Assembly (NCBI GenBank): GCA_944323945.1
Contig: CALUUL010000004.1
Coordinates: 1-64,000 of the forward strand
Source of the DNA: Candidatus Gastranaerophilales bacterium
GTDB lineage: Bacteria; Cyanobacteriota; Vampirovibrionia; Gastranaerophilales; Gastranaerophilaceae
Direction of reading: 5' to 3'
Length of the DNA: 64,000 nucleotides
Below are positions 1 through 64,000 of this stretch, in pieces; within the stretch, counting starts at the first letter, position 1, and each line of letters starts with the position of its first letter. The translations under genes were made by a program, and so were the position numbers. Under the pieces are notes generated by a model. It saw only the letters and a program-made list of their open reading frames with translations. It searched no databases and was not told where the DNA came from.

Positions 1-72
1 GAGCCAACTCAACCGACTGAGCCAACTCAACCGACTGAGCCAACTCAACCAACTGAGCCAACTCAACCAACT
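1..72 (+). repeat. 18-bp tandem repeat encoding EPTQPT
   Basis: Four consecutive 18-bp units, differing only at a Pro codon third base (ccg or cca), encode the hexapeptide EPTQPT. A degenerate fifth unit follows. The array probably continues upstream of the window. Such in-frame minisatellites can change copy number by slippage, which is inference here. Confidence 0.9.
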
Positions 73-315
73 GAGCCTACAGAAAGTACAGACTGTGATT
101 CTCCATCAGATCCTGATGTACCTACAGATGAACAAGAACCTGAATTACTAAGTGCAGAAAACACAAGTGCTCAAGTAGCGGATAATACAAACAATGCACA
201 AACAGTTAAAACAGCTTCTTCATCAAATTCGTTAGCAGGTAAATTTACTTCATTCTTAGTAAATAGATTTGTTAACAAAAATGAAAAACCAAGTGGAATT
301 TCATATAACGCATAA
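1..315 (+). CDS. C-terminal part of a Pro/Thr/Glu-repeat protein (5' truncated by window edge)
   Basis: An open frame runs from the first base of the window to a TAA at 313-315, so only about 104 C-terminal residues are visible. It begins with tandem Glu-Pro-Thr-Gln-Pro-Thr hexapeptides, continues through an acidic Ser/Asp/Glu-rich linker, and ends with a basic, partly hydrophobic tail (KFTSFLVNRF, then KPSGISYNA). The composition suggests a secreted or surface-exposed linker, but no domain is recognisable. A strong hairpin terminator follows. The start codon and any signal peptide lie outside the window. A similar Thr/Pro/Glu repeat occurs in the protein at 42856-44241. Confidence 0.8.
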   Translation, partial: EPTQPTEPTQPTEPTQPTEPTQPTEPTESTDCDSPSDPDVPTDEQEPELLSAENTSAQVADNTNNAQTVKTASSSNSLAGKFTSFLVNRFVNKNEKPSGISYNA

Positions 316-331
316 AAACTCAATGAATAAG

Positions 332-367
332 AAAAGTGACGATTTCAAAATCGTCACTTTTTTTTAT
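332..367. terminator. Bidirectional intrinsic terminator
   Basis: A perfect 10-bp stem (AGTGACGATT / AATCGTCACT) with a 4-base loop is flanked by an A-run on the left and a run of about nine T on the right. It lies between the convergent stop codons at 315 and 383 and could terminate both strands. Confidence 0.9.
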
Positions 368-382
368 AAATAAAAAATATAA

Positions 383-1768
383 TTAATTTACGGAATTTTG
401 TTCTTCCGATTTTATAACCATCTTAAATTCATCAAGAATTTCTCGCCAAGACTCAACAACAACATCATCCTTACTCAATGCTTCTTGTGAAATTCCTGCA
501 TGATGAATAAGCGGTAATAATTTATCTTCACTTATTTTAATAGCCTGATCTATATCATCGTCTGTATCATTACAAATAAAGAAACCGTTACCATTAGCAT
601 CTTTTTCGTAGCCAACTATTGTAATTTCATGCCCACCATCTACTTTATTATTTGAATCTAGATGCGTGTATCCAATTATTACATTTTGACCAAGTTCTAA
701 TGATTTTAATATATGTTGTTTTGTTTCTTCAGGCTTACAATTATAACCAATTAAATATCCATTTTCATCAAGATTTTGATAAACAACAGAAATTTTAGGC
801 ATTTCAAAAACAATTTCTTCAACAAAATTTTTTTCAAAATCAGTTAAACCGCTTTTATCAGGATTAAATTTTCCTGTCCTTTCATCAGTAAGAGCATTAT
901 ATGTATTTTGTGAACCCAAATTCAACAATGCTGATTGAATTAAAACATCAATACAAGAACGCTCATTCGGATCTTTATATGAAGTTTGTACTCTTGCTCT
1001 TACAATGGCATTTCTATCAGGCTGAATATTTATTGTTAAATCATCCCAACTATTAACTTTACTATTTGTATTAAATTCTCTTAATTTCCATAAGCTTTCA
1101 GCGAAACCTCCGGAAATATCAGAGGTATGTATCTTTTTTTCTACACTATATTGATTACTGGATAATCCTTGAGCAAAACGTGCAAATTCTGCAGGTTTTC
1201 TGCTCGCCAAATTAAATTCCATACTTGCAACAACACAAGAAGAAGAAATTACATTATATGCTTGTTTTGGAAATTCTTTTCCCGTTTCTTGCGATATCTC
1301 ATCTGCAACATTTTTTGGGATATCTCCAAACTTTTGAGTTATTGAATAAGGATTATCTAAAGCTTTTATTACTTCAGCTAAAATTAATTTTTCATCTAAT
1401 CCTACAATTCTTGGTTCTGTTGCAATTTTATATAAGTTTTCTAATACAGTCGAACCATCATTAGAACTATTATCAGTTAATATTCCTTTCTCTTGCAATT
1501 TTGCAAGAGATTCAAGTGACGTTTTATCAAGCTTTCTTGATACAACTTCTAATTGTTTTTGAGGAGATGGCAACTGTTCAATAGATTGCTCTGATGTAGA
1601 TGTTTTTTTTGCTGTAAATGAAGGATGATATGCTTGTAAGTTTATACTACTGGCTTTTTTTAAATCTGACGGTATACTAACATTCCTATGCTCGACAATA
1701 TTAGCATTATTTTTCAATTCATTAAAAAATATAGGAGTTGTACTATTTATCTTAGAAATATTTAACAT
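383..1768 (-). CDS. Hypothetical protein with papain-like cysteine-peptidase-type C-terminal half
   Basis: A 461-residue protein with the start placed at the ATG at 1768. AGAAGG lies 12 bases before it, and an earlier in-frame start would add a poor hydrophobic stretch. The N-terminus carries no signal peptide, and residues 30-100 look like a disordered linker (PSFTAKK, SIEQLPSP). The second half has spaced elements resembling a papain-fold enzyme: a Cys in SSSCVVASM (residue 178), a His in DGGHEITIVGYE (about 380) and an Asn/Asp pair in FFICNDTDDD (about 400). That triad is my reading of the sequence, not a family match. It converges on the repeat protein at 1-315 across a shared terminator. 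It could also be a catalytically dead scaffold. Confidence 0.75.
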   Translation of the reverse strand: MLNISKINSTTPIFFNELKNNANIVEHRNVSIPSDLKKASSINLQAYHPSFTAKKTSTSEQSIEQLPSPQKQLEVVSRKLDKTSLESLAKLQEKGILTDNSSNDGSTVLENLYKIATEPRIVGLDEKLILAEVIKALDNPYSITQKFGDIPKNVADEISQETGKEFPKQAYNVISSSCVVASMEFNLASRKPAEFARFAQGLSSNQYSVEKKIHTSDISGGFAESLWKLREFNTNSKVNSWDDLTINIQPDRNAIVRARVQTSYKDPNERSCIDVLIQSALLNLGSQNTYNALTDERTGKFNPDKSGLTDFEKNFVEEIVFEMPKISVVYQNLDENGYLIGYNCKPEETKQHILKSLELGQNVIIGYTHLDSNNKVDGGHEITIVGYEKDANGNGFFICNDTDDDIDQAIKISEDKLLPLIHHAGISQEALSKDDVVVESWREILDEFKMVIKSEEQNSVN

Positions 1769-1865
1769 AGCAATACTATACCTTCTAATATTATAAAAAA
1801 AAATATAACAAAAAATTGCCAACAAATATTCTAAATTATAATCATTTTATCTGTTTTGTAACATA

Positions 1866-2831
1866 TTATATTTGATTTTTGCCTTCTTTTAGACCTCTGG
1901 CTCTGTCGTAAAGTTCAATTTTCATATTATAAGAATTTGCTTTATCTATTACATAATTTATTAAATCTAAATAATAAGCAGAAATTGTACTTCTATTTGT
2001 TTTATACCATACATCCTCAATATCAAGAGCTAGCCACTTTCCACCTACTTCTCGTACAGAAGCTATCCAAGAATCAATTTCTTTACGGTTGTCATTAACA
2101 TTCGGAATTATTATAAATTTAGAAGTCATAAGACCATATCCATCAGTATTTGCAGATGCATACTTTTTCATATTCTCTAATACTTTTTTATATGCATTAA
2201 CTTGTTTAATTTTTTTGTATGTTTTTTCACAACCTGAATCAATTGAAATAACAACATTCAACACACCTTTTTGTATCGCTTCTTCAATTGCAGGAGAAAA
2301 TTTAATTCCAGAAGAATGAATTCTCATATTTTGAAAACCACTGGCAGTCAACAATTTTATCAAATCTTCAAATTCAGGCGCAATTGTAGGTTCACCACCA
2401 CCAAAAGAAACTTCGCCACCAGGACGTAATATATTTTTCTCTATCATATCCTTTACGATAGGAACAGAGTTATAAGGCTTGATTTTATCAAACATTTTTT
2501 TATTTTGAACTTCATAACAATATGTACATTTACTATTGCATTGAACCCAATAATTAAATTGCAAAAAGTTTATATAATCTTCATCATCCCAGTCTTTTTC
2601 TTCCAAGAAAACACACCCAACACAATTAGGCATAAGATTTCCATTTTTATGTGCATTTCTATATTTTCTTTTTTGTTCAAAAAGCGAATCCCAATCTATA
2701 GGTTCACCAGCATATGTATTCATTAATGTAATTTTGCCACCGCCTTTGTGACAAGTAAAACAACATGTTTCAAGCCTTGTGTGCTCAAAATCCATACCAT
2801 GTTCAATATATCTGCAACTTAAATACTTCAA
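1866..2831 (-). CDS. Radical SAM protein with N-terminal cysteine module (paralogue 1)
   Basis: A 321-residue radical SAM enzyme. The canonical CX3CX2C cluster motif is at Cys98, Cys102 and Cys105, and the SAM-contact motif GGGEPT starts near residue 144. Before the core is a conserved cysteine set: Cys6 followed by IEHG, the pair Cys23-Cys24 plus Cys27, a KGGGK stretch, then Cys70-x2-Cys73. This resembles a SPASM/Twitch auxiliary iron-sulfur site placed at the N-terminus instead of the usual C-terminus. The start is TTG with a GGA-type ribosome site. It is divergent from three paralogues at 2978-6004. Its substrate is unknown: no precursor peptide or sugar gene is adjacent. Confidence 0.88.
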   Translation of the reverse strand: MKYLSCRYIEHGMDFEHTRLETCCFTCHKGGGKITLMNTYAGEPIDWDSLFEQKRKYRNAHKNGNLMPNCVGCVFLEEKDWDDEDYINFLQFNYWVQCNSKCTYCYEVQNKKMFDKIKPYNSVPIVKDMIEKNILRPGGEVSFGGGEPTIAPEFEDLIKLLTASGFQNMRIHSSGIKFSPAIEEAIQKGVLNVVISIDSGCEKTYKKIKQVNAYKKVLENMKKYASANTDGYGLMTSKFIIIPNVNDNRKEIDSWIASVREVGGKWLALDIEDVWYKTNRSTISAYYLDLINYVIDKANSYNMKIELYDRARGLKEGKNQI

Positions 2832-2881
2832 TTAATATTCCAATCTTTACTTACTCATATAAAAGGGTAACATTTATAAAT

Positions 2882-2945
2882 ATTATAGTCAAGAATACAA
2901 ATAAACACTAAATTTGTTGTTTTTGAATTTTATTATATGTATAAT
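2882..2945. promoter_or_regulatory. Divergent promoter region between radical SAM genes
   Basis: The 146-bp gap between divergent TTG-started radical SAM genes contains TATAAT on the minus strand at 2882-2887 and TATAAT on the plus strand at 2940-2945. Each is about 30-50 bases from its start codon. No convincing -35 box is seen. Confidence 0.5.
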
Positions 2946-2977
2946 ATCCTTGAGTGAGACAAATATAGGGAAATATT

Positions 2978-3946
2978 TTGAAATATACAAGTTGTATACA
3001 TTTAGAGCACGGAATAACATTTTTTTCTAACTCAGTACAGATATGTTGTATAAGCTCCCATCCCGGTGGCGGCAGTATTGTAGAAATTGACAACTACAAA
3101 GGTGAACTAATTGATTGGGATAATTTTTTTGAGCATCGAAACAAATTAAGAGAAAGCGCAAGAAATGGCTCTATTCCTCAAAAATGTGAAGGCTGTTATT
3201 ATTTAAAAGAGCAAGAATGGAATACCGATAATTACATAGATGAAGTTTTAATTGGCCACTTTACGCATTGCAATTGTAATTGTATTTATTGTTATACAGA
3301 AAAAGATAAAAAATTCTTTAATGCAAATAAAACATATAATATATATCCTGTTATAAAGGATATGATTGAAAAGAATATTCTTTCAAAAAAAGCAACTATT
3401 ACTTTTGGTGGTGGTGAACCAACAATTCTTCAAGAGTTTGAAGAACTTGTTCATCTTTTACTTGATTATGATGTTTATAATATTAGAATTCATTCTGATG
3501 GAATTAAATATTCTCCTGCGATTGAAAAAGGATTAAAACTTGGTAAAATCACACTAATTACATCTGTAGACTCAAGTTCAAAAAAAATATATGAAGAAAT
3601 AAAACAAGTTCCTTGCTATGATAAAGTATGGAAAAATCTTGAACAGTATGCAAAAGCAAAGAATGGTTTAATTCGTACAAAATATGTTTTAATACCTGGT
3701 GTAAATGACAATCTTACAGAAGTAAAAAATTGGCTTCAAAAGACATATGATGTTGGTATAAGACACATAGCATTTGATATTGAAGATAATTGGTTTAAAG
3801 CAAGACGTAACAATATACCACAATATATATATGTAATTTTTGATTTTGTTTCTGAATGCTATAAACAATATAAAATTGAAAGCTGTGAATTGTATGAAAG
3901 AGCATACAATCTAAAAGTAGATAGAGAAAGTAGATTAAAAGTCTGA
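2978..3946 (+). CDS. Radical SAM protein with N-terminal cysteine module (paralogue 2)
   Basis: A 322-residue paralogue of the divergent gene at 1866-2831, collinear over its whole length. It has Cys6 before LEHG, Cys23-Cys24, a PGGGS stretch, Cys70-x2-Cys73, the radical SAM cluster Cys98-x3-Cys102-x2-Cys105 and GGGEPT near 144. The start is TTG at 2978 with AGGG 7 bases upstream, and the N-terminus MKYTSC matches the paralogue's MKYLSC, which supports this start. It is the first of three co-directional genes with a 3-18 base gap between them, so an operon is likely. The iron-sulfur and SAM chemistry follow from the family; the reaction is not inferable from sequence. Confidence 0.88.
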   Translation: MKYTSCIHLEHGITFFSNSVQICCISSHPGGGSIVEIDNYKGELIDWDNFFEHRNKLRESARNGSIPQKCEGCYYLKEQEWNTDNYIDEVLIGHFTHCNCNCIYCYTEKDKKFFNANKTYNIYPVIKDMIEKNILSKKATITFGGGEPTILQEFEELVHLLLDYDVYNIRIHSDGIKYSPAIEKGLKLGKITLITSVDSSSKKIYEEIKQVPCYDKVWKNLEQYAKAKNGLIRTKYVLIPGVNDNLTEVKNWLQKTYDVGIRHIAFDIEDNWFKARRNNIPQYIYVIFDFVSECYKQYKIESCELYERAYNLKVDRESRLKV

Positions 3947-3964
3947 TAAATGGAGGACTTTCTC

Positions 3965-4954
3965 TTGTTTAATAAATTACTAAATTTAATAGAAAATGAA
4001 AAAAAAGAAAAAACATGCAAATTTATAAATAATTCATTGATTTTTGATTATGAAAACAATATTAGATTTTGCCCTTTTTCTAATACCGGAGAAATTATTA
4101 ATAATTTTAACGGAATTTGGTTAGACATAGAAAAAATAAAAAAAGTAAAATCAGAGACAATAGAGCTTATTAAATCCAATGAAAATACTGGAATATGCAA
4201 GAATTGTGAATTCTATTCAAATCAAAGACATTCAGAAAATAATAAAATTAAGTTTTTATATTTATCAAATTGGAAAAATTGTTATTTAAATTGTTCTTAT
4301 TGCTTTTTTCCAAAAGAAGAAGACTTAATAAAAGCAAAGCATTATGATATTTTACCTGCTATAAAACAATTACTTGATGCAAAATTAATTGATGTTGATA
4401 CAACGGTAATATTCAGCTGTGGAGACGCAACTATTCATCCGGAATTTGATAAAATCCTATATTATTTCATCAACTATGAAATGAAAAAGATTATTATAAA
4501 TACTCCGGCTATGAGATATTGTGAATCTATATCTGAAGCAATTGCAAAAAACATTGCAGAAGTCATAATTCCACTTGACTCAGGATGTCCATATATCTTT
4601 GAAAAAATAAAAGGTACGAATAAATTCGATATCGTTATCAGCAATTTAAAAAGATATCTTTCTTTTGAAGAACCATCAGAAAAAAGAGTAATACTTAAAT
4701 ATACCATTTTAAATGGCATAAACGATAACCAAAAAGAATTATTAGACTGGTTTATGCTATCAAGAGATTTAGGAATAAAAAAACTTACTATTGATATTGA
4801 TAAAAAATGGTATAATCAGATTAGGTATTCTATCCCACAATATTTAAAAGAACTTATTATTTTTATAAAAACAATGTCAAAATATAATAATGTTGAAATA
4901 GAGTTTTGTGATAGAACAGATTTTATATATAAATCAATAAAAAAGAAACAGTAA
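3965..4954 (+). CDS. Divergent radical SAM-like protein (paralogue 3, altered SAM-binding motif)
   Basis: A roughly 329-residue paralogue. The start is set at TTG 3965 because GGAGG at 3952-3956 sits 8 bases before it. An in-frame ATG at 3950 overlaps that ribosome site and is less likely. The radical SAM cysteines are kept in CYLNCSYC, as are a reduced N-terminal cysteine set (one Cys, a single Cys-Pro instead of Cys-Cys, then CKNC). The usual GGGEPT is replaced by SCGDAT, and the N-terminal GGG stretch is absent. It lies between two intact paralogues. It may be a partner subunit, an enzyme with altered chemistry, or an early decay product. The long uninterrupted frame argues against decay. 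Confidence 0.82.
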   Translation: MFNKLLNLIENEKKEKTCKFINNSLIFDYENNIRFCPFSNTGEIINNFNGIWLDIEKIKKVKSETIELIKSNENTGICKNCEFYSNQRHSENNKIKFLYLSNWKNCYLNCSYCFFPKEEDLIKAKHYDILPAIKQLLDAKLIDVDTTVIFSCGDATIHPEFDKILYYFINYEMKKIIINTPAMRYCESISEAIAKNIAEVIIPLDSGCPYIFEKIKGTNKFDIVISNLKRYLSFEEPSEKRVILKYTILNGINDNQKELLDWFMLSRDLGIKKLTIDIDKKWYNQIRYSIPQYLKELIIFIKTMSKYNNVEIEFCDRTDFIYKSIKKKQ

Positions 4955-4969
4955 ACAATTGGTGTACAA

Positions 4970-6004
4970 ATGTTCATATATAATGAAAAATATGTAAGTA
5001 AAAAAGAAGGTTACTATTATAGTTGTCCTTGGATTGAGCACGGTTTGGTTTTTTTTCAATATAAACTTACAATGTGCTGTTACTGTGGTCATGAGGGCGG
5101 TGGACATACTTTAATTAGAGATAACTTTGTCGGTCAACCAATTAACTGGGATAGAATTTTCAAAGTAAAAGAAATATTCCGAAGATTTCATAAAAAGGGA
5201 AAAATAAACACTAGTTGCATAGGCTGCCCTTTTCTAAAAGAAGACAAATGGGACAGTGAAAATTATATAAATAATCTTTATATAAGCCATTGGACAAATT
5301 GCAATTCTAAATGTATATATTGTTATGCAACAAATAATCCTAAAGATTTTAAAGTAGACAAATTATATAATGTTCTTCCATATGTTAAAGATATGTATGA
5401 AAAAGGTATATTGAGACCGGGAGGAATTATATCTTTTGGTGGTGGTGAGCCAACTTTATTGGACGAATTTGAAGATCTTGTAACATTTTTCTTGGATAAT
5501 TATTTTTGGGGAATAAGAGTTCATACTTCAGGAATAAAATATAGTCCTGCTCTAGCAAGAGCCATTAATGAAATAAGAGGATATGTTGTTGTTTCTGTCG
5601 ATTCAGGCTCAAAAGAAACATTTGAAAAAATAAAACAAGTTCCTTGTTATGAAAAAGTAAGAGAAACAATACGAAAATATGCACTCCAAACAACATTTTT
5701 AGGTCGATACCTTGTGAGTGCAAAATATATTATAATCCCTGGTATAAATGACTCAATTGAAGAAATTGAAAAGTGGATGATAACAAATTACAATGCAGGT
5801 TTATATACAACTGTATTAGATATTGAAGAAAATTGGTACCTTAAAAATAAAGATAATATTCCAAAACATATTTTTGATTTAATCAAATATGCTGAAAAAA
5901 GAGCAGAACAACTAAATACAAATTTTGAACTTTACGAAAGAATTCAAAACATGCTTGATAATGAAAAAAATAAAAAGAAGTCACTATTAACTATATTCAA
6001 GTAA
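4970..6004 (+). CDS. Radical SAM protein with N-terminal cysteine module (paralogue 4)
   Basis: A 344-residue protein with an extra ~13-residue N-terminal extension relative to paralogues 1 and 2. It shows Cys19-Pro-Trp-Ile-Glu-His-Gly, Cys36-Cys37-x-Cys39, a GGGH stretch, Cys83-x2-Cys86, the radical SAM motif Cys111-x3-Cys115-x2-Cys118 and GGGEPT. The CPW opening and the later Cys-x2-Cys are the clearest SPASM-like elements of the four. ATG at 4970 is preceded by GGTG. The C-terminus is Lys-rich. It is the last gene of the plus-strand trio and converges with the hydrolase gene at 6007 with a 2-base gap. The substrate is unknown. Confidence 0.88.
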   Translation: MFIYNEKYVSKKEGYYYSCPWIEHGLVFFQYKLTMCCYCGHEGGGHTLIRDNFVGQPINWDRIFKVKEIFRRFHKKGKINTSCIGCPFLKEDKWDSENYINNLYISHWTNCNSKCIYCYATNNPKDFKVDKLYNVLPYVKDMYEKGILRPGGIISFGGGEPTLLDEFEDLVTFFLDNYFWGIRVHTSGIKYSPALARAINEIRGYVVVSVDSGSKETFEKIKQVPCYEKVRETIRKYALQTTFLGRYLVSAKYIIIPGINDSIEEIEKWMITNYNAGLYTTVLDIEENWYLKNKDNIPKHIFDLIKYAEKRAEQLNTNFELYERIQNMLDNEKNKKKSLLTIFK

Positions 6005-6006
6005 AA

Positions 6007-6549
6007 CTATTTGATAATAGCTTGCACTTCTTTGAATTTGGGATGTTTAGAAGTTTCAAGAAGTTCAAATATTACCATTTCTGTAGTAACAATCTGTGCA
6101 CCCATATGCATTAATCTTTTTAATGCAATTTCTTTATTTTTTTGAGACCTTGAACCACAAGAATTTTCAACTATAAATACCTCATAATCTTGATTTAGTA
6201 AATCAACAACCGTTTGAAGTACACAAATATGTGTTTCAATTCCCAAAATAATTATCTGTTTTTTATTTAATTTATTTAACTTAGCTTGAAGAGTGTCTTC
6301 TTTTAATGCACTAAAGCTAAATTTTTCAATATATTCAGCATTTGGAACTGCATTTTTAATTTCAGAAATTGTAGTACCTAAACCTTTGGGATACTGTTCA
6401 GTAATAATCGTTGGGATATTTAAAATACCAGCAGCTTTTGCCACTTTTACAGCTTCTGATGAGACCATCTTATCCTCTAACATATTCACCAATTTTTCTT
6501 GTACATCTATAATAAGTACAATTGAATTATCTAATTTTATAGTATTCAT
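6007..6549 (-). CDS. Isochorismatase-family cysteine hydrolase
   Basis: A 180-residue protein of normal length for the family. The catalytic triad is visible: Asp15 in IIDVQE, Lys76 in EKFSFSA and Cys109 in GIETHICV, with the Glu-Thr-His loop before the cysteine. This matches the YcaC/nicotinamidase-like branch, which hydrolyses amides or related bonds by a cysteine nucleophile. The specific substrate cannot be named. The start ATG has AAGGGA upstream. It lies 17 bases downstream of the hypothetical gene at 6567-7013 on the same strand, so the two are probably cotranscribed. Confidence 0.88.
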   Translation of the reverse strand: MNTIKLDNSIVLIIDVQEKLVNMLEDKMVSSEAVKVAKAAGILNIPTIITEQYPKGLGTTISEIKNAVPNAEYIEKFSFSALKEDTLQAKLNKLNKKQIIILGIETHICVLQTVVDLLNQDYEVFIVENSCGSRSQKNKEIALKRLMHMGAQIVTTEMVIFELLETSKHPKFKEVQAIIK

Positions 6550-6566
6550 ATATTCCCTTTATAAAA

Positions 6567-7013
6567 CTAATATTTTGAAATTTCTTCAAAGTACCTTTCA
6601 AGTGCTTTATAACCTGAATATATTTCACTTGATAAACTTACATACCTTGAAGCAGCCAGATATTTAAGCTCTTTAGCTCTTATTTGAATGATTTCATCAG
6701 CATCTGCTTTTAAATTTTTTTCTAAAGACATAGACCATCTTTTTAAGAAAGATAATTCTTCATTTATTTGTTTTATTGTAGAAAATTCTAACGGATTAAA
6801 ATCATACTTTGCAAGCAAAGCCTTCTCCTTATTATTAATACGAGGTAAAACAACAGGAACTCCGTATATTTTCTTTATAACCATATAGTTATCAGCCGTT
6901 CTTCTGTGAGAATCAGGAACTTCTCCTCTAGCAAGCATTGCCGACATACTTAATGAACTAAATTTATCATCATCACAAGATAATGAGCTTAAATTTGTAC
7001 TTTCTAAGAACAA
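6567..7013 (-). CDS. Hypothetical protein, start uncertain
   Basis: A 148-residue hydrophilic protein with no recognised family. After residue 45 it is mostly predicted helix with charged heptad-like stretches (INEELSFLKRW, LEKNLKADADEI). The TTG at 7013 has no good ribosome site. The frame stays open upstream to 7070, and a GGAG box about 8 bases before an in-frame ATT at 7046 could mark a non-standard start. A 10-codon overlapping mini-frame begins at the ATG near 7060. It is followed by the isochorismatase-type gene. Function cannot be inferred. Confidence 0.6.
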   Translation of the reverse strand: MFLESTNLSSLSCDDDKFSSLSMSAMLARGEVPDSHRRTADNYMVIKKIYGVPVVLPRINNKEKALLAKYDFNPLEFSTIKQINEELSFLKRWSMSLEKNLKADADEIIQIRAKELKYLAASRYVSLSSEIYSGYKALERYFEEISKY

Positions 7014-7197
7014 CTTATTATTTTTATTTATAACAGAAGTATTAATTTCCCCATCTCCATAATAGAATAATTATCGAATAACAATATAATAATAGTTCTT
7101 CAATAAATTTTTGTCATGAGATTTTCTATATATATTAAGATTTTTTGTCAAATTTTTTACAAATTAAAATTAAATTTATTAGATATTTTTTTTAGAT

Positions 7198-7209
7198 TAT
7201 AATTAAAGT
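7198..7209 (+). promoter_or_regulatory. mnmG -10 box, TATAAT exactly 6 bases before ATG
   Basis: TATAAT at 7198-7203 is followed by six bases and then the ATG at 7210, so transcription would begin at or next to the start codon. No Shine-Dalgarno sequence is present and no clear -35 box is seen. The mRNA is probably leaderless. Confidence 0.6.
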
Positions 7210-9081
7210 ATGTTTAAGTATGATGTAATAGTAGTAGGTGCGGGGCACGCAGGATGTGAAGCAGCAATGGCGGCAGCAAAGCTTGGTGCAAAAACATTAC
7301 TTGCCTCTTTAAATTTGGATAATATTGCTTTAATGCCTTGTAACCCTGCAATAGGTGGACCTGCAAAATCCTGTTTAGTTAGAGAAATTGATGCACTTGG
7401 CGGAATAATGGCTATTGCAACTGATGCTACTTATATGCAACTAAAAACATTGAATTCTTCAAAAGGACCTGCCGTTAGAGCTTTAAGAGCTCAATCAGAT
7501 AAAAAAGAATATATGCGTTTTGTAAGAAGTTTACTTGAAAGTGAAAGTAATCTATCTTTAAAACAATGTACAATGTCTGAACTTTTAGTTGAAAATGATC
7601 AAGTAAAAGGACTAAAGGACGAATTTGGGCAGGAATATTATGCCCCTGTTGTCATTCTAACAACAGGAACATCATTAGAAGCAAGAATATGGGTCGGTCT
7701 TCAATATTTAGAATTCGGTAGACTCGGTGAAGCAAGTGCAAAAGGCCTATCTCCATCACTAAAAAAGCTTGGATTTAAAATCGGACGTCTAAAAACTGGA
7801 ACTCCGGCAAGAGTTGATGCTAGAACAATTGATTTTTCACAAATGATTGAACAACCCGGAGATAAAAATCCTTCATTTTTCTCTTTTCTTCAAAATAGAC
7901 CGATTAGAGAACAATATCCGTGTTATTTAACTAGAACAACATCAAAAACACATGAAATTATAAAAAATAACCTAGATAAATCACCTCTATATTCAGGATT
8001 AATTCACGGAATAGGTCCAAGATATTGCCCTTCTATAGAAGATAAAATTATAAGATTTGCACACAATCCGTCTCATCATATTTTTATTGAACCTGAAGGT
8101 AAAAATACTTATGAAATGTATGTACAAGGTTTTTCTACCAGTCTTCCTGCAACTGTACAAATTCAAATGTTACAGTCACTGCCAGGTTTAGAAAATGTAC
8201 ATGTTATGAAACCTGCATACGCTGTAGAATATGATTATTTACCTGCAGTGCAATTAACACATTCTCTTATGACAAAAAAAATAAAAGGACTATTTTGTGC
8301 AGGGCAAATAAATGGAACTTCCGGTTACGAAGAAGCTGCAGCACAAGGGTTATTAGCAGGAATTAATGCAATAAAGTATCTTCAAAATAAAGAAATGATA
8401 ACTCTTTCAAGAGAATCATCATACCTTGGAACATTAGTTGATGATTTGGTTACAAAAGATATTGATGAACCATATAGAATGTTGACATCAAGGTCTGAAT
8501 ACAGATTACTTTTAAGGCAAGATAATGCTGATGAAAGATTGACTAAAATAGGATATGAAGCAGGTTTGATTGATGAACAAAGATATCAGGCTTTCATAAA
8601 GAAACAAGAAACTATTGAAAATGAAATCATAAGATTAATGTCTGAAAAAATTTCACCATCTGAAAAAGTAAACTCTGTTCTATTAAAATACGGCGAACAT
8701 ATTGATAAGGGAATGAAACTTGCAGAATTAATAAAAAGACCAAATGTTACATATGAAACTTTAATTGAAGCTGATGAAAATACCCGAAAATTAGCATTAA
8801 CTCGTGATGTATATGAACAAGTTGAAGTAAAAATCAAATATGAAGGATATATAAAACGTCAAATTCAACAAGTAAATATGTCTGATAAACTTGAAAAAAT
8901 AAGAATTCCATCTGATATTGACTATAGTAAAATTCAACATATTTCTATAGAAACAAGGGATAAACTGGCTAAAATAAGACCGATTACTCTAGGTCAAGCT
9001 TCAAGAATCGGTGGTGTTAAACCTGCAGATATTTCTGTATTGATGGTTATGATTGAAACACACCAATTGAAAACAAAATAA
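7210..9081 (+). CDS. mnmG: tRNA uridine-5-carboxymethylaminomethyl synthesis enzyme MnmG (GidA)
   Basis: A 623-residue protein of full family length. The N-terminal FAD-binding motif GAGHAGCEA is at residues 11-19, followed by the GidA signatures NPAIGGPAKS and KTGTPARVD. A second conserved block, GYEEAAAQGLLAG, lies near residue 380. The C-terminal helical tRNA/MnmE-binding domain is present (TSRSEYRLLLRQDNADERL). With MnmE it installs the carboxymethylaminomethyl group on wobble U34 of certain tRNAs, using FAD and a folate one-carbon donor. mnmE is not in the window. The gene stands alone, apparently leaderless, and ends 2 bases from the convergent MCE gene. Confidence 0.98.
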   Translation: MFKYDVIVVGAGHAGCEAAMAAAKLGAKTLLASLNLDNIALMPCNPAIGGPAKSCLVREIDALGGIMAIATDATYMQLKTLNSSKGPAVRALRAQSDKKEYMRFVRSLLESESNLSLKQCTMSELLVENDQVKGLKDEFGQEYYAPVVILTTGTSLEARIWVGLQYLEFGRLGEASAKGLSPSLKKLGFKIGRLKTGTPARVDARTIDFSQMIEQPGDKNPSFFSFLQNRPIREQYPCYLTRTTSKTHEIIKNNLDKSPLYSGLIHGIGPRYCPSIEDKIIRFAHNPSHHIFIEPEGKNTYEMYVQGFSTSLPATVQIQMLQSLPGLENVHVMKPAYAVEYDYLPAVQLTHSLMTKKIKGLFCAGQINGTSGYEEAAAQGLLAGINAIKYLQNKEMITLSRESSYLGTLVDDLVTKDIDEPYRMLTSRSEYRLLLRQDNADERLTKIGYEAGLIDEQRYQAFIKKQETIENEIIRLMSEKISPSEKVNSVLLKYGEHIDKGMKLAELIKRPNVTYETLIEADENTRKLALTRDVYEQVEVKIKYEGYIKRQIQQVNMSDKLEKIRIPSDIDYSKIQHISIETRDKLAKIRPITLGQASRIGGVKPADISVLMVMIETHQLKTK

Positions 9082-9083
9082 CT

Positions 9084-9947
9084 TTAGTCCTTTTCTTCAG
9101 AAATTGGTCGGCCAAAAAGTACTTTGCCTAATCCTCTTTTCTTTTTTAAGGTATTTTTTATTCCTTCAGAAATTTCATTAACATTTTTTACTGTTGAATT
9201 TGTTTCACACAGAACGGAATTTACTATAGGCATTGTTTTAGTATCTATCTCTACAGTTATGTCATTTATGCTTTCTGTTATTTTTAATATATTTTGAGTT
9301 GTTTCTTCTATGTTATTTATAGAGTTTTTCATTGTTTCTTCATCCAAACTCTTATTTAAACTTGCAGACATTTTTTCTAAATTTGTGGTAGTTTTTGCAA
9401 GATTATCAGCTGCTAAATTTATATCACCTCTAATTTCAGTAATTATTTCGTTAACTTGAAAAAAAATATCTCCTAAATTTTTCACTGTAACATTAGCTGT
9501 TTCCATTAAACTTGTAGCATCATCTATAATCATGTCAAAACCATCATCTCCCAAAGAATCGTTGATTAAACTGTTTAAATCTTTTGTCGATGTACCCTTT
9601 ATTATTTGCCTATTTGCAATTCTTTTAACAGATGGTTCTTCGGGGACAATAATATTTATATATGCAGCCGTTTTCGTTCTTTTTATTTTAGCAGTTATAT
9701 TGGCTGGCAAGTTTATATTATATGGAAATAACCTCATTTCAATGAATGTATTTTGATAATTCCTATCAGGATATATTTTTACCGTTCTTCCAACCTTAAA
9801 ACCTTTGTAGTATACATTCATCTGCTTCTCAATTGGCTCAAGCTCATCAAATTTTACTATTACACTAACATGAGTATACTTATCATATATAAGGTACCCA
9901 ATTAATCCAAAAGTTAAAATTACTATTATTGTATATATTTTATTCAT
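9084..9947 (-). CDS. MCE/MlaD-domain protein, membrane anchored
   Basis: A 287-residue protein. One N-terminal transmembrane segment (about residues 4-21) is followed by an MCE/MlaD domain at about 30-115, including the stretch YYKGFKVGRTVKIYP. The rest is a long helical, Thr/Asn-rich coiled region with repeated NNIEETTQN-like heptads. The fold is that of the substrate-binding protein of Mla-type ABC systems, which move phospholipids between the inner and outer membranes. The ATPase and permease are not adjacent. It supports an outer-membrane-bearing cell. No clear ribosome site precedes the ATG. The SDR gene lies 51 bases upstream on the same strand. Confidence 0.87.
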   Translation of the reverse strand: MNKIYTIIVILTFGLIGYLIYDKYTHVSVIVKFDELEPIEKQMNVYYKGFKVGRTVKIYPDRNYQNTFIEMRLFPYNINLPANITAKIKRTKTAAYINIIVPEEPSVKRIANRQIIKGTSTKDLNSLINDSLGDDGFDMIIDDATSLMETANVTVKNLGDIFFQVNEIITEIRGDINLAADNLAKTTTNLEKMSASLNKSLDEETMKNSINNIEETTQNILKITESINDITVEIDTKTMPIVNSVLCETNSTVKNVNEISEGIKNTLKKKRGLGKVLFGRPISEEKD

Positions 9948-9998
9948 AATAAAATAAAACTAAATTATTATGTTTATAACAATAGCCCATTTGTATAT

Positions 9999-10835
9999 TT
10001 ATATTTTGCCCAATCGGAATTTTATTAATCTATTTATAAAATCTTGAGGAAACTTTGAAATAATATCGGCAAAAACAGCCTGTATACCAATATTGTATGT
10101 TGATTTTGGATTCTTTGTATTAATAATTTCTATAATCTTATCAACAGCAACATATATTTCTATCCCTTTATTATTATTTCCCAATGCATTTTTTTCTAAA
10201 AATAATAATTCTTTTAAATATTTTTCTTTAGCTATTTCACTTATATTCTCAAAAGAGTCTTTTGCTGATTTAACAGATTTATTCCATATTGGAGTTTTAA
10301 TTGCTGCAGGTTTTACTGATATTACTTTTATATTATTTTTATTTTCTACAGCAAAACTATTAAACAAAATGTCCATTGCTCTTTTTGATGCACAATATGG
10401 AGAAATATATGGAAAAATTCCAGTTGAAGCCATAGAACTTATATTGATTATTCTTCCGTTACTTAATAATGGAAGAAATTTCTGGGCAACTAGAATAGGA
10501 CCAAAAGTATTTATTTCAAATTGTTCTTTTAGCCTTTTAAAATCTAGACACTCAACAGGACCTGCAACAACAATCCCTGCATTATTAATTAATACATCTA
10601 TTTTATCCGTATTTTTCATTACAAACCAAAAAGCTTTATCTATACTAGATTGGTTGGCTACATCCAAATATACACCTTGTATATTTTTACTAAGCTTTTC
10701 AATTTCTATTTTATCAACTTTTCTTCTTATACCAGCAAATACTTTATGACCTTCTTTCGCAAGCCTGATTGCTGTTTCTCTACCAATACCTGAAGATGCT
10801 CCAGTTATTAAAATTGTTTTATTTTTTTTATTCAT
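9999..10835 (-). CDS. Short-chain dehydrogenase/reductase
   Basis: A 278-residue classical SDR. The NAD(P)-binding motif TGASSGIGRE is at the N-terminus, the NNAG motif near residue 88, the catalytic Ser in INISSMAS, and the active-site Tyr-x3-Lys in PYCASKRA. The C-terminal substrate region (about 185-278) has no diagnostic motif, so the substrate is unknown. The start ATG is divergent from yraN with about 40 bases between them. It may be cotranscribed with the MCE gene downstream. Confidence 0.9.
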   Translation of the reverse strand: MNKKNKTILITGASSGIGRETAIRLAKEGHKVFAGIRRKVDKIEIEKLSKNIQGVYLDVANQSSIDKAFWFVMKNTDKIDVLINNAGIVVAGPVECLDFKRLKEQFEINTFGPILVAQKFLPLLSNGRIINISSMASTGIFPYISPYCASKRAMDILFNSFAVENKNNIKVISVKPAAIKTPIWNKSVKSAKDSFENISEIAKEKYLKELLFLEKNALGNNNKGIEIYVAVDKIIEIINTKNPKSTYNIGIQAVFADIISKFPQDFINRLIKFRLGKI

Positions 10836-10864
10836 AACAAGTAATTTTTATCACAAACTTTTGA

Positions 10865-10876
10865 TATAATCAAACT
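10865..10876 (+). promoter_or_regulatory. yraN -10 box, TATAAT exactly 6 bases before ATG
   Basis: TATAAT at 10865-10870, six bases, then ATG at 10877. There is no ribosome-binding site. This is the same geometry as at mnmG and mtaB and points to a leaderless transcript. Confidence 0.6.
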
Positions 10877-11242
10877 ATGGATTTCAAAAAAAATATTGAT
10901 AACGGAAAAAAAGGTGAAGATATTGCAAAAAAATACCTTCAAAATTTAGGTTATAAAATTATTGCAACAAATTGGCATTACTCGAAAAATGCGGAAATTG
11001 ATATTATTGCAGAAGATAAAAAAACTTTAGTTTTTGTTGAAGTTAAAACAAGAACAACATTAAATTACGGACATCCTTTTGAAGCAATTAATCAACGAAA
11101 AATAGAAAAAATAAATACAGCAATTACAGCTTATCTTCAATTGTCAGAAAAGAAATATAATGCTTATAGATTTGATGGTATAGCAATAATTGGGCTAAAG
11201 AACCCAACTATTGAACATTTAAAAAATCTTGGTCAATTCTAA
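10877..11242 (+). CDS. yraN: YraN/UPF0102 family endonuclease-like protein
   Basis: A 121-residue protein with the UPF0102 pattern: GKKGEDIAKKYLQNLGY at the N-terminus, then the restriction-endonuclease-like core NAEIDIIAED, LVFVEVKTR and a later QRKIEKINTA helix. The Asp and Glu-x-Lys arrangement is that of PD-(D/E)XK nucleases. The family's cellular role is poorly defined, with links to recombination and DNA processing. Its TAA overlaps the convergent surE stop codon by 4 bases. Confidence 0.95.
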   Translation: MDFKKNIDNGKKGEDIAKKYLQNLGYKIIATNWHYSKNAEIDIIAEDKKTLVFVEVKTRTTLNYGHPFEAINQRKIEKINTAITAYLQLSEKKYNAYRFDGIAIIGLKNPTIEHLKNLGQF

Positions 11243-12030
11243 ATCCAATCAGCTATATCATCTGAACATAATGTTTGTTCAAGTTCTGGACGCACCGAAT
11301 CAAGAGTCATTTCAAATGTTATTGGGGTGATGGAGACTTTATTCCACCTTAAAGCATTTATATCAGAATCATCATTTTCACACTGTTTTATTAACTCTCC
11401 AGCCATCCAATAATATACTTTTCCTCTGGGATCAACTCTTTTATCATATTCATCGGTAAACATTTTCCCACCTAATCGAGTAATTGCTATACCTGCTAAA
11501 TCTTCAGGCATTAAACCTGGCACATTAACATTCAAAATTGTTTTTGGCGGAAATTTGTAATCTTTTATTTTATGTACAAATTTTGCAACAAATGCTGCTA
11601 CATTTTTAAATAATTCAGGTTCTGAACTCATACTTGCTAGTGAAATTGCTATACTTGGGTAGCCCATCATAGCACCTTCCATTGCACAACTTACGGTTCC
11701 TGAATATAGTATATCTGTCCCAAGATTTGGACCATGATTTATTCCAGAAATAATCAGATCAGGTTTTTCATCATCACTTAAAATCGCATTTATACCAATT
11801 TTTACACAATCTCCTGGAGTTCCACTTGTAATCCAAATTCTTTTAGCACCAAATTTAGATTCAAGCTCTTCTACTCTTATCGGAGTATGCAATGTTAAAG
11901 AATGCCCTGCTGCACTTCTTTCTCTATCAGGTGCAATAACATATACATCATGCTCTTTACTTAAAGCAGTAGTTAAGGCTTTTATACCTTCTGCCATTAC
12001 ACCATCATCATTTGACAATAAAATTTTCAT
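11239..12030 (-). CDS. surE: 5'/3'-nucleotidase SurE
   Basis: A 263-residue protein with the SurE metal-site signature at the very N-terminus (LLSNDDGVMAEGI), the conserved SAAGHSLT segment, and SGINHGPNLGTDILYSGTVSCAMEG in two adjoining blocks. It dephosphorylates nucleoside monophosphates, usually in stress or stationary phase. AAGGGG lies upstream of the ATG. It follows aroB on the same strand by 54 bases, so it may be at the end of the aro transcript. Confidence 0.97.
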   Translation of the reverse strand: MKILLSNDDGVMAEGIKALTTALSKEHDVYVIAPDRERSAAGHSLTLHTPIRVEELESKFGAKRIWITSGTPGDCVKIGINAILSDDEKPDLIISGINHGPNLGTDILYSGTVSCAMEGAMMGYPSIAISLASMSSEPELFKNVAAFVAKFVHKIKDYKFPPKTILNVNVPGLMPEDLAGIAITRLGGKMFTDEYDKRVDPRGKVYYWMAGELIKQCENDDSDINALRWNKVSITPITFEMTLDSVRPELEQTLCSDDIADWI

Positions 12031-12084
12031 ATAAACCCCTTTTGCAACACTTATAAACTTTTTTATATTTTAACTTACCAATTA

Positions 12085-13170
12085 TTAAATACCCTGTAAT
12101 ATAAGTTTTTTATCAATATTATTCTTGATTTCAACTTCTTTTCTATTCTTTGGCATTACAAACACAATTGATTGATTTGAGACCTTTTTATCTGATTTCA
12201 TTGCATCATAGAACTTTTCTTTATCAGGATTAAAATTCAAACTTGTTACTAAATCATATTCTTTTATTAAAGATATTGCATCTTTATAATATTCATCAGA
12301 AATTTTCTCAAGAGATAATGCTAAATCAAAGATTAATTTCATACCGATTGAAACTGCTTCACCATGTGTATATTTTTCATAATTGGTAATATTTTCAATT
12401 GCATGGGCATATGTATGTCCAAAATTTAATATTGCTCTTAAACCTTTTTCCTTTTCATCTTGATTTACAACTGCACTTTTTAATTTGCAGCATATTGTAA
12501 TTAACTCTTTTAAGGCTGTTGAATCTTTTATACATATTTTTTCTTTATTTTCTTTCAAAAACTCATAAAAATTATAATCTTCTTCAGCACAGCAAGATTT
12601 TTCAATAAAAGCGTATTTTATAACTTCACTTAGTCCTGTTTTAAATTGTCTTTCATCCAATGTTTTAAGAACATTAGTATCAGATAAAACAAGTTTCGGT
12701 TGATAAAAAGCACCAATCATATTTTTACCAAGTTTATGGTTAACAGCAACTTTACCACCAACAGAAGAATCAACCTGGGCTAATAATGTTGTTGGGATTT
12801 GTATAAAATCAATTCCTCTTTGATATATTGCAGCAGCAAAACCTGCCATATCACCGATTACACCACCACCCAATGCTATTATTGCATCTTTTCTTTCTAA
12901 TTTTATTTCTAATACTTTATCTAAAATTTTATTTAGATATTCCATTGATTTATATACTTCCCCATCCGGAAGTACAATAAATTCAGAATTATCACTTCTA
13001 AGATATTTGCCATAAAGATTAAAAATTTTATCATTTGTAACAACAAGAAACTTTTTGGCACTTGTATATTTTAAAATATATTCATAGGCTTTTTCAAGAA
13101 TATTTTCTTCTATTATAATCGGATATGAACTTTCCTTTGTTGCTTTTATTTTAACATTTAACACAGTCAT
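12085..13170 (-). CDS. aroB: 3-dehydroquinate synthase
   Basis: A 361-residue full-length protein. The NAD-binding and metal-site motifs are recognisable: DGEVYKS, the GGGVIGDMAGFAAA block, the PTTLLAQVDSSVGGK block, and zinc-ligand regions around LNFGHTYAHAIE and YTHGEAVSIGM. It converts DAHP to 3-dehydroquinate, the second step of the shikimate pathway. Its ATG lies inside the end of aroK (20-base overlap), with AGGA 8 bases before it, which indicates translational coupling in an aroC-aroK-aroB operon. Confidence 0.98.
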   Translation of the reverse strand: MTVLNVKIKATKESSYPIIIEENILEKAYEYILKYTSAKKFLVVTNDKIFNLYGKYLRSDNSEFIVLPDGEVYKSMEYLNKILDKVLEIKLERKDAIIALGGGVIGDMAGFAAAIYQRGIDFIQIPTTLLAQVDSSVGGKVAVNHKLGKNMIGAFYQPKLVLSDTNVLKTLDERQFKTGLSEVIKYAFIEKSCCAEEDYNFYEFLKENKEKICIKDSTALKELITICCKLKSAVVNQDEKEKGLRAILNFGHTYAHAIENITNYEKYTHGEAVSIGMKLIFDLALSLEKISDEYYKDAISLIKEYDLVTSLNFNPDKEKFYDAMKSDKKVSNQSIVFVMPKNRKEVEIKNNIDKKLILQGI

Positions 13171-13663
13171 TTATTATTCCTATAATTTCATTTGCTATTT
13201 CAGTCGGTGATTTATCATCTGTAACAATTATATATTGCGCTTTCTCATATTGAGAAATTCGTTCTCGAAGTATAGTTTTTATCCTATCCTTCATATCTTC
13301 AACATTTAAAAGAGGTCGTTCTTTATTATTTTTTATTCTTTCAAAAAGAATATCTGGATTAGCCTTAAGATAGAAAACAATTGATTTTTCTTTTAATAAT
13401 GATAAATTTTCATTTGACTTAATAATGCCTCCACCAGTTGAAATAATCTGATTATTATAATTTAAAACATTTTTTAAAGTAGCAGATTCTATTTCTCTAA
13501 AATAAGTTTCACCTTTTTGAGCAAAAATTTGATTGATGGATATTTTTTCAGTCTTAATGATTTGTTCGTCAGTATCAACGAAAGACATATTTAAGAGTTT
13601 TGCCAAAAGTTCTCCAACACATGTTTTTCCAGAGCCCATCATTCCTATTAAAGAAATATTCAT
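13151..13663 (-). CDS. aroK: Shikimate kinase
   Basis: A 170-residue protein. The P-loop GMMGSGKTCVG is at residues 7-17, the shikimate-binding DTDE follows in SFVDTDEQI, and there is an FREIE motif and the GGGII motif (ISTGGGII). The lid region has ERPLL. It phosphorylates shikimate with ATP. AGAGGT precedes the ATG, 4 bases downstream of the aroC stop, and its end overlaps aroB. Confidence 0.97.
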   Translation of the reverse strand: MNISLIGMMGSGKTCVGELLAKLLNMSFVDTDEQIIKTEKISINQIFAQKGETYFREIESATLKNVLNYNNQIISTGGGIIKSNENLSLLKEKSIVFYLKANPDILFERIKNNKERPLLNVEDMKDRIKTILRERISQYEKAQYIIVTDDKSPTEIANEIIGIINDCVKC

Positions 13664-13666
13664 AAA

Positions 13667-14845
13667 CTACCTCTTAGAAACCGTATCAAGATAATTTTGA
13701 TAGTTTATTTTCATTTCATCAATACTATCATGAGAAAATTTTTCGAGCATAGCATCAGCCAAAACAATTGCGACCATGGCCTCTGCAACTACAGCACATG
13801 CAGCAACCGCACAAGTATCTGAACGTTCAAAATGAGCCTGAACTGCTTCTTTCTTATCGATAGCAATAGAGTTCAAAGGTTTTCGCATTGTTGGAATAGC
13901 CTTCATTGAAGCTGTAATAACAATATCTTCACCATTTGTTATTCCTGACTCAATACCACCAGCGTTATTTGTTTTTCTCACATATTGACCATTCTCAATA
14001 AAAATTTCATCATGAGTTTTTGAACCTAAAGTTTGAGCAACCTTTGAACCAAGACCTATTTCAACAGACTTTACTGCTTGAATACTCATAACTGCTTGTG
14101 CTAATAAACCATCAATTCTTCTATCCCAATGGACATGGGAACCTAACCCTACAGGAACATTTTTAAATACGATTTTAAAACTTCCGCCTAAAGTATCCCC
14201 TTCTGATTTTGCTTTATCGATTTCAATTTTCATTTTTTCATAAGCAACTTTATCTGAAGTTCTTAGATCAGAAGATTCAATATCTTGTTTAAATTGAAAA
14301 ATATCATTCGGAACTTCAGCTTTAACAGAACCAATTTGGATTACACAAGATAATCCTTCTATATTAAATTCTTTTAATATACTTTTAGCAATAGCACCAA
14401 CAGCAACTCTAGTCGTTGTTTCTCTTGCACTTGAACGTTCTAAAACATTTCTGATATCTTTATGATTATATTTTAGAGCACCAGCTAAATCGGCATGACC
14501 GGGTCTTACATTTATAATTTTTTTTGATTCAATAAGTTTCAAATTTTCATCAGTATTATCGACTACTTGACTATTCATGGGAATAATCCAGTTTTTCCAG
14601 TCTTTATTTTCAATTTCTAAACAAATCGGGCTACCTATAGATTTACAATGTCTTACCCCTGATAGAATTTTTACAGTATCTTTTTCGATTTGCATTCTAC
14701 CACCACGACCGTATCCAACTTGTCTTCTTGCAAGTTCATTATTAATAAATTCATCATCTATGGTTATACCGGACGGAACACCCTCTATTATTGCATTTAA
14801 GCACTGTCCATGAGATTCTCCGGATGTCAAAAATCTAAAAATCAT
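13667..14845 (-). CDS. aroC: Chorismate synthase
   Basis: A 392-residue protein beginning MIFRFLTSGESHG, which is the normal start of this family. The frame stays open upstream to 15010, but AAGGT 5 bases before 14845 and a TATAAT at 14870-14875 fix the start here. Family signatures are visible: the RRQVGYGRGGRM block, RPGHADLAG, RSSARETT and the C-terminal RSDTCAVAA. It makes chorismate from EPSP with reduced FMN. It is first in the aroC-aroK-aroB operon; aroA and aroE are not in the window. Confidence 0.98.
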   Translation of the reverse strand: MIFRFLTSGESHGQCLNAIIEGVPSGITIDDEFINNELARRQVGYGRGGRMQIEKDTVKILSGVRHCKSIGSPICLEIENKDWKNWIIPMNSQVVDNTDENLKLIESKKIINVRPGHADLAGALKYNHKDIRNVLERSSARETTTRVAVGAIAKSILKEFNIEGLSCVIQIGSVKAEVPNDIFQFKQDIESSDLRTSDKVAYEKMKIEIDKAKSEGDTLGGSFKIVFKNVPVGLGSHVHWDRRIDGLLAQAVMSIQAVKSVEIGLGSKVAQTLGSKTHDEIFIENGQYVRKTNNAGGIESGITNGEDIVITASMKAIPTMRKPLNSIAIDKKEAVQAHFERSDTCAVAACAVVAEAMVAIVLADAMLEKFSHDSIDEMKINYQNYLDTVSKR

Positions 14846-14869
14846 ATATAACCTTGTCTTTCTGCTTAC

Positions 14870-14875
14870 ATTATA
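14870..14875 (-). promoter_or_regulatory. aroC -10 box
   Basis: TATAAT on the minus strand, 25 bases upstream of the aroC ATG, with AAGGT between. This supports the short aroC start. Confidence 0.55.
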
Positions 14876-14907
14876 GATTATATTTTTAAAATAAATAAGT
14901 TTGTTAA

Positions 14908-15137
14908 TTTTGTAACTTTTAATAATTTTAAATTTACATGCTTGTAACAGAATAAAATTACGCTTGTAACAATATTTTGGTCGAATTCGAAATATAAAAG
15001 GTTCATGCACCTGTCAAGCATAATTTTATAAAAAGTGTCAAAAATACGTTTGTAAAAGATTGTAAAAGTTATTTTAACCACTTGTATGTAAGGGCATGGT
15101 CATTTGTAAAATTTGATTAAAAAATATTAGCTTGTAA
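14908..15137 (+). repeat. Array of direct TTGTAA motifs in the aroC-deoB gap
   Basis: TTGTAA occurs on the plus strand at 14910, 14942, 14964, 15050, 15060, 15104 and 15132, with TTGTAT at 15082. I found no copy in the opposite orientation. Several spacings are 22 or 10 bases, near multiples of a helical turn. This could be a set of regulator sites between divergent genes, but no known regulator site matches. The 14846-15372 gap otherwise holds the aroC promoter, the segment at 15141-15328 and the deoB leader. Confidence 0.5.
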
Positions 15138-15140
15138 GGT

Positions 15141-15328
15141 AGGTTAATAAGATTTACTATTTAGAAACAAAGAGAAAACAGCTTGCGGAAGGAGTGATGG
15201 CTAAGCTTTCTTGTGGGAGAGAGTATTGATTTGGGAATATTTAGGTTAGACATTAATAAGGAAAAGTGGTTTTAATCGAGCGAGATTGGGGATTTAATTA
15301 AAAAGTTCTGAAAACAGAACTTTTTTTT
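15141..15328 (+). other. Possible non-coding transcript upstream of deoB
   Basis: About 160 bases without a convincing reading frame are richer in G than the surrounding intergenic DNA (GCGGAAGGAGTGATGGC, GAGCGAGATTGGGG) and end in a strong intrinsic terminator at 15302-15328. The deoB ribosome site follows. This fits a small RNA or a leader/attenuator, but no known RNA family was recognised. A 10-codon frame (15197-15229) sits 2 bases after AAGGAG, too close for normal initiation. No clear promoter was found. Confidence 0.35.
15302..15328 (+). terminator. Intrinsic terminator before deoB
   Basis: The stem GTTCTG / CAGAAC, extended by A-T pairs, has an AAAA loop and is followed by eight T residues. 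It lies 45 bases upstream of the deoB ATG with no recognised gene before it on the plus strand. Confidence 0.85.
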
Positions 15329-15372
15329 ATTTCTAAATTGTACTAAAATAGTCATAGTTAAGGGGTGTAATT

Positions 15373-16548
15373 ATGAAAAGAGCAATTGTTATAGTAATAG
15401 ATTCAATGGGTTGCGGAGCTATGCCGGATTGCAGTGAATATTCGGATATTCCGGAATGTAATACATTGTGTAATGTAGCAAAAGCAGTTGGCGGTTTAAA
15501 TATACCAAATTTTTATAAAATGGGACTCGGCAATTTAGGCGAAGTTTTGGGTGTTCCAGCCAATTCTGATTCAATAGCAGAATATGGAATAATGAAAGAA
15601 AAATCAAAAGGGAAAGACACTACAACCGGACACTGGGAAATGATGGGGCTTGTTCTTGATAATCCATTTAAAGTTTATCCAAACGGATTCCCTGAAGAAC
15701 TTATAAAAATGTTTATAGAAAAAACAAAATGCGGAGGCATTTTAGCAAACTTTCCTGCCTCAGGAACAAAAGTTATTGAAGACTATCATCAAGAACATTC
15801 TAAAACCAAATTTCCTATCATTTACACAAGTGCAGACAGCGTTTTTCAAATTGCAGTTGATATTGATGTAATACCATTAGAAACTTTATACAATTATTGT
15901 AAAATTGCAAGAGAACTTTTAACAGATAAATATAATGTTTCAAGAGTTATAGCTAGACCATATAGAATGATAAACGGAAAACCAACTAGAATTAGCAGCC
16001 TAAGACGTGATTATTCTGTTGAACCTTTCAAAGATTCAACTTGCGATATTATATTAAAAAACAAAGGAATAGTAATTGGTATAGGCAAAATTGAAGATAT
16101 TTTTGTAGGTAAAGGCATTTCGCATGCTATTCATACAGGCGGAAATACAGAAGGTCTTGAAATCACATTAAAAGCTGTTAGGAATGAATTAAACCTTGAT
16201 GAATTAAAGTGTAAAAAATACAATATAGAAAAATATGATAAGCAGTTCATTTTTACAAATCTTGTGGATACGGATATGCTTTATGGTCATAGAAATAATG
16301 CTCAAGGTTACGCAAAAGCGATAGAAGAAATAGATTCATACCTGCCTAAAATAATTGATGCAATGACTGAAGAAGATCTTCTTATAATAACGGCAGACCA
16401 TGGCTGCGACCCTACAGTTCCTGGTACTGACCATACAAGAGAACAAGTTCCTATTATTGTTTATTCAAAAAATGGAAAAATAGGAAGACTTCCCGAAATA
16501 AATTCTTTTGAATATGTATCAAAAAGAGTTTTAGATTGGCTTATGTAA
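15373..16548 (+). CDS. deoB: Phosphopentomutase
   Basis: A 391-residue alkaline-phosphatase-superfamily protein. The N-terminal metal/catalytic region VIDSMGCGAMPD, the KGKDTTTGHWEMMG block and the C-terminal metal sites ADHGCDPTVPGTDHTRE are all present. It interconverts ribose-1-phosphate and ribose-5-phosphate (and the deoxy forms), linking nucleoside salvage to the pentose phosphate pathway. GGGGTG lies before the ATG. The SGNH gene begins 5 bases after its stop, suggesting coupled translation. Confidence 0.97.
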   Translation: MKRAIVIVIDSMGCGAMPDCSEYSDIPECNTLCNVAKAVGGLNIPNFYKMGLGNLGEVLGVPANSDSIAEYGIMKEKSKGKDTTTGHWEMMGLVLDNPFKVYPNGFPEELIKMFIEKTKCGGILANFPASGTKVIEDYHQEHSKTKFPIIYTSADSVFQIAVDIDVIPLETLYNYCKIARELLTDKYNVSRVIARPYRMINGKPTRISSLRRDYSVEPFKDSTCDIILKNKGIVIGIGKIEDIFVGKGISHAIHTGGNTEGLEITLKAVRNELNLDELKCKKYNIEKYDKQFIFTNLVDTDMLYGHRNNAQGYAKAIEEIDSYLPKIIDAMTEEDLLIITADHGCDPTVPGTDHTREQVPIIVYSKNGKIGRLPEINSFEYVSKRVLDWLM

Positions 16549-16553
16549 ATAAA

Positions 16554-17180
16554 ATGGAATACAAGTTAAAAAAAATCCTATGTTTTGGAGACAGTAATAC
16601 ATACGGTTTCAATCCAATAAACGCTAAAAGATATAACATACATAAAAGATGGACTGGCATACTACAGAATTTATTAAAAGATAAATACGTTGTAATTGAA
16701 GCCGGATGTAACAATAGAACTTGCTTTATGGATAATCCTGATGGTGAAGAACATACAGGATATAAAGCTATAAAGAAATATTTGAACCGCGAGACTGATA
16801 TTCTTATTCTGGCATTAGGAATAAATGATTTGCAAAAAATTTATAATTATAATGAAGAATCAATTAAAATCGGCCTTGCCCAAATAATTGATATAGCAAA
16901 CGATATAAATCCAAATCTTGACATTATAATATTAGTCCCATCAGTAATCACTACGGACATTTATAATGGATATTTCTGCCAACTTTTTGATAAAAAATCA
17001 ATAGAAGAATCAAAAAAACTAAATAACATTTATCAAAATATAGCCAAAGAAAAAAAGTGCAAGGTCATTAACCTTAATGATTTCGTAAATGTTTCTAAAA
17101 CAGATGGAATACATTATGATGAAAATGCCCATAAAACTATAGCAGAAATTTTACAAAATTATTTTCTTAACTTGACTTAG
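16554..17180 (+). CDS. SGNH/GDSL-family hydrolase
   Basis: A 208-residue protein. SGNH block I is ILCFGDSNTYG with the nucleophile Ser, the block III region has LALGINDL, and block V DGIHYDENAH supplies the Asp-x2-His pair. This fold hydrolyses esters or acetyl groups on lipids, sugars or arylesters; the substrate cannot be told. There is no signal peptide, so it is probably cytoplasmic. The ATG at 16554 is preferred over an in-frame TTG at 16536 inside deoB. Neither has a strong ribosome site, so reinitiation after the deoB stop is likely. Confidence 0.9.
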   Translation: MEYKLKKILCFGDSNTYGFNPINAKRYNIHKRWTGILQNLLKDKYVVIEAGCNNRTCFMDNPDGEEHTGYKAIKKYLNRETDILILALGINDLQKIYNYNEESIKIGLAQIIDIANDINPNLDIIILVPSVITTDIYNGYFCQLFDKKSIEESKKLNNIYQNIAKEKKCKVINLNDFVNVSKTDGIHYDENAHKTIAEILQNYFLNLT

Positions 17181-17228
17181 CATTGTCATTGTAATTTAAT
17201 TTATAATTAACTCAATAGGTAGAAAGTT

Positions 17229-18146
17229 ATGAATATAGTCGAAAAAATCAATAAATTAAAAAAAGAAAAGAATGCAATTATACTTACCCATTGTTATCAA
17301 AATATAGAAATTGATGAAGTTTCTGATTACGTTGGTGATTCATTATACCTTAGCAGAGTTGCTTCTCAGACTAATGCAGATATAATTGTTTTCGCTGGTG
17401 TCTATTTTATGGCACAAAGTGCAAAAATACTTTCACCTAATAAAAAAGTATTAATACCTGATATGACTTCAGGTTGTCATATGGCAGATATGATAGACGT
17501 TGAGAATTTAAGATTATTTAAGAAAAAACATCCCAACATTCCTGTTGTATGCTATATTAATTCAACAGCAGAAGTAAAAGCTGAATGTGATATATGTTGT
17601 ACAAGCTCTAATGCTGTAGATATAGTAAAAAATTTAAATGTGCAAAAGGTTTTATTTGCACCTGACAATTACTTAGGGAAATGGATAGAAAATAAGCTTC
17701 AAGATGTTGAAGTTATAACTTTTAACGGTTTTTGCCCTGTACATTTAAGAATAAGACCTGAAGATATAATGGAAGCAAGAAAAAGCTATCCTGAAGCATT
17801 GATACTTGCTCATCCTGAATGTCATTATGAAGTATCTAAATTGGCTGATTTTGTAGGGTCTACAAAAGAAATTATGGAATTTTCACAGAAAAGTGATAAA
17901 AAACAATTTGTAATTGCAACAGAAAAAGGTGTTGTAGAAAGATTAAACAGAGACAGTAAATTAAATAATTGGGGCAAAGAATTTATTTTAATTAATGAAA
18001 ATATAATATGCCATAGTATGAAATATAATACTTTAGAAAAAATCTATGATACGTTATTAAACGAAAAAAACGAAATTACATTAGATAAAAATATAATTGA
18101 AAAAGCAAGATTAAGTATAGATAGAATGTTTAATTTAAAGAAATAA
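17229..18146 (+). CDS. nadA: Quinolinate synthase A
   Basis: A 305-residue protein. Family motifs are present: ILTHCYQN, DYVGDSL, PDMTSGCHMADM with the first cluster Cys, GFCPVH with the second, and a late Cys in ICHSMKYNTLEKI. HPECHYEV is also conserved. It condenses iminoaspartate and dihydroxyacetone phosphate to quinolinate using a [4Fe-4S] cluster, in de novo NAD synthesis. nadB and nadC are not in the window. A TATAAT about 26 bases upstream and AGG before the ATG suggest its own promoter. The small ferredoxin gene follows, with its own promoter. Confidence 0.96.
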   Translation: MNIVEKINKLKKEKNAIILTHCYQNIEIDEVSDYVGDSLYLSRVASQTNADIIVFAGVYFMAQSAKILSPNKKVLIPDMTSGCHMADMIDVENLRLFKKKHPNIPVVCYINSTAEVKAECDICCTSSNAVDIVKNLNVQKVLFAPDNYLGKWIENKLQDVEVITFNGFCPVHLRIRPEDIMEARKSYPEALILAHPECHYEVSKLADFVGSTKEIMEFSQKSDKKQFVIATEKGVVERLNRDSKLNNWGKEFILINENIICHSMKYNTLEKIYDTLLNEKNEITLDKNIIEKARLSIDRMFNLKK

Positions 18147-18177
18147 AAATTCCTATTTTAAAATTAAATTTTAATGT

Positions 18178-18183
18178 TATAAT
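18178..18183 (+). promoter_or_regulatory. Ferredoxin gene -10 box
   Basis: TATAAT lies about 50 bases upstream of the ferredoxin ATG, with AAGGAG at 18220-18225 as ribosome site. No clear -35 box. Confidence 0.5.
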
Positions 18184-18231
18184 TTAGATGTTATAGTTAA
18201 ATTAAGTTAGTTAAACAAAAAGGAGACAATA

Positions 18232-18408
18232 ATGAAAATTACCGTTAACGATAGTTGCATAGCTTGCGGAGCATGTGAATCAGTATGTGATGCAGTATTT
18301 TCAGTAGAAGATAAAGCAGTTGTAAATGAAGGCGCTATTGCAGGAAATGAAGATTGCGTAAAAGAAGCTGCTGATTGCTGCCCTGTTAATGCTATTGAAG
18401 TTGAATAG
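18232..18408 (+). CDS. Small single-cluster [4Fe-4S] ferredoxin
   Basis: A 58-residue protein. Cys9-x2-Cys12-x2-Cys15 plus Cys50-Pro ligate one [4Fe-4S] cluster. Cys19 and Cys42 sit where Thermotoga-type ferredoxins have a disulfide, and the C-terminal pattern (Cys-x-Lys-x-Ala-Ala-Asp, then CPVNAI) is also like that type. It is a low-potential electron carrier in the cytoplasm. AAGGAG lies 6 bases before the ATG. It has its own -10 box and an intrinsic terminator, so it is probably monocistronic and well expressed. It is a plausible electron donor for iron-sulfur enzymes such as the glutamate synthase and radical SAM proteins here, which is inference. Confidence 0.95.
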   Translation: MKITVNDSCIACGACESVCDAVFSVEDKAVVNEGAIAGNEDCVKEAADCCPVNAIEVE

Positions 18409-18433
18409 TTATTTATTAATAATAAACAAAGTT

Positions 18434-18463
18434 AAAGAGTGATTTAAAGTCACTCTTTTTTTT
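18434..18463 (+). terminator. Intrinsic terminator after ferredoxin gene
   Basis: Stem AAAGAGTGA / TCACTCTTT with a 7-base loop and a run of T residues, 26 bases after the ferredoxin stop codon. Confidence 0.9.
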
Positions 18464-18532
18464 AATGTCTTCTGAAGTAGAATAAATCTATAACAATTTT
18501 TATAGTATTAAAAATAATTAAATTTAACAAAA

Positions 18533-19189
18533 CTATACTCTAGCAAAAAAACTGATGATTTCTTTAGTATTGTTAGCACAATATATAGGATTATATATGT
18601 TTATTTCTTCTTTAGTCTTAAACCCAAAACCATATGTAACACCAATAAAATCAATACCAAGCTCAGTTGAAGCTTTTGCATCATGGAAACTATCTCCAAT
18701 CATAACAACATCTTTATTTTGACAACCACATAACATTATAGATTGATTAATAATATCTTTCTTTGTTAATTTATTTTTATTATCGGCACCACATACAAAA
18801 TCAAAATATTTATCAAATTTAAAAAATTTTGATAATTTAGTTGCATAATCTTGTCTTTTATATGTCGCAATTGCCAGCATATAACCTTTTTCTTTTAAAT
18901 ATGCTAATAGTTCATATATTCCATCATATACATATGCCTTAAAAACATCACCATTAGAATAACATTCACGAAAATAATTAGCATATTCTTGGGCAACAGA
19001 TTCATTAACTTCATAATATTTCATAAAAGAATTTTGTATGGGAGGACCAACAAATGACAATAAATCATTATTTGATAATTTTCTTAATTTAAAATATTCA
19101 ACTGTTGACATAACAGAAGAGAGAATACCTTCTTGTCCATTTATTAATGTCCCATCCACATCAAAAATTATAGCTTTATATTGTGGCAT
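18533..19189 (-). CDS. HAD-family phosphatase (phosphoglycolate-phosphatase-like)
   Basis: A 218-residue HAD hydrolase. Motif I is FDVDGTLING, motif II is in IATYKR, and motif III/IV is MIGDSFHDAKAS. A helical cap occupies about residues 15-80. The ATG at 19189 is chosen because GAGG lies 6 bases before it; it overlaps the aldolase gene end by 14 bases, and an ATG at 19216 is upstream in frame. It is the last gene of the polysaccharide operon, directly after the aldolase and the CMP-transferase. By context it could dephosphorylate an aldolase product before nucleotide activation, but that is inference. Confidence 0.87.
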   Translation of the reverse strand: MPQYKAIIFDVDGTLINGQEGILSSVMSTVEYFKLRKLSNNDLLSFVGPPIQNSFMKYYEVNESVAQEYANYFRECYSNGDVFKAYVYDGIYELLAYLKEKGYMLAIATYKRQDYATKLSKFFKFDKYFDFVCGADNKNKLTKKDIINQSIMLCGCQNKDVVMIGDSFHDAKASTELGIDFIGVTYGFGFKTKEEINIYNPIYCANNTKEIISFFARV

Positions 19190-20798
19190 TTTGAACCTCT
19201 TTACGTAAATATTCACTATCAGTTATAAAATTAATCTGAATATACTTACTATATGTTTTCAATTGTTTTGCAATTACTTCATTAAAGAGTTTTATGTCTT
19301 GTTTATCTTTTGATAACGTAATATTATCTTCAAAATAATTATCTTTATTTAATATAGAAAAACCATCAAAACCTGCAAAAGCAATATCTTTTATTCCGAT
19401 CTTGATAAAAAACTCTAACAACATACTCATAGAATTATCAGGAATCAAAGATTTTTCATTAATTAATTTTGCATAATTTAAAATATAATCTACACCATTA
19501 TCAATAGGAGTAATATTTGATGTTATAATAACTTTTGTATTCTTCCTTCTTTGCAATAACTTATTACCAAAATTTTCATATCTCTTAGAATTTGAAATAA
19601 AAACATAATCAAGATTATAAAGTTCGCTCAAATGATTAACAGATATAATAATTGGATTGTTTCTTTTTATATAATTATTAATTACTCCCCGTTCTCTAAC
19701 TATTGAACCTCCTGGACCAAGAATCAATAATTTACTTCCTTTAAGATTTTCTTCTAAACACTTATATGTATCTGTATCATCAATATACTTAGTTTGATAT
19801 TTTAAATATAATTCTTCTATATAAGCCTTGTCAAAAGATAATTTTTTGTCTTCTTCTATCATTTCCAAAATTGAATTAATTGACTTCACTGATAAAGTAT
19901 TTTTATTACTTAAATATTTTGTATATTCGGGATGTGTTTTATTCAAAGCACATATGTAATAAGGCAAAGAATAACCCCATGTATGTTCTTCTTTTATTGG
20001 TAATATACTATTTTGAATACATTCTAATAGTTCATAAATATCATAATTTTTATTAAAATTTTCATTCAAGTACATTGCAAGTAATTCACTTCCACAATTT
20101 CCTGCACTTTTCCCAATTCCATATAAAGAACTATCTAATACAATTTCCCTATTTGTTCTAATATTTAAAAGTTCTATGCAATTTGCATATGCAAGCTGAA
20201 AGTTATTATGTGAATGATAGCCAATAGCTACATTTTCTTTTAAATTAGTATCTATTAAATAAAAATATCTCGATAATCTATCTTTATGTAATAAACCATA
20301 TGTATCCACTAAAGACATAGCATTAGGTGCTAATATATTTACTAAATCAATTAGATCTAACATTTCTTTATCTGAATATGTAGTAATTGATACGGGTTGA
20401 ACAAAAACTATATATCCTTTTTTCTTTAATTCAAAACAAAAATTAATTGCTGGTTCTATATCTTTTTTCTTAAAAATTACTCTTATTCCATCTAAATAAG
20501 AATCTTTTGCTAATGATATATTGTCAAGTGAACATGTACCATAGTCAATCATTCCGACTACTATAGAGTTTTTCTTATCTTGTTGAGAAAAGATAATATC
20601 GAAAGAAGAAGTACTAGGATTGATTGTCTTATTCTTATTAAAAACTCTTCTATCATCAATAAAACCAAGTTCGATAATATCAATATTTGATTTTACTAAA
20701 CGATTAAAAATACTAATTATATTTTGATATCCAAAATTCCAATCATTAACAAAACCTCCATCTCTTAAAGTACAGTCAAGTAATTTAATATTTCGCAT
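19176..20798 (-). CDS. HMGL-like aldolase fused to a C-terminal Rossmann-like domain
   Basis: A 540-residue two-part protein. Residues 1 to about 290 form an HMG-CoA-lyase/DmpG-like TIM-barrel aldolase: DCTLRDGG at 8-15 and the metal-binding His-x-His at 195-197 (GYHSHNN). From about 354 a Rossmann-like domain starts with LLILGPGGSI and ends with a conserved AGFDGF, resembling MptE/DUF115-type domains of polysaccharide clusters. Known relatives of the first half make or cleave 4-hydroxy-2-oxo acids with pyruvate. It lies between a CMP-sugar-synthetase-like gene (2-base gap) and a HAD phosphatase. A role in making an activated 2-oxo sugar acid is inference. Confidence 0.82.
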   Translation of the reverse strand: MRNIKLLDCTLRDGGFVNDWNFGYQNIISIFNRLVKSNIDIIELGFIDDRRVFNKNKTINPSTSSFDIIFSQQDKKNSIVVGMIDYGTCSLDNISLAKDSYLDGIRVIFKKKDIEPAINFCFELKKKGYIVFVQPVSITTYSDKEMLDLIDLVNILAPNAMSLVDTYGLLHKDRLSRYFYLIDTNLKENVAIGYHSHNNFQLAYANCIELLNIRTNREIVLDSSLYGIGKSAGNCGSELLAMYLNENFNKNYDIYELLECIQNSILPIKEEHTWGYSLPYYICALNKTHPEYTKYLSNKNTLSVKSINSILEMIEEDKKLSFDKAYIEELYLKYQTKYIDDTDTYKCLEENLKGSKLLILGPGGSIVRERGVINNYIKRNNPIIISVNHLSELYNLDYVFISNSKRYENFGNKLLQRRKNTKVIITSNITPIDNGVDYILNYAKLINEKSLIPDNSMSMLLEFFIKIGIKDIAFAGFDGFSILNKDNYFEDNITLSKDKQDIKLFNEVIAKQLKTYSKYIQINFITDSEYLRKEVQNATI

Positions 20799-20800
20799 AA

Positions 20801-21469
20801 CTAATCCATTCTTAATTTTTTATACATAAATTCTGCATACTCAAAATCTATCATATCATCAATATCAATTGACTCAACCTTATCAATTGTATATAAATAA
20901 GGCTTAAATCCAAAAATATCACGCTTCTTTATCATTAAATTTTTATCTATTATATTTACTGCATGATTTATTGACACTATATTAGGTAAATCTTGACTTC
21001 TTGGTTTTTTATCTGGATTATAATTTATCGCTTTACCATCTAACCATAAAAATTCTTTTACTAAATTTACAGTATTCAAAGAATCATATTCATCTAATGT
21101 TTTATATTTTTGAATACAGGAACTAACAGTTTCCGTTTTTACCAGTGGATTGGTCGCATTTGCAAATACCATCACATCAGCATTAAAATTTTCTGCAATA
21201 TTTACATATAATTCGTTTGGAGAAACTTCAGACGTAGCATAATATTCATCCCTTTTAACAACTTCAGCTCCAAGAGAACTTGCAATTTCAAGCATTCTAT
21301 CATCATTAGAATTAACAACAACACCATTTAATTCAGGAACTGCTAATAGCTGCTTTATTTTAATTTCTAATAAGCTACTATCAGCAAATGGTGCTATATT
21401 TTTATTTTTGACTCTTATTGATCCTGAACGAACAGCAATTAAAGCTTTATATTGTTTATTGTTTTGCAT
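20801..21469 (-). CDS. CMP-nonulosonate/acylneuraminate cytidylyltransferase-like protein
   Basis: A 222-residue GT-A-fold nucleotidyltransferase of the NeuA/KdsB type. The opening ALIAVRSGSIRVKNKN has the substrate-binding Arg-Ser-Gly-Ser and Lys-Asn residues, followed by FANATNPL and a late DIDDMIDF. It should activate a 2-keto sugar acid with CTP. The exact sugar (sialic, legionaminic, Kdo-like or another) cannot be told, and no NeuB-type synthase is present. The ATG at 21469 has AGGA 6 bases upstream and overlaps the end of the preceding HAD gene by 14 bases. An ATG at 21484 is an alternative. Confidence 0.85.
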   Translation of the reverse strand: MQNNKQYKALIAVRSGSIRVKNKNIAPFADSSLLEIKIKQLLAVPELNGVVVNSNDDRMLEIASSLGAEVVKRDEYYATSEVSPNELYVNIAENFNADVMVFANATNPLVKTETVSSCIQKYKTLDEYDSLNTVNLVKEFLWLDGKAINYNPDKKPRSQDLPNIVSINHAVNIIDKNLMIKKRDIFGFKPYLYTIDKVESIDIDDMIDFEYAEFMYKKLRMD

Positions 21470-23366
21470 TTTGTTCCTTTCCAAAATCCTTAAATTTTAC
21501 ATTTTCAATAATTTTTCTTGTATTTTCATCTATATTTTTAGATAAATATTTCAAATATTTTAATGAACATTCCGTAGAAATATCAATATTTTCATACAAT
21601 TTAAAATACTGTTCTATAAAGTTTTCAACTCCTTTTAAATAAGATAAAATAGTTATATTTTCACTTGAATCTTCTAAAACAGGATATATTAAATGGTCCT
21701 TCTCCTTATACCCAATTGTTTGTGAATGAGGAGCTCTTGCTATTCTTTCAAGAACAATATTAACCTCATTACTATAGTTATATACTATCCTACATATATT
21801 ATTTTCTGGAACCTTTGTTGTACTTAATTCATAAAAAAAGGTAGTTACATCTTGTGGCATTATATCAGAAAAAGCTGTTGCCAACATATTTTGTGTATTT
21901 CCACTTCCTCGTAAATCAACAAATGCAAAATTTTTTTCAGAAAAGTCTATCTCTTGTAATAAATATTTCTTTAATAAATTGTAAGCTTTTTGGTACTTGT
22001 CATATAAATGTTTTATAAATTTTTTATTATACCTAAAATTAATACATAATTCATCTAATTCAGAACACGAAATATTTTTTGAATTAATAATTTTTTCTGG
22101 GAAAAAGCGTTTAATTTCTGCTTTTGATAAATTTAACATTTCAAATAAAATTTTTGTATCAAATTTATAAACATATAACAGATCTTTTATATCTATTTTT
22201 CTTGAAGCAAAACAAGGTAACTGCCACGCTAAACGAGAACCATATATGTATTTTGTTTTTATTTCCATATTTTTCATATTTATTATATGATCAGTTATTG
22301 CTTTTAAAATATAACCATCCCGAGCTATAAAATATAAAGTATTTATATTATGTCTTTTAGAATAGTCTAATATAAAATTACAATATGAAATTAGTATAGG
22401 AGCAATAAAATTTGAACCAAAATCTTCATAAACATTTTTATTCTTAAATAACCTTGTTAATTTTGAAACGCCGATAACTTTCTGTAATTCAATATTTCCT
22501 ATATTATTTTCTAATAAGATTTTTTCATGTAATTGAAGTTCTGGATATTCAAATCTATTTGCCTTTATTCCAAGGGATAATGGTATTTCATAGTCTGAAA
22601 ATCTATTATCTCCATAGTGTTCCCACTCTGAATATTTTATATTAAATTTTTTATGTAATTTTTCAAACAGTTTTTTGCTACTTTTGGTTAAATTCTCTTC
22701 TGAAGAAACAAAAATAGGAATATTACTAAAAATATTATCAAATTTTAATAAAAACAGTCTTATTGTTTCAGATGAATGATACATATCAGAAATTAATACA
22801 ACTTTCTTTTGGTTATAAACTAATTCTTTTATTTTTTCTATATTGCTTTTTATTGGAACAAAATTTTCTAACTCTGTATTAATTTCTAATTGCATCAAGA
22901 TTTCTTTTTGTTCATTTGATAATGAATAATTTTTTGCAATCTCATTATATATATCCTCAAATTTTATATCATAAACATCATATAAGCTTCTATTGTAATC
23001 TCTAATATGATTTTCTGTAGTTTGTCTAATATTTTTAAAATTTGATATTAAATAAGGATTTATGCTCTGATATTCCTTATTTTTTTTCAATTTACTCTCA
23101 ATTTCCCAAAAAATACCTATAGGCTGTGCAGTTTTTCTAGTTATTAATGTATCAAATATATCAAAAGAATATAATTTTAAACTATTCGAATCTTGTACTT
23201 CTTGAATAGGTTCTGCCAACTCTTCAGTACCATAAATACTCATTTTTGGGAAAAGCTCATAATATTTTTCTAATACTCCACATTTTTCTATTTCACCATA
23301 TGCAACAACCGGATATCCACAAAATATTATCTCTCTTCTTTTACCAACTTTTATCTTTTTAATCAT
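21456..23366 (-). CDS. HAD-domain protein of surface-polysaccharide type (COG5610-like)
   Basis: A 636-residue protein. Residues 1-30 include a hydrophobic FCGYPVVAYG segment reminiscent of the modules on neighbouring proteins. A HAD domain follows: motif I SFDIFDTLITRK with Asp69 and Asp72, motif II VLISDMYHSSE, and a late YGDNRFSDYE. The C-terminal 350 residues have no recognised fold and end in a charged tail. Large HAD proteins of this architecture are common in LPS/capsule loci, but their reaction is not established to my knowledge. AGGA precedes the ATG. It overlaps the cytidylyltransferase gene. Confidence 0.78.
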   Translation of the reverse strand: MIKKIKVGKRREIIFCGYPVVAYGEIEKCGVLEKYYELFPKMSIYGTEELAEPIQEVQDSNSLKLYSFDIFDTLITRKTAQPIGIFWEIESKLKKNKEYQSINPYLISNFKNIRQTTENHIRDYNRSLYDVYDIKFEDIYNEIAKNYSLSNEQKEILMQLEINTELENFVPIKSNIEKIKELVYNQKKVVLISDMYHSSETIRLFLLKFDNIFSNIPIFVSSEENLTKSSKKLFEKLHKKFNIKYSEWEHYGDNRFSDYEIPLSLGIKANRFEYPELQLHEKILLENNIGNIELQKVIGVSKLTRLFKNKNVYEDFGSNFIAPILISYCNFILDYSKRHNINTLYFIARDGYILKAITDHIINMKNMEIKTKYIYGSRLAWQLPCFASRKIDIKDLLYVYKFDTKILFEMLNLSKAEIKRFFPEKIINSKNISCSELDELCINFRYNKKFIKHLYDKYQKAYNLLKKYLLQEIDFSEKNFAFVDLRGSGNTQNMLATAFSDIMPQDVTTFFYELSTTKVPENNICRIVYNYSNEVNIVLERIARAPHSQTIGYKEKDHLIYPVLEDSSENITILSYLKGVENFIEQYFKLYENIDISTECSLKYLKYLSKNIDENTRKIIENVKFKDFGKEQNAKQ

Positions 23367-23392
23367 TTTTATATCCTATTTCTATTTGTTAA

Positions 23393-24415
23393 TTATCTTT
23401 TTCTTATATATTTTTTATAAAAATCAATACATTCTTTTTCTGTAGTTTTTACATGAAATTTTATAGCACCCTCTGGAATTTTAAGTTGCTGAAATCCAAC
23501 AGGTTTAAAAATACGGGTATAAAGAGGATAGTGAACAAACCCGTTTCGCCAGTAACAAATACCATTATCCCTCAACCTTGCCGCAAAATCACAAAAATGT
23601 ATAAACCACATATTCTCCAAATAAAAAGTCTCAGCCTTTATTCGTTTAGTATCTCGTAAATATGTAAAAAACAAGTCTAAATTCACAATTGATTTAGGAT
23701 CTTTCCAAGAAAAAGTGGGATAATTATCCAGCCATTTTTTACGAACTGATTTTAATATTTTAAACCAATTTATATTGTTTTGGGTATATGTTATACCAAA
23801 AGTCCAATGTTTTCCTCTACACCACGAGTACCACATATCCAAAGAAAAAATATTAATTTGATTTTTAATTGCATAATCTTGAATTTTTAACAATAAATTT
23901 GAAATCAAATCCACATTGCCAAGCAAAACAGTATCATCAGCATCTATATTCCAAAAATGTTTAGCTCCTATTTTTTTTGAATGCAAAAATGTAGTAAGAT
24001 GAGCTAACGCAGCATTTGTCCAAGCTTTATTCGCTGTTTTTGATGCAATTTTTCTCAGAAATTGACTTCTGCAACTCTTTATAATCTTTATATCATCATT
24101 CGGAAAAATTATATTTTTTTTAATTGATTCTGTAATTTTAGGATTATCTGAAATTATATAATAATCGCAATCCATTTTTTCTACAATATTTATCCAATTT
24201 TGGAGACAAGGTAAACTGAAATATCGAGTTGAATTAATTTTTAGATAAAATACTGGTTTTTCTTTATCTATTTTCTTTCTTTTTTTATTTAGTAATATTC
24301 TTATTTCTTTGTTTTTTTCACTCTCGATTTTTTCAAATATTGGAATACCAAACAATCTATATTGAATATTTTTTTCTTCTGTGTTTTTTAATTGAATTTT
24401 ATCTATAATGCTCAT
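23393..24415 (-). CDS. Probable GT-A-type glycosyltransferase with N-terminal module
   Basis: A 340-residue protein. Residues about 17-30 carry the motif YRLFGIPIFEKI shared with its neighbours. From about 55 a GT-A-like fold is suggested: FYLKINSTRY, a YYIISDNPK strand, and the acidic NIDADD (Asp158, Asp160, Asp161) typical of a metal-binding DxD. Many Trp and aromatic residues follow, ending in a basic tail. There is no signal peptide. Its ATG overlaps the preceding stop by one base (TAATG), so translation is coupled. The sugar transferred is unknown, and the family assignment is from motif pattern only. Confidence 0.72.
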   Translation of the reverse strand: MSIIDKIQLKNTEEKNIQYRLFGIPIFEKIESEKNKEIRILLNKKRKKIDKEKPVFYLKINSTRYFSLPCLQNWINIVEKMDCDYYIISDNPKITESIKKNIIFPNDDIKIIKSCRSQFLRKIASKTANKAWTNAALAHLTTFLHSKKIGAKHFWNIDADDTVLLGNVDLISNLLLKIQDYAIKNQINIFSLDMWYSWCRGKHWTFGITYTQNNINWFKILKSVRKKWLDNYPTFSWKDPKSIVNLDLFFTYLRDTKRIKAETFYLENMWFIHFCDFAARLRDNGICYWRNGFVHYPLYTRIFKPVGFQQLKIPEGAIKFHVKTTEKECIDFYKKYIRKR

Positions 24416-25509
24416 TAATACTCTCTCTTATTTGTGTCTAATATTTCAATATCATTTCCTAACTCTTCTCTGATTTTCGGATGTTCTTCCAAATAACTTT
24501 CAGTATACACATCTCTAAAAAGTCCTTTTAATCCAACAGGATTTACAGAAATAATTTCAACATCTGGATAAAATACTCGCGCATATTCTTTAAACTTTGC
24601 CCAAGCTTTTGGTAACTGCAATAGATAAGAATTTATTTCTTGCGCTCCTTCATAAAAATAACCAGTAGGAGATGCATCACAACCAACAATGTATAATTTT
24701 TTTACGCCTGAATACAAAGAAAAATAAGCTGCACCAAATACACAACTACCTAAATCTGGTAGCATTTGAGTTTCGATATCTATATTAATATTATTTAAAT
24801 TATTTTGCTCAACAAAATATTTATAACAATCACCTATTTCATCTATGACATAATTTGATATATGTCCGCTATTTTCTCTATAATAACCATAAGGGAAGGT
24901 CTGATAAACTTGACCTACAAATTTTTTAAATTTTTGCTTTTTTATATCATCTATATATGCTTTTATCGGTAAAATATCTATTGCAAACCAATAATCTAAA
25001 CTAATCTTTTCATTTTGAAATGCTCTATTAACCCCAAAATGAACGGCATTAGGTATTGGTTCATAATGTAGCATTGTTGGTGCCGTTGCAACAAGAACAC
25101 CAACCTCACCTTTGTGTTTATTCTTAAATTGTGGAAATACTTTAGAGTGCTGACTTGCTACTAAAGCTGCTGTCTGAATTTTATTAATACATTCTCTATG
25201 CATAGAATTTAATTTATTTTCTGTTTTTTTATTATTCTCTTCTAATTTTCTCAATATCTGATTATTCAATATTTCTAGTTTTTTATATTTATCCTCACAA
25301 TTAAAAATTTTGATACCAAGAATATAATATTCTTTTGTCCAACCTTTCTCTCTTATCTTAAATATACCTAATAAATACTTATGTTTAATCCAACCAGCTG
25401 AACTTTTCATAGTATAAATTGGTAGACCAAGAACCCTAACTCTTACAATAGGCAACCCTATCTCATCTACATATTCTTTTCTAGAATATACTTTTATCAT
25501 TTTTTCCAC
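24415..25509 (-). CDS. MptE/DUF115-like polysaccharide-locus protein with N-terminal repeat module
   Basis: A 364-residue protein. Residues 20-70 contain three short hydrophobic repeats (RVLGLPIY, KYLLGIFKI, YYILGIKIF), followed by a Lys/Glu/Asn-rich linker (75-130). The C-terminal domain from about 135 has VGVLVATAPTML, a DYWFAIDI segment and LYIVGCDASPTG, a pattern resembling DUF115/MptE-like Rossmann domains of glycan loci. GAGGTGG precedes the ATG. The reaction is unknown. A similar domain pattern closes the aldolase fusion at 19176-20798, hinting that both act on related molecules. Confidence 0.65.
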   Translation of the reverse strand: MEKMIKVYSRKEYVDEIGLPIVRVRVLGLPIYTMKSSAGWIKHKYLLGIFKIREKGWTKEYYILGIKIFNCEDKYKKLEILNNQILRKLEENNKKTENKLNSMHRECINKIQTAALVASQHSKVFPQFKNKHKGEVGVLVATAPTMLHYEPIPNAVHFGVNRAFQNEKISLDYWFAIDILPIKAYIDDIKKQKFKKFVGQVYQTFPYGYYRENSGHISNYVIDEIGDCYKYFVEQNNLNNINIDIETQMLPDLGSCVFGAAYFSLYSGVKKLYIVGCDASPTGYFYEGAQEINSYLLQLPKAWAKFKEYARVFYPDVEIISVNPVGLKGLFRDVYTESYLEEHPKIREELGNDIEILDTNKREY

Positions 25510-25564
25510 CTCTACTCTTTTAAAACTCTTTAATTTTATTTACATTAAAATTTTTATATTTACA

Positions 25565-26704
25565 CTATTTATTGCATAATTTATTCCTATCCAAACTATC
25601 TATTATCAAATTGATTAATTCTTGTTCTGAATAATTATTAACATCAAATTCGCTAATATTATCTACAATTATTCCAGGCAACTTTTTTAATGTGAAACCT
25701 GTCAATGCTTTACTACTATCCATAGCTTTTAAAGCTCCTCTTTTAGGAAATGAAGTATAAATACAAGCAATTGGAATATTTAAAGTAGAAAGGATTTCCA
25801 GTAAGCCAGAACGCAAGCCAACAATCCCATTTGAATATTTTGCTAATTCAATCAATTCTTCATAGTTAAAATAATTAACATAACATCCTTCTACATAATT
25901 TTCCATTTTCATAATATTTAAAAATATTTCATATGATGCACATTTTAATTGTTCACATAAATTTTTCCAAAAGGATTCACTATATTTAGAACACGTATTT
26001 GCCTCAGGAGAAATAATTATAAAGTTTTTTAGATTATTTTCTTCTATATAATTCTTTATTTTTTCTGAAGTTTTCTTCGAAATTTGAGGAAGTTTAAAAA
26101 GAGAAGCATTTACTATTTTTAGTTCTCTATGAATATAATCATAATAATGTACATTTTTTTTATTAATTTCTTCATCTTGTTTTAAGTAATGTTTTGTTGA
26201 AAAAAAAGAATAGAATTTTGTATTATTTATTTGATATTCTTCTGTTTTGGAAACATATAAATTTAAATTTTTATCAATTAAACAATTGATATTCGGATAA
26301 TATAAGCAACACAAATCTTTTTTAAATTTTTTATCTACAACAAATAGAAATTGGTCATTTGAAATATTTTTAAAAATATTTTTCAGTAAATTTAGGACTA
26401 TATATAATTCTCCAGATGGAGCACCATTAAAAATTAATACATTTGGATATAAATAATTTTTCTTTTGCAATCTTTTATACAAAGATTCATATTTTAAAAT
26501 ATCGTTACTTTCCTTTCGATATATCGTAAATCCAATAAGCCTTATTCTATATTCTAAACTAGATCTATTATACTTAAAATATATTATTCCATTTAAAAAT
26601 TTATACTTTATCAAGTTAGAATCTGTTTCAATTTTACATAAACAAATATTTAAAAATTTTAAATATATTTTCTTTTTTACTCTACATATCTTTAATAATT
26701 TCAT
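25565..26704 (-). CDS. Glycosyltransferase-like protein (heptosyltransferase/GT9-like) with N-terminal module
   Basis: A 379-residue protein. The first 65 residues hold hydrophobic repeats (LKFLNICLCKI, KFLNGIIYF, RLIGFTIYRK). The remainder looks like a GT-B fold of the GT9 kind: a LIFNGAPSGELYIVL strand-loop near 95, IIISPEANTCSKYS near 228 and GLRSGLLEIL near 305, then an ACIYTSFPKRG loop. It is a paralogue of the next gene upstream at 26714-27916. AAGGGG lies 4 bases before the ATG. Donor and acceptor are unknown. Confidence 0.72.
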   Translation of the reverse strand: MKLLKICRVKKKIYLKFLNICLCKIETDSNLIKYKFLNGIIYFKYNRSSLEYRIRLIGFTIYRKESNDILKYESLYKRLQKKNYLYPNVLIFNGAPSGELYIVLNLLKNIFKNISNDQFLFVVDKKFKKDLCCLYYPNINCLIDKNLNLYVSKTEEYQINNTKFYSFFSTKHYLKQDEEINKKNVHYYDYIHRELKIVNASLFKLPQISKKTSEKIKNYIEENNLKNFIIISPEANTCSKYSESFWKNLCEQLKCASYEIFLNIMKMENYVEGCYVNYFNYEELIELAKYSNGIVGLRSGLLEILSTLNIPIACIYTSFPKRGALKAMDSSKALTGFTLKKLPGIIVDNISEFDVNNYSEQELINLIIDSLDRNKLCNK

Positions 26705-26713
26705 TTTTCCCCT

Positions 26714-27916
26714 TTATAAACCGTTCAAGATAGAACCAATAATTTGTTCTTTTGACATTTCAAACGTATTAAATTCTCTAATCTTTGACTTATCTATATA
26801 AGGTATTTTTGTTATACCAAAACCTGATATAACGTGGTCTATATCCATATCATCAAATAAATGACGATGACAAAATTTTGTATATAAAACATCAATTGGA
26901 GTTTCTGTCTGTAGTAAAAACTCTGTAAACCCACTTCTTAAAGAAACAATTCGTTTAGCTTTCCTTGCTAGTGCAAAAGCTTCAGATAAACTTAAATCGC
27001 AAGTTTTAAAATCAACAATATTTTTCAGATAATTTTTATTCAATATTAAATTTACAAATACATCATATCCTTTATCTTTTAGTTCTTTTATTAATGAGCC
27101 CCAAAACTCTTCATCATATAATTTACAAGATTGTGCTTCTGGTGCAATAAATAAAAAATTTTCTTGGTTTAAACCTAACTTTTTTACTTTATTTTGCATA
27201 CTAATCTCTGATTCTAAAAGCAGCATAATTTTATTCATTCGGATATTTTCAGCTGCTATATCAAATCGATTTAAAATAGATTGAAAATAATGATAGGTTC
27301 CTAATCCGTTTTCTTTTATATCCATCTCAACTTGTTTAAAATGACTATGACAATATAATATGTGAAATTTAAAATTATTTATTTTAAATTCATCTTGATT
27401 AATTTTTATCCTTAAATTATGGATATATACAAATGGAATATTAGGACAAATCATTTTTATAAGCTCAACGTGATACCTTCTCGTTGCGACTATAAGAGGT
27501 TTTTTACTTTGATTTTTCTCTATTAAGGTGTTTATTATATAAGTTAAAGTTAAATATATTTCACCTATATTTGCTCTTAATATGTATATATCATCATGAT
27601 CTTTTTTTATATATTTTAAATATTTTCTTTCAAATTCATTAATTAAGGAAATAGAACAAACTTTTTTATTAAATATATAATAATCCCTGTAATTATTTTT
27701 TTCTTTTCTACTTAATATAGATTTACCTAAAAATTTAATTTCTTTATTTGAACTTTCTGAATATAAATCATTTATTTTTATAGTCGTAATAATGCCATAA
27801 AAAAAACTTTGATGCCTTTCTGCCGTTATATAGTCAGAAGTTTGCTTAATTATTGGAAATCCCAATATTTTTATAGCCCTTTCATTTTCATCTCTTGTAT
27901 ATTCGTAAAATTTCAC
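26714..27916 (-). CDS. Glycosyltransferase-like protein (heptosyltransferase/GT9-like) with N-terminal module
   Basis: A 400-residue paralogue of 25565-26704. The N-terminal repeats are IKILGFPIIK, FYGIITTIKI and IKFLGKSIL, and the GT-B-like core has FIAPEAQSCKLYDEEFW, SLRSGFTEFLLQ and DVLYTKFCHR. The start is GTG at 27916, which abuts the kdsD stop codon directly. GGAG inside the kdsD end lies 8 bases before it. Two such paralogues in tandem suggest two successive linkages in the glycan, which is inference. Confidence 0.72.
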   Translation of the reverse strand: MKFYEYTRDENERAIKILGFPIIKQTSDYITAERHQSFFYGIITTIKINDLYSESSNKEIKFLGKSILSRKEKNNYRDYYIFNKKVCSISLINEFERKYLKYIKKDHDDIYILRANIGEIYLTLTYIINTLIEKNQSKKPLIVATRRYHVELIKMICPNIPFVYIHNLRIKINQDEFKINNFKFHILYCHSHFKQVEMDIKENGLGTYHYFQSILNRFDIAAENIRMNKIMLLLESEISMQNKVKKLGLNQENFLFIAPEAQSCKLYDEEFWGSLIKELKDKGYDVFVNLILNKNYLKNIVDFKTCDLSLSEAFALARKAKRIVSLRSGFTEFLLQTETPIDVLYTKFCHRHLFDDMDIDHVISGFGITKIPYIDKSKIREFNTFEMSKEQIIGSILNGL

Positions 27917-28906
27917 TTAGGCAACTCCACTATTTAATAAATCATGAATATGAATTACTCCTATTGGTTTTTTATTTTCAACTACAAACATATTAGTAAT
28001 CTTTTTATCATGCATAATTTTTAAAGCTTCTGATGCCATTGTTTCTTTTGAAATGGTTTTTGGATTTTTAGTCATAATATTTACAGCTTTTTCATCAAGA
28101 ATTTTATTTGATAAACACCTTCTTAAATCACCATCAGTTAGCATTCCTGTCAGCTCACCATTTTTATCAATAAAACCAACACAACCTAAACGTTTTGATG
28201 TCATTTCTATTAAAACATTCTGCATACTTGCATTTTCTTCTAAAACAGGAATCTCATCACCTATATGCATTAAATCAGAAACCCTTTGAAGAATAGAACC
28301 AAGTTTACCACCTGGGTGTCTCGAATTAAAATCAGCCTTTGTAAATCCTTTCCTAGAAATGAGTCCTGCAGTTAATATATCGCCAAAAACAAGTGTTGCG
28401 GTAGTTGAATTTGTTGGTGCTAACCCTAATGGGCAAGCTTCTCCATTATTTGGCAATAACAAAACAACATCAGATGCTTTTGCAAGTGTACTTTCGTTAT
28501 TTTTTGTTATTGCTATTAGCTTTATTCCATACCTTTTACAATAATTTAGAATATCTATAAGCTCTTTAGATTCACCACTATTTGATATTGCAATAACGAC
28601 ATCATCTTCAGTTATCATTCCTAAATCGCCATGACTTGCTTCAGCAGGATGTACAAAAAATGATGGAGTACCGGTAGAGGCTAGAGAAGCTGCTATTTTT
28701 TTTCCTATATGTCCTGATTTACCTATACCAGTTAATATAATTCGCCCTTTTGCACTTTGTATGATATCAAGTGTTTTTGTCAAATTAAAATCAAGATTAT
28801 CTCTTAACTTAACTAAAGTATCAATTTCACTATTTATTGTATTTATTGCACATTTCTTATCCAATGAAAATTGAACGGATGTGTCATTATCTAATAAAAT
28901 GGTCAT
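27917..28906 (-). CDS. kdsD: Arabinose-5-phosphate isomerase (KdsD/KpsF/GutQ family)
   Basis: A 329-residue protein of standard length. A SIS domain (about 45-185) has TGIGKSGHIGKKIAASL, the HPAEASHGDLGM block and ISNSGESKEL. Two CBS domains follow (about 205-329; IMTKNPKTIS begins the second). The family converts ribulose-5-phosphate to arabinose-5-phosphate, the precursor of Kdo. No kdsA or kdsB is here. Both flanking junctions are overlapping or abutting (TAATG upstream, GTG downstream), so it is firmly within the operon. It could feed Kdo or an arabinose-derived glycan unit. Confidence 0.93.
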   Translation of the reverse strand: MTILLDNDTSVQFSLDKKCAINTINSEIDTLVKLRDNLDFNLTKTLDIIQSAKGRIILTGIGKSGHIGKKIAASLASTGTPSFFVHPAEASHGDLGMITEDDVVIAISNSGESKELIDILNYCKRYGIKLIAITKNNESTLAKASDVVLLLPNNGEACPLGLAPTNSTTATLVFGDILTAGLISRKGFTKADFNSRHPGGKLGSILQRVSDLMHIGDEIPVLEENASMQNVLIEMTSKRLGCVGFIDKNGELTGMLTDGDLRRCLSNKILDEKAVNIMTKNPKTISKETMASEALKIMHDKKITNMFVVENKKPIGVIHIHDLLNSGVA

Positions 28907-29271
28907 TACAACGCCTCATTGATTGTATAAGTTATATTTAAGCTTTCATCTCTTCTTTTATTTATAGCATATGCACATTGCAATCCTGACGGTTTATTAT
29001 CATTTACCAATATTCTTTCTCCCATTGGAACGTCACATATAATATTGTCATAACGTATATAATTTGCATCTAAAAAAGTCTTTAGATTATCTATATGCTC
29101 ATTCTTTCTAGCAGTCAATAAAATCACCTTATCTTCTTTTGGAAGTTTTTCAAAAAATTCTTTTACTCCCCCCAAAAGGGTATCATATCCATCAATTTTA
29201 TATCCGTTATGTTTTACTATTGTCCCATCAATGTCAAAAATCCAAGTATGTGATAATGATGATAATTCCAT
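28906..29271 (-). CDS. Small HAD-family phosphatase of capsule-locus type
   Basis: A 121-residue HAD protein without a large cap. Motif I is FDIDGTIV (Asp13, Asp15), motif II is ILLTARKN, and motif III/IV is in ILVNDNKPSG. This C0-type architecture resembles the small sugar-phosphate phosphatases of capsule clusters. Its stop shares TAATG with kdsD and its start shares TAATG with the nucleotidyltransferase-kinase gene, so the three are translationally coupled and probably act in one sugar-activation pathway. The substrate is not known. Confidence 0.85.
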   Translation of the reverse strand: MELSSLSHTWIFDIDGTIVKHNGYKIDGYDTLLGGVKEFFEKLPKEDKVILLTARKNEHIDNLKTFLDANYIRYDNIICDVPMGERILVNDNKPSGLQCAYAINKRRDESLNITYTINEAL

Positions 29272-30821
29272 TATTCTAAAACCTCATTCAATTTTATAAC
29301 ACCATTATAGAATGCACCACATATAGAATCATAATCTTCCCAAGCATAAGTAGTTAATGATAACCAAATAATGGCATGAAGTAATTTAATTTTAAACTTA
29401 GATACATTAGGTAAACAATCAAAGAAAAATTCTTCCATATCTGCCCAATTATTTGGTTTTATTGCAAATTCAACTTCTTTTTCTCTTATATCAAGTGTGA
29501 ATTTTTTAAGGTTGAATTGATCATAATCGCCAGCAAGAGAATAATAAAGCTTTGCCCAGTCATAATCTACATCACCATAAAATTTTGTTTTCCCAAAATA
29601 TCCCCTAGGATCAATTAATATTGCTTTCATATTATATGTATCAAACATTAAATTAGAAAACGTACAATCACCATGAATTAATGAAAAACTTTTAGGATAA
29701 ACTGTTTTTATCTTTTCTTTTAATTCTTCTTTATTGAAGAATACATTTTTATAATACCGTCCATTAATTTTGATGAACTCATCTTTCGCAAATGGAACCA
29801 AATTTTCAACTTTAGAAAGTCTATCAAAAGTTTTGTTTAAGAAATTATCTTCTACATCAACTATGTTTATAGGTTGTTTTTCCTCTAAATTATGAAGTTC
29901 CTTTAATGCTTCTATTAATTTTCTTAATATCTCTCTTTTTTGAGAACGAGTCAAACAATCATATTCATATATATTCTTACCTTGAACTCGCTTCATAGTT
30001 AAAGGCTCATACTCAAATATCTCAGGAATATTTTTATAACCAAGTTCTTTAACATGTTTATACCAAGCAATTTCATCAACTGCTATTTTTTTGCCTTGCT
30101 CATTAATTCCTCTTTTAACAATAACATCACCATCAAATTCCATAGAATTAAATGGTCTGCATCTAGGCGTTGAATCATTATTATCAGAATATGATAATAA
30201 TGTCCCTATTTCTTTTGAACCATATAAGTTAAGTCTGTCAAACTTTATATTTTGTTTTTCTAGCCAACCAACTAATGCACCTTCTTCAGCAATGTTTTCC
30301 AAATATTTTTTACTTTCAAATATAAATAATCCCGCAACACCATTTTCTTTTGAAGGTTCTTTTATAAAACTTCCATTTATATATGACCAACGACACTCAA
30401 AATCTTTTGATATGCCTATATAATTACCTTTTTTCTTTGGAATTTCAAAGTTCTCAGACAAAATCAAATCGCACCACATTATCATAAATGGTTCATTTTC
30501 TTCATAAGATGCAATAGCTTCTTTTATACCCGAAATTGTACCTTTTTGTGTTGCTTTTATTATCTTGTATTTGTATTGATTTCCAAAAGCTTTTAAATAT
30601 TTTTCAAGAACATCTGTTTTGTAATCAGCAATAATAGTAAATTCAGCATCTTTAAACTTTTGAAAAGCATAAAATAGAATTGGTAAATTATTAACAGGAA
30701 CTAAACATTTTGGTTTATTTCTTGTTAACCCTTCTAATCTGGTTCCTTTTCCCCCTGCCTGAATAATTATCTTTTTACAAGAAATCTCTTTTGTAAAGTT
30801 CTGATGCAAAAAATTACTCAT
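29271..30821 (-). CDS. Fusion of sugar nucleotidyltransferase and phosphotransferase (APH/choline-kinase-like)
   Basis: A 516-residue bifunctional protein. Residues about 17-230 form a nucleotidyltransferase with IIIQAGGKGTRLEGLTRNKP and an acidic WCDLIL. Residues about 240-510 form a kinase-like APH fold with catalytic HGDCTFSN (383-390) and the metal-binding IDPRGYFG. Such a fusion could phosphorylate a small molecule or sugar and then transfer a nucleotide, as the separate LicA and LicC do for choline. It is the first gene of the minus-strand operon and is coupled to the phosphatase. AGAAGGG lies 10 bases before the ATG. Confidence 0.85.
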   Translation of the reverse strand: MSNFLHQNFTKEISCKKIIIQAGGKGTRLEGLTRNKPKCLVPVNNLPILFYAFQKFKDAEFTIIADYKTDVLEKYLKAFGNQYKYKIIKATQKGTISGIKEAIASYEENEPFMIMWCDLILSENFEIPKKKGNYIGISKDFECRWSYINGSFIKEPSKENGVAGLFIFESKKYLENIAEEGALVGWLEKQNIKFDRLNLYGSKEIGTLLSYSDNNDSTPRCRPFNSMEFDGDVIVKRGINEQGKKIAVDEIAWYKHVKELGYKNIPEIFEYEPLTMKRVQGKNIYEYDCLTRSQKREILRKLIEALKELHNLEEKQPINIVDVEDNFLNKTFDRLSKVENLVPFAKDEFIKINGRYYKNVFFNKEELKEKIKTVYPKSFSLIHGDCTFSNLMFDTYNMKAILIDPRGYFGKTKFYGDVDYDWAKLYYSLAGDYDQFNLKKFTLDIREKEVEFAIKPNNWADMEEFFFDCLPNVSKFKIKLLHAIIWLSLTTYAWEDYDSICGAFYNGVIKLNEVLE

Positions 30822-31075
30822 TACTAATGAACCCTTCTACTAATTTTATATTTTATATCCATAACTTACCCAAAACCGCAATAAATATTTGATTTTCTAG
30901 TTATTGAATTTTATTTAAGCTTATCATAAACAAATAAAAAAAAATATTAAATGTAAAAAATTTAAAATATATAATTCCGCTTAACAGCTTTTCAAACTTT
31001 TATTAATCATCTATTCATTTTACAAAAAACAGTGGTATACGTGCGTTAAACAGTCAAAACATCCTAAATAAATAC

Positions 31076-31101
31076 TGAAAAAGAGTCCTTTCGGACTCTT
31101 A
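31076..31101 (-). terminator. Intrinsic terminator of tRNA-Ser gene
   Basis: On the minus strand the stem AAGAGTCC / GGACTCTT has a GAAA tetraloop and is followed by TTTTTC. It lies 8 bases beyond the tRNA. The 254 bases between it and the operon start at 30821 show no gene. Confidence 0.88.
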
Positions 31102-31108
31102 TTAAACT

Positions 31109-31195
31109 AGGAGGAGGTGGGATTCGAACCCACGGTACGCTCGCACGTACGACGGTTTTCAAGACCGCTCCAATCAACCGCTCTGGCACTCCTCC
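31109..31195 (-). tRNA. tRNA-Ser (anticodon TGA)
   Basis: An 87-base class II tRNA on the minus strand. The acceptor stem GGAGGAG / CTCCTCC is perfect, U8 is present, the anticodon loop CTTGAAA has anticodon TGA at 31159-31161, a long variable arm (GTACG / CGTAC) is characteristic of serine tRNA, and the T arm has TTCGAAT. No CCA is encoded. The discriminator base read from the sequence is T, whereas serine tRNAs usually have G. A TATAGT-like box lies just upstream, and a terminator follows, so it is transcribed alone. Confidence 0.95.
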
Positions 31196-31240
31196 ATCAC
31201 GTACAACTATATTAATAAAAAAAATTTTAATTGTAAAGTA

Positions 31241-32128
31241 CTAAAATTTAAATAAATCATTTTTTATATCATTAATTATTTCCCCACTTATTTTTTGATA
31301 ATCGTAACCTTTTTCTCTCATTCCATCTGAAAGCATTTCTATAGCTTTTATCACTGATTCTTTATTATAAGTATTAAAAGGGAAATCATTTATTAAACAA
31401 TTAAATTCTTTTAATAATTTCTTATCTAAAAACCTTGAAATCAACTCTTTTTTGACTTCTTCTGAAACTGAAATTTGTATATCTTGAGACTTTTTTATAT
31501 CTGTAAGTCTATTCTTGTGCATTCTGTATTTTACAAGAATATCTTCTATATTAGCAATTTTACCGTTTCTTAAAATAATTTGTTTATATAAATCATAATC
31601 TTGTGAACACTTTTTATAAATATCATAATTTATTGCAAATTTATCTGTAAAATCTTTTCTATACATTACTGATGAATGACAAATAGGATTATATAAATGC
31701 ATTAAAAAATTAAGTTTATCAGGTTCTTTATAAAAAACCCAAGAAGGACGTTTGTTTTCCCCGAAGGTTTCTATATATGTACCTAAAAGAACTATTTCAG
31801 GATTATTTTCCATATATTCAATCTGCTTTTCAAAACGCTTTGGTAGTGATAAATCATCATCATCTATATGTGCAATGTATTTACCTTTTGCTATATTTTG
31901 TGCACAATGATAATTAAAAGTACAACCACAATTTTTTTTATTATTAAAAAGTTTAATCCTTGAATCTGCATAACTTTTTATTAAATCTATTGTATTATCA
32001 GTTGAATTATCGTTAATTATTATAAATTCAAAATTATTATAGGTTTGATTGAGTATTGCTTCTATAGATTCAGATAAAATATTACATCTATTATATGTAC
32101 TCATTACAACTGATATTAATGGATTCAT
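31241..32128 (-). CDS. Family 2 glycosyltransferase
   Basis: A 295-residue GT-A enzyme. The N-terminal VVMSTYNRCNILSESI, IIINDNSTDNT and the acidic IAHIDDDDLSL give the nucleotide-sugar and metal sites. The C-terminal 80 residues are helical and Lys-rich. There is no transmembrane segment, so it is cytoplasmic or peripheral. GGTGA precedes the ATG. It lies downstream of the response regulator on the minus strand with a 131-base gap, and close to but apart from the polysaccharide operon. The sugar is unknown. Confidence 0.93.
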   Translation of the reverse strand: MNPLISVVMSTYNRCNILSESIEAILNQTYNNFEFIIINDNSTDNTIDLIKSYADSRIKLFNNKKNCGCTFNYHCAQNIAKGKYIAHIDDDDLSLPKRFEKQIEYMENNPEIVLLGTYIETFGENKRPSWVFYKEPDKLNFLMHLYNPICHSSVMYRKDFTDKFAINYDIYKKCSQDYDLYKQIILRNGKIANIEDILVKYRMHKNRLTDIKKSQDIQISVSEEVKKELISRFLDKKLLKEFNCLINDFPFNTYNKESVIKAIEMLSDGMREKGYDYQKISGEIINDIKNDLFKF

Positions 32129-32259
32129 AATTCACCGTTAAAACTACTATATAAGTTTAACATATTAATTTAAAATATTATTATTAAATTTTCAATATAA
32201 AGAAGGGGAAGTATTAACTTCCCTGCATCTTTCAATTTAATTTCTTTTTATATATTAAT

Positions 32260-32985
32260 CTATATTATATTTTCTTTTATTGCTTTTACTGCAGCTTGAA
32301 CTCTATCATCAACACAAAGTTTCTGTAAAATACTACATACATGTGCTTTCGCTGTATGTACACTAACAATTAATTCTTTTGCAATTTCTGTATTACTTTT
32401 GCCTTTTACAAGATGTTTTAACACTTCAAGTTCTCTTTCTGTTAATTGTGCTCTTGCATCCGGAACATCATTTGTTTGAAGTAAAGAAACATTTTCCGGT
32501 TTTGGGAAAAAGTTTAAGGCAACTGATGAAACACCTGGATCCACCCAACAAGCACCCTCTGCAACATTTTTTATAACAGAAGATAACGTTTCAGGTGAAA
32601 TATCCTTCAAACAATATGCATTAGCACCAGAGCCTAAGGCTGCAATAACTTCTTCACCTCGTTCATGAGATGTTAATATTATTACTTTCGAATTCAACCC
32701 TTTTTCTTTGATTTTTATAGTAGCTTCAAGTCCATTCATACCTGGCAACCCTAGATCCATCAAAACTACATCCGGCTTCAATTTTTCAATTAAGGCTATC
32801 CCTTCTACAGCATCTTCAGCTTCTCCTACAACGTTAATGTGATCATATTCGTTTAATGTTGATTTTAAACCAACTCTTGTAAGCTTATAATCTTCTACAA
32901 TTATAACGCTAATTACATCACTACTTGCTAAAGCATCTACCATATCTCTGTTATCCTCTCTGATTACAAAAGTGCTGTTAAACAT
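32260..32985 (-). CDS. NarL/FixJ-type response regulator (LuxR HTH)
   Basis: A 241-residue regulator. A receiver domain (about 26-145) has the acidic pair Glu31-Asp32, phosphoacceptor Asp77 in VVLMDLGLPG and a late Lys in CLKD. The C-terminal LuxR HTH (about 175-240) reads LTERELEVLKHL, SNTEIAKEL and VHTAKAHVCSIL, then DDRVQAAVKA. That last stretch closely resembles cyanobacterial LuxR-type regulators as I recall them, and is the best lineage clue here. No histidine kinase is adjacent. The start has no clear ribosome site, so a later in-frame start (MVDALASS) is possible. Confidence 0.92.
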   Translation of the reverse strand: MFNSTFVIREDNRDMVDALASSDVISVIIVEDYKLTRVGLKSTLNEYDHINVVGEAEDAVEGIALIEKLKPDVVLMDLGLPGMNGLEATIKIKEKGLNSKVIILTSHERGEEVIAALGSGANAYCLKDISPETLSSVIKNVAEGACWVDPGVSSVALNFFPKPENVSLLQTNDVPDARAQLTERELEVLKHLVKGKSNTEIAKELIVSVHTAKAHVCSILQKLCVDDRVQAAVKAIKENII

Positions 32986-33118
32986 TGTTTTAACTATTTA
33001 ATATTAGACTATTATTTATTTTTTAGTAATTAACCTATTGTCTAATTTCTAATTAGCCATTTGTATTATTAATTCAAAGGAAATATAATAAATAAATTTC
33101 AATACGGGGAAAACTTTT

Positions 33119-33601
33119 TTAATACTTTCTTTCTGATTTTTTTGCACCAATACCTATAACATCATAAAATAATGTTTTAAGTGCATTTGCAGCAAGCAAA
33201 GCACCTGCAACTTTTCCAGCTGTTTTAAATTTAAATGCAATTGCTGATAACGCAACTAATGGTAAAGAGCCAATTATCGTTTCCCCAACTCCAGATAAAT
33301 AACCTTTGGTTCTTGAAATTATATGATAATATGAAAAACTTTGCTGCAGATTAAACCACCATTTCTTCATTCTAGAAATCGTTGCACTGGATTTATCCAT
33401 AGTCATAAATTGCTTATATTGGTTAAAATATCTGTCTGCAGAATCCAACTCATCCATAGAATAGGCTCGTTCTCTTCCATTTATATGCGAATCATATATA
33501 ACAGATGCCGTAGTAGCAACAGCTAATGCTTTAGAGGCAATGCCCATTGGCTTACCAGCAAATTTTTTTACACCTGTTACTATTGCAGGAATTACTGCCA
33601 T
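33119..33601 (-). CDS. Hypothetical protein with hydrophobic segments
   Basis: A 160-residue protein with Ala/Gly-rich hydrophobic stretches at about 3-35 and 105-150, probably membrane-associated, and a central Tyr/Asp-rich soluble part (MDELDSADRYF). No family is recognised. It starts at ATG 33601, 18 bases after the stop of the gene at 33620-34438, so the two form a pair. Possibly a lineage-specific envelope or cytoplasmic-membrane protein. Confidence 0.7.
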   Translation of the reverse strand: MAVIPAIVTGVKKFAGKPMGIASKALAVATTASVIYDSHINGRERAYSMDELDSADRYFNQYKQFMTMDKSSATISRMKKWWFNLQQSFSYYHIISRTKGYLSGVGETIIGSLPLVALSAIAFKFKTAGKVAGALLAANALKTLFYDVIGIGAKKSERKY

Positions 33602-33619
33602 AATTTTACCTTACTTACG

Positions 33620-34438
33620 TTATTCTTTATTTTCTTTATCTGTTTTTTCCGGAGAATTATCCGGAATTGTTTTCATTGTATGAGAAGTCTTTAATAAAGC
33701 ATCATTTGCCATTTGTGCTTCTTGACCGTATAACTTATCTGATGCTTGTAAAGGCTTTAAAAGTTCTACTGTATTTGCATCTCCATGGGCACTACCACCT
33801 GCTATTGTACTCATAGCAAGTAATCTATTATTTGCATCCGGGTCTTGAAGTGCAATATTTAATAATGCAGTTAAAGCAGGATCTTCATATCTTGAATCAT
33901 CCTCTTCAAACCTTTTTATTAATTCTTTAACACCTGTATTTCTAACTTTCTCATCAGGACTTCTTAAATAACTTTCTAAAGTTTTTATATAATCATCTGT
34001 TAAATCAACAACCTTTTTTGTTTTTTTATCTTCTGTTTTAACATCATTTTTTTCTGCCTCATTGACTAATGGAGTATTTGCTATTGAAACATTTTGCTGA
34101 GGAGTATAATTGGGAGCTACTGACTGTGCCGCAACAGGAATTTGTGTGCCTTGTGGTAATGTATAATTAGCATTTGCAGTAGAATTAGAACTTGGTCCAC
34201 CTATTGCAGATGGATTATAAATAAATATATTAACACCAGAAGCAGGCTGCTTTGACGGATTATTATACAAGGAAGTCTGCGGATACTGATAAATAGAAGA
34301 TGCTGAAGGTGATGATACACTTACAGTTTGTTGCTGTGGTTGAAACATCATCTGCGAATTTGAATTATTTGCGTAGTTATATAACGGAGTTCCCGTACTT
34401 GCTTTATATATTGGCATATTTCCTTGAATTTCTGACAT
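33620..34438 (-). CDS. Hypothetical protein with disordered N-terminus and HEAT-like helical C-terminus
   Basis: A 272-residue protein. The start is ATG at 34438 (MSEIQGN), with AAGGT 10 bases upstream. An in-frame TTG at 34456 is less likely. Residues 1-130 are low-complexity, rich in Gln, Asn, Ser, Pro and Tyr. Residues about 140-250 are helical with HEAT-like pattern (YIKTLESYLRSPDEKVRNTG, LLNIALQDPDANNRLLAM). The tail is charged. This suggests a scaffold or interaction protein. It is cotranscribed with the membrane-type hypothetical gene at 33119. Function unknown. Confidence 0.72.
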   Translation of the reverse strand: MSEIQGNMPIYKASTGTPLYNYANNSNSQMMFQPQQQTVSVSSPSASSIYQYPQTSLYNNPSKQPASGVNIFIYNPSAIGGPSSNSTANANYTLPQGTQIPVAAQSVAPNYTPQQNVSIANTPLVNEAEKNDVKTEDKKTKKVVDLTDDYIKTLESYLRSPDEKVRNTGVKELIKRFEEDDSRYEDPALTALLNIALQDPDANNRLLAMSTIAGGSAHGDANTVELLKPLQASDKLYGQEAQMANDALLKTSHTMKTIPDNSPEKTDKENKE

Positions 34439-34542
34439 GATAATTCTTACCTTCAACTAAATAAACACTAATTATCAAAAAAACATGCTATTTAAAAAAA
34501 AAATATTTAAATTTTGTAACATAAAAAATGCAATAATTATGG

Positions 34543-34554
34543 TAGAATTTATTA
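34543..34554 (+). promoter_or_regulatory. rpiB -10-like box (TAGAAT) 6 bases before an in-frame ATG
   Basis: TAGAAT at 34543-34548 is followed by six bases and an ATG at 34555. A second ATG at 34567 has GGAG 6 bases before it. Either a leaderless or a short-leader start is possible. Confidence 0.4.
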
Positions 34555-34566
34555 ATGGAGAAATTT

Positions 34567-35007
34567 ATGAATAATAAGAAAATTATTATTGGTTCGGACC
34601 ATGCTGGTTTTTGCCTTAAAGAAAAAATTAAAAAGTTTCTTTTGGAGTCTGGATATAATGTTACCGATGTTGGAACAAACTCAACAGAACCTGTTGACTA
34701 CCCTGTTATAGCAAAAGATGTAGCCAAAAATATAGCTTCTAACAATTTTGATAAAGGAATTCTAATATGTGGTTCTGGTATTGGAATGTGTATTACAGCT
34801 AATAAAATAAAAGGAATCCGAGCTGTTGTTTGTTCAGATACAACATCTGCTAAATTTTCAAGACTGCACAATGATACAAATATTTTGTGTTTCGGAGAAA
34901 GAATTGTTGGCGAATATCTTGCAAAAGATATCTGTAAAATATGGCTTGAAACAGAATTTCAAGCAGAAAGACATTTGAGAAGAGTTAATCTTATTGAGGA
35001 TTTGTAA
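34567..35007 (+). CDS. rpiB: Ribose-5-phosphate isomerase B
   Basis: A 146-residue protein (150 if the ATG at 34555 is used). I prefer 34567 because MNNKKIIIGSDHAG matches the usual compact start of RpiB/LacAB proteins, and GGAG lies just upstream. Motifs include IGSDHAGFCLKEKI, DVGTNSTEPVDYP, ILICGSGIGMCITANKI with the catalytic Cys, and SRLHNDTNIL. It interconverts ribose-5-phosphate and ribulose-5-phosphate, the substrate of the KdsD homologue in the operon at 18.5-30.8 kb. Its end overlaps the convergent response-regulator gene by 17 bases. Confidence 0.96.
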   Translation: MNNKKIIIGSDHAGFCLKEKIKKFLLESGYNVTDVGTNSTEPVDYPVIAKDVAKNIASNNFDKGILICGSGIGMCITANKIKGIRAVVCSDTTSAKFSRLHNDTNILCFGERIVGEYLAKDICKIWLETEFQAERHLRRVNLIEDL

Positions 35008-35887
35008 TTATTGAAACTGCTTCTTCTACAGAATTTGCATATGGTATTACATCTTCTAAATATGCAAATGACAATGCTTCTTTTACCGTTGTTGAAGGAT
35101 TTACAATAACAAACTTACCTCCATTTTTTGCACAAATTTTATATATATCAGCAAAAACATATGCATTATCTATATCAAAAGTTGTTATTTCTCTTAAATC
35201 AAATAAAATATTACTCATTCCTGTATACATTGATGAATTAATATTTTTCATAATAGAATCATAAACTTTGGGTTCATTAAATCTTTTTACTATATATGAA
35301 ACAATATTATTGTTTATAACATATCTTGTAAATGCAACATTTTTATCTGATTGAAAAGAAGTACTTATATACTTAAGAAGCTTTGAATGCCAATCTTTAT
35401 CTTTTTGAATATAGAAATCAATACCAAGCTCATAACAAGTATCAATTAATGATGTATCATCAGTACCAGAAATAACAACTATCTTGCTGTATACACCAGT
35501 TTCTGATCGACGTTTTACTGCAAATTTTATTAAATCAATTCCATCAGAACTATCAGGTATAAATAAATCTATAATTACACAATCAAATTGTACTTTTTGA
35601 AGTTCTGAAATTGCTTCATCCTTATGACGAGCAACTCTAGGTGTAATACCAATTCTTTTTAAAACAGTACTTAATTGATATATTGATAATTCTAAATCAT
35701 CTGCTATTAGAATTTTTTTATCTTCTAAAGAATTAATTTTAATTTCTGAAGAAAAAGAATATATTTTCCTTTCTATTTCTATTAAAGCTTCTGAAATATC
35801 ACTCGAGGTAACATTTCCATTCGACAACCTTTTTTCCATAGAAGCCAATTCAAATATTTTACTTAGCTGTTCTTCTGTAATATTCAT
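34991..35887 (-). CDS. Response-regulator receiver protein with STAS-like C-terminal domain
   Basis: About 298 residues from the ATG at 35887, which has GGTGG close upstream; an ATG at 35899 is four codons earlier. An N-terminal helical region (1-50) precedes a receiver domain (about 57-175) with the acidic pair in LIADDLE and phosphoacceptor Asp107 in CVIIDLFIPD. The C-terminal part (about 205-298) resembles a STAS/anti-anti-sigma domain: ILFDLREITTFDIDNA and the final KFVIVNPS strand. It may control a partner-switching system, which is inference. It is convergent with rpiB. Confidence 0.75.
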   Translation of the reverse strand: MNITEEQLSKIFELASMEKRLSNGNVTSSDISEALIEIERKIYSFSSEIKINSLEDKKILIADDLELSIYQLSTVLKRIGITPRVARHKDEAISELQKVQFDCVIIDLFIPDSSDGIDLIKFAVKRRSETGVYSKIVVISGTDDTSLIDTCYELGIDFYIQKDKDWHSKLLKYISTSFQSDKNVAFTRYVINNNIVSYIVKRFNEPKVYDSIMKNINSSMYTGMSNILFDLREITTFDIDNAYVFADIYKICAKNGGKFVIVNPSTTVKEALSFAYLEDVIPYANSVEEAVSIITNPQ

Positions 35888-36098
35888 TGTTTCCACCATT
35901 TCTTGGTAATTATAATAACAAATTTGAATAATTTTTTCAATATAAAAACGTTAGTAAAAAAAAGAACAAAATAAAGAATGTTACGTTTTTATAGCATTTC
36001 TTGTTATATTAAGTGACAAAAAATATATTTTAATGTTTTAATGTTAATAAACAGTTTCCATTTTAATATTATACTACCCACTGAAGGAAATTATTTGT

Positions 36099-37262
36099 AT
36101 GAAATGCGATATATTATTTAAACTATTTACTATTATCTTTTCCATATTTTTTTGTATTTCACCAGTATTTGCAAATACAATTAGTGATAATATCCTATCA
36201 AAAATTATTATTGAAAAATCAGATAATAATAGTTATAAATTGCATTTGCTTTTTGACAAAAAATTTACAGGTAACGCATTTATACAAAAAGGTCGATCAG
36301 GTTCTTATTTTGTATATATTCCAGAAACTATTATTCAGGAAAATAAAATAAAAGTGGCTTATAAGAATAGAAAAGATAAATCAAATATCAAAATTGATAT
36401 TGAAGAAAAACCATTTTTAAAAGAAAATCTTCAATCTAATTATATCCGGATATCTTTAAAATTAAAAAATGATTATTCTATCAAGCTTCTTGCCAGCACA
36501 ATAAATAAAGAAAATAATAATTTTCTTCTTACATCTTACAAAAAAAGCTCAATTGTTTTAATATTACTCATTGCTTGTTTATTATATTTAGCCATAAAAT
36601 TATACAAATTAACACAAACAAATCTTCAAAACAGCTATACAACATTCCATACTAATTACACAAAAACAAAACAAAAATTACAAGAAAACAATTTTGAAAA
36701 AGAGATAAATACAAGACAAACAACATTACCTAAAGTTAATATAAACAAGGCATTAAGGACAAAAGAAAGTAATTCATTCAGTTGTTTTGATCTACCGCTT
36801 GTTGATGAAAACAAAATATCAAAATATGAATTTAATAGTATGCTTAAACAAACATCTAATATGCTAAAAGAGAAAGCTGCGAAATCAAAACATTCTAATC
36901 CTATATCAAAAAACTATATTGAAGATTCATCAGAATTAGATATTCCAGTTGTTGAAGAAATAAATAAAACAGAAGTAATAAATGAAGAAAAAACATCAAC
37001 TCCAGAACTTATGTCTGAGTTACATATTACACCAACAAAGGGTTTCTACTTAACAACAATGGATGATTCTTTCGCTTTGTTTGGTTATGTTGGAGAAAAA
37101 ATATTTTTACTCCAAAAATTTAATGACTTAACGCAAATAAATTTACAAGCACGATTTTATGATAGAAATACTAATAGTGATTTGTATATTGTAAGACTTG
37201 ACTCTTATAAAGCAATGGTAGAAATATCAGATACAGGAATGAAAGAATTGGCTGTTCTTTAA
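36099..37262 (+). CDS. Hypothetical exported, membrane-anchored protein
   Basis: A 387-residue protein. A Sec-type signal or anchor occupies residues 1-27 (ending ISPVFAN), a beta-rich outer region follows (about 35-145), and a transmembrane segment lies near residue 155 (IVLILLIACLLYLAI). After it a Lys/Asn-rich linker of about 120 residues leads to a small C-terminal domain (about 310-387). No family is recognised. GAAGGA lies 12 bases before the ATG. It is 3 bases upstream of the solute-binding protein gene, so the two are cotranscribed. Confidence 0.75.
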   Translation: MKCDILFKLFTIIFSIFFCISPVFANTISDNILSKIIIEKSDNNSYKLHLLFDKKFTGNAFIQKGRSGSYFVYIPETIIQENKIKVAYKNRKDKSNIKIDIEEKPFLKENLQSNYIRISLKLKNDYSIKLLASTINKENNNFLLTSYKKSSIVLILLIACLLYLAIKLYKLTQTNLQNSYTTFHTNYTKTKQKLQENNFEKEINTRQTTLPKVNINKALRTKESNSFSCFDLPLVDENKISKYEFNSMLKQTSNMLKEKAAKSKHSNPISKNYIEDSSELDIPVVEEINKTEVINEEKTSTPELMSELHITPTKGFYLTTMDDSFALFGYVGEKIFLLQKFNDLTQINLQARFYDRNTNSDLYIVRLDSYKAMVEISDTGMKELAVL

Positions 37263-37265
37263 TTT

Positions 37266-38501
37266 ATGAAAAAAATAATATTATATGTTTCATTAATTTC
37301 AGTTTTTTTTGCTTTTTTATATATTTTGCTTTTTAACAACATCGAAAGTGAAAATAAAAAAATAATAAGATTTTCATCTTGGGGTTCTCAAAGTGAAGTG
37401 CAAATTATCAATTCTATAATTAATGAATATGAAAAAAATAATAAGGATATAAAAATTGAATTTTTACATTTTCCTCAAAATTACTTTCAAAAATTACATA
37501 TGCTTTTTGCTTCAGGTTTAGAACCGGATATTATTTTTATAAATAGCCAAAATATAAATTTATACATAAATGCAAAACTTTTAGAAGATTTAACATCTAA
37601 TTTCCCAAATGCAGATAATATCTTCTATAAATCTGCATTGGATTGTTTCAAGAAAAATAATAAATTATATGCCATTCCCAGAGATATTTCTAACCTTGTA
37701 ATATATTATAATAGAGACATGTTTGAAGAAAAAGGTATCAATCCACCTGCAAAAATAAAAGATCTTAATGAATTAACACAACTTGCAAGAAAACTTACAA
37801 CAAAAGAAGTCTTTGGAATAAATTTTGAAGAAGATCCCTTATATTGGCTATATTTTTTAGCGGCAAATGGAGGTGGAATTATTTCTGATGATAAGAGTTC
37901 AATAATAATAAATTCTCCGGAAAGCTTAAACGCTTTGAATATATATTCATCATATATTAATCAATACCATATTGCACCATCAAAAGCAGAAATTGGCAGT
38001 ATGACAACTGCACAAATGTTCATAAATGGAAAACTTGCCATGTATTTAGGCGGAAGATGGATGGTTCCAAAATTTAGAGAAACTATATCTTTTAACTGGG
38101 ATATAATGGAATTTCCTTCAAGTATTGAAAATAAATTATATATTGATTCCTCAGGTTGGGCTATTTCAAAAAAATCAAAGAATAAAATAGAGGCAATTGA
38201 ATTTATAAAATATTTATCATCAAAAGAAACCATAGATAAATTTACAGAAATAGGACTGATAATTCCAGCAAGAATAGATTCTTCTCAAAGTGAAATATTT
38301 CTAAATAAAGAATTACGACCTAAAAACGCTAAAGCTTTTATTAATACATTAAAATACTCAAAACCAACTCCGGTAAATGAGAACTATAATAAGATTAATG
38401 ATATACTAAAAGAAAAAACTCAAAGCATTTTCCTAGGGAAAAGAAAAGCAGAAGAAATATTTGATGAAAAAACAATAAAAGAACTTGAAAGTATGCTGTA
38501 A
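37266..38501 (+). CDS. Extracellular solute-binding protein, family 1 (sugar-type)
   Basis: A 411-residue periplasmic binding protein. The N-terminal hydrophobic segment (about 3-24) lacks a lipobox Cys, so it is either cleaved or serves as a membrane anchor. The typical fold markers are present: IIRFSSWGSQSE at the mature start, DIIFINSQN near 95, and a late WAISKKSKNKIEAIEFIKYL, with a MalE-like layout. No ABC permease or ATPase is adjacent, so it is an orphan unless its partners lie elsewhere. No ribosome site precedes the ATG, suggesting coupling to the upstream gene. The ligand is unknown. Confidence 0.88.
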   Translation: MKKIILYVSLISVFFAFLYILLFNNIESENKKIIRFSSWGSQSEVQIINSIINEYEKNNKDIKIEFLHFPQNYFQKLHMLFASGLEPDIIFINSQNINLYINAKLLEDLTSNFPNADNIFYKSALDCFKKNNKLYAIPRDISNLVIYYNRDMFEEKGINPPAKIKDLNELTQLARKLTTKEVFGINFEEDPLYWLYFLAANGGGIISDDKSSIIINSPESLNALNIYSSYINQYHIAPSKAEIGSMTTAQMFINGKLAMYLGGRWMVPKFRETISFNWDIMEFPSSIENKLYIDSSGWAISKKSKNKIEAIEFIKYLSSKETIDKFTEIGLIIPARIDSSQSEIFLNKELRPKNAKAFINTLKYSKPTPVNENYNKINDILKEKTQSIFLGKRKAEEIFDEKTIKELESML

Positions 38502-39808
38502 TGAATATATTAGAAAAAACTTTTAAATTGAGTGAGAATCATACATCAATAAAAACAGAATTACTGGCTGGTCTCACAACTTTTTTCACAATGTCTTACC
38601 TGCTAGTATTAAGTCCAAAAATACTTGAATATACAGGCTTAGAATTTGGATCAACTATAACTGTAACAGCTTTAATTGTATTTATTTGTAGTATTGTTAT
38701 GGCATTAATAGCAAATAAACCATATGCAGTAGCTCCATTTTTAGGCGAAACTGCATTTATTTCATTCACAATTGTAGGTACTCTTGGTTTTTCAATAAAG
38801 ACTGCTTTAGCTTCAATTCTTATAAGTGGTATTATTCTATTAATAATGACTTTAACAAATATAAGAACTTATATAGTTAAACAAATACCTGCAAATATAA
38901 AAATTTCTTTCTGTATTGGACTCGGTTTATTTTTTATCTTTATTGCTCTAAAAGATATTGGAATTGTTAAATTTACAAATAACAATATACCATTAGAAAT
39001 AGGAAACTTTACATCAATTCCTATAATTTTAGGAATTTTCTGTTTTATTTTACAAATCGTATTAATAAAAAAAGGATATAAAGCTGCAATAATAATCGCA
39101 ATGATAATAACAACAGTTCTTGGAGTTATTTTGGGCGATGTAGAACTTCCTACAAAATTCATTTCTATACCTATGAATATTACTCCATCTTTATTTCAGT
39201 TAGATTTTACAGGACTGATGAATAAAAGTTTTATCCCAATGTTCTTTGTAATTTTTCTACTTGTAAATATAGATACTGCAGGTGCAATAATTGGACTTGC
39301 ATACAAAACTCAAAATAATAGGGATGAAAATATTGAGAACAAAAATAAAAAAGCAATGATTGCAGATTCAATCTCTGTTATAATAGCTCCAATAATGGGA
39401 ACAACAACGCCTGGTGCATATCTTGACTCAATGACAGGGATTAGTGCTGGAGGAAAAACTGGACTAACTGCAATAGTTGTAGGATTTTTGTTTCTATTTG
39501 GCTTAATATTTACTCCATTAATAAAAATAATTCCGCCTTATGCATATGCCCCTGCTCTTTTATATGTTGGAATATTAATGACATCTGTTATAACCAAAAT
39601 TGATTTTGAAGATATATCTGAATTCGCACCTGCTATTTTAATAATTAGCATTATGATTTTCACATATAACATTGGTTCCGGAATTATTGCAGGATTTATT
39701 ATTTACCCTCTTATAAAATTACTATGTGGTCAAAAAAATAAAACAAACATAATCACTTGGATTATGTTTATCATTTCAATTATATTTTTTCTTATATATC
39801 CTTATTAA
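38501..39808 (+). CDS. NCS2-family purine permease (AzgA-like)
   Basis: A 435-residue integral membrane protein with about 12-14 hydrophobic segments. The N-terminal LAGLTTFFTMSYLLVLSP, the APFLGETAFISF segment and the MGTTTPGAYLDSMTGISAGGKTGL stretch (quoted in parts: GTTTPGAYLDS, GISAGGKTGL) place it in the NCS2/AzgA group of guanine-hypoxanthine symporters. The ATG overlaps the solute-binding-protein stop by one base (TAATG). The pairing with a sugar-type binding protein is odd, since NCS2 carriers do not need one. The specificity is not certain. Confidence 0.88.
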   Translation: MNILEKTFKLSENHTSIKTELLAGLTTFFTMSYLLVLSPKILEYTGLEFGSTITVTALIVFICSIVMALIANKPYAVAPFLGETAFISFTIVGTLGFSIKTALASILISGIILLIMTLTNIRTYIVKQIPANIKISFCIGLGLFFIFIALKDIGIVKFTNNNIPLEIGNFTSIPIILGIFCFILQIVLIKKGYKAAIIIAMIITTVLGVILGDVELPTKFISIPMNITPSLFQLDFTGLMNKSFIPMFFVIFLLVNIDTAGAIIGLAYKTQNNRDENIENKNKKAMIADSISVIIAPIMGTTTPGAYLDSMTGISAGGKTGLTAIVVGFLFLFGLIFTPLIKIIPPYAYAPALLYVGILMTSVITKIDFEDISEFAPAILIISIMIFTYNIGSGIIAGFIIYPLIKLLCGQKNKTNIITWIMFIISIIFFLIYPY

Positions 39809-40045
39809 TTAAATATTTAAAAGAACAAAAGTAGAAAACTTTTTGCGTTTATTAATAAAATTTAAAAACAATTTCATATTAACACCTCATCTATATATAT
39901 AAAGTATATACTCTTTTTGAAATTGACTTTTATTTGTTTTTTGTAAACATATATTAAAAAGAGCAAATAATATGAAGATATACCTAAAGAAATAAAGAAA
40001 AATGCCGATTAAAATATATGTATTTATCATTACAAGGAGTCAATA

Positions 40046-40618
40046 ATGGAAAAAAAGAAATCTGTTAAAACAAAAGAAAAAAGCAATATTGACATTAATT
40101 CTACAGAAATTAATTTAGTAGAAAATTATATATCTCAAATTTTAGCTGAAAACAACTTTAATAAATTAAACGACATCCAAAACCAAAAGAATAATAATAT
40201 AGAAGGAAAAGATTTTGAATCGATATTTAAAATAGAATCTAAAAATGGAGAAATTGAATTTATCACTATAAACAAAAATTCCTTAGCACCATATTCAACT
40301 ATTATGAGTGAGGAAAAATTCTTTAAAATAATAGGAAAGACCAAAAAAGGTTTATCAAAAAAGAGCGGGAAATATCAAGCAAGCTTATACAGTTTTTACA
40401 TGAAAGCAGTTAGCGAAAAAGATGAAGGTTTTATCTCTGATGTATTAAATAAAGCTATTGTTTTCGAAAATAATTTAAATTATGTAAAAATGCTTATGAA
40501 AAAAAGAACATTTATGAGAGAATGGAAAAAGAATTTTGGAAAAGAATCTCCAATAAAAATATTTAAAGATAGTGGAAGTCTAAGAAAAATAAACATAATA
40601 AATGAATATTCAAAATAG
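40046..40618 (+). CDS. Hypothetical Lys/Asn-rich protein
   Basis: A 190-residue soluble protein, rich in Lys, Asn, Glu and Ile, with no signal peptide, membrane segment or recognised motif. It has an ideal ribosome site (AAGGAG, then 7 bases, then ATG) and its own intrinsic terminator at 40635-40667. The 237-base gap before it (39809-40045) has no further feature that I can support. Function unknown. Confidence 0.75.
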   Translation: MEKKKSVKTKEKSNIDINSTEINLVENYISQILAENNFNKLNDIQNQKNNNIEGKDFESIFKIESKNGEIEFITINKNSLAPYSTIMSEEKFFKIIGKTKKGLSKKSGKYQASLYSFYMKAVSEKDEGFISDVLNKAIVFENNLNYVKMLMKKRTFMREWKKNFGKESPIKIFKDSGSLRKINIINEYSK

Positions 40619-40634
40619 CAACAAATAATAAATA

Positions 40635-40667
40635 AAAAAGAAGCAGCTTAAACTGCTTCTTTTTTTT
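40635..40667 (+). terminator. Intrinsic terminator
   Basis: Stem AGAAGCAG / CTGCTTCT with a 6-base loop, preceded by an A-run and followed by eight T residues, 20 bases after the upstream gene's stop. Confidence 0.92.
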
Positions 40668-40720
40668 CATAAAAAGATGATAAAATAAATATAATATAGC
40701 TTTATAGGGAGAAAATATAA

Positions 40721-41302
40721 ATGAGATACTTATACATATTTATAATAATGTTATTTATGCCTTTATTTGCAATAGCAGAAATTTTACCAAGAACAATATA
40801 TGCAGTATCACCGAAACCTTTAACATCAAAAGAAATAAATACAAATGACTATATAAGTTTATATGCCATAGGCGACGATGCATATGCTCATCAAGATATA
40901 GGAATAAAAAATCATGAGGAAATAAATGTAAAAATAATAGAATATATCGAGCCCAAAAGAGGGAAGAGAGATGGGTATTATAAAATAGAATATAACTATG
41001 GGAACATTGCGATTATGGGAAAAATGAAAGTTTCAACCCCTAAAGATTATAAAGATATTTTGAAAAATACAGGAATAAGCATAGTAGGGCATGCATTAAA
41101 ATTCCCAGGATTTTCGCAAGCAATTGCAATTTCCAAAGGACTAATTAGTCCTAATGAAAATAAATCAAGATTAAAATCTGCAGGTGAAAATTTATATGAA
41201 AGCACACCTTTAACTTATGCAGAAAAAGGAAAAGATTTTGAAGTAGAGGAAGATGGTATAGTAGTTATAAAATTAAAAGTAAAAGATGACTGTGAAAATT
41301 AA
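40721..41302 (+). CDS. Hypothetical exported protein
   Basis: A 193-residue protein with a clear Sec signal peptide (residues 1-19, ending MPLFAIAE), followed by a mixed beta/alpha soluble domain with Tyr-rich stretches. No family is recognised. The cysteine content is low, with none likely lipidated. Its TAA is immediately followed by the ATG of the GT-C-like gene (41303), so the two are translationally coupled. It may be a periplasmic partner of that membrane protein. Confidence 0.75.
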   Translation: MRYLYIFIIMLFMPLFAIAEILPRTIYAVSPKPLTSKEINTNDYISLYAIGDDAYAHQDIGIKNHEEINVKIIEYIEPKRGKRDGYYKIEYNYGNIAIMGKMKVSTPKDYKDILKNTGISIVGHALKFPGFSQAIAISKGLISPNENKSRLKSAGENLYESTPLTYAEKGKDFEVEEDGIVVIKLKVKDDCEN

Positions 41303-42859
41303 ATGAAAAAGATATTATTTGTAATAACAATATTCATATTCTGTATAGGTTTATGCTGTCAATATAATTATCCAGACAATGATTTATGGGCACGGTTGAT
41401 AGCAGGCGGGTATATTGTTGAAAATTTAAATGTACTAAAATATGATTTTTTATCCTATACCCCAACTCATCCTTGGTATGACCACGAATGGGGTGCAAGC
41501 GTATTTTTCTATTTGGCATTAAAATATTTTGGAGACTCTGGATTAATTATATTAAGAGGACTACTTGCCGCATTAACAGTATTTATATGCTTTAAAACAG
41601 TCGAAACAAGAAAACCTCAATCTACAAATGCATATAACATTTTATACTTTGCTGTAATGTTTTTAGTAGCACTTAAATCAATTGGTCCTACAACAAGATG
41701 CCTATTATTTACATGTTTATTCTTTGCATTATTTATATATTTACTAGAAAAATCAAGAGAAGGAAACAAAAAATATCTCATATTACTGCCAATAATTATG
41801 CTATTTTGGAGTAACATACACGGTGGTTGTATGAGCGGTATCGGAGTATTAGGAATTTATGCTATTGGTGAATTTCTAAATAAAAAAACATTTAAAGAAT
41901 ATATATACACAGCATTAGCATGTATTGTTGTTTTATTTATTAATCCATATGGATTTGAATATGTAAAATTTTTATTCTTTGCGGCTACAATGAATAGAAA
42001 CTTTATAACAGAATGGACAAGTCCTTTTCATCAAAGATATATTACTGAATATCTAAGATATAAAATATATCTTATAATAATGTTACTTACACAACTAATT
42101 TATTTAATAAAAAACAAAATCAACTATGAAAAACTTGATAAAACAAAAATATTATTAATAATTTTGATGACATACTTATCAATAACACATATAAGACATC
42201 AAACTTTCTTTATATTTACAGTTGGAACTCTTTTATATGATGAATTTTATTATATATTTAACTCTATTATAGAGTATATAAAAACAAAACTAAAGATAAA
42301 AAACCAAGAATTTATACATAATTTTTCAATGGTTAAAGAAATAACAGTATATTTTTTACTTTTAATTGTTTCTATTCCACAATTAATTTCAACAAATAAA
42401 GAAATCAGGATTACAGAAACAGAATACCCAAGGTATGCTATTGAATTTATTAAAATAAATAAAATAACAGGGAATTTATTTATAAATTTTGACTGGGGAA
42501 GTTATGCCGCATACAAACTGTATCCAAACAATTTAATAGTAATGGACGGAAGATACGAAGAAGTATATAATCCAAATCTTTTAATAGAGTTAAAAAATTT
42601 CCATTTAGTTAAAGGTGATTGGTACAAAATAATAAAAGATTATAAAACAGATGTAATGGTTATTGAAAAAAAATATCCTGTATACGAAAAAATCATTAAT
42701 CATTCTGATTGGAAATTAGTTTTCGAAAATAACTTATCTGGAGTTTTTGTTCCTAGCAATAAGGTAAAAGAAAAATATATATACCCAATTATTGAAGATG
42801 ATTACTATAATAAAACAAAATTCAATACTGATATTAAATACAAAAGAAGAGACATTTAA
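41303..42859 (+). CDS. Polytopic membrane protein, GT-C-like glycosyltransferase
   Basis: A 518-residue membrane protein with roughly ten hydrophobic segments. Residues 18-62 carry the pattern typical of GT-C-like bacterial proteins: PDNDLWARLIAGGYI, then DFLSYTPTHPWYDHEWG, with the Asp and the His-Glu pair in the first periplasmic loop. A central loop has RHQTFF, and a C-terminal periplasmic domain (about 380-518) follows. It probably acts on an undecaprenyl-linked sugar or another lipid-linked donor. It converges with the acidic protein gene; the stop codons overlap by 4 bases within a hairpin. Confidence 0.8.
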   Translation: MKKILFVITIFIFCIGLCCQYNYPDNDLWARLIAGGYIVENLNVLKYDFLSYTPTHPWYDHEWGASVFFYLALKYFGDSGLIILRGLLAALTVFICFKTVETRKPQSTNAYNILYFAVMFLVALKSIGPTTRCLLFTCLFFALFIYLLEKSREGNKKYLILLPIIMLFWSNIHGGCMSGIGVLGIYAIGEFLNKKTFKEYIYTALACIVVLFINPYGFEYVKFLFFAATMNRNFITEWTSPFHQRYITEYLRYKIYLIIMLLTQLIYLIKNKINYEKLDKTKILLIILMTYLSITHIRHQTFFIFTVGTLLYDEFYYIFNSIIEYIKTKLKIKNQEFIHNFSMVKEITVYFLLLIVSIPQLISTNKEIRITETEYPRYAIEFIKINKITGNLFINFDWGSYAAYKLYPNNLIVMDGRYEEVYNPNLLIELKNFHLVKGDWYKIIKDYKTDVMVIEKKYPVYEKIINHSDWKLVFENNLSGVFVPSNKVKEKYIYPIIEDDYYNKTKFNTDIKYKRRDI

Positions 42860-42869
42860 GTCTCTTCTT
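42844..42869. terminator. Hairpin spanning two convergent stop codons
   Basis: A perfect 10-bp inverted repeat AAGAAGAGAC / GTCTCTTCTT with a 6-base loop (ATTTAA) contains the overlapping stop codons of the convergent genes. There is no long T-run, so it is at best a weak intrinsic terminator for either direction. Confidence 0.5.
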
Positions 42870-44241
42870 GCCAAGATTTATCAATTTTTGCAATATATGA
42901 CGTCTTGTTATCCTGATGGAACCACATTGCTTCACCATTAATATCATCTCTTAATTCGTGACCTTCAACATATTTTGAATAATTATCTTTAACTAAGGTG
43001 ATAACATCATTGTCCGCATTATTGAAGAATGAATCAAGAACTGTATATCCTGTGTAACCCCAAGTTTGAGCAGTTGCAGAATATATTTCATTACAAAGGA
43101 TTCCAACAGCTTCCTCATTACCATTCTTTGCTTGTTCTATGCAAGCTGACATAACAGTATTTATAAATTCTTCTCTTTCTTCTTTTGTCAAATATTCAGA
43201 AAGACCACCTTCTATAGCCTTGGTTATGCTGCCGTATCCCATATCATTACTATAAACAGATAAAACTTTAACCAAGTCTGCTGAATCAAGGTTAAGATAT
43301 TCTCTTATTTTGTCAGGAGAAGAGGTTGCTATACCATTTAATAATTCTTTAGCGTAATTTTGGGCAGCATCATCTGGAATTTTAGCATCCGTAGAAACAG
43401 CTTCAGGAGTTGTTGTTTCAGGAGTTGTTGCTTCAGGGGTTGTTGCCTCAGGAGTTGTCGACTCAGGAGTTGTCGCATCAGGTGTTGTCGCATCCGGAGT
43501 TGTTGCTTCTTCTGTAGTTGTTAATTCTCCACCTTCTTCTAAAGTTTTAACAGCATCTTCCAATTGTGCAATTTCTTCATCTGTCAGAAGACCTATTGAT
43601 TTAATCTTTTCCAAAGTTGTTTTACCATCAACAATGCTTTGAGCCATTCTATTTATATCTTCCTCAGAACGACCTTCTCCATCAGCAGAATCTGCAGAAT
43701 CAGCAGAATCACTTTGTGCAAGCTCAACTTGTTCTTCTATTGCTTTATACTCAGCACTATCTTCGCCATAATAAGCAGCATAAGCAGCAAGTTCACCTTC
43801 TACATCACCACTGTCTACTATATCTTGAGCAAGATCACTTAATTCAGAACCTGCCATTTCACTTTCTATTTTTGAAACATCAGTATTTAAAAGTTCATTC
43901 CAAATACCAAAGCCATCAATTTTTCCTTGATTATCGCCTCTTTGTCTTGTAAAACTTTCGAGCTCATCTGAAGTTAGAACATCATCATCACTATTGGAAT
44001 TTAAAACATCAAATAATAAGCCTACGTCTTCTTTAAATTGGTCATCATCTTTTCCGCAAGCTTTACTCATATACTCAATTAGTTCATCTTTAGTTGCGTC
44101 TTCTCCATATACAAATATAGAATCACAAAACTGCAAATCTTCACTCGCTAAATTATAGAATGTATCCTTTATTTGAGATGCATTTACTTCTGTGTTGTTT
44201 GTGTTTTTCAAATAATTCGCAATTAATGAATTTATATCCAT
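42856..44241 (-). CDS. Acidic protein with Thr/Pro/Glu repeats and possible EF-hand-like segment
   Basis: A 461-residue acidic protein, very rich in Asp, Glu, Ser and Thr. Residues about 90-125 contain an acidic NSNSDDDVLTSDELE loop between helices that recalls an EF-hand, although the spacing is not canonical. A helical Ser/Ala/Asp linker follows, then a tandem TTPEA/TTPDA repeat (about 245-285), and a C-terminal helical domain (about 295-461). No signal peptide is seen. AAAGGAG lies 7 bases before the ATG. Function unknown; the repeat resembles that of the partial protein at 1-315. Confidence 0.72.
   Translation of the reverse strand: MDINSLIANYLKNTNNTEVNASQIKDTFYNLASEDLQFCDSIFVYGEDATKDELIEYMSKACGKDDDQFKEDVGLLFDVLNSNSDDDVLTSDELESFTRQRGDNQGKIDGFGIWNELLNTDVSKIESEMAGSELSDLAQDIVDSGDVEGELAAYAAYYGEDSAEYKAIEEQVELAQSDSADSADSADGEGRSEEDINRMAQSIVDGKTTLEKIKSIGLLTDEEIAQLEDAVKTLEEGGELTTTEEATTPDATTPDATTPESTTPEATTPEATTPETTTPEAVSTDAKIPDDAAQNYAKELLNGIATSSPDKIREYLNLDSADLVKVLSVYSNDMGYGSITKAIEGGLSEYLTKEEREEFINTVMSACIEQAKNGNEEAVGILCNEIYSATAQTWGYTGYTVLDSFFNNADNDVITLVKDNYSKYVEGHELRDDINGEAMWFHQDNKTSYIAKIDKSWQEET
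43388..43512 (-). repeat. 15-bp tandem repeat encoding TTPEA/TTPDA
   Basis: About eight 15-base units of the form Thr-Thr-Pro-x-x lie in frame in the acidic protein, with Ala, Ser, Thr and Asp variants. It is similar in kind to the minisatellite at 1-72. Confidence 0.8.
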
Positions 44242-44355
44242 ACAAGACTCCTTTACTTATACATGAGTACTTATCGGCATTACTTACCTTTTCTTTAGAA
44301 ATTAAATAAAAAAAACAAATTTAGTTACAAAACTTAATCTTAAGATAAAAAACTT

Positions 44356-45432
44356 TTACGATATTTCTTTACGATTTGAAATCATTTCCCAGCAATTTTT
44401 TGGACAAACTGCAGAACAAATACCACAACCTATACATTTATTTCCATCCGAAACATATTCATTCTCTTCCTTAGTTATTGCAGATTGAGGACAATTGTTT
44501 AAACAAATTTTGCAATCTATACAATTTATTTTATTCCATTTAGGAAATCTAACTCTACCATCTGCAACAGAAGGAAGATCATAGACAATAAAATCATCTT
44601 GAATAAAATCACCAAAAATACCATCATTAATCCAGTATTTTTTTCTAAAATCAGAAACAGATATCTTTTTTTCTTTTTGACCTGAAGTAATAGGAACAAT
44701 CTTTTTCCAATCAGACCATTTAGTAAGTTCAGAGTATAATGCATCTTTTTTGATATCTTTCAGAAATTCAAACATGCCTGTAGATAAAAACTGTATATCT
44801 TCATCATTTAAAGCATTTATGCAGACACAATCTGAAATTTCAGAGACAGGACCTCTAACATATATAGTTCCGCCAACCATTCCAACACAAGAACGCCGAC
44901 CCAATACAGAATTTAATCCATCACACTCATAACCACAAACTACAGCAATTCCTCCACCCATAAATTCAAAACCAAAAGAACCTGTATTTTTCAAAACCCA
45001 AAATTCAGGAAGTTCAAACTTTGGGTCATGTTTCATTAATGCACCGCTTCTTGTTCCAACTCGACCGGAAACAAATATTTTTCCTCCGGCAGCACAATGA
45101 GCTGCAGTATCACCACAATCACCATTGACAATTATTTTAGCCCCTGAATTAAGCCAGCCTACATCAGCCGGAGCAGAACCATCAACAATAATACGAGTAC
45201 CTGGTAGAGCCATTGCACCAACTCTTTGTCCTGGATTTTTTACATTAAAAACCAATTCTTCATCTCTATTTTTTGCCCAAGATGAACCACCAATATTATG
45301 TTGACCGCAAGCATCAATTTCAAAATTAGTATACCCTTCATCAATCTTTGCTGTAACTAACTGAAGAAGATCTTGTGTAGACATTCTCTTATTATCTTTT
45401 AAAGTTTCTATTTTGCAGATTTCTTTTTTCAT
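44356..45432 (-). CDS. Glutamate synthase GXGXG-domain subunit with C-terminal ferredoxin domain
   Basis: A 358-residue protein. Residues about 40-240 form the GXGXG beta-helix of the glutamate synthase large subunit (GQRVGAMALPGTRIIVDG, NGDCGDTAAHC, GFEFMGGGIAVVCGYE in parts). The C-terminal 60 residues carry two [4Fe-4S] ferredoxin motifs (CIDCKICLNNCP, CIGCGICSAVCP). It is the third of three genes that together cover the whole large subunit. This split, archaeal-type arrangement without a GltD subunit implies ferredoxin as electron donor. It starts 16 bases after the preceding gene's stop. Confidence 0.92.
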   Translation of the reverse strand: MKKEICKIETLKDNKRMSTQDLLQLVTAKIDEGYTNFEIDACGQHNIGGSSWAKNRDEELVFNVKNPGQRVGAMALPGTRIIVDGSAPADVGWLNSGAKIIVNGDCGDTAAHCAAGGKIFVSGRVGTRSGALMKHDPKFELPEFWVLKNTGSFGFEFMGGGIAVVCGYECDGLNSVLGRRSCVGMVGGTIYVRGPVSEISDCVCINALNDEDIQFLSTGMFEFLKDIKKDALYSELTKWSDWKKIVPITSGQKEKKISVSDFRKKYWINDGIFGDFIQDDFIVYDLPSVADGRVRFPKWNKINCIDCKICLNNCPQSAITKEENEYVSDGNKCIGCGICSAVCPKNCWEMISNRKEIS

Positions 45433-45448
45433 TTTCTTCTTTCATTAA

Positions 45449-47077
45449 TTAACATACATATTGTATATCCAGCCTATCAGCAACATTTTTATCAACAGTA
45501 ATCAATGCATCTGAACGACCAATCGGCAAAGTAGAATTTCCAACAGGTCCCATCAATTTTTTTAATTCCATATCAGTAGCTATAAAATAATTGACAATAT
45601 TTTGAGCTGCTACATCTATATCAAGTCTTTTGGTTAAACATACATTTTGAGTAGCTAACCCGGCAGGGCAAAAACCAGTATTACAAGCATTACACTTTCC
45701 TTCATCATTACCAACACAACCGGCAATTTCAAGAAGAAGTCTACCTGTAAAAACACCATTTGCACCTAAACAAATAAGCTTAAAAGCATCTGCAGCAAAA
45801 CTACCAGTCTGACCAAGTCCACCACCTGCAAACAAAGGAATTTCACCTTGACGCCCCTGATGAACAGCAGCCAAATAACAATCCCTTAACTTTGAAGTAA
45901 TAGGATGACCTGTATGGTTTAAAGAAATTTCATGAGCAGCACCTGTTCCACCAGCAAGTCCATCTAAGAAAAAACCACCAACGATATTATATGGATCCCT
46001 AAGTAGATTATTATAAACTGAAACACTTGTAACAGAAGCTGCTACTTTTATAGCAACTGGAACTCTAAAATTGAATGCTGCATTCATTGATAAAAACATT
46101 TTTTGAACAGATTCTTCTATAGAATATAATCCTTGATGTGTTGGAGGACTTAATAAATCAGCACGAGGAACACCACGTATTTCTTGAACATATCTTGCAA
46201 CTTTACTTGCCATCAATAAACCGCCATCACCAGGCTTAGCACCTTGACCAATTTTAATTAAAATTCCTGCAGGATCTTCTATCATATCAGGCATTGCTTG
46301 AATAATTCTATTCCAACCAAAATGTCCTGAAGCAATCTGCAGAATCATATATTTTACATATTTTGATTTTAAGAGTCTAACAGGAATTCCCCCTTCGCCT
46401 GTACACATTCGCACAGGAAGTCCCATAACTTCATTAAGATATGCAGTAGCAATTGCCATAGCTTCCCACATACGCCAAGATATTGCACCAATAGACATAT
46501 CCCCCATAAGAATAGGATAAATCCATCTGTTAGGTGGTAATTGTTTTGAAACTTTCATCTCGCCTTGTTCCATATGCAAATTTAACTTATCTGCCGAAAG
46601 AACTCGTCCAAAAGGTGTTCTTAATTCAAATTTGTGACGTGCTGCATCTAAAGATGGATCTGTCATTTGCGATATTCTGCCAATTTTTATTTTATCCAGT
46701 GTACGTCCTTCAGTATTTAAATTTGAACGACCACCTTTTTTTAATGAGTCAGCCTTTGCAGCCCTATATCGAACAGAATATCTGTCATTCACATTTCTAA
46801 TTGCTTTTATTGCCCCATTTGGGCATACTCTTGAACACATACCACAGCCGCGACAGTGATTTTCAAACGAAACATTTTGTTTTATTACCAGAATTTTTTC
46901 AAAAGATGGTTTTTGAAAGCTACCAGATATTTTTCTTCTTTTTTCTATTACCGGCTTTATTGCCCCAAAAGAACATACAGCAGTACATTTACCACATTGA
47001 ATACACTTAGATTCATCATATTCTATAATCCAAGGTAAATCATCCTGATGTAATTCATTTATACTTATTGTTGCCAT
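45449..47077 (-). CDS. gltB: Glutamate synthase central (FMN/Fe-S) subunit with N-terminal ferredoxin domain
   Basis: A 542-residue protein. The N-terminal 90 residues hold two [4Fe-4S] motifs (CIQCGKCTAVC at 25-35 and CRGCGMCSRVC at 75-85). The rest is the FMN-binding glutamate synthase barrel: GAKPGDGGLLMASKV, SPPTHQGLYSIE, GGLAGGTGAAHE as expected, and near the end a 3Fe-4S-type Cys cluster (CNACNTGFCPAGLATQ). It aminates 2-oxoglutarate with ammonia delivered from the amidotransferase. Its start overlaps the amidotransferase gene by 13 bases. Confidence 0.94.
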   Translation of the reverse strand: MATISINELHQDDLPWIIEYDESKCIQCGKCTAVCSFGAIKPVIEKRRKISGSFQKPSFEKILVIKQNVSFENHCRGCGMCSRVCPNGAIKAIRNVNDRYSVRYRAAKADSLKKGGRSNLNTEGRTLDKIKIGRISQMTDPSLDAARHKFELRTPFGRVLSADKLNLHMEQGEMKVSKQLPPNRWIYPILMGDMSIGAISWRMWEAMAIATAYLNEVMGLPVRMCTGEGGIPVRLLKSKYVKYMILQIASGHFGWNRIIQAMPDMIEDPAGILIKIGQGAKPGDGGLLMASKVARYVQEIRGVPRADLLSPPTHQGLYSIEESVQKMFLSMNAAFNFRVPVAIKVAASVTSVSVYNNLLRDPYNIVGGFFLDGLAGGTGAAHEISLNHTGHPITSKLRDCYLAAVHQGRQGEIPLFAGGGLGQTGSFAADAFKLICLGANGVFTGRLLLEIAGCVGNDEGKCNACNTGFCPAGLATQNVCLTKRLDIDVAAQNIVNYFIATDMELKKLMGPVGNSTLPIGRSDALITVDKNVADRLDIQYVC

Positions 47078-48171
47078 CTTTGCACCGTTAAATCATTTTT
47101 TATAATTATAGTTTCTTTTTCATTTGGATATATATCTTTTGTAATATCTCTATTTGGAAGAACATCATTAATACCGTTAACTTCAGAAGTCATTATTACA
47201 GTATCATCGTCCATTCCTATAACAACAGGTCTTAATTTTTTTGAATCACAAACACAAAGCATTTCACTATTTGGCAAAACACCTAAAATAGTATTCGGTC
47301 CATTTATTTCCAAATGAGACAAAGAAGCTTTAATACGCAATAGAATATCTCTATCAGCTCTATTTTCTATTTCATCATAAGGAAGCGGAGTAATTGTATG
47401 TTTATAATACTGAATAGGCCACTTTAAAATTTTATTAATATAATGAAGTGTATATAAGAAACATTGTGAATCAGACTCAAAACCAATATAGCCTTTATAT
47501 AAAGACTTTTGATAATCCCTATTCTTTTCAAAAAATGTATTTTCACCATTAGCTAGTACTGTATAACCATCCAAAAAGAAAGGATGTGCAGCATAACGAA
47601 CAATATCATAATTTGTATTTTGTCTACATTGTGCAGTTATTACTTTTGCACATAGATCCTCATTTTCATCCCACAAACCAAAATAAGTTCCAATATCATT
47701 AGGACTTCCTATCTCTTTTAAGGTTAAGACATCGGGCCAGAAAGAATACATATATCCTAAATTATTTTTTTCTAGTTCTCTTCTTAATTGCAAAGCTGTA
47801 TCTACTAAAAGTTCTTCTTTCTCTTCTTGAGTCGCATATTTATGACTTTTCGGATACTGAAATGCCTCAAAAATATAATTAGGCATTGGTTCTATCTTTA
47901 AGCCTTTTTTATTATTTATATCGGGTGCCCATTGCAATACACGAGTAAATCCTAAATCATGTAAAATATCTTCAGCTTTTCTAGTTCCTTCAACAGTAGC
48001 AGCCATTGATAATATTGGTAGATTTTTATATGCAGAAAATATACCGCCTAAATCCTGCATAACAAAAGCAAAACCCGAATTATCATGTCCTTTTTGCTGT
48101 GAACGCATTAATCTTAAGGCTATTGAAGGGTGTAAATATTTTTTAGATTTTATAGCACCAATTCTACACAT
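47065..48171 (-). CDS. Class II glutamine amidotransferase subunit of glutamate synthase
   Basis: A 368-residue Ntn-type amidotransferase. Cys2 directly after the initiator Met is the nucleophile (MCRIGAIK), and the family features QQKGHDNSGFAFVM and VLANGENTFF follow. It releases ammonia from glutamine for the synthase subunit. It is the first gene of the three-gene glt operon, with a good promoter just upstream (TTGACA, 18 bases, TAAAAT) and almost no leader. The tandem small-RNA array lies on the other side of this promoter. Confidence 0.9.
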   Translation of the reverse strand: MCRIGAIKSKKYLHPSIALRLMRSQQKGHDNSGFAFVMQDLGGIFSAYKNLPILSMAATVEGTRKAEDILHDLGFTRVLQWAPDINNKKGLKIEPMPNYIFEAFQYPKSHKYATQEEKEELLVDTALQLRRELEKNNLGYMYSFWPDVLTLKEIGSPNDIGTYFGLWDENEDLCAKVITAQCRQNTNYDIVRYAAHPFFLDGYTVLANGENTFFEKNRDYQKSLYKGYIGFESDSQCFLYTLHYINKILKWPIQYYKHTITPLPYDEIENRADRDILLRIKASLSHLEINGPNTILGVLPNSEMLCVCDSKKLRPVVIGMDDDTVIMTSEVNGINDVLPNRDITKDIYPNEKETIIIKNDLTVQRWQQ

Positions 48172-48180
48172 TGCAGTGAT

Positions 48181-48210
48181 ATTTTATTCATGTAAAGACT
48201 TATATGTCAA
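48181..48210 (-). promoter_or_regulatory. Sigma-70-type promoter of glutamate synthase operon
   Basis: On the minus strand TTGACA (48205-48210) is separated by 18 bases from TAAAAT (48181-48186). The expected start of transcription is within a few bases of the ATG at 48171, so the leader is very short and has no clear ribosome site. Confidence 0.65.
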
Positions 48211-48286
48211 TATTCTAAACGATTTTGTTAATTTTTTTTTTACAAAAAGGCAATTTTATTTTCCTAAAATACTTTATATAAATGTA

Positions 48287-48467
48287 GATAAAATACCGAA
48301 AGGAGAATTTAGTCTAAAACAAAAAAACACAAAGAGGCAATGCTAAGAGAAAAACACAAACTTAAAATCAGCCATTTTAGGCATAATGATTACAAAACGA
48401 TTTTTACTCTCTCTCTTAATATCCTCGTGTTTATTTGATGTTTGCATACTCTGCAAACATTTTTTTT
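48287..48467 (+). ncRNA. Tandem small RNA, copy 1
   Basis: An inferred transcript of about 180 bases. It begins after the conserved box ACTTTATATAA (TATATA at 48275-48280) and ends at a terminator hairpin TGTTTGCA / TGCAAACA with eight T residues. The 5' half differs from copies 2 and 3, but the last roughly 110 bases (from ATCAGCC through the terminator) are nearly the same. A stem can form between GAGG..ATGCTAAGAGA and TCTCTTAATATCCTC. No frame is conserved with the other copies, so it is non-coding. The RNA family is not recognised, and the start point is estimated from the -10 box. Confidence 0.65.
48439..48467 (+). terminator. Terminator of small-RNA copy 1
   Basis: Perfect 8-bp stem TGTTTGCA / TGCAAACA, loop TACTC, followed by eight T residues. 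Confidence 0.9.
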
Positions 48468-48551
48468 ATGTTTTATTTTTTTTGAAGATTTGTAACATAA
48501 TATATCTAAAATAACAATTCAAATAAAAAAAAATAACTTTATATAAGAGTA

Positions 48552-48728
48552 GATAGTTAATGAGAAGGAGAAAAAGTCTAAAGCAAAAAAGATAAAGAGG
48601 TAATATTAAGGGATACTAAATAAAAAATAATCAGCCATTTTAGGCAAAATGATTACAAAACAATTTTTACTCTCTCTTAATATCCTCGTGTTTATTTGAT
48701 GTTTGCATACTCTGCAAACATTTTTTTT
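48552..48728 (+). ncRNA. Tandem small RNA, copy 2
   Basis: An inferred transcript of about 176 bases after TATATA at 48540-48545. Stem GAGG-TA-ATATTAAGGGA can pair with TCTCTTAATATCCTC. An internal hairpin forms around ATTTT-AGGC-AAAAT. The same terminator closes it. Relative to copy 1, the stem keeps pairing although the 5' strand changes (A-U replaced by G-U), which supports a conserved structure. A short 11-codon basic frame beginning ATGAGAAGG in the 5' part is absent from copy 1. Confidence 0.65.
48700..48728 (+). terminator. Terminator of small-RNA copy 2
   Basis: Identical to the copy 1 terminator: 8-bp stem, TACTC loop and eight T residues, 261 bases further on. Confidence 0.9.
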
Positions 48729-48812
48729 ATGTTTTATTTTTTTTGAAGATTTGTAACATAATATATCTAAAATAACAATTCAAATAAAAAAAAATAACTT
48801 TATATAAGAGTA

Positions 48813-48989
48813 GATAGTTAATGAGAAGGAGAAAAAGTCTAAAGCAAAAAAGATAAAGAGGTAATATTAAGGGATACTAAATAAAAAATAATCAGCCATT
48901 TTAGGCAAAATGATTACAAAACAATTTTTACTCTCTCTTAATATCCTCGTGTTTATTTGATGTTTGCATACTCTGCAAACATTTTTTTT
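48813..48989 (+). ncRNA. Tandem small RNA, copy 3
   Basis: Appears identical in sequence to copy 2, offset by 261 bases (TATATA at 48801-48806), and ends at the same terminator. After 48989 the sequence soon departs from the repeat. Confidence 0.65.
48961..48989 (+). terminator. Terminator of small-RNA copy 3
   Basis: Same 8-bp stem and T-run as copies 1 and 2. Confidence 0.9.
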
Positions 48990-49138
48990 ATGTTTTAGCA
49001 AAAAAAACTTTTTAAGTTTTAAAAGATTATGAAAATTTTAAACTATACGAGCATTGATAATACAAAAAATTTATTTCCAGGAATACTAAAAAAAATAAAT
49101 CCATAAATAATAAACAGAATAACATTGCTATAAGCAAT

Positions 49139-50602
49139 ATGAAAAATAAGAAAATTAGTTTTGGGAAAAAAGAAATAAATATAATTCCACCTGGCATTAT
49201 ATTTAATTCAAGAATAAAAAAATTAATAGAACTAGGAGTATCTGACTTCTATTCAGAACAAATTGCAAAATTAGACAATGAAAAATATAAAAAAGCAATT
49301 GAATTACTTTCATTTGGAGTCTTTGAAGAAGGAATAGAAGATACAGTCGATTTAGATGAAGAGAAATACAAACAAGCACTTGAACTTGTGAACCATAATA
49401 TTATAAATGAAGATTTAGCATCACTTGCAAACCTTGAAGGGGAAGCATATAGAAGAGTTATTGAGTTAAAAGATAACGGAATAGATACAGAACAAATATC
49501 ATTATTTACACATCTTAATCATGAGGAATATAAAGAAGCAAAACTTCTTATGAAAAAAGGTTATACACCTGTTGAAGCGGCTAGCTTAGCCGGACTTTCA
49601 AAAGAACAAAAAGAAATCGCATTATCTTTATTAAAAATAAATACCCAAATTGAAACAGCTTCGGAAATAGTAAGAATGGAGTACAAACAAAGAGAAATAT
49701 GTCTTGATTTAATACATAGAGGAATAAAGCCGGAGGAAGCAGAACTAATTGCGAATTTAAAAGAATCTGAAAAAAGTAGATTAAATGATATTCTTTCTAT
49801 GAACGTAGGCGATGATAATATTGTAGATTTTGCAAAATTTTCAAATAAAAGCTACAAAAGAGCTATTTCTTTATTCAAACAAGGGGTTCTGCCTGAATAT
49901 ATTTCATCAATTATTAATATAGAAGATGGGGAAACAATAAACAAAGAATACGAAGAGTACAGAAAAAGAGGTTATAGCAGAAGTGTATCTTATTCATTGT
50001 CATTACTTGAAAATGAAGAAATAGATGCATTAGCAGAAATAATAAAAAAGAATCAACAAATAAAAGAATTATTAACTCAAGAATACGATATAAACATAAT
50101 AGAATTACAAAATTCAAACAAACCAGAAGCCATTTTCAGCAAAGAAATAAGAAGTCTAAATGGCACACTAATAACAATTGTTCAAACTTTTGATATAGAA
50201 GGCAATTCAACAAGAAACAGAGTCGAAGAATATTCTAATCACGCTACATCATCAATATTATCAGGAAAATCCGATGTATATAAGGCAAAATATGATAAAT
50301 TTGGTGAAATAAAAGAATTAACGCAATTCATACAGGATCAAAAAGACAATTCTGTTATAGGTGTTATTCACAGTAAAGCATCAACCATACTTCCAGGAGT
50401 TTTGGAATCTATATATTATGATATTTCAAAATTTAAAGAAAGTAACTCAAATAATAATGATGAAGTAAATTATGATATTGAAAATGCAGTAAAATCAAAA
50501 GGTATTCCTATTACCACTGTATCACAAGAAGAAGATGGAACAATTGTATATAGAGAAAATTATAAATACAATGAAATATTAATTAACAAACAGAACTTAT
50601 AG
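49139..50602 (+). CDS. 27-residue helical-repeat protein (probably the 5' part of a frameshifted gene)
   Basis: A 487-residue frame. Residues 44-259 comprise eight consecutive repeats of exactly 27 residues, each with the pattern L-x4-Y-x2-A-I-x-L-x3-G-I followed by a short second helix ending in A-x-L. No known repeat family is recognised. Residues about 330-470 are beta-rich and resemble the following frame in style. The frame ends at 50602, but the other forward frame continues as plausible protein (YRERRNKEGNVIY) from 50583, so a 1-base frameshift near 50575-50585 is likely. No signal peptide. The ribosome site is poor. Confidence 0.75.
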   Translation: MKNKKISFGKKEINIIPPGIIFNSRIKKLIELGVSDFYSEQIAKLDNEKYKKAIELLSFGVFEEGIEDTVDLDEEKYKQALELVNHNIINEDLASLANLEGEAYRRVIELKDNGIDTEQISLFTHLNHEEYKEAKLLMKKGYTPVEAASLAGLSKEQKEIALSLLKINTQIETASEIVRMEYKQREICLDLIHRGIKPEEAELIANLKESEKSRLNDILSMNVGDDNIVDFAKFSNKSYKRAISLFKQGVLPEYISSIINIEDGETINKEYEEYRKRGYSRSVSYSLSLLENEEIDALAEIIKKNQQIKELLTQEYDINIIELQNSNKPEAIFSKEIRSLNGTLITIVQTFDIEGNSTRNRVEEYSNHATSSILSGKSDVYKAKYDKFGEIKELTQFIQDQKDNSVIGVIHSKASTILPGVLESIYYDISKFKESNSNNNDEVNYDIENAVKSKGIPITTVSQEEDGTIVYRENYKYNEILINKQNL

Positions 50603-50681
50603 AGAAAGAAGAAATAAAGAAGGGAACGTAATATATAGTTATTATTCATACATTATTAGAGATAAAAATAATAAAAATCTA

Positions 50682-51350
50682 ATGAATATAGAAAGAGTTT
50701 ATAAAAAACACAACAATAATTCTGCAACGCACGTAATAAATGAAGTTACATATAAACTAAGGTTCGACGATAAAAATAAAGAAATAACAATTTCGGATGG
50801 AATAAAAACAAGAACGATTTCATTTAAAGATAAACTGGCATATTTTGCACAGGATATACTGTGGGAAACAATAAAAACATTACCGGTAGACACATTATTA
50901 ACAATAAATAAAAACATAGAGAAATGGAATTTTTGTAGAGAAGAAGATTCTGTTGCTGATGGATACACACATACCATTTCCACAGGGAAAATTCAATCAA
51001 TAATAACACACGAGACAGGACATTTTAAAGACTATGAAACATTATTCAGTATGAATAATAAAGAATTTCTTAAATCATATAATGAAGAAATGAAAAAATA
51101 TTTAAATATGACACCTTTTAATGAGCAGGAATTCATTCAATATTTCTCACCTAGAGCTATGTTATACGATGCAACAGGAACAAATGAGTTTGCAGCTGAA
51201 ACAAATTTAGTTTTAACAACATATGGAACAAACTATGAAAAACTAAAAACAAGAGCACAATTATTGGTAAGATATTTTCCTAAAACAATAGCAATTACTG
51301 CAAAATTACTTGGCAAAACGTCAAAGAAAAGTTTACTTGAAGAAGATTAA
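50682..51350 (+). CDS. Zinc-metallopeptidase-like protein (probably the 3' part of a frameshifted gene)
   Basis: A 222-residue frame from ATG 50682. The metal motif HETGH is at residues 110-114 and a possible third ligand follows in NEFAAE (Glu169/Glu173), an arrangement like gluzincins such as lethal-factor-type peptidases. Upstream of the ATG the same frame is open back to 50583 and encodes convincing protein, with no ribosome site before 50682. This suggests it originally formed the C-terminal half of the gene starting at 49139. The target is unknown. If it is not a frameshift, it is a separate coupled gene. Confidence 0.7.
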   Translation: MNIERVYKKHNNNSATHVINEVTYKLRFDDKNKEITISDGIKTRTISFKDKLAYFAQDILWETIKTLPVDTLLTINKNIEKWNFCREEDSVADGYTHTISTGKIQSIITHETGHFKDYETLFSMNNKEFLKSYNEEMKKYLNMTPFNEQEFIQYFSPRAMLYDATGTNEFAAETNLVLTTYGTNYEKLKTRAQLLVRYFPKTIAITAKLLGKTSKKSLLEED

Positions 51351-51361
51351 TATTTTTCAAT

Positions 51362-51373
51362 TATAATAGAATA
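51362..51373 (+). promoter_or_regulatory. mtaB -10 box, TATAAT exactly 6 bases before ATG
   Basis: TATAAT at 51362-51367, six bases, then ATG at 51374, as at mnmG and yraN. A TTGAAG 19 bases upstream is a weak -35 candidate. No ribosome site is present, so the mRNA is probably leaderless. Confidence 0.6.
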
Positions 51374-52669
51374 ATGATGAAAACTTTTATAATAAAAACT
51401 TTAGGATGTAAAACAAATCAAGTAGAATCTGCTTTAATCGCAGAAAATATGACAAATAGCGGATACAAAGAAACGAACAATATAAAAGAGGCAAACTATT
51501 ATATCTTAAATTCTTGTTCTGTAACCCAAATTGCAGATTCCAAAAATTTATCATACATAAGAAAAGCAAAAAGAGAAAATCCAAAAATTAAAATAATAAT
51601 AACAGGGTGTATGGCACAATTGGAAAAAGAAAATCTCTTGAAACAAAATTTTGCAGACTATGTAATTGGAAACAACGAAAAAAATGATATTGCAGATATA
51701 ATAAATAAAGGTGAAAATTTAAAAGTTTCAGATATTTTTAGTCACGATTATTTTAGATATGAGAAATTACATCAAACACATAGAACCAGATCTTCTGTAA
51801 AAATACAAGACGGCTGTAACAATAGATGTTCATACTGCACAATTCCGTTTGCGAGAGGAAAAAATCGTTCAAATTCAATTAAAAATATAATTGAACAAAT
51901 CAATTTATTTGCTGATGAAGGTTATTATGAAACAGTTTTAACCGGTATTCATATTGGACAATGGGGAAATGATTTCAATCCAAAATTAAAACTTCAGAAT
52001 TTATTAGAGGAAATAGAAAAAACAAATATAAAAAGATACAGACTAGGATCATTAAATCCAACAGAACTAACAACAGATTTTATCAATTTCTTATCAAAAT
52101 CTAAAAAATTTTGCCCACACTTCCATCTTTCACTGCAATCAGTTTGTAATAAAACACTAAAAGCAATGAATAGAAACTATAATGTTGAAGAAATAAAGAA
52201 CTTAGTAAATTATATTAACTTAAAATTTGACAAAGCCTTTATTGGCTGTGATATTATTGTAGGTTTTCCAAACGAAACAATAGAAGACTTTGAAATAACT
52301 ATAAATAATATAAAAGAATTGGGATTAACACGTATACATGTATTTCCTTATTCAAGAAGGAAAGGAACAATCGCAGATAAAATGGATAATCAAATAGAGA
52401 CAACAGAAAAAAAACGAAGAGTAAAACTTGTCCAAGAAATATCCGATACAAAGTTAAATGCATTTTTTAATAAAAACATTGAAACATATAATGAAGTTAT
52501 AATAGAAAAACAAAGAGATAAAAAAACAGGATTGCTAAAAGGAATAACAAATAATTATATAAATGTCTTAATTGACGATAAAGATAGCTATAAAGACAAA
52601 CTTGTAGAAGTAAAATTAATAAGCATATCAGACTATAATGAAAAAATGATTGCGAAAATTGTAACATAA
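51374..52669 (+). CDS. mtaB: tRNA t6A37 methylthiotransferase MtaB
   Basis: A 431-residue methylthiotransferase. The N-terminal UPF0004 domain has the three cluster cysteines Cys12, Cys48 and Cys79, the radical SAM motif is Cys148-x3-Cys152-x2-Cys155, and a C-terminal TRAM-like domain follows (about 370-431). The N-terminal KTLGCKTNQVES and the RIHVFPYSRRKGT segment fit MtaB rather than MiaB or RimO. It adds a methylthio group to t6A at position 37 of certain tRNAs. Paralogue choice is by motif, so MtaB is likely but not proven. Confidence 0.9.
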   Translation: MMKTFIIKTLGCKTNQVESALIAENMTNSGYKETNNIKEANYYILNSCSVTQIADSKNLSYIRKAKRENPKIKIIITGCMAQLEKENLLKQNFADYVIGNNEKNDIADIINKGENLKVSDIFSHDYFRYEKLHQTHRTRSSVKIQDGCNNRCSYCTIPFARGKNRSNSIKNIIEQINLFADEGYYETVLTGIHIGQWGNDFNPKLKLQNLLEEIEKTNIKRYRLGSLNPTELTTDFINFLSKSKKFCPHFHLSLQSVCNKTLKAMNRNYNVEEIKNLVNYINLKFDKAFIGCDIIVGFPNETIEDFEITINNIKELGLTRIHVFPYSRRKGTIADKMDNQIETTEKKRRVKLVQEISDTKLNAFFNKNIETYNEVIIEKQRDKKTGLLKGITNNYINVLIDDKDSYKDKLVEVKLISISDYNEKMIAKIVT

Positions 52670-52746
52670 TAAAATCTTTAATTTACATGAAAAGTAGCAA
52701 TGTGCTACCATATTTATGAACAAGGGTCGAGAAAAGGGATAAACAA

Positions 52747-55700
52747 ATGCGCTATGTACCTTTACATGTACATACAGAATATAGTTTACTTGATGGTGCA
52801 ATAAGAAACAAAGACTATATCAAATTTGCAAAAGATAATAACTTTGAAGCGGTTGCAATTACAGACCATGGTGTTATGTATGGCGCATTAGAGTTCTACA
52901 GACTTGGGAAAGATATGCAGTTTAAAACAATTATAGGCTGCGAATTTTATGTACTTCATGGAGACATTACTCAAAAAGATACAAATAATCGTGAATTATA
53001 CCATTTAGTACTGCTTGCAAAAGATAATACAGGATATAAAAATCTGGTAAAACTTGTTAGTATTGCCCATATAGACGGATTCTATTATAAACCTCGTATA
53101 AACCGAGAAATTTTAGAAAAACACTCAGAAGGGCTTATCTGCCTATCTGCTTGCGTTGCAGGCGAGTTGGCACAAAGCATCTTAAACGGGAATAAAGAAG
53201 AAGCAAGAGAAACTGCTAAATGGTATAAGAATCTATTTAAAGATGATTATTACATAGAAATTCAAGACCACGGAATTGAAGAACAAAAAAGAACAAATCC
53301 TGAACTTATTAAAATTGCAAAAGAATTAGAGATACCTCTTGTTATAACAAATGACAGCCACTATTTAAGAAAAGAAGATGCGTCTTGGCATGATACTCTT
53401 TTATGTATACAAACTAATGCATTAAAAGAAGATGAAAACAGATTTAAATTTTCAAATAGCGAATTTTACGTAAAAACACCTGAAGAATTAAGAGAAGCAT
53501 TTAAATGGCTTGATGCTGAAACATTTGAAGAAGCAATAGAAAATACGGCTAGAATAGCAGATAAATGTCACGTAATAATTGAACTTGGAAAAAGTATTTT
53601 ACCATCATTCCCTGTTCCTGAAGGTCATACAATTCCATCCTATTTAGGATTTTTAGTAAGAAAAGGGCTTCACGAAAGATACGAAGAAATAACCCCCGAA
53701 ATTGAAGAAAGATGCAAGTATGAACTTGAAATCATAAACAAAATGGGATTTGACGCATACTTTTTAATAGTATGGGACTTTATAAACTACGCAAAAACAC
53801 ACGGAGTTCCCGTTGGACCTGGAAGAGGTTCTGCAGCAGGAAGTTTAATTGCATATGCACTTGGAATAACAGACCTTGACCCAATTAAACACCATTTATT
53901 CTTTGAAAGATTTCTAAACCCTGAACGTATATCAATGCCCGATGTCGATATAGACTTTGGAGACGGACGTGAAAAAGTAATAGAATATGTTACGGAAAAA
54001 TATGGGAAAGACAAAGTTTGCCAAATTATAACATTTGGTACACTTTCTGCAAAAGCTGCAATAAAAGCAGTTGCACGTGTTATGAATTTACCATTTGAAA
54101 TTTCAAATAAAGTAAGCCAATATGTACCATCTGAAGTTGGTATGACAATTGATAAAGCACTTGAAGTTTCACCTGATTTTAAAAAAGTATATGATGAAGA
54201 TGCTCTTATAAGACAAATTATTGATGAAGCAAGAAACATTGAGGGACTAAAACAAAATACCGGCATGCATGCTGCAGGAGTTATTATATCGCACTATCCA
54301 TTAAATGAGATTGTACCTGTACAATATGCAAAAGAAGGAAATGTAATAACAGAATATCCAAAGGAAGATTGCGAAAAAGTCGGTCTTCTAAAAATGGACT
54401 TCTTAGGGCTAAAAAACTTAACTATCATCATACAAACATTAGATATGATAAAACAACGCCACGGAATAGACGTTGATATAAACCACATACCATTAGATGA
54501 TGAGGCAACATACAAAATGTTAATGACAGGAAGCACAGATGGTGTATTCCAGTTAGAATCTGCAGGTATGAAACAGCTGGTAAAAGATTTACGACCATCA
54601 GTGTTTGAAGATTTAGGTGCTTTAGTTGCATTATTCCGTCCCGGTCCATTAGGCTCCGGTATGGTAAAAGACTTCGTAGAAAGAAAACACGGAAGACAAG
54701 AAATAAAATATGCACATCCTTTACTTGAACCCGTATTAAAAGATACTTATGGAACGCTAGTATATCAAGAACAAATCATGCAAATATTCCAAGTACTGGC
54801 AGATTATTCACTTGGCGGCGCAGATGGTGTAAGACGTATAATGGCTAAAAAGCACCCTGAAGATCTCGTAAAACTAGAAGGACCATTCATTGAAAAAGCT
54901 GTAAGTAAAGGTATGAGTGAAAAAGATGCAAAAGAGCTTTTTGATCAAATTGGTAGCTTCGCAAGTTACTGCTTTAATAGATCTCACTCTGCATGTTATG
55001 CTTTTGTAGCTTACCAAACCGCATATTTAAAAGCACACTATCCTGTTGAATATATTTCAGCAATGTTAACAAATTCAAAAGATGATCAAACCAAAACACA
55101 ACTATATATTGCTGAAGCCCAAAAATTAGGTATTAAAGTACTTCCTCCAGATATAAATAAATCTAATTCAGAATTCACTCCTGACGGTGACAATATAAGA
55201 TTCGGACTTAATTCAATTAAAGGAATTGGAGAAGCTGTACTAAAAGAGATAGAAGAAGAAAGAACTAAAAACGGTGAATTTAAATCAATAGCTGATTTTA
55301 CACAAAGAATTAATCCAAGAGTGATAAATAGAAAGGCACTTGAAAATCTTACTAAAGCAGGTGCTATGACTTGCCTTGAACCTTGTAGAAAAAAAGTATT
55401 TAATAATATTGAAAATATACTAAACGCTGCAGCTAGAGAAAATGAAGCAAAAGAACTGGGACAAGTAAGCTTATTTGCAGGACTGGGAGGAAGTATAGGT
55501 GGAAGCAGCTATCAAATGAGTTCTTTTGAATTATATGGAAGTAATGAAGAATTTTCAGATAAAGAAATTCAAGAATTTGAAAAAGAATATCTCGGTTTTT
55601 ACGTTACAAGCCACCCATTAGAATCAATCAGAGATAAACTTCCGTTCTTAACAACTCACCATATTTCAGATATGGAAAATATCAAAAATGATACTTTTAT

Positions 55701-56190
55701 TACTATTTGCGGCTTATTAACTTCAGTAAGACAAATTCCTACGAAAAAAGATCCTACTAAATTTTTAAAAGCAGGAGTTATTGAAGATTTAACAGGAGAA
55801 ATTGCTTTTGTTGCGTTCCATAAAACACTACAAGAGTGTAATTCTCTAATAGAACAAGAAAAAAAAGTAATAATGTCTGGTAAATTGCAAAAAAGAGAAG
55901 AAGGTAATCCTCAAATAATTGTAGAAAGTATAAAACCTGTCGAAAATAGTAATATAGTAACAATAAAACTAAAAAAAGAAATTCCATTCGAAACATTTAT
56001 TGCTATTAAAGATACATTAGTTAAGTACAAAGGGAGCGATCCTTTAGTATTTATTACAGATAATAATGGCATAGAAACAAAAGTTCTTGCCTCATCAAAT
56101 TTCTGGTTGAATGCATCAAATGAAATGATTCAATCATTAGAAAAACAATTTAGTAACAATATAGCTGTATCAATCAGCTCACTTGCGTAG
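52747..56190 (+). CDS. dnaE: DNA polymerase III alpha subunit
   Basis: A 1147-residue replicative polymerase. The N-terminal PHP domain (PLHVHTEYSLLDGA), the palm with catalytic Asp residues in SMPDVDIDFGDGR, the VGPGRGSAAGSL block, the fingers and a C-terminal OB-fold region (about 985-1070) are all present. No intein or insertion is seen. AAAGGG precedes the ATG. A small hairpin GTAGCA / TGCTAC at 52694-52708, without a T-run, lies between it and mtaB. Its end overlaps the convergent HD-GYP gene by 17 bases. Confidence 0.98.
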   Translation: MRYVPLHVHTEYSLLDGAIRNKDYIKFAKDNNFEAVAITDHGVMYGALEFYRLGKDMQFKTIIGCEFYVLHGDITQKDTNNRELYHLVLLAKDNTGYKNLVKLVSIAHIDGFYYKPRINREILEKHSEGLICLSACVAGELAQSILNGNKEEARETAKWYKNLFKDDYYIEIQDHGIEEQKRTNPELIKIAKELEIPLVITNDSHYLRKEDASWHDTLLCIQTNALKEDENRFKFSNSEFYVKTPEELREAFKWLDAETFEEAIENTARIADKCHVIIELGKSILPSFPVPEGHTIPSYLGFLVRKGLHERYEEITPEIEERCKYELEIINKMGFDAYFLIVWDFINYAKTHGVPVGPGRGSAAGSLIAYALGITDLDPIKHHLFFERFLNPERISMPDVDIDFGDGREKVIEYVTEKYGKDKVCQIITFGTLSAKAAIKAVARVMNLPFEISNKVSQYVPSEVGMTIDKALEVSPDFKKVYDEDALIRQIIDEARNIEGLKQNTGMHAAGVIISHYPLNEIVPVQYAKEGNVITEYPKEDCEKVGLLKMDFLGLKNLTIIIQTLDMIKQRHGIDVDINHIPLDDEATYKMLMTGSTDGVFQLESAGMKQLVKDLRPSVFEDLGALVALFRPGPLGSGMVKDFVERKHGRQEIKYAHPLLEPVLKDTYGTLVYQEQIMQIFQVLADYSLGGADGVRRIMAKKHPEDLVKLEGPFIEKAVSKGMSEKDAKELFDQIGSFASYCFNRSHSACYAFVAYQTAYLKAHYPVEYISAMLTNSKDDQTKTQLYIAEAQKLGIKVLPPDINKSNSEFTPDGDNIRFGLNSIKGIGEAVLKEIEEERTKNGEFKSIADFTQRINPRVINRKALENLTKAGAMTCLEPCRKKVFNNIENILNAAARENEAKELGQVSLFAGLGGSIGGSSYQMSSFELYGSNEEFSDKEIQEFEKEYLGFYVTSHPLESIRDKLPFLTTHHISDMENIKNDTFITICGLLTSVRQIPTKKDPTKFLKAGVIEDLTGEIAFVAFHKTLQECNSLIEQEKKVIMSGKLQKREEGNPQIIVESIKPVENSNIVTIKLKKEIPFETFIAIKDTLVKYKGSDPLVFITDNNGIETKVLASSNFWLNASNEMIQSLEKQFSNNIAVSISSLA

Positions 56191-57298
56191 CTTCTGAAGA
56201 TATCTTAAAATCAATATTCTTAACTAAAAATGAATATTTTTGATATGCTGCTTCAGGATTCATTCTAGCATCATTAATCTTAGCTTCGAGTTTTATAAAT
56301 AGCTCAGCCAGTTCAGGATCAAACTGAGTACCTGAACAACGTTTAATTTCTGATATAGCAACTTCATGCGATAAAGCTGTACGATACGGCCTTGTTGAAG
56401 TCATTGCATCATATGTATCTGCTAATGCAATAATCCTACCTGGAAGCGGAATTTGTGTTCCTTTTAAGCCATCAGGATAACCTGTTCCATCCCACTTTTC
56501 GTGGTGAGCTTTTACCCATTCCGATATCATTTGCAATTTTTTTATATTAATTACTATTTTTTCTCCTCTTACAGGGTGAGATTTCATAACCAAAAACTCT
56601 TCATCTGTAAGCTTACCATTTTTACATAAAATACTTTTGGGCATAGCAATTTTACCAATATCATGTAATAGCCCAGCTATCTCTATATCTTCCATATAAG
56701 AATCATCAAGATTAAGTTCTTTTGCCAATATCATTGAATATAATGTAACTCTTAATGAATGACCATTTGTATATGAATCCTTTGTATCCAAAGCATTTGA
56801 TATAGCTCGTATTGTCTTATAAAACAACTCCCTTAACTCATTATAAAACACCTTATTATTAGTAGCCATTGAATATTTTGAAATTCCACTTTCAACTGCA
56901 ATTTTTAACTCTTCCGGTTCAAAAGGCTTTAATATATATTGAAACAAATCACAATCATTAATTGCAGATACTAAAATATCAGTATCAACATGACCGGTCA
57001 ATAATATTTTAATTATCTGAGGATTTGTTTCACGAACCTTTTTTAAAAATTCGGTACCTTCCATAACTGGCATTTTTTGGTCACTTACAATTAATGCTAT
57101 TTTATCACCATATTGCTTTACAACATCTAAAGCTTCAACACCATTATGTGCAGTTAGTATATTATATTTTCCTCTAAATGTCCTTTTTAAAAGTTGCAAA
57201 TTATTTTCTTCATCATCAACTATTAAAACGGTTTTCTTTTCATCCATAGAAAAATTTAAAACAACATCTAAACTTTCTTTTAATTCACAAGAACTCAT
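56174..57298 (-). CDS. Response regulator with HD-GYP domain (RpfG-type)
   Basis: A 374-residue protein. The receiver domain (about 22-140) has the acidic pair in IVDDEE and phosphoacceptor Asp73 in VSDQKMP. The HD-GYP domain (about 165-350) is intact: LLHDIGKIAMP, KSHPVRG, HHEKWDGTGYPDG and ADTYDAMTSTRPYR. Family members hydrolyse cyclic di-GMP or other cyclic dinucleotides. GGTGGT lies before the ATG. No histidine kinase is next to it. Across a divergent 153-base gap is a GT2 gene. Confidence 0.94.
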   Translation of the reverse strand: MSSCELKESLDVVLNFSMDEKKTVLIVDDEENNLQLLKRTFRGKYNILTAHNGVEALDVVKQYGDKIALIVSDQKMPVMEGTEFLKKVRETNPQIIKILLTGHVDTDILVSAINDCDLFQYILKPFEPEELKIAVESGISKYSMATNNKVFYNELRELFYKTIRAISNALDTKDSYTNGHSLRVTLYSMILAKELNLDDSYMEDIEIAGLLHDIGKIAMPKSILCKNGKLTDEEFLVMKSHPVRGEKIVINIKKLQMISEWVKAHHEKWDGTGYPDGLKGTQIPLPGRIIALADTYDAMTSTRPYRTALSHEVAISEIKRCSGTQFDPELAELFIKLEAKINDARMNPEAAYQKYSFLVKNIDFKISSEATQVS

Positions 57299-57451
57299 TA
57301 ACTACCACCAATATCGTTCAATAACTCGACTATCGACTATCAAGATTACAAACTTTAATACATTATAACATTATTTTACAAAAGTTAACAACAAGAAAAA
57401 AAAAACAATCTGTCATATAATTTTATTAAATCAATTTGTAAATGAGGAATT

Positions 57452-58243
57452 ATGCTAAACGGTAAAAAAATTGTAGTTGTTATGCCTGCTTATAATGCTG
57501 AAAAAACATTAGAAAAAACTTATCGTGAAATATATCAAGATATTGTTGATGAAATTATATTAACAGATGATAAATCCAGTGATAATACAAAAGACTTGGC
57601 AAAAGATTTAAATATAACAACTATTGTACATAAGGAAAACAGAGGATATGGTGGAAATCAAAAATCTTGCTATACAGCTGCTTTAAAATCTAATGCGGAT
57701 ATAGTTATTATGCTTCACCCTGATTATCAATATACACCTAAGCTAATTCCTGCTATTGCCTCAATGTTAGCATTCGAAGAATATGATGCAGTAATTGCAT
57801 CAAGAATGTTATCTAATGCACTTGAAGGTGGCATGCCGTTATATAAATACATTGCAAACAAATTTCTAACAGCTTTTGAAAATATATTTTTAGGGCAACA
57901 TCTATCTGAATACCATACAGGATTTAGGGGGTTTAAACGAAATGTACTAGAAAATTTACCATTGGAATCTTGTGATGATGATTTTATTTTTGATAATGAA
58001 ATGCTAGCCTTAGTAACTTATTATGGTTACAAAATAGGAGAAATAAGCTGTCCAACGAAATATTTTCCGGAAGCTTCATCTATAAATTTTTCACGTTCTT
58101 GCAAATACGGATTTGGCGTTTTAGCTGTGAGTATAAAATATTTCTTGGCATATACCGGTATTTATAAATCAAGAATTTTCAGAAAAGATGCAAAAAGATT
58201 AGATACTAGTTCTGAACTTCCATTTTATCATAAAACAAAATAA
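57452..58243 (+). CDS. Family 2 glycosyltransferase (dolichyl-phosphate-mannose-synthase-like)
   Basis: A 263-residue GT-A enzyme. The N-terminal VVVMPAYNAEKTLEKTY, ILTDDKSSDNT and MLHPDYQYTP (Asp as metal site) give the donor site. A conserved DDDFIFDNEMLA and a late SCKYGFGVLAVS lie in the acceptor region. There is no transmembrane segment, so this is the short DPM1-like form that loads a lipid carrier at the membrane surface. GAGGA precedes the ATG. It sits between two HD-GYP genes and ends 1 base before the second, which may link glycan output to cyclic-dinucleotide signalling (inference). Confidence 0.92.
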   Translation: MLNGKKIVVVMPAYNAEKTLEKTYREIYQDIVDEIILTDDKSSDNTKDLAKDLNITTIVHKENRGYGGNQKSCYTAALKSNADIVIMLHPDYQYTPKLIPAIASMLAFEEYDAVIASRMLSNALEGGMPLYKYIANKFLTAFENIFLGQHLSEYHTGFRGFKRNVLENLPLESCDDDFIFDNEMLALVTYYGYKIGEISCPTKYFPEASSINFSRSCKYGFGVLAVSIKYFLAYTGIYKSRIFRKDAKRLDTSSELPFYHKTK

Positions 58244-58244
58244 C

Positions 58245-60107
58245 TTAAATTTTCGTAGCTAAAGATGGTGCAATTGAAATAAATTGTCTTACCAATTCCT
58301 TATCCCACTGAATACCAGCTCCTTCTTCAAGTATTGAGCAGGCTTTTTCGAAGCTCATTCCTTTTCTATATGGTCTATCACTAATTAATGCATGATAAGT
58401 ATCTGCTATAGCCACAATTCTTGCTGCTAAGGGTATTTCTTCTCCTTTTAATCCACAAGGATATCCTTTTCCATTCCATTGTTCATGATGATATTTTACA
58501 ATTGGTATTAAATCGTGCAATAATGGGTTCGGTTCTAATATCTTTTCAACACCAATTGTTGGATGATTTTGTATAATTTTAAATTCTTCTGCCGTTAATT
58601 TATCCGGTTTTGTTAGAACATATTCAGGAATTCCTATTTTACCAATATCATGAAGCAACGCTCCAAGTTTTATACGTTCAACTTCTTTATCCGGTAAATT
58701 AATTGCCTTAGCCAACGCAACCGAATATCTTGATACAGAAGAAGAATGGTCTTTTGTATATTCATCCTTAGCATCTATTGCACTCGCCAAAGAAGTTACA
58801 ACTTCTATTAAATGATTTTGTGAAATAATATTCTCATTTTGGAACTGCTCAACTAAAGCTTCCTCAAAATTAATTCCTAATTGAGAATGCCTTTTTGCCA
58901 TTACAGTTGCAAAAGAATTTAAAGCCGTATCATCCCAGAAATCATAATCTTGAGTTGAAACAATTGTTGACCGTCCATTGTTATAACCTTTGGTCTTTGA
59001 TACCAATACAGCCTGTTCCGCTAATATTAATAACTTTTCTTTATCCATTGAATCATCAGGATAAGTAGCAATTCCAACAGACACTTTGTTAATTGGTCCA
59101 ATATCATCAATTAGGCAACAAGATAATGTATATGTCAAATATTCAGCCATATATTTTGCTTCTTCAGCATTAACATTTCTCAATATTACAGAAATTTTAT
59201 CACCACCATATCTGGCTGCAATATCTTGTTTCTTAATATTTTCATTTATCTTGTTTGCTACTAACTTAATTACTTCATCACCTTTTGAATGTCCATATTC
59301 TCTATTTATTTCACCCATATTATTAATATCAAAAATAATAACAGATACTTTTGTTTTATGTATTTCTGCATATGCTAACTCTTGTGATAATAATTCATGA
59401 AATCTTCTATGCGAATACAAATTAGTTAGACCATCCATATATGAACTTTGAGCAACTTTTTCGGATAAAATTGAATTCTGAACCAACAAGCCTAAGTTTG
59501 TAGCAGACATTTGATATAAATTAATATGATTTTGAACATTATAATCACTTGCCATAGCAACACAGATGTTTTTACCCTGTATTTGTATTGGAACGATTAC
59601 ACAAGGTAAATTAACTAATGATGGAAGTTTAAGGAATGCTGAATTTTGAACTATCGAAACTTCTCCATTTATTATGGCCTTAACAATTTCATTATCCTTA
59701 TCACTCATAAAAACTTTAAATGAATATACATTAGAATTTTTATCTAAAAGTTTTATATTTATAGAATTAGATTTTTCATTAATTAAACCTAAAGCTGTAT
59801 ATGAACAATTTAACCTAGATGTAAACATATTATGAAAAGCATTCAATGAAGCTTTAATATCACTATGATTTTTTATAATGTCATTGGTTTCTTTAATAAA
59901 ACCTGCATAATCAACAATACCATATGTTTTCTCACAATGGTGACTAATTATACCGTGAGAAGTATTAACAGAATTCATTCCACTCCCCAGTATATTTATT
60001 TTAGCAACCAAACCACTTTTATCAATTGGATTTGTTATTATTGAATTTGAGGGAGAGAAACTTCTACTTTGCTTACTTGAATCTTTTATTTTATTATCTT
60101 TTTGCAT
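58245..60107 (-). CDS. GAF-GGDEF-HD-GYP protein with degenerate GGDEF motif
   Basis: A 620-residue signalling protein. A GAF-like domain (about 65-215) precedes a GGDEF domain (about 220-390) in which the signature reads YGGDKIS instead of GGDEF. The usual RxxD inhibitory site is also not evident. The HD-GYP domain (about 430-615) is intact: LLHDIGKIGIPEY, NHPTIGVEK, HHEQWNGKGYPCG and ADTYHALISDRPYR. It therefore probably senses through GAF and degrades cyclic dinucleotides, with the GGDEF domain regulatory or inactive. AGGA lies upstream of the ATG. Confidence 0.92.
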   Translation of the reverse strand: MQKDNKIKDSSKQSRSFSPSNSIITNPIDKSGLVAKINILGSGMNSVNTSHGIISHHCEKTYGIVDYAGFIKETNDIIKNHSDIKASLNAFHNMFTSRLNCSYTALGLINEKSNSINIKLLDKNSNVYSFKVFMSDKDNEIVKAIINGEVSIVQNSAFLKLPSLVNLPCVIVPIQIQGKNICVAMASDYNVQNHINLYQMSATNLGLLVQNSILSEKVAQSSYMDGLTNLYSHRRFHELLSQELAYAEIHKTKVSVIIFDINNMGEINREYGHSKGDEVIKLVANKINENIKKQDIAARYGGDKISVILRNVNAEEAKYMAEYLTYTLSCCLIDDIGPINKVSVGIATYPDDSMDKEKLLILAEQAVLVSKTKGYNNGRSTIVSTQDYDFWDDTALNSFATVMAKRHSQLGINFEEALVEQFQNENIISQNHLIEVVTSLASAIDAKDEYTKDHSSSVSRYSVALAKAINLPDKEVERIKLGALLHDIGKIGIPEYVLTKPDKLTAEEFKIIQNHPTIGVEKILEPNPLLHDLIPIVKYHHEQWNGKGYPCGLKGEEIPLAARIVAIADTYHALISDRPYRKGMSFEKACSILEEGAGIQWDKELVRQFISIAPSLATKI

Positions 60108-60160
60108 TAACCAATCCTGAATACGTTTTATTATAAGTCTATAAATTAAAAAAGTTGCGA

Positions 60161-60183
60161 TTTTGTAATAAACTGTTACAAAA
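60161..60183. promoter_or_regulatory. Perfect inverted repeat upstream of the GAF-GGDEF-HD-GYP gene
   Basis: TTTTGTAA (60161-60168), 7 bases, TTACAAAA (60176-60183). It lies about 55 bases upstream of the start at 60107 and just before a TATAAT near 60131-60136 on the minus strand. This suits a dimeric regulator site, but no known motif matches exactly. Confidence 0.45.
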
Positions 60184-60237
60184 ATATCTTAACATAACAT
60201 AATAATTTTGCAAAATCAAAATTCCAGAATATATCCT

Positions 60238-61365
60238 TTAGATATTATTTACAATTATTTCAGCCGATTTTTGGGCAGCTCCAGATGTTACTAATTGTTG
60301 CTTTACATTTTTCAACATATGTATCATTTTATTTTTATAATCCTCATCATTTAGAATCTTATTTACAGATTCAAAAATAAATTTAGGTTTTGCTTTAAAC
60401 TGCAATAATTCAGGAACAATATCCTGATTCAAAATAATATTAGGAAGACAAACTCTTTTTATACATCTAACAAGCATATATATTAAATATAAAAACATTG
60501 GACCTTTATAACTAATAATCATAGGGGTATTATACAGAGCAGCTTCAAGAGCGACCGTACCGGATGCAAGTATAAGAGCATCTGATGATGACAACAATTC
60601 ATAATTTTTATTTTTTAGAACTTTTATATCTAAATCTTTATATTTTTCCAAAACAGGGTTTATAAGTTCATCTTTAATACTTGGAGCCTGTGCCAATGCA
60701 AATTGAATATTAGGATTTTTTTTCTTTAATAACTTTGCAGACTCTAAAAATAACGTCAGAAGATTATTTATTTCAAATTTCCTTGATCCAGGGAAAATAG
60801 ATACCAACTTTCTGTTTATATCAAAATCATTTTGAGAGAAAAACTCAATTTTATTGACCTTATCTGGAATTTCTGCCAATAATGGATGTCCAACAAACTC
60901 CGCATCAACACCGATTTTATCATACATTTCTTTTTCGAAAGGAAATATTGTTAATACTTTATTTATATTCTTTTTTACTGTATTTAATCGCCACTTTCTT
61001 GATGCCCATATCTGAGGTGGAATATAATAGTATATTTTAAACCCATATTTAGAAAGCAATTTTGAAAGATTAAGATTAAATCCCCCATAGTCAACCATCA
61101 AAACCATATCCGGTTTATACTCATTTTTCAAATAAGAAGCAATTTTCTTACCTAAATTAATATGTGACAATATAATACTAATATTAAAACCCATAGCAGA
61201 CATTTTAGAGTGATCGCAATATAACTTCACACCAACATTTGAAAGATTAGAGCCACCAACTGCCTCAATCTGTATATCTGGAGCAATTTTTTTTATCTCT
61301 TTTACTACATCTGCAGCGTGTCTATCACCAGAATATTCACCTGTAATTATAAATAATTTTTTCAT
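60238..61365 (-). CDS. lpxB: Lipid-A-disaccharide synthase
   Basis: A 375-residue GT-B enzyme of usual length. The N-terminal IITGEYSGDRHAADV, SAMGFNISI, VDYGGFNLNLSKLL, YYIPPQIWASRKWR and FVGHPLLAE are classic LpxB motifs. It condenses UDP-diacylglucosamine with lipid X to the lipid A disaccharide. The ATG overlaps the lpxI stop (ATGA). With LpxI next to it, lipid A synthesis and an outer membrane are strongly implied. Confidence 0.97.
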   Translation of the reverse strand: MKKLFIITGEYSGDRHAADVVKEIKKIAPDIQIEAVGGSNLSNVGVKLYCDHSKMSAMGFNISIILSHINLGKKIASYLKNEYKPDMVLMVDYGGFNLNLSKLLSKYGFKIYYYIPPQIWASRKWRLNTVKKNINKVLTIFPFEKEMYDKIGVDAEFVGHPLLAEIPDKVNKIEFFSQNDFDINRKLVSIFPGSRKFEINNLLTLFLESAKLLKKKNPNIQFALAQAPSIKDELINPVLEKYKDLDIKVLKNKNYELLSSSDALILASGTVALEAALYNTPMIISYKGPMFLYLIYMLVRCIKRVCLPNIILNQDIVPELLQFKAKPKFIFESVNKILNDEDYKNKMIHMLKNVKQQLVTSGAAQKSAEIIVNNI

Positions 61366-62177
61366 ACTGCCATTACTACAATATTATTCTTATCTGCATA
61401 TTCAATAGTTTTTTCTAAATCAACAAGAATTGTTTCATTCGCTTCAACTGCTATTAATTTTGCATGATATCTCTTCATTGTTTTTAAAGTTTTTAGTCCA
61501 AAAGCAGGAATATCAAAACGTTTATCTTGTTTTGGCTTTGAAACTTTTACTATTACAGAATCTTTTTTACCCAATTTACAACCACGTTTTATACATTTAT
61601 CAGTACCTTCAATAGCTTCAATTGCCATAATCATTCTATCTTTTATTACAACAGACTGACCAATATCAAGTTCGCCCATTTCTTTTGCAATTTTATAACC
61701 ATATTCAACATCAGATAACTGAGCTTCTGTTGGTTGAATTTTACCCAACACACCACGTGGAACCATTAAATTTTTAATAAATATAGTTTGATCTAAGACT
61801 GTAATACCAAGTTTTTGCAACTCATCAACTAAAAATAACATTATCGCGTCATCATTAAGCCTTGTAGCTTGTTTTAGAAATTCTATCGCCAAAGAATCAA
61901 ATTTAGGTCTTCTTACAACTAAACTCTTTGAAACTTTTCCTATAAAAGTTAACTGCTTAATCCCTTCTGTTTCAAGAACTTTTTTTATTTTAAGAAGTTC
62001 TCCGGGAGCTAAATCATATACTTTTGAACAATATTTTTTTAATTCATTTCTGTTATCCGGTGAAAGAGCAATTGCTATTACTTCAAATCCATTTTCCTTA
62101 GCATTTTTAGCCAAACTAACGGGCAGCTGTCCATCACCGGCAATCAATCCTTGCTTATTTTCTAATTCTATAGACAC
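61362..62177 (-). CDS. lpxI: UDP-2,3-diacylglucosamine pyrophosphatase LpxI
   Basis: A 271-residue protein of the DUF1009/LpxI family: GLIAGDGQLPVSLAKNA at the start, TFIGKVSKSL, DDAIMLFLVDEL and near the C-terminus PAFGLKTLKTMKRY. It cleaves UDP-diacylglucosamine to lipid X, replacing LpxH. The start is GTG at 62177 with GAGG 7 bases before it. It is cotranscribed with lpxB through a 4-base overlap. Confidence 0.96.
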   Translation of the reverse strand: MSIELENKQGLIAGDGQLPVSLAKNAKENGFEVIAIALSPDNRNELKKYCSKVYDLAPGELLKIKKVLETEGIKQLTFIGKVSKSLVVRRPKFDSLAIEFLKQATRLNDDAIMLFLVDELQKLGITVLDQTIFIKNLMVPRGVLGKIQPTEAQLSDVEYGYKIAKEMGELDIGQSVVIKDRMIMAIEAIEGTDKCIKRGCKLGKKDSVIVKVSKPKQDKRFDIPAFGLKTLKTMKRYHAKLIAVEANETILVDLEKTIEYADKNNIVVMAV

Positions 62178-62230
62178 AATATATCCTCACTTAATATATA
62201 TATTATAAAATAAAAATATATATTTTTATA

Positions 62231-62509
62231 CTATTTTACAAATTCACTTGCAACTTGTTTTTTATATTCCAATAAGCATTTTGAAAGTTGGTCCGGACAA
62301 CTTGTATTTTTAGACCCGCATTTGATACCTTGAAGTTTTTCTATTACAGAATCAACAGACATACCTTTTACCAAATTTCTTATACCAGCTAAATTTCCCA
62401 TACAACCGCCAAGAAATTCAACATCTTGTATTATATTATCTTCAATTACAACATTCATTAATGCGCAACAAGTACCTTGTGTTTGAAATTGTATTTTATG
62501 TATTGTCAT
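62231..62509 (-). CDS. TSCPD-domain protein
   Basis: A 92-residue protein resembling the isolated TSCPD family (NrdJ-like C-terminal). It has a Cys-Cys pair in GTCCALMNVVIED, FLGGCMGNL, and the signature NTSCPDQLSKCL. The ATG at 62509 has AAGGGT 6 bases upstream; an in-frame start at 62599 lies inside the phosphate transporter gene and is unlikely. It may bind a metal or an iron-sulfur cluster, but no function is established. It follows the PiT gene by 14 bases. Confidence 0.88.
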   Translation of the reverse strand: MTIHKIQFQTQGTCCALMNVVIEDNIIQDVEFLGGCMGNLAGIRNLVKGMSVDSVIEKLQGIKCGSKNTSCPDQLSKCLLEYKKQVASEFVK

Positions 62510-62523
62510 ATATTTACCCTTCT

Positions 62524-63534
62524 TTAATGTGGAATCAACTTTAATGTTGAGTATAGAACTATTGAAAGTATAACACAACAAGGGATAGTTAGAATCCAAG
62601 CTGTAACTATATTACCAATTATATTAGTTCTGATATTACCTCCTTTTATAGCAGAACCAACACCCATAATGGAAGTTGAAACAACATGAGTCGTACTTAA
62701 TGGAATTCCGAAATGCGAAGCGACCAAAACAATTAAGGAAGCTGCAAAATCAGCTGCTGCTCCGCTAATCGGCTTCAACTTTATAATTTTACTTCCCATT
62801 GTTTTAATAATTTTCCAACCACCTGACATTGTGCCCATCGCCATCGTAAACGCACAGATTAATTTTACATATATCGGAATATTGAATTCACCGGTTTCCA
62901 TTACAATTACACCGCCTGTTACAAGAGCCATTGTAATTACACCCATTGTTTTTTGTGCATCATTTAAGCCATGACTTAATGCCATTAATCCTGATGTTAT
63001 TAATTGTATCTTCTTAAATCTTCTGTTTATAACATCCGGCTTAATTTTATAGAACAATCTCAAAAATGCACACATAACCATAAATCCAATAATAAAACCA
63101 ATAACAGGTGAAGCAAACATTGGTATTATAATTTTTTCAACCAATACAACGAAATGAATGGGATTAAGTCCGGCATGTATAAAAGTTGCACCTAAAAGTC
63201 CTCCGATTAATGCATGTGAAGAACTGGACGGAAGACCAAACCACCATGTTATCAAATTCCATATTACAGCAGCAAGTAAAGCACAAAATATAACCTGTAA
63301 AGTTATTGCATCACTTGCTATAATTCCTGCCCCTATTGTTTTTGCTACATTAACTCCAAGTAAAGCACCGATACATTCTAAAACAGCGCCAAACAATACA
63401 GCCTGTCTTGGAGATAATACCTTTGTTGAAACTATTGATGCAATTGAATTTGCACAATCATGAAATCCGTTTATGTACTCAAAAGCCAAAGCTACAATTA
63501 TTACAGCTATTAATAATAATATAGTAAATGTCAT
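62524..63534 (-). CDS. PiT-family inorganic phosphate transporter
   Basis: A 336-residue membrane protein with about ten hydrophobic segments. The PiT signatures are visible in both halves: FEYINGFHDCANSIASIVSTKV at the N-terminus (quoted in parts: GFHDCANS) and SHGLNDAQKTMGVI in the middle, with SLIVLVASHFGIPLSTTH near the end. It is a low-affinity phosphate symporter driven by protons or sodium. AGAGG precedes the ATG, 13 bases after the DUF47 gene. Pairing with DUF47 is the usual arrangement. Confidence 0.95.
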   Translation of the reverse strand: MTFTILLLIAVIIVALAFEYINGFHDCANSIASIVSTKVLSPRQAVLFGAVLECIGALLGVNVAKTIGAGIIASDAITLQVIFCALLAAVIWNLITWWFGLPSSSSHALIGGLLGATFIHAGLNPIHFVVLVEKIIIPMFASPVIGFIIGFMVMCAFLRLFYKIKPDVINRRFKKIQLITSGLMALSHGLNDAQKTMGVITMALVTGGVIVMETGEFNIPIYVKLICAFTMAMGTMSGGWKIIKTMGSKIIKLKPISGAAADFAASLIVLVASHFGIPLSTTHVVSTSIMGVGSAIKGGNIRTNIIGNIVTAWILTIPCCVILSIVLYSTLKLIPH

Positions 63535-63546
63535 AATAAACCTCTG

Positions 63547-64000
63547 TTAACTCATTTTTAAAACAACACTTACTACAGCATCCGAAACACTATAACAAGC
63601 ATCTAAAGCATTTTCCAAATCCTTATGAATATCTCTAAGTTTTATAACATTCAAGGCATCATATTTACCGGAGAATAATGCTTCTGTAGCTGCATATAAT
63701 ATTTCATCACCGCGAGTTTCAATTTCTTTCATTTTTAAATTTTTTGCAGTCATATCTGAAATTGTTGGTTTTTTAAAATTAGCAAAAATTTGCTCCAATT
63801 CAGAAGTCGCTGCAATTAAGGTTTGAGCTTGATTTTTCAAGTTTTCAGTATATGAATCCAATCTATAAACCTTCAAATTCAAGCACGCTTTCGTTATTTT
63901 TTTTGTAATTTTATTTAATAATGTAGCTATTTCTTGAATATCTTCTCTATCTATTGGTGTGACAAAAGACGTATCTAAAACTTCTAATGTCTTTTTTATA
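63547..64000 (-). CDS. DUF47/PhoU-like protein, partner of PiT (5' end beyond window)
   Basis: The frame is open to the right edge of the window, so about 150 C-terminal residues are visible. Beyond a possible internal TTG start at 63882, the upstream codons read FVTPIDREDIQEIATLL, the characteristic DUF47 signature, so the gene extends off the window. The visible part is helical, with NLKNQAQTL and RDIHKDLENALDACYSVSDAV. DUF47 proteins regulate or assist PiT phosphate carriers. It is first of the DUF47-PiT-TSCPD group here. Confidence 0.93.
   Translation of the reverse strand, partial: IKKTLEVLDTSFVTPIDREDIQEIATLLNKITKKITKACLNLKVYRLDSYTENLKNQAQTLIAATSELEQIFANFKKPTISDMTAKNLKMKEIETRGDEILYAATEALFSGKYDALNVIKLRDIHKDLENALDACYSVSDAVVSVVLKMS

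Follow-up and report, generated by a model that had tools for sequence, protein, structure and literature searches.

Sequence evidence for a small-RNA family of Gastranaerophilales with an invariant core, a candidate complementary partner RNA and a putative role as phage attachment site

The window, a stretch of 64,000 nucleotides from a Candidatus Gastranaerophilales bacterium, carries beside a glutamate synthase gene a triplicated sequence that the first-pass annotation had read as a cassette of small RNAs. The locus raises the question of what the three copies encode and what the RNA, if it is one, would do. Taken as a whole, the results are best explained by three copies of a trans-acting base-pairing RNA, here RNA A, that would have a complementary partner, RNA B, and would serve as a docking site for phages, a reading to which we assign a probability of roughly 0.7.

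Inspection of the window sequence revealed three tandem promoter-to-terminator units on the forward strand, divergent to the gene encoding the GATase domain of glutamate synthase, and all three units that had been annotated are present with promoter boxes and terminator. Each contains, in order, a GCAATT-like box followed by ACTTTATATAA, then the 5' strand (GAGG..TAAG), a small hairpin, the sequence CTCTCTCTTAATATCCTCGTGTTTATTTGATG and a terminator. The annotated box lies at 48271, 48536 and 48797, and the promoter extends beyond it, with GCAATT or ACAATT 15-16 nt upstream. The internal hairpin was confirmed in each unit as described. Three terminator-like sites were found in the array against 0.1 expected in shuffles, consistent with a terminator for each unit. 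The 261-bp repeats at 48409-48669 and 48670-48930 agree at 261 of 261 bases, as had been claimed for the last two units. Unit 1 is 80% identical to the other two over 98 nt (48317-48414) and 100% identical over 67 nt (48409-48475). An intrinsically terminated small-RNA gene has a promoter and a terminator of its own, and the sequence of the array provides both. The features are as follows.

47065 to 48171, reverse strand: glutamate synthase GATase-domain gene, divergent neighbour, used as query for relatives
48250 to 48255, forward strand: GCAATT box (-35-like), unit 1
48271 to 48281, forward strand: ACTTTATATAA box (-10-like), unit 1
48287 to 48467, forward strand: predicted RNA A, unit 1, the start deduced from the box and the end placed at the T run
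48334 to 48349, forward strand: 5' strand GAGGCAATGCTAAGAG, cis complement of the core, unit 1, lineage-specific
48366 to 48391, forward strand: internal hairpin, unit 1
48409 to 48440, forward strand: invariant 32-nt core, unit 1
48437 to 48467, forward strand: intrinsic terminator, unit 1 (terminator-like site 48437-48461)
48491 to 48496, forward strand: TGTAAC element upstream of unit 2
48514 to 48519, forward strand: ACAATT (GCAATT-like) box, unit 2
48536 to 48546, forward strand: ACTTTATATAA box, unit 2
48552 to 48728, forward strand: predicted RNA A, unit 2
48597 to 48612, forward strand: 5' strand GAGGTAATATTAAGGG, cis complement of the core, unit 2
48629 to 48654, forward strand: internal hairpin, unit 2
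48670 to 48701, forward strand: invariant core, unit 2
48698 to 48728, forward strand: intrinsic terminator, unit 2 (terminator-like site 48698-48722)
48752 to 48757, forward strand: TGTAAC element upstream of unit 3
48775 to 48780, forward strand: ACAATT (GCAATT-like) box, unit 3
48797 to 48807, forward strand: ACTTTATATAA box, unit 3
48813 to 48989, forward strand: predicted RNA A, unit 3
48858 to 48873, forward strand: 5' strand, cis complement of the core, unit 3
48890 to 48915, forward strand: internal hairpin, unit 3
48931 to 48962, forward strand: invariant core, unit 3
48959 to 48989, forward strand: intrinsic terminator, unit 3 (terminator-like site 48959-48983)

Relatives of the array were sought through the neighbouring gene, which is 98% identical to that of locus L001. 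A GATase relative is encoded in 116 loci, of which 80 were kept, and blastn detected 31 pieces of the unit in 23 of the 80, all among the 25 closest. The closest loci lacking a blastn match, L008 (775 bases on that side) and L017, belong to genomes that have a copy elsewhere. Outside the window, 28 of 29 copies have the 34-nt stretch CTCTTAATATCC...TTTGCA in identical form, and the remaining copy differs from it by one change. Searched with up to 3 mismatches, the 34-nt pattern was present in 29 of 30 chosen genomes; the 24 genomes of the window's genus have 1-3 copies each (more than one in 7), and five more distant genomes have the pattern with 1-3 changes and, in the loci viewed, no gltB within 1.5 kb. 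One further copy in L001 (7210-7287), the third there, is changed in core and T run and resembles a decaying copy. Two of the loci (L026, L066) come from MAGs titled Fusobacterium sp. and uncultured Clostridia; both encode a gltB of the Gastranaerophilales type (80% and 73% identity to the query), and the titles are therefore probably wrong.

A 22-nt pattern from the core, with up to 2 mismatches, was found in 243 of 382 genomes of the class and a reversed-pattern control in 3; the count does not separate RNA A from an RNA B with an exact complement (one such case, G101:C7), and one of the 243 genomes (G256) is counted solely for a copy within a PMT_2 gene. The positive class genomes are all at most 2.5 Mb, the larger ones being negative as judged by eye. 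The exact core occurred in 48 of 117 genomes of the phylum, none above 2.3 Mb; two matches with 3 mismatches in phylum genomes of 6-7 Mb were taken as chance. Class membership, genome sizes and the named loci together suggest that RNA A is spread through the order Gastranaerophilales.

To define the family, 60 additional stretches were collected and 94 distinct full RNA A units were kept from all loci, leaving out junction pieces, edge pieces and copies in protein genes. In each unit a variable body precedes a 32-nt block (CUCUCUCUUAAUAUCCUCGUGUUUAUUURAUG), and a terminator ends the unit. Within the block, positions -6 to +25, 31 positions agree in at least 93 of the 94 units, the exception being the R at +22, and conservation drops on either side. 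Selection of the 94 units relied on bases left of the 22-nt search pattern, and the core was recounted with the promoter box (at most 1 mismatch) as sole filter, keeping 85 units and dropping 27. Among the ten positions outside the search pattern, 8 were identical in 85 of 85 units and one in 84, and one was A or G. The core also occurs in a PMT_2-family gene near rplJ in loci L152, L157, L162 and L171 (also L214-L217), with 27 nt in sense orientation and in frame (LSLNILVF). The four PMT_2 proteins with this segment are 73-100% identical to the query, and 11 other homologues are without it; wobble bases hardly vary in this copy, and the four genomes were picked by that match.

The promoter is likewise retained. 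The box ACTTTATATA, with up to 3 mismatches, lies upstream of the core in 94 of 94 units (78 exact), 70-179 nt before it within a searched range of 70-230 nt, and GCAATT (at most 1 mismatch) lies 14-16 nt upstream of the box in 86 of the 94. At 2000 random places ACTTTATATA was found at no more than 1 mismatch in 51, 9 of which had both boxes. TGTAAC precedes 34 of the 94 units versus 46 of 2000 random draws. The terminator stems vary between lineages, with 8 types of 5' arm that form a mean of 5.99 of 6 pairs with their own lineage and 4.84 of 6 with the best site in the tails of other lineages. A test for the mere presence of a terminator carried no information, as 659 of 940 shuffles also passed it.

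The Rfam covariance search gave no match for the array at the gathering score, in keeping with the annotation that no family could be recognised. A match to 6S RNA, named there as grounds for abandoning the proposal, was absent both at gathering and at E≤5. At a relaxed threshold the array gave only chance-level matches (RsaOG, E 0.96; SNORD81, E 1.3; rli24, E 1.8). The same search on six other loci, five with RNA A or RNA B units and one phage junction, returned SRP RNA and tRNA alone, and blastn of phage and plasmid record collections gave no match. The claim that no reading frame is conserved was likewise borne out: units 2 and 3 interrupt the frame that unit 1 leaves open, and a frame of at least 20 amino acids runs through the core in 11, 18 and 3 of the 94 units for the three frames. 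An alternative in which the units are leaders was rejected, since a terminator closes each unit and no frame is held in common. These results support the small non-coding RNA reading, with tandem copies unlike Rfam families and relatives in hundreds of genomes, and on present sequence evidence the units belong to a previously undescribed small-RNA family of Gastranaerophilales.

A second small-RNA gene, RNA B, normally present in a single copy, came to light through sequences on the other strand that nearly match the core. In 39 pattern-collected units the promoter has TGTAAC in 38, TGAAWT 15 nt later in 30 and then TATATACTTTATATATA; 38 of the 39 have 3-4 TTCC repeats followed by a terminator. 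Only units with the promoter, TATTAA and TTCC pattern were kept in this set, so the promoter and repeat counts lean towards that pattern; on 30 matched loci a simple RNA B pattern missed or misplaced several. The 5' part, like CATTAAATAAACACGAGAGATATTAAGAGAGAG, is complementary to the RNA A core except for a single additional or mispaired base at CCUC. The computed duplex between core and RNA B has a median of -40.6 kcal/mol over the 39 units (range -46.4 to -15.7), versus -9.5 for shuffled RNA B. TGTAAC upstream of the -10-like box is found in promoters of both RNA A and RNA B, and the reverse complement of this element is reminiscent of the cyanobacterial HLR1 box of RpaB. Motifs of the AAGG/AGGA type near the 5' end of RNA A occur in 90 of 94 units, but also in 1103 of 1880 shuffles; any pairing between them and the RNA B UUCC repeats is conjecture.

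Two models were used to follow RNA B, with rough E-values and the potential to miss RNA B genes. At E≤1e-4, model R1 (8 sequences) matched 102 of the 382 genomes, with two places in one genome; at E≤1e-8, model R2 (18 sequences) matched 116 of the 382, always in a single place. In G304 the R2 match falls on the reverse strand of RNA A, leaving at most 115 RNA B genes. A core match was present in 112 of the 116 R2-positive genomes and in 131 of the 266 R2-negative ones; thus RNA B was not detected by R2 in 131 of 243 core-positive genomes. In 29 genomes of the window's genus and its nearest kin, the best match of the better model was the reverse strand of RNA A. Since the core is invariant in a genus with no detected RNA B, RNA B is not the sole constraint on it. 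The RNA B loci gave no Rfam match for RNA B. In L262 (1538-1910) RNA B faces the bacterial large SRP RNA gene end to end. Among L174, L176, L178 and L262-L265, judged by eye, RNA B lies in one clade upstream of a hypoxanthine phosphoribosyltransferase-like gene and in the other near a desulfoferrodoxin-like gene. Two viral matches to the anti-core sequence (L212, L213), at or inside unrelated phage genes, were taken as chance. In L267 and L268 the sequence ACACGAGGACTTAATATCCTCGTG, a hairpin of the GAGG/CCTC string, lies in one case at a gene start and in the other within a gene; these hairpins are probably chance palindromes unrelated to RNA A.

Within the window's genus the core is faced by a strand of its own transcript. 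The annotated long stem between the variable 5' strand and the constant strand stood as regards the GAGG/CCTC pairing and was corrected to 14 pairs with a 2-nt bulge; unit 1 was correctly described as still pairing, but a C-A mismatch weakens its stem. With the structure given, 96.2% of cells were paired in an alignment of 30 sequences nearly all of the genus, versus 37-45% when the structure was slid. The covariation check favoured the inner hairpin, which holds all 3 pairs with changes on both sides, and gave none for the long stem, where changes are one-sided with some breaks because its 3' side is the invariant core; the terminator stem is invariant within the genus. In the window the long stem is real, but it is specific to a lineage: a pattern search recovered the 5' anti-core strand in 32 of the 94 units, which come from the window's genus and a few similar units, and it missed four units of the genus. 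Predicted pairing of CCUC with the body has a mean probability of 0.99 in these 32 units and of 0.42 in the 62 units with no strand found by the pattern, in whose predicted folds the core is about half open. The window's genus and its nearest kin are one clade, and a change from trans to cis would thus be one event at most; RNA B goes undetected in many other genomes as well. In this genus, the 5' strand folding back on its own core could replace RNA B in cis.

The phage connection emerged from viral contigs, 7 of which contain the exact core. In 5 of the 7, other DNA is joined exactly at CTTAATATCC, and the core leads into a terminator, with no RNA A promoter or body. Four of these five attP-like junctions adjoin a phage integrase (PF00589), one truncated at the sequence end, and the fifth has an amidase gene nearby. 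The other two contigs share a single sequence in which an entire RNA A neighbours a peptidase M15 gene (Pfam assignment for L209 alone). One host contig (G034:C14, L362/L363) has at one end a peptidase M15 gene preceded by RNA A, whose GCAATT box is lost at the contig edge, and at the other end, 41.5 kb away and in the same direction, an integrase, the core and a different terminator. It is the one contig with the core at both prophage ends and an integrase beside one, as expected of attB; G257 has both junction types on different contigs. Since the exchanged piece consists of core and terminator, the RNA A gene would be rebuilt on integration. The junctions indicate that tyrosine-integrase phages use the RNA A gene for attachment, through a putative attP that carries core and terminator.

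Candidate targets were sought by pairing the core with 1573 gene start regions, and the pairing was no better than that of shuffled cores. The real core had a 1% quantile of -19.8 kcal/mol. Shuffling the core gave -19.2 (sd 1.0), and 13 of 40 such shuffles were as good as the real one; shuffles that kept UCCUC gave -20.4 (sd 0.8), and 31 of 40 were as good. A Shine-Dalgarno-anchored pattern gave 171 matches in 23 genomes versus 115 for one permuted and 105 for a reversed control, and 12 of the 28 sites viewed start a frame of at least 60 amino acids; on these figures the pattern was set aside as target evidence. As to host factors, Hfq (PF17209) was found in 0 of 12 genomes, whose completeness is not stated, and CsrA in 4 of the 12.

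The most serious competitor holds that the core is invariant through binding of a protein or structural RNA, as a ribonucleoprotein scaffold or decoy rather than through mRNA pairing, with RNA B as an antisense off-switch. The approximately 32 invariant nucleotides exceed the usual length of a seed, the start regions show no excess pairing to the core, and the core is unchanged in a genus with no detected RNA B, all of which would fit such binding. Nevertheless, the pyrimidine-rich, UCCUC-centred core resembles motifs that pair with mRNA, for example ACUCCUCACAC of Yfr1; the complementarity of RNA B to the core is kept in many genomes; and neither 6S nor another Rfam family was matched. We consider this explanation unlikely, though it deserves to be kept in mind. 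That the repeats are simply attB sites or a mobile repeat, the core being kept by integrase traffic with no functional RNA, could be argued from the attP-like junctions and the prophage, which use exactly the RNA A core. However, three features lie outside the phage-borne piece or are unexplained by it: the promoter box, conserved in all 94 units, the terminator stems, which compensate across the family, and the CTCTCT left of the exchanged segment, in the recount invariant at five positions in 85 of 85 units and at the sixth in 84. This reading would also leave no place for a complementary RNA B with its own promoter, and we regard it as very unlikely.

The first-pass annotation had called the position beside a nitrogen-assimilation operon suggestive, and a nitrogen-regulated small RNA acting on gltB or glnA would accord with the finding that the array adjoins and diverges from gltB in 22 of the 23 genus loci where it was matched. 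The link did not hold in the wider set: of the 96 loci L105-L200, 19 have the gltB GATase gene, with identities from 85.87% upwards, the carriers thus being close relatives of the window, and of the 60 loci L141-L200 (flanks to approximately 3.5 kb; about 50 with RNA A) none has it. Outside the genus RNA A lies elsewhere, and within it the L011 copy is more than 4 kb from gltB. Judged from these loci, the association with gltB is limited to the window's genus, and a role in nitrogen control of these two genes is quite improbable. Least probable of all, and scarcely to be credited, is that the core encodes the end of a small membrane protein (...LSLNILVFI-stop), possibly derived from a PMT_2-family gene. 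The R at +22 does give TRA stops in 94 of 94 units, the sole frequent variant being TGA/TAA, and the same codons occur in the PMT_2 gene of 4 genomes. Yet most units have no in-frame start codon (at least 20 amino acids in 11 of 94), synonymous change in the core is nearly absent (one unit, one codon), 2-nt changes occur in the CT run, and the segment is missing in 11 of 15 aligned PMT_2 relatives. The absence of a common frame across the 94 units largely refutes the small-protein reading.

The small-RNA reading of the array is retained and is well supported, and the wider system of invariant core, complementary partner RNA and phage attachment role is held with moderate confidence. RNA A with its core, promoter and terminator, RNA B and the prophage junctions are read from the sequences themselves, from which we infer transcription, pairing of the two RNAs in the cell and targeting of mRNA. 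In the trans-acting model each copy would be transcribed from its own GCAATT-N15-ACTTTATATA promoter to its own terminator. The working part would be the invariant 32-nt core, mostly pyrimidine and A/U, that runs into the terminator and has at its centre an anti-Shine-Dalgarno-like UCCUC. In many relatives RNA B, with its related promoter, would present first a near-perfect complement of the whole core and then UUCC repeats, and most likely it would sequester RNA A, or the reverse, in the manner of Yfr1 and Yfr2 in cyanobacteria; in the window's genus the cis strand could do this job. Recombination of temperate tyrosine-integrase phages at CTTAATATCC would deliver a phage-borne core and terminator, and the lysogen would thereby keep an intact hybrid RNA A gene.

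That these elements amount to a two-RNA switch, with about 32 nt of ultraconserved complementarity, one lineage that has exchanged trans for cis and phages that supply the active half of RNA A, is a tentative proposal with slightly less than an even chance of being correct. If true, lysogeny would swap the core and terminator of a core regulator. As far as the searched literature shows, the system would be the first base-pairing small-RNA system described for Gastranaerophilales: a search on small and non-coding RNAs in this group gave nothing relevant by title and start of abstract, within a scope that mostly excludes subscription papers, and among the matches listed on small-RNA genes as attachment sites none concerned this group by title. 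A pair like Yfr1 and Yfr2 but with unrelated motifs, in a sister lineage of cyanobacteria, would make convergent origin testable. The approximately 32 invariant nucleotides of an RNA core imply the need for an equally constrained partner, and an RNA A gene that serves as attachment site would offer a natural system for the study of how phages exploit and preserve regulatory RNA genes.

Among known systems the closest likeness is to Yfr1 and Yfr2. In Yfr1, an RNA of 54-69 nt, the invariant 11-nt ACUCCUCACAC is reported to be unpaired between two stem-loops (PMC2190773), and according to a second report Yfr10 has the Yfr1 motif, and the nearly complementary motif of Yfr2 blocks contact of Yfr1 or Yfr10 with mRNA in vitro (PMC6778093). 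As far as these sources describe Yfr1 and Yfr10, RNA A resembles them as a free-standing RNA with an invariant pyrimidine-rich UCCUC motif before the terminator, into which its core runs directly as in Yfr1; in the existence of further RNAs that have the motif but little else in common; in a partner RNA with a complementary motif; and in being deeply conserved within one lineage of the phylum to which cyanobacteria also belong. Here, too, a pair of RNAs was found whose conserved motifs complement each other, save in the window's genus. In contrast to the 11 nt of Yfr1, the RNA A core has 32, and against the reported 54-69 nt RNA A is approximately 115-230 nt, with a longer and variable body; ACUCCUCACAC had 0 occurrences in 2.5 Mb of collected loci. 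RNA B is like Yfr2, as described there, in that its motif is nearly complementary to that of its partner RNA, and differs in complementing about 32 nt and in being without an Rfam match. By analogy, RNA A and RNA B would work on paper like Yfr1 and Yfr2 but are not members of that family.

Other small RNAs share single traits. LhrC is said to have tandem copies and UCCC motifs that pair with Shine-Dalgarno regions. LhrC1-5 of Listeria, reported as a multicopy small RNA with known targets (PMC4132741), is like RNA A in being multicopy and belongs to another lineage, with no sequence relation as judged through Rfam alone. The NsiR1 genes are reportedly arranged in tandem. NsiR1 of Nostoc, from the same phylum as RNA A, is reported as a heterocyst-specific, HetR-dependent small RNA (PMC9045159), its sequence relation to RNA A again being judged through Rfam alone. 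With respect to the attachment site, the precedent is that of tRNA and tmRNA genes. Phages that use these genes carry the 3' part of the gene and restore it on integration, whereas the putative site described here is a small regulatory-type RNA gene, sometimes present in several copies per genome.
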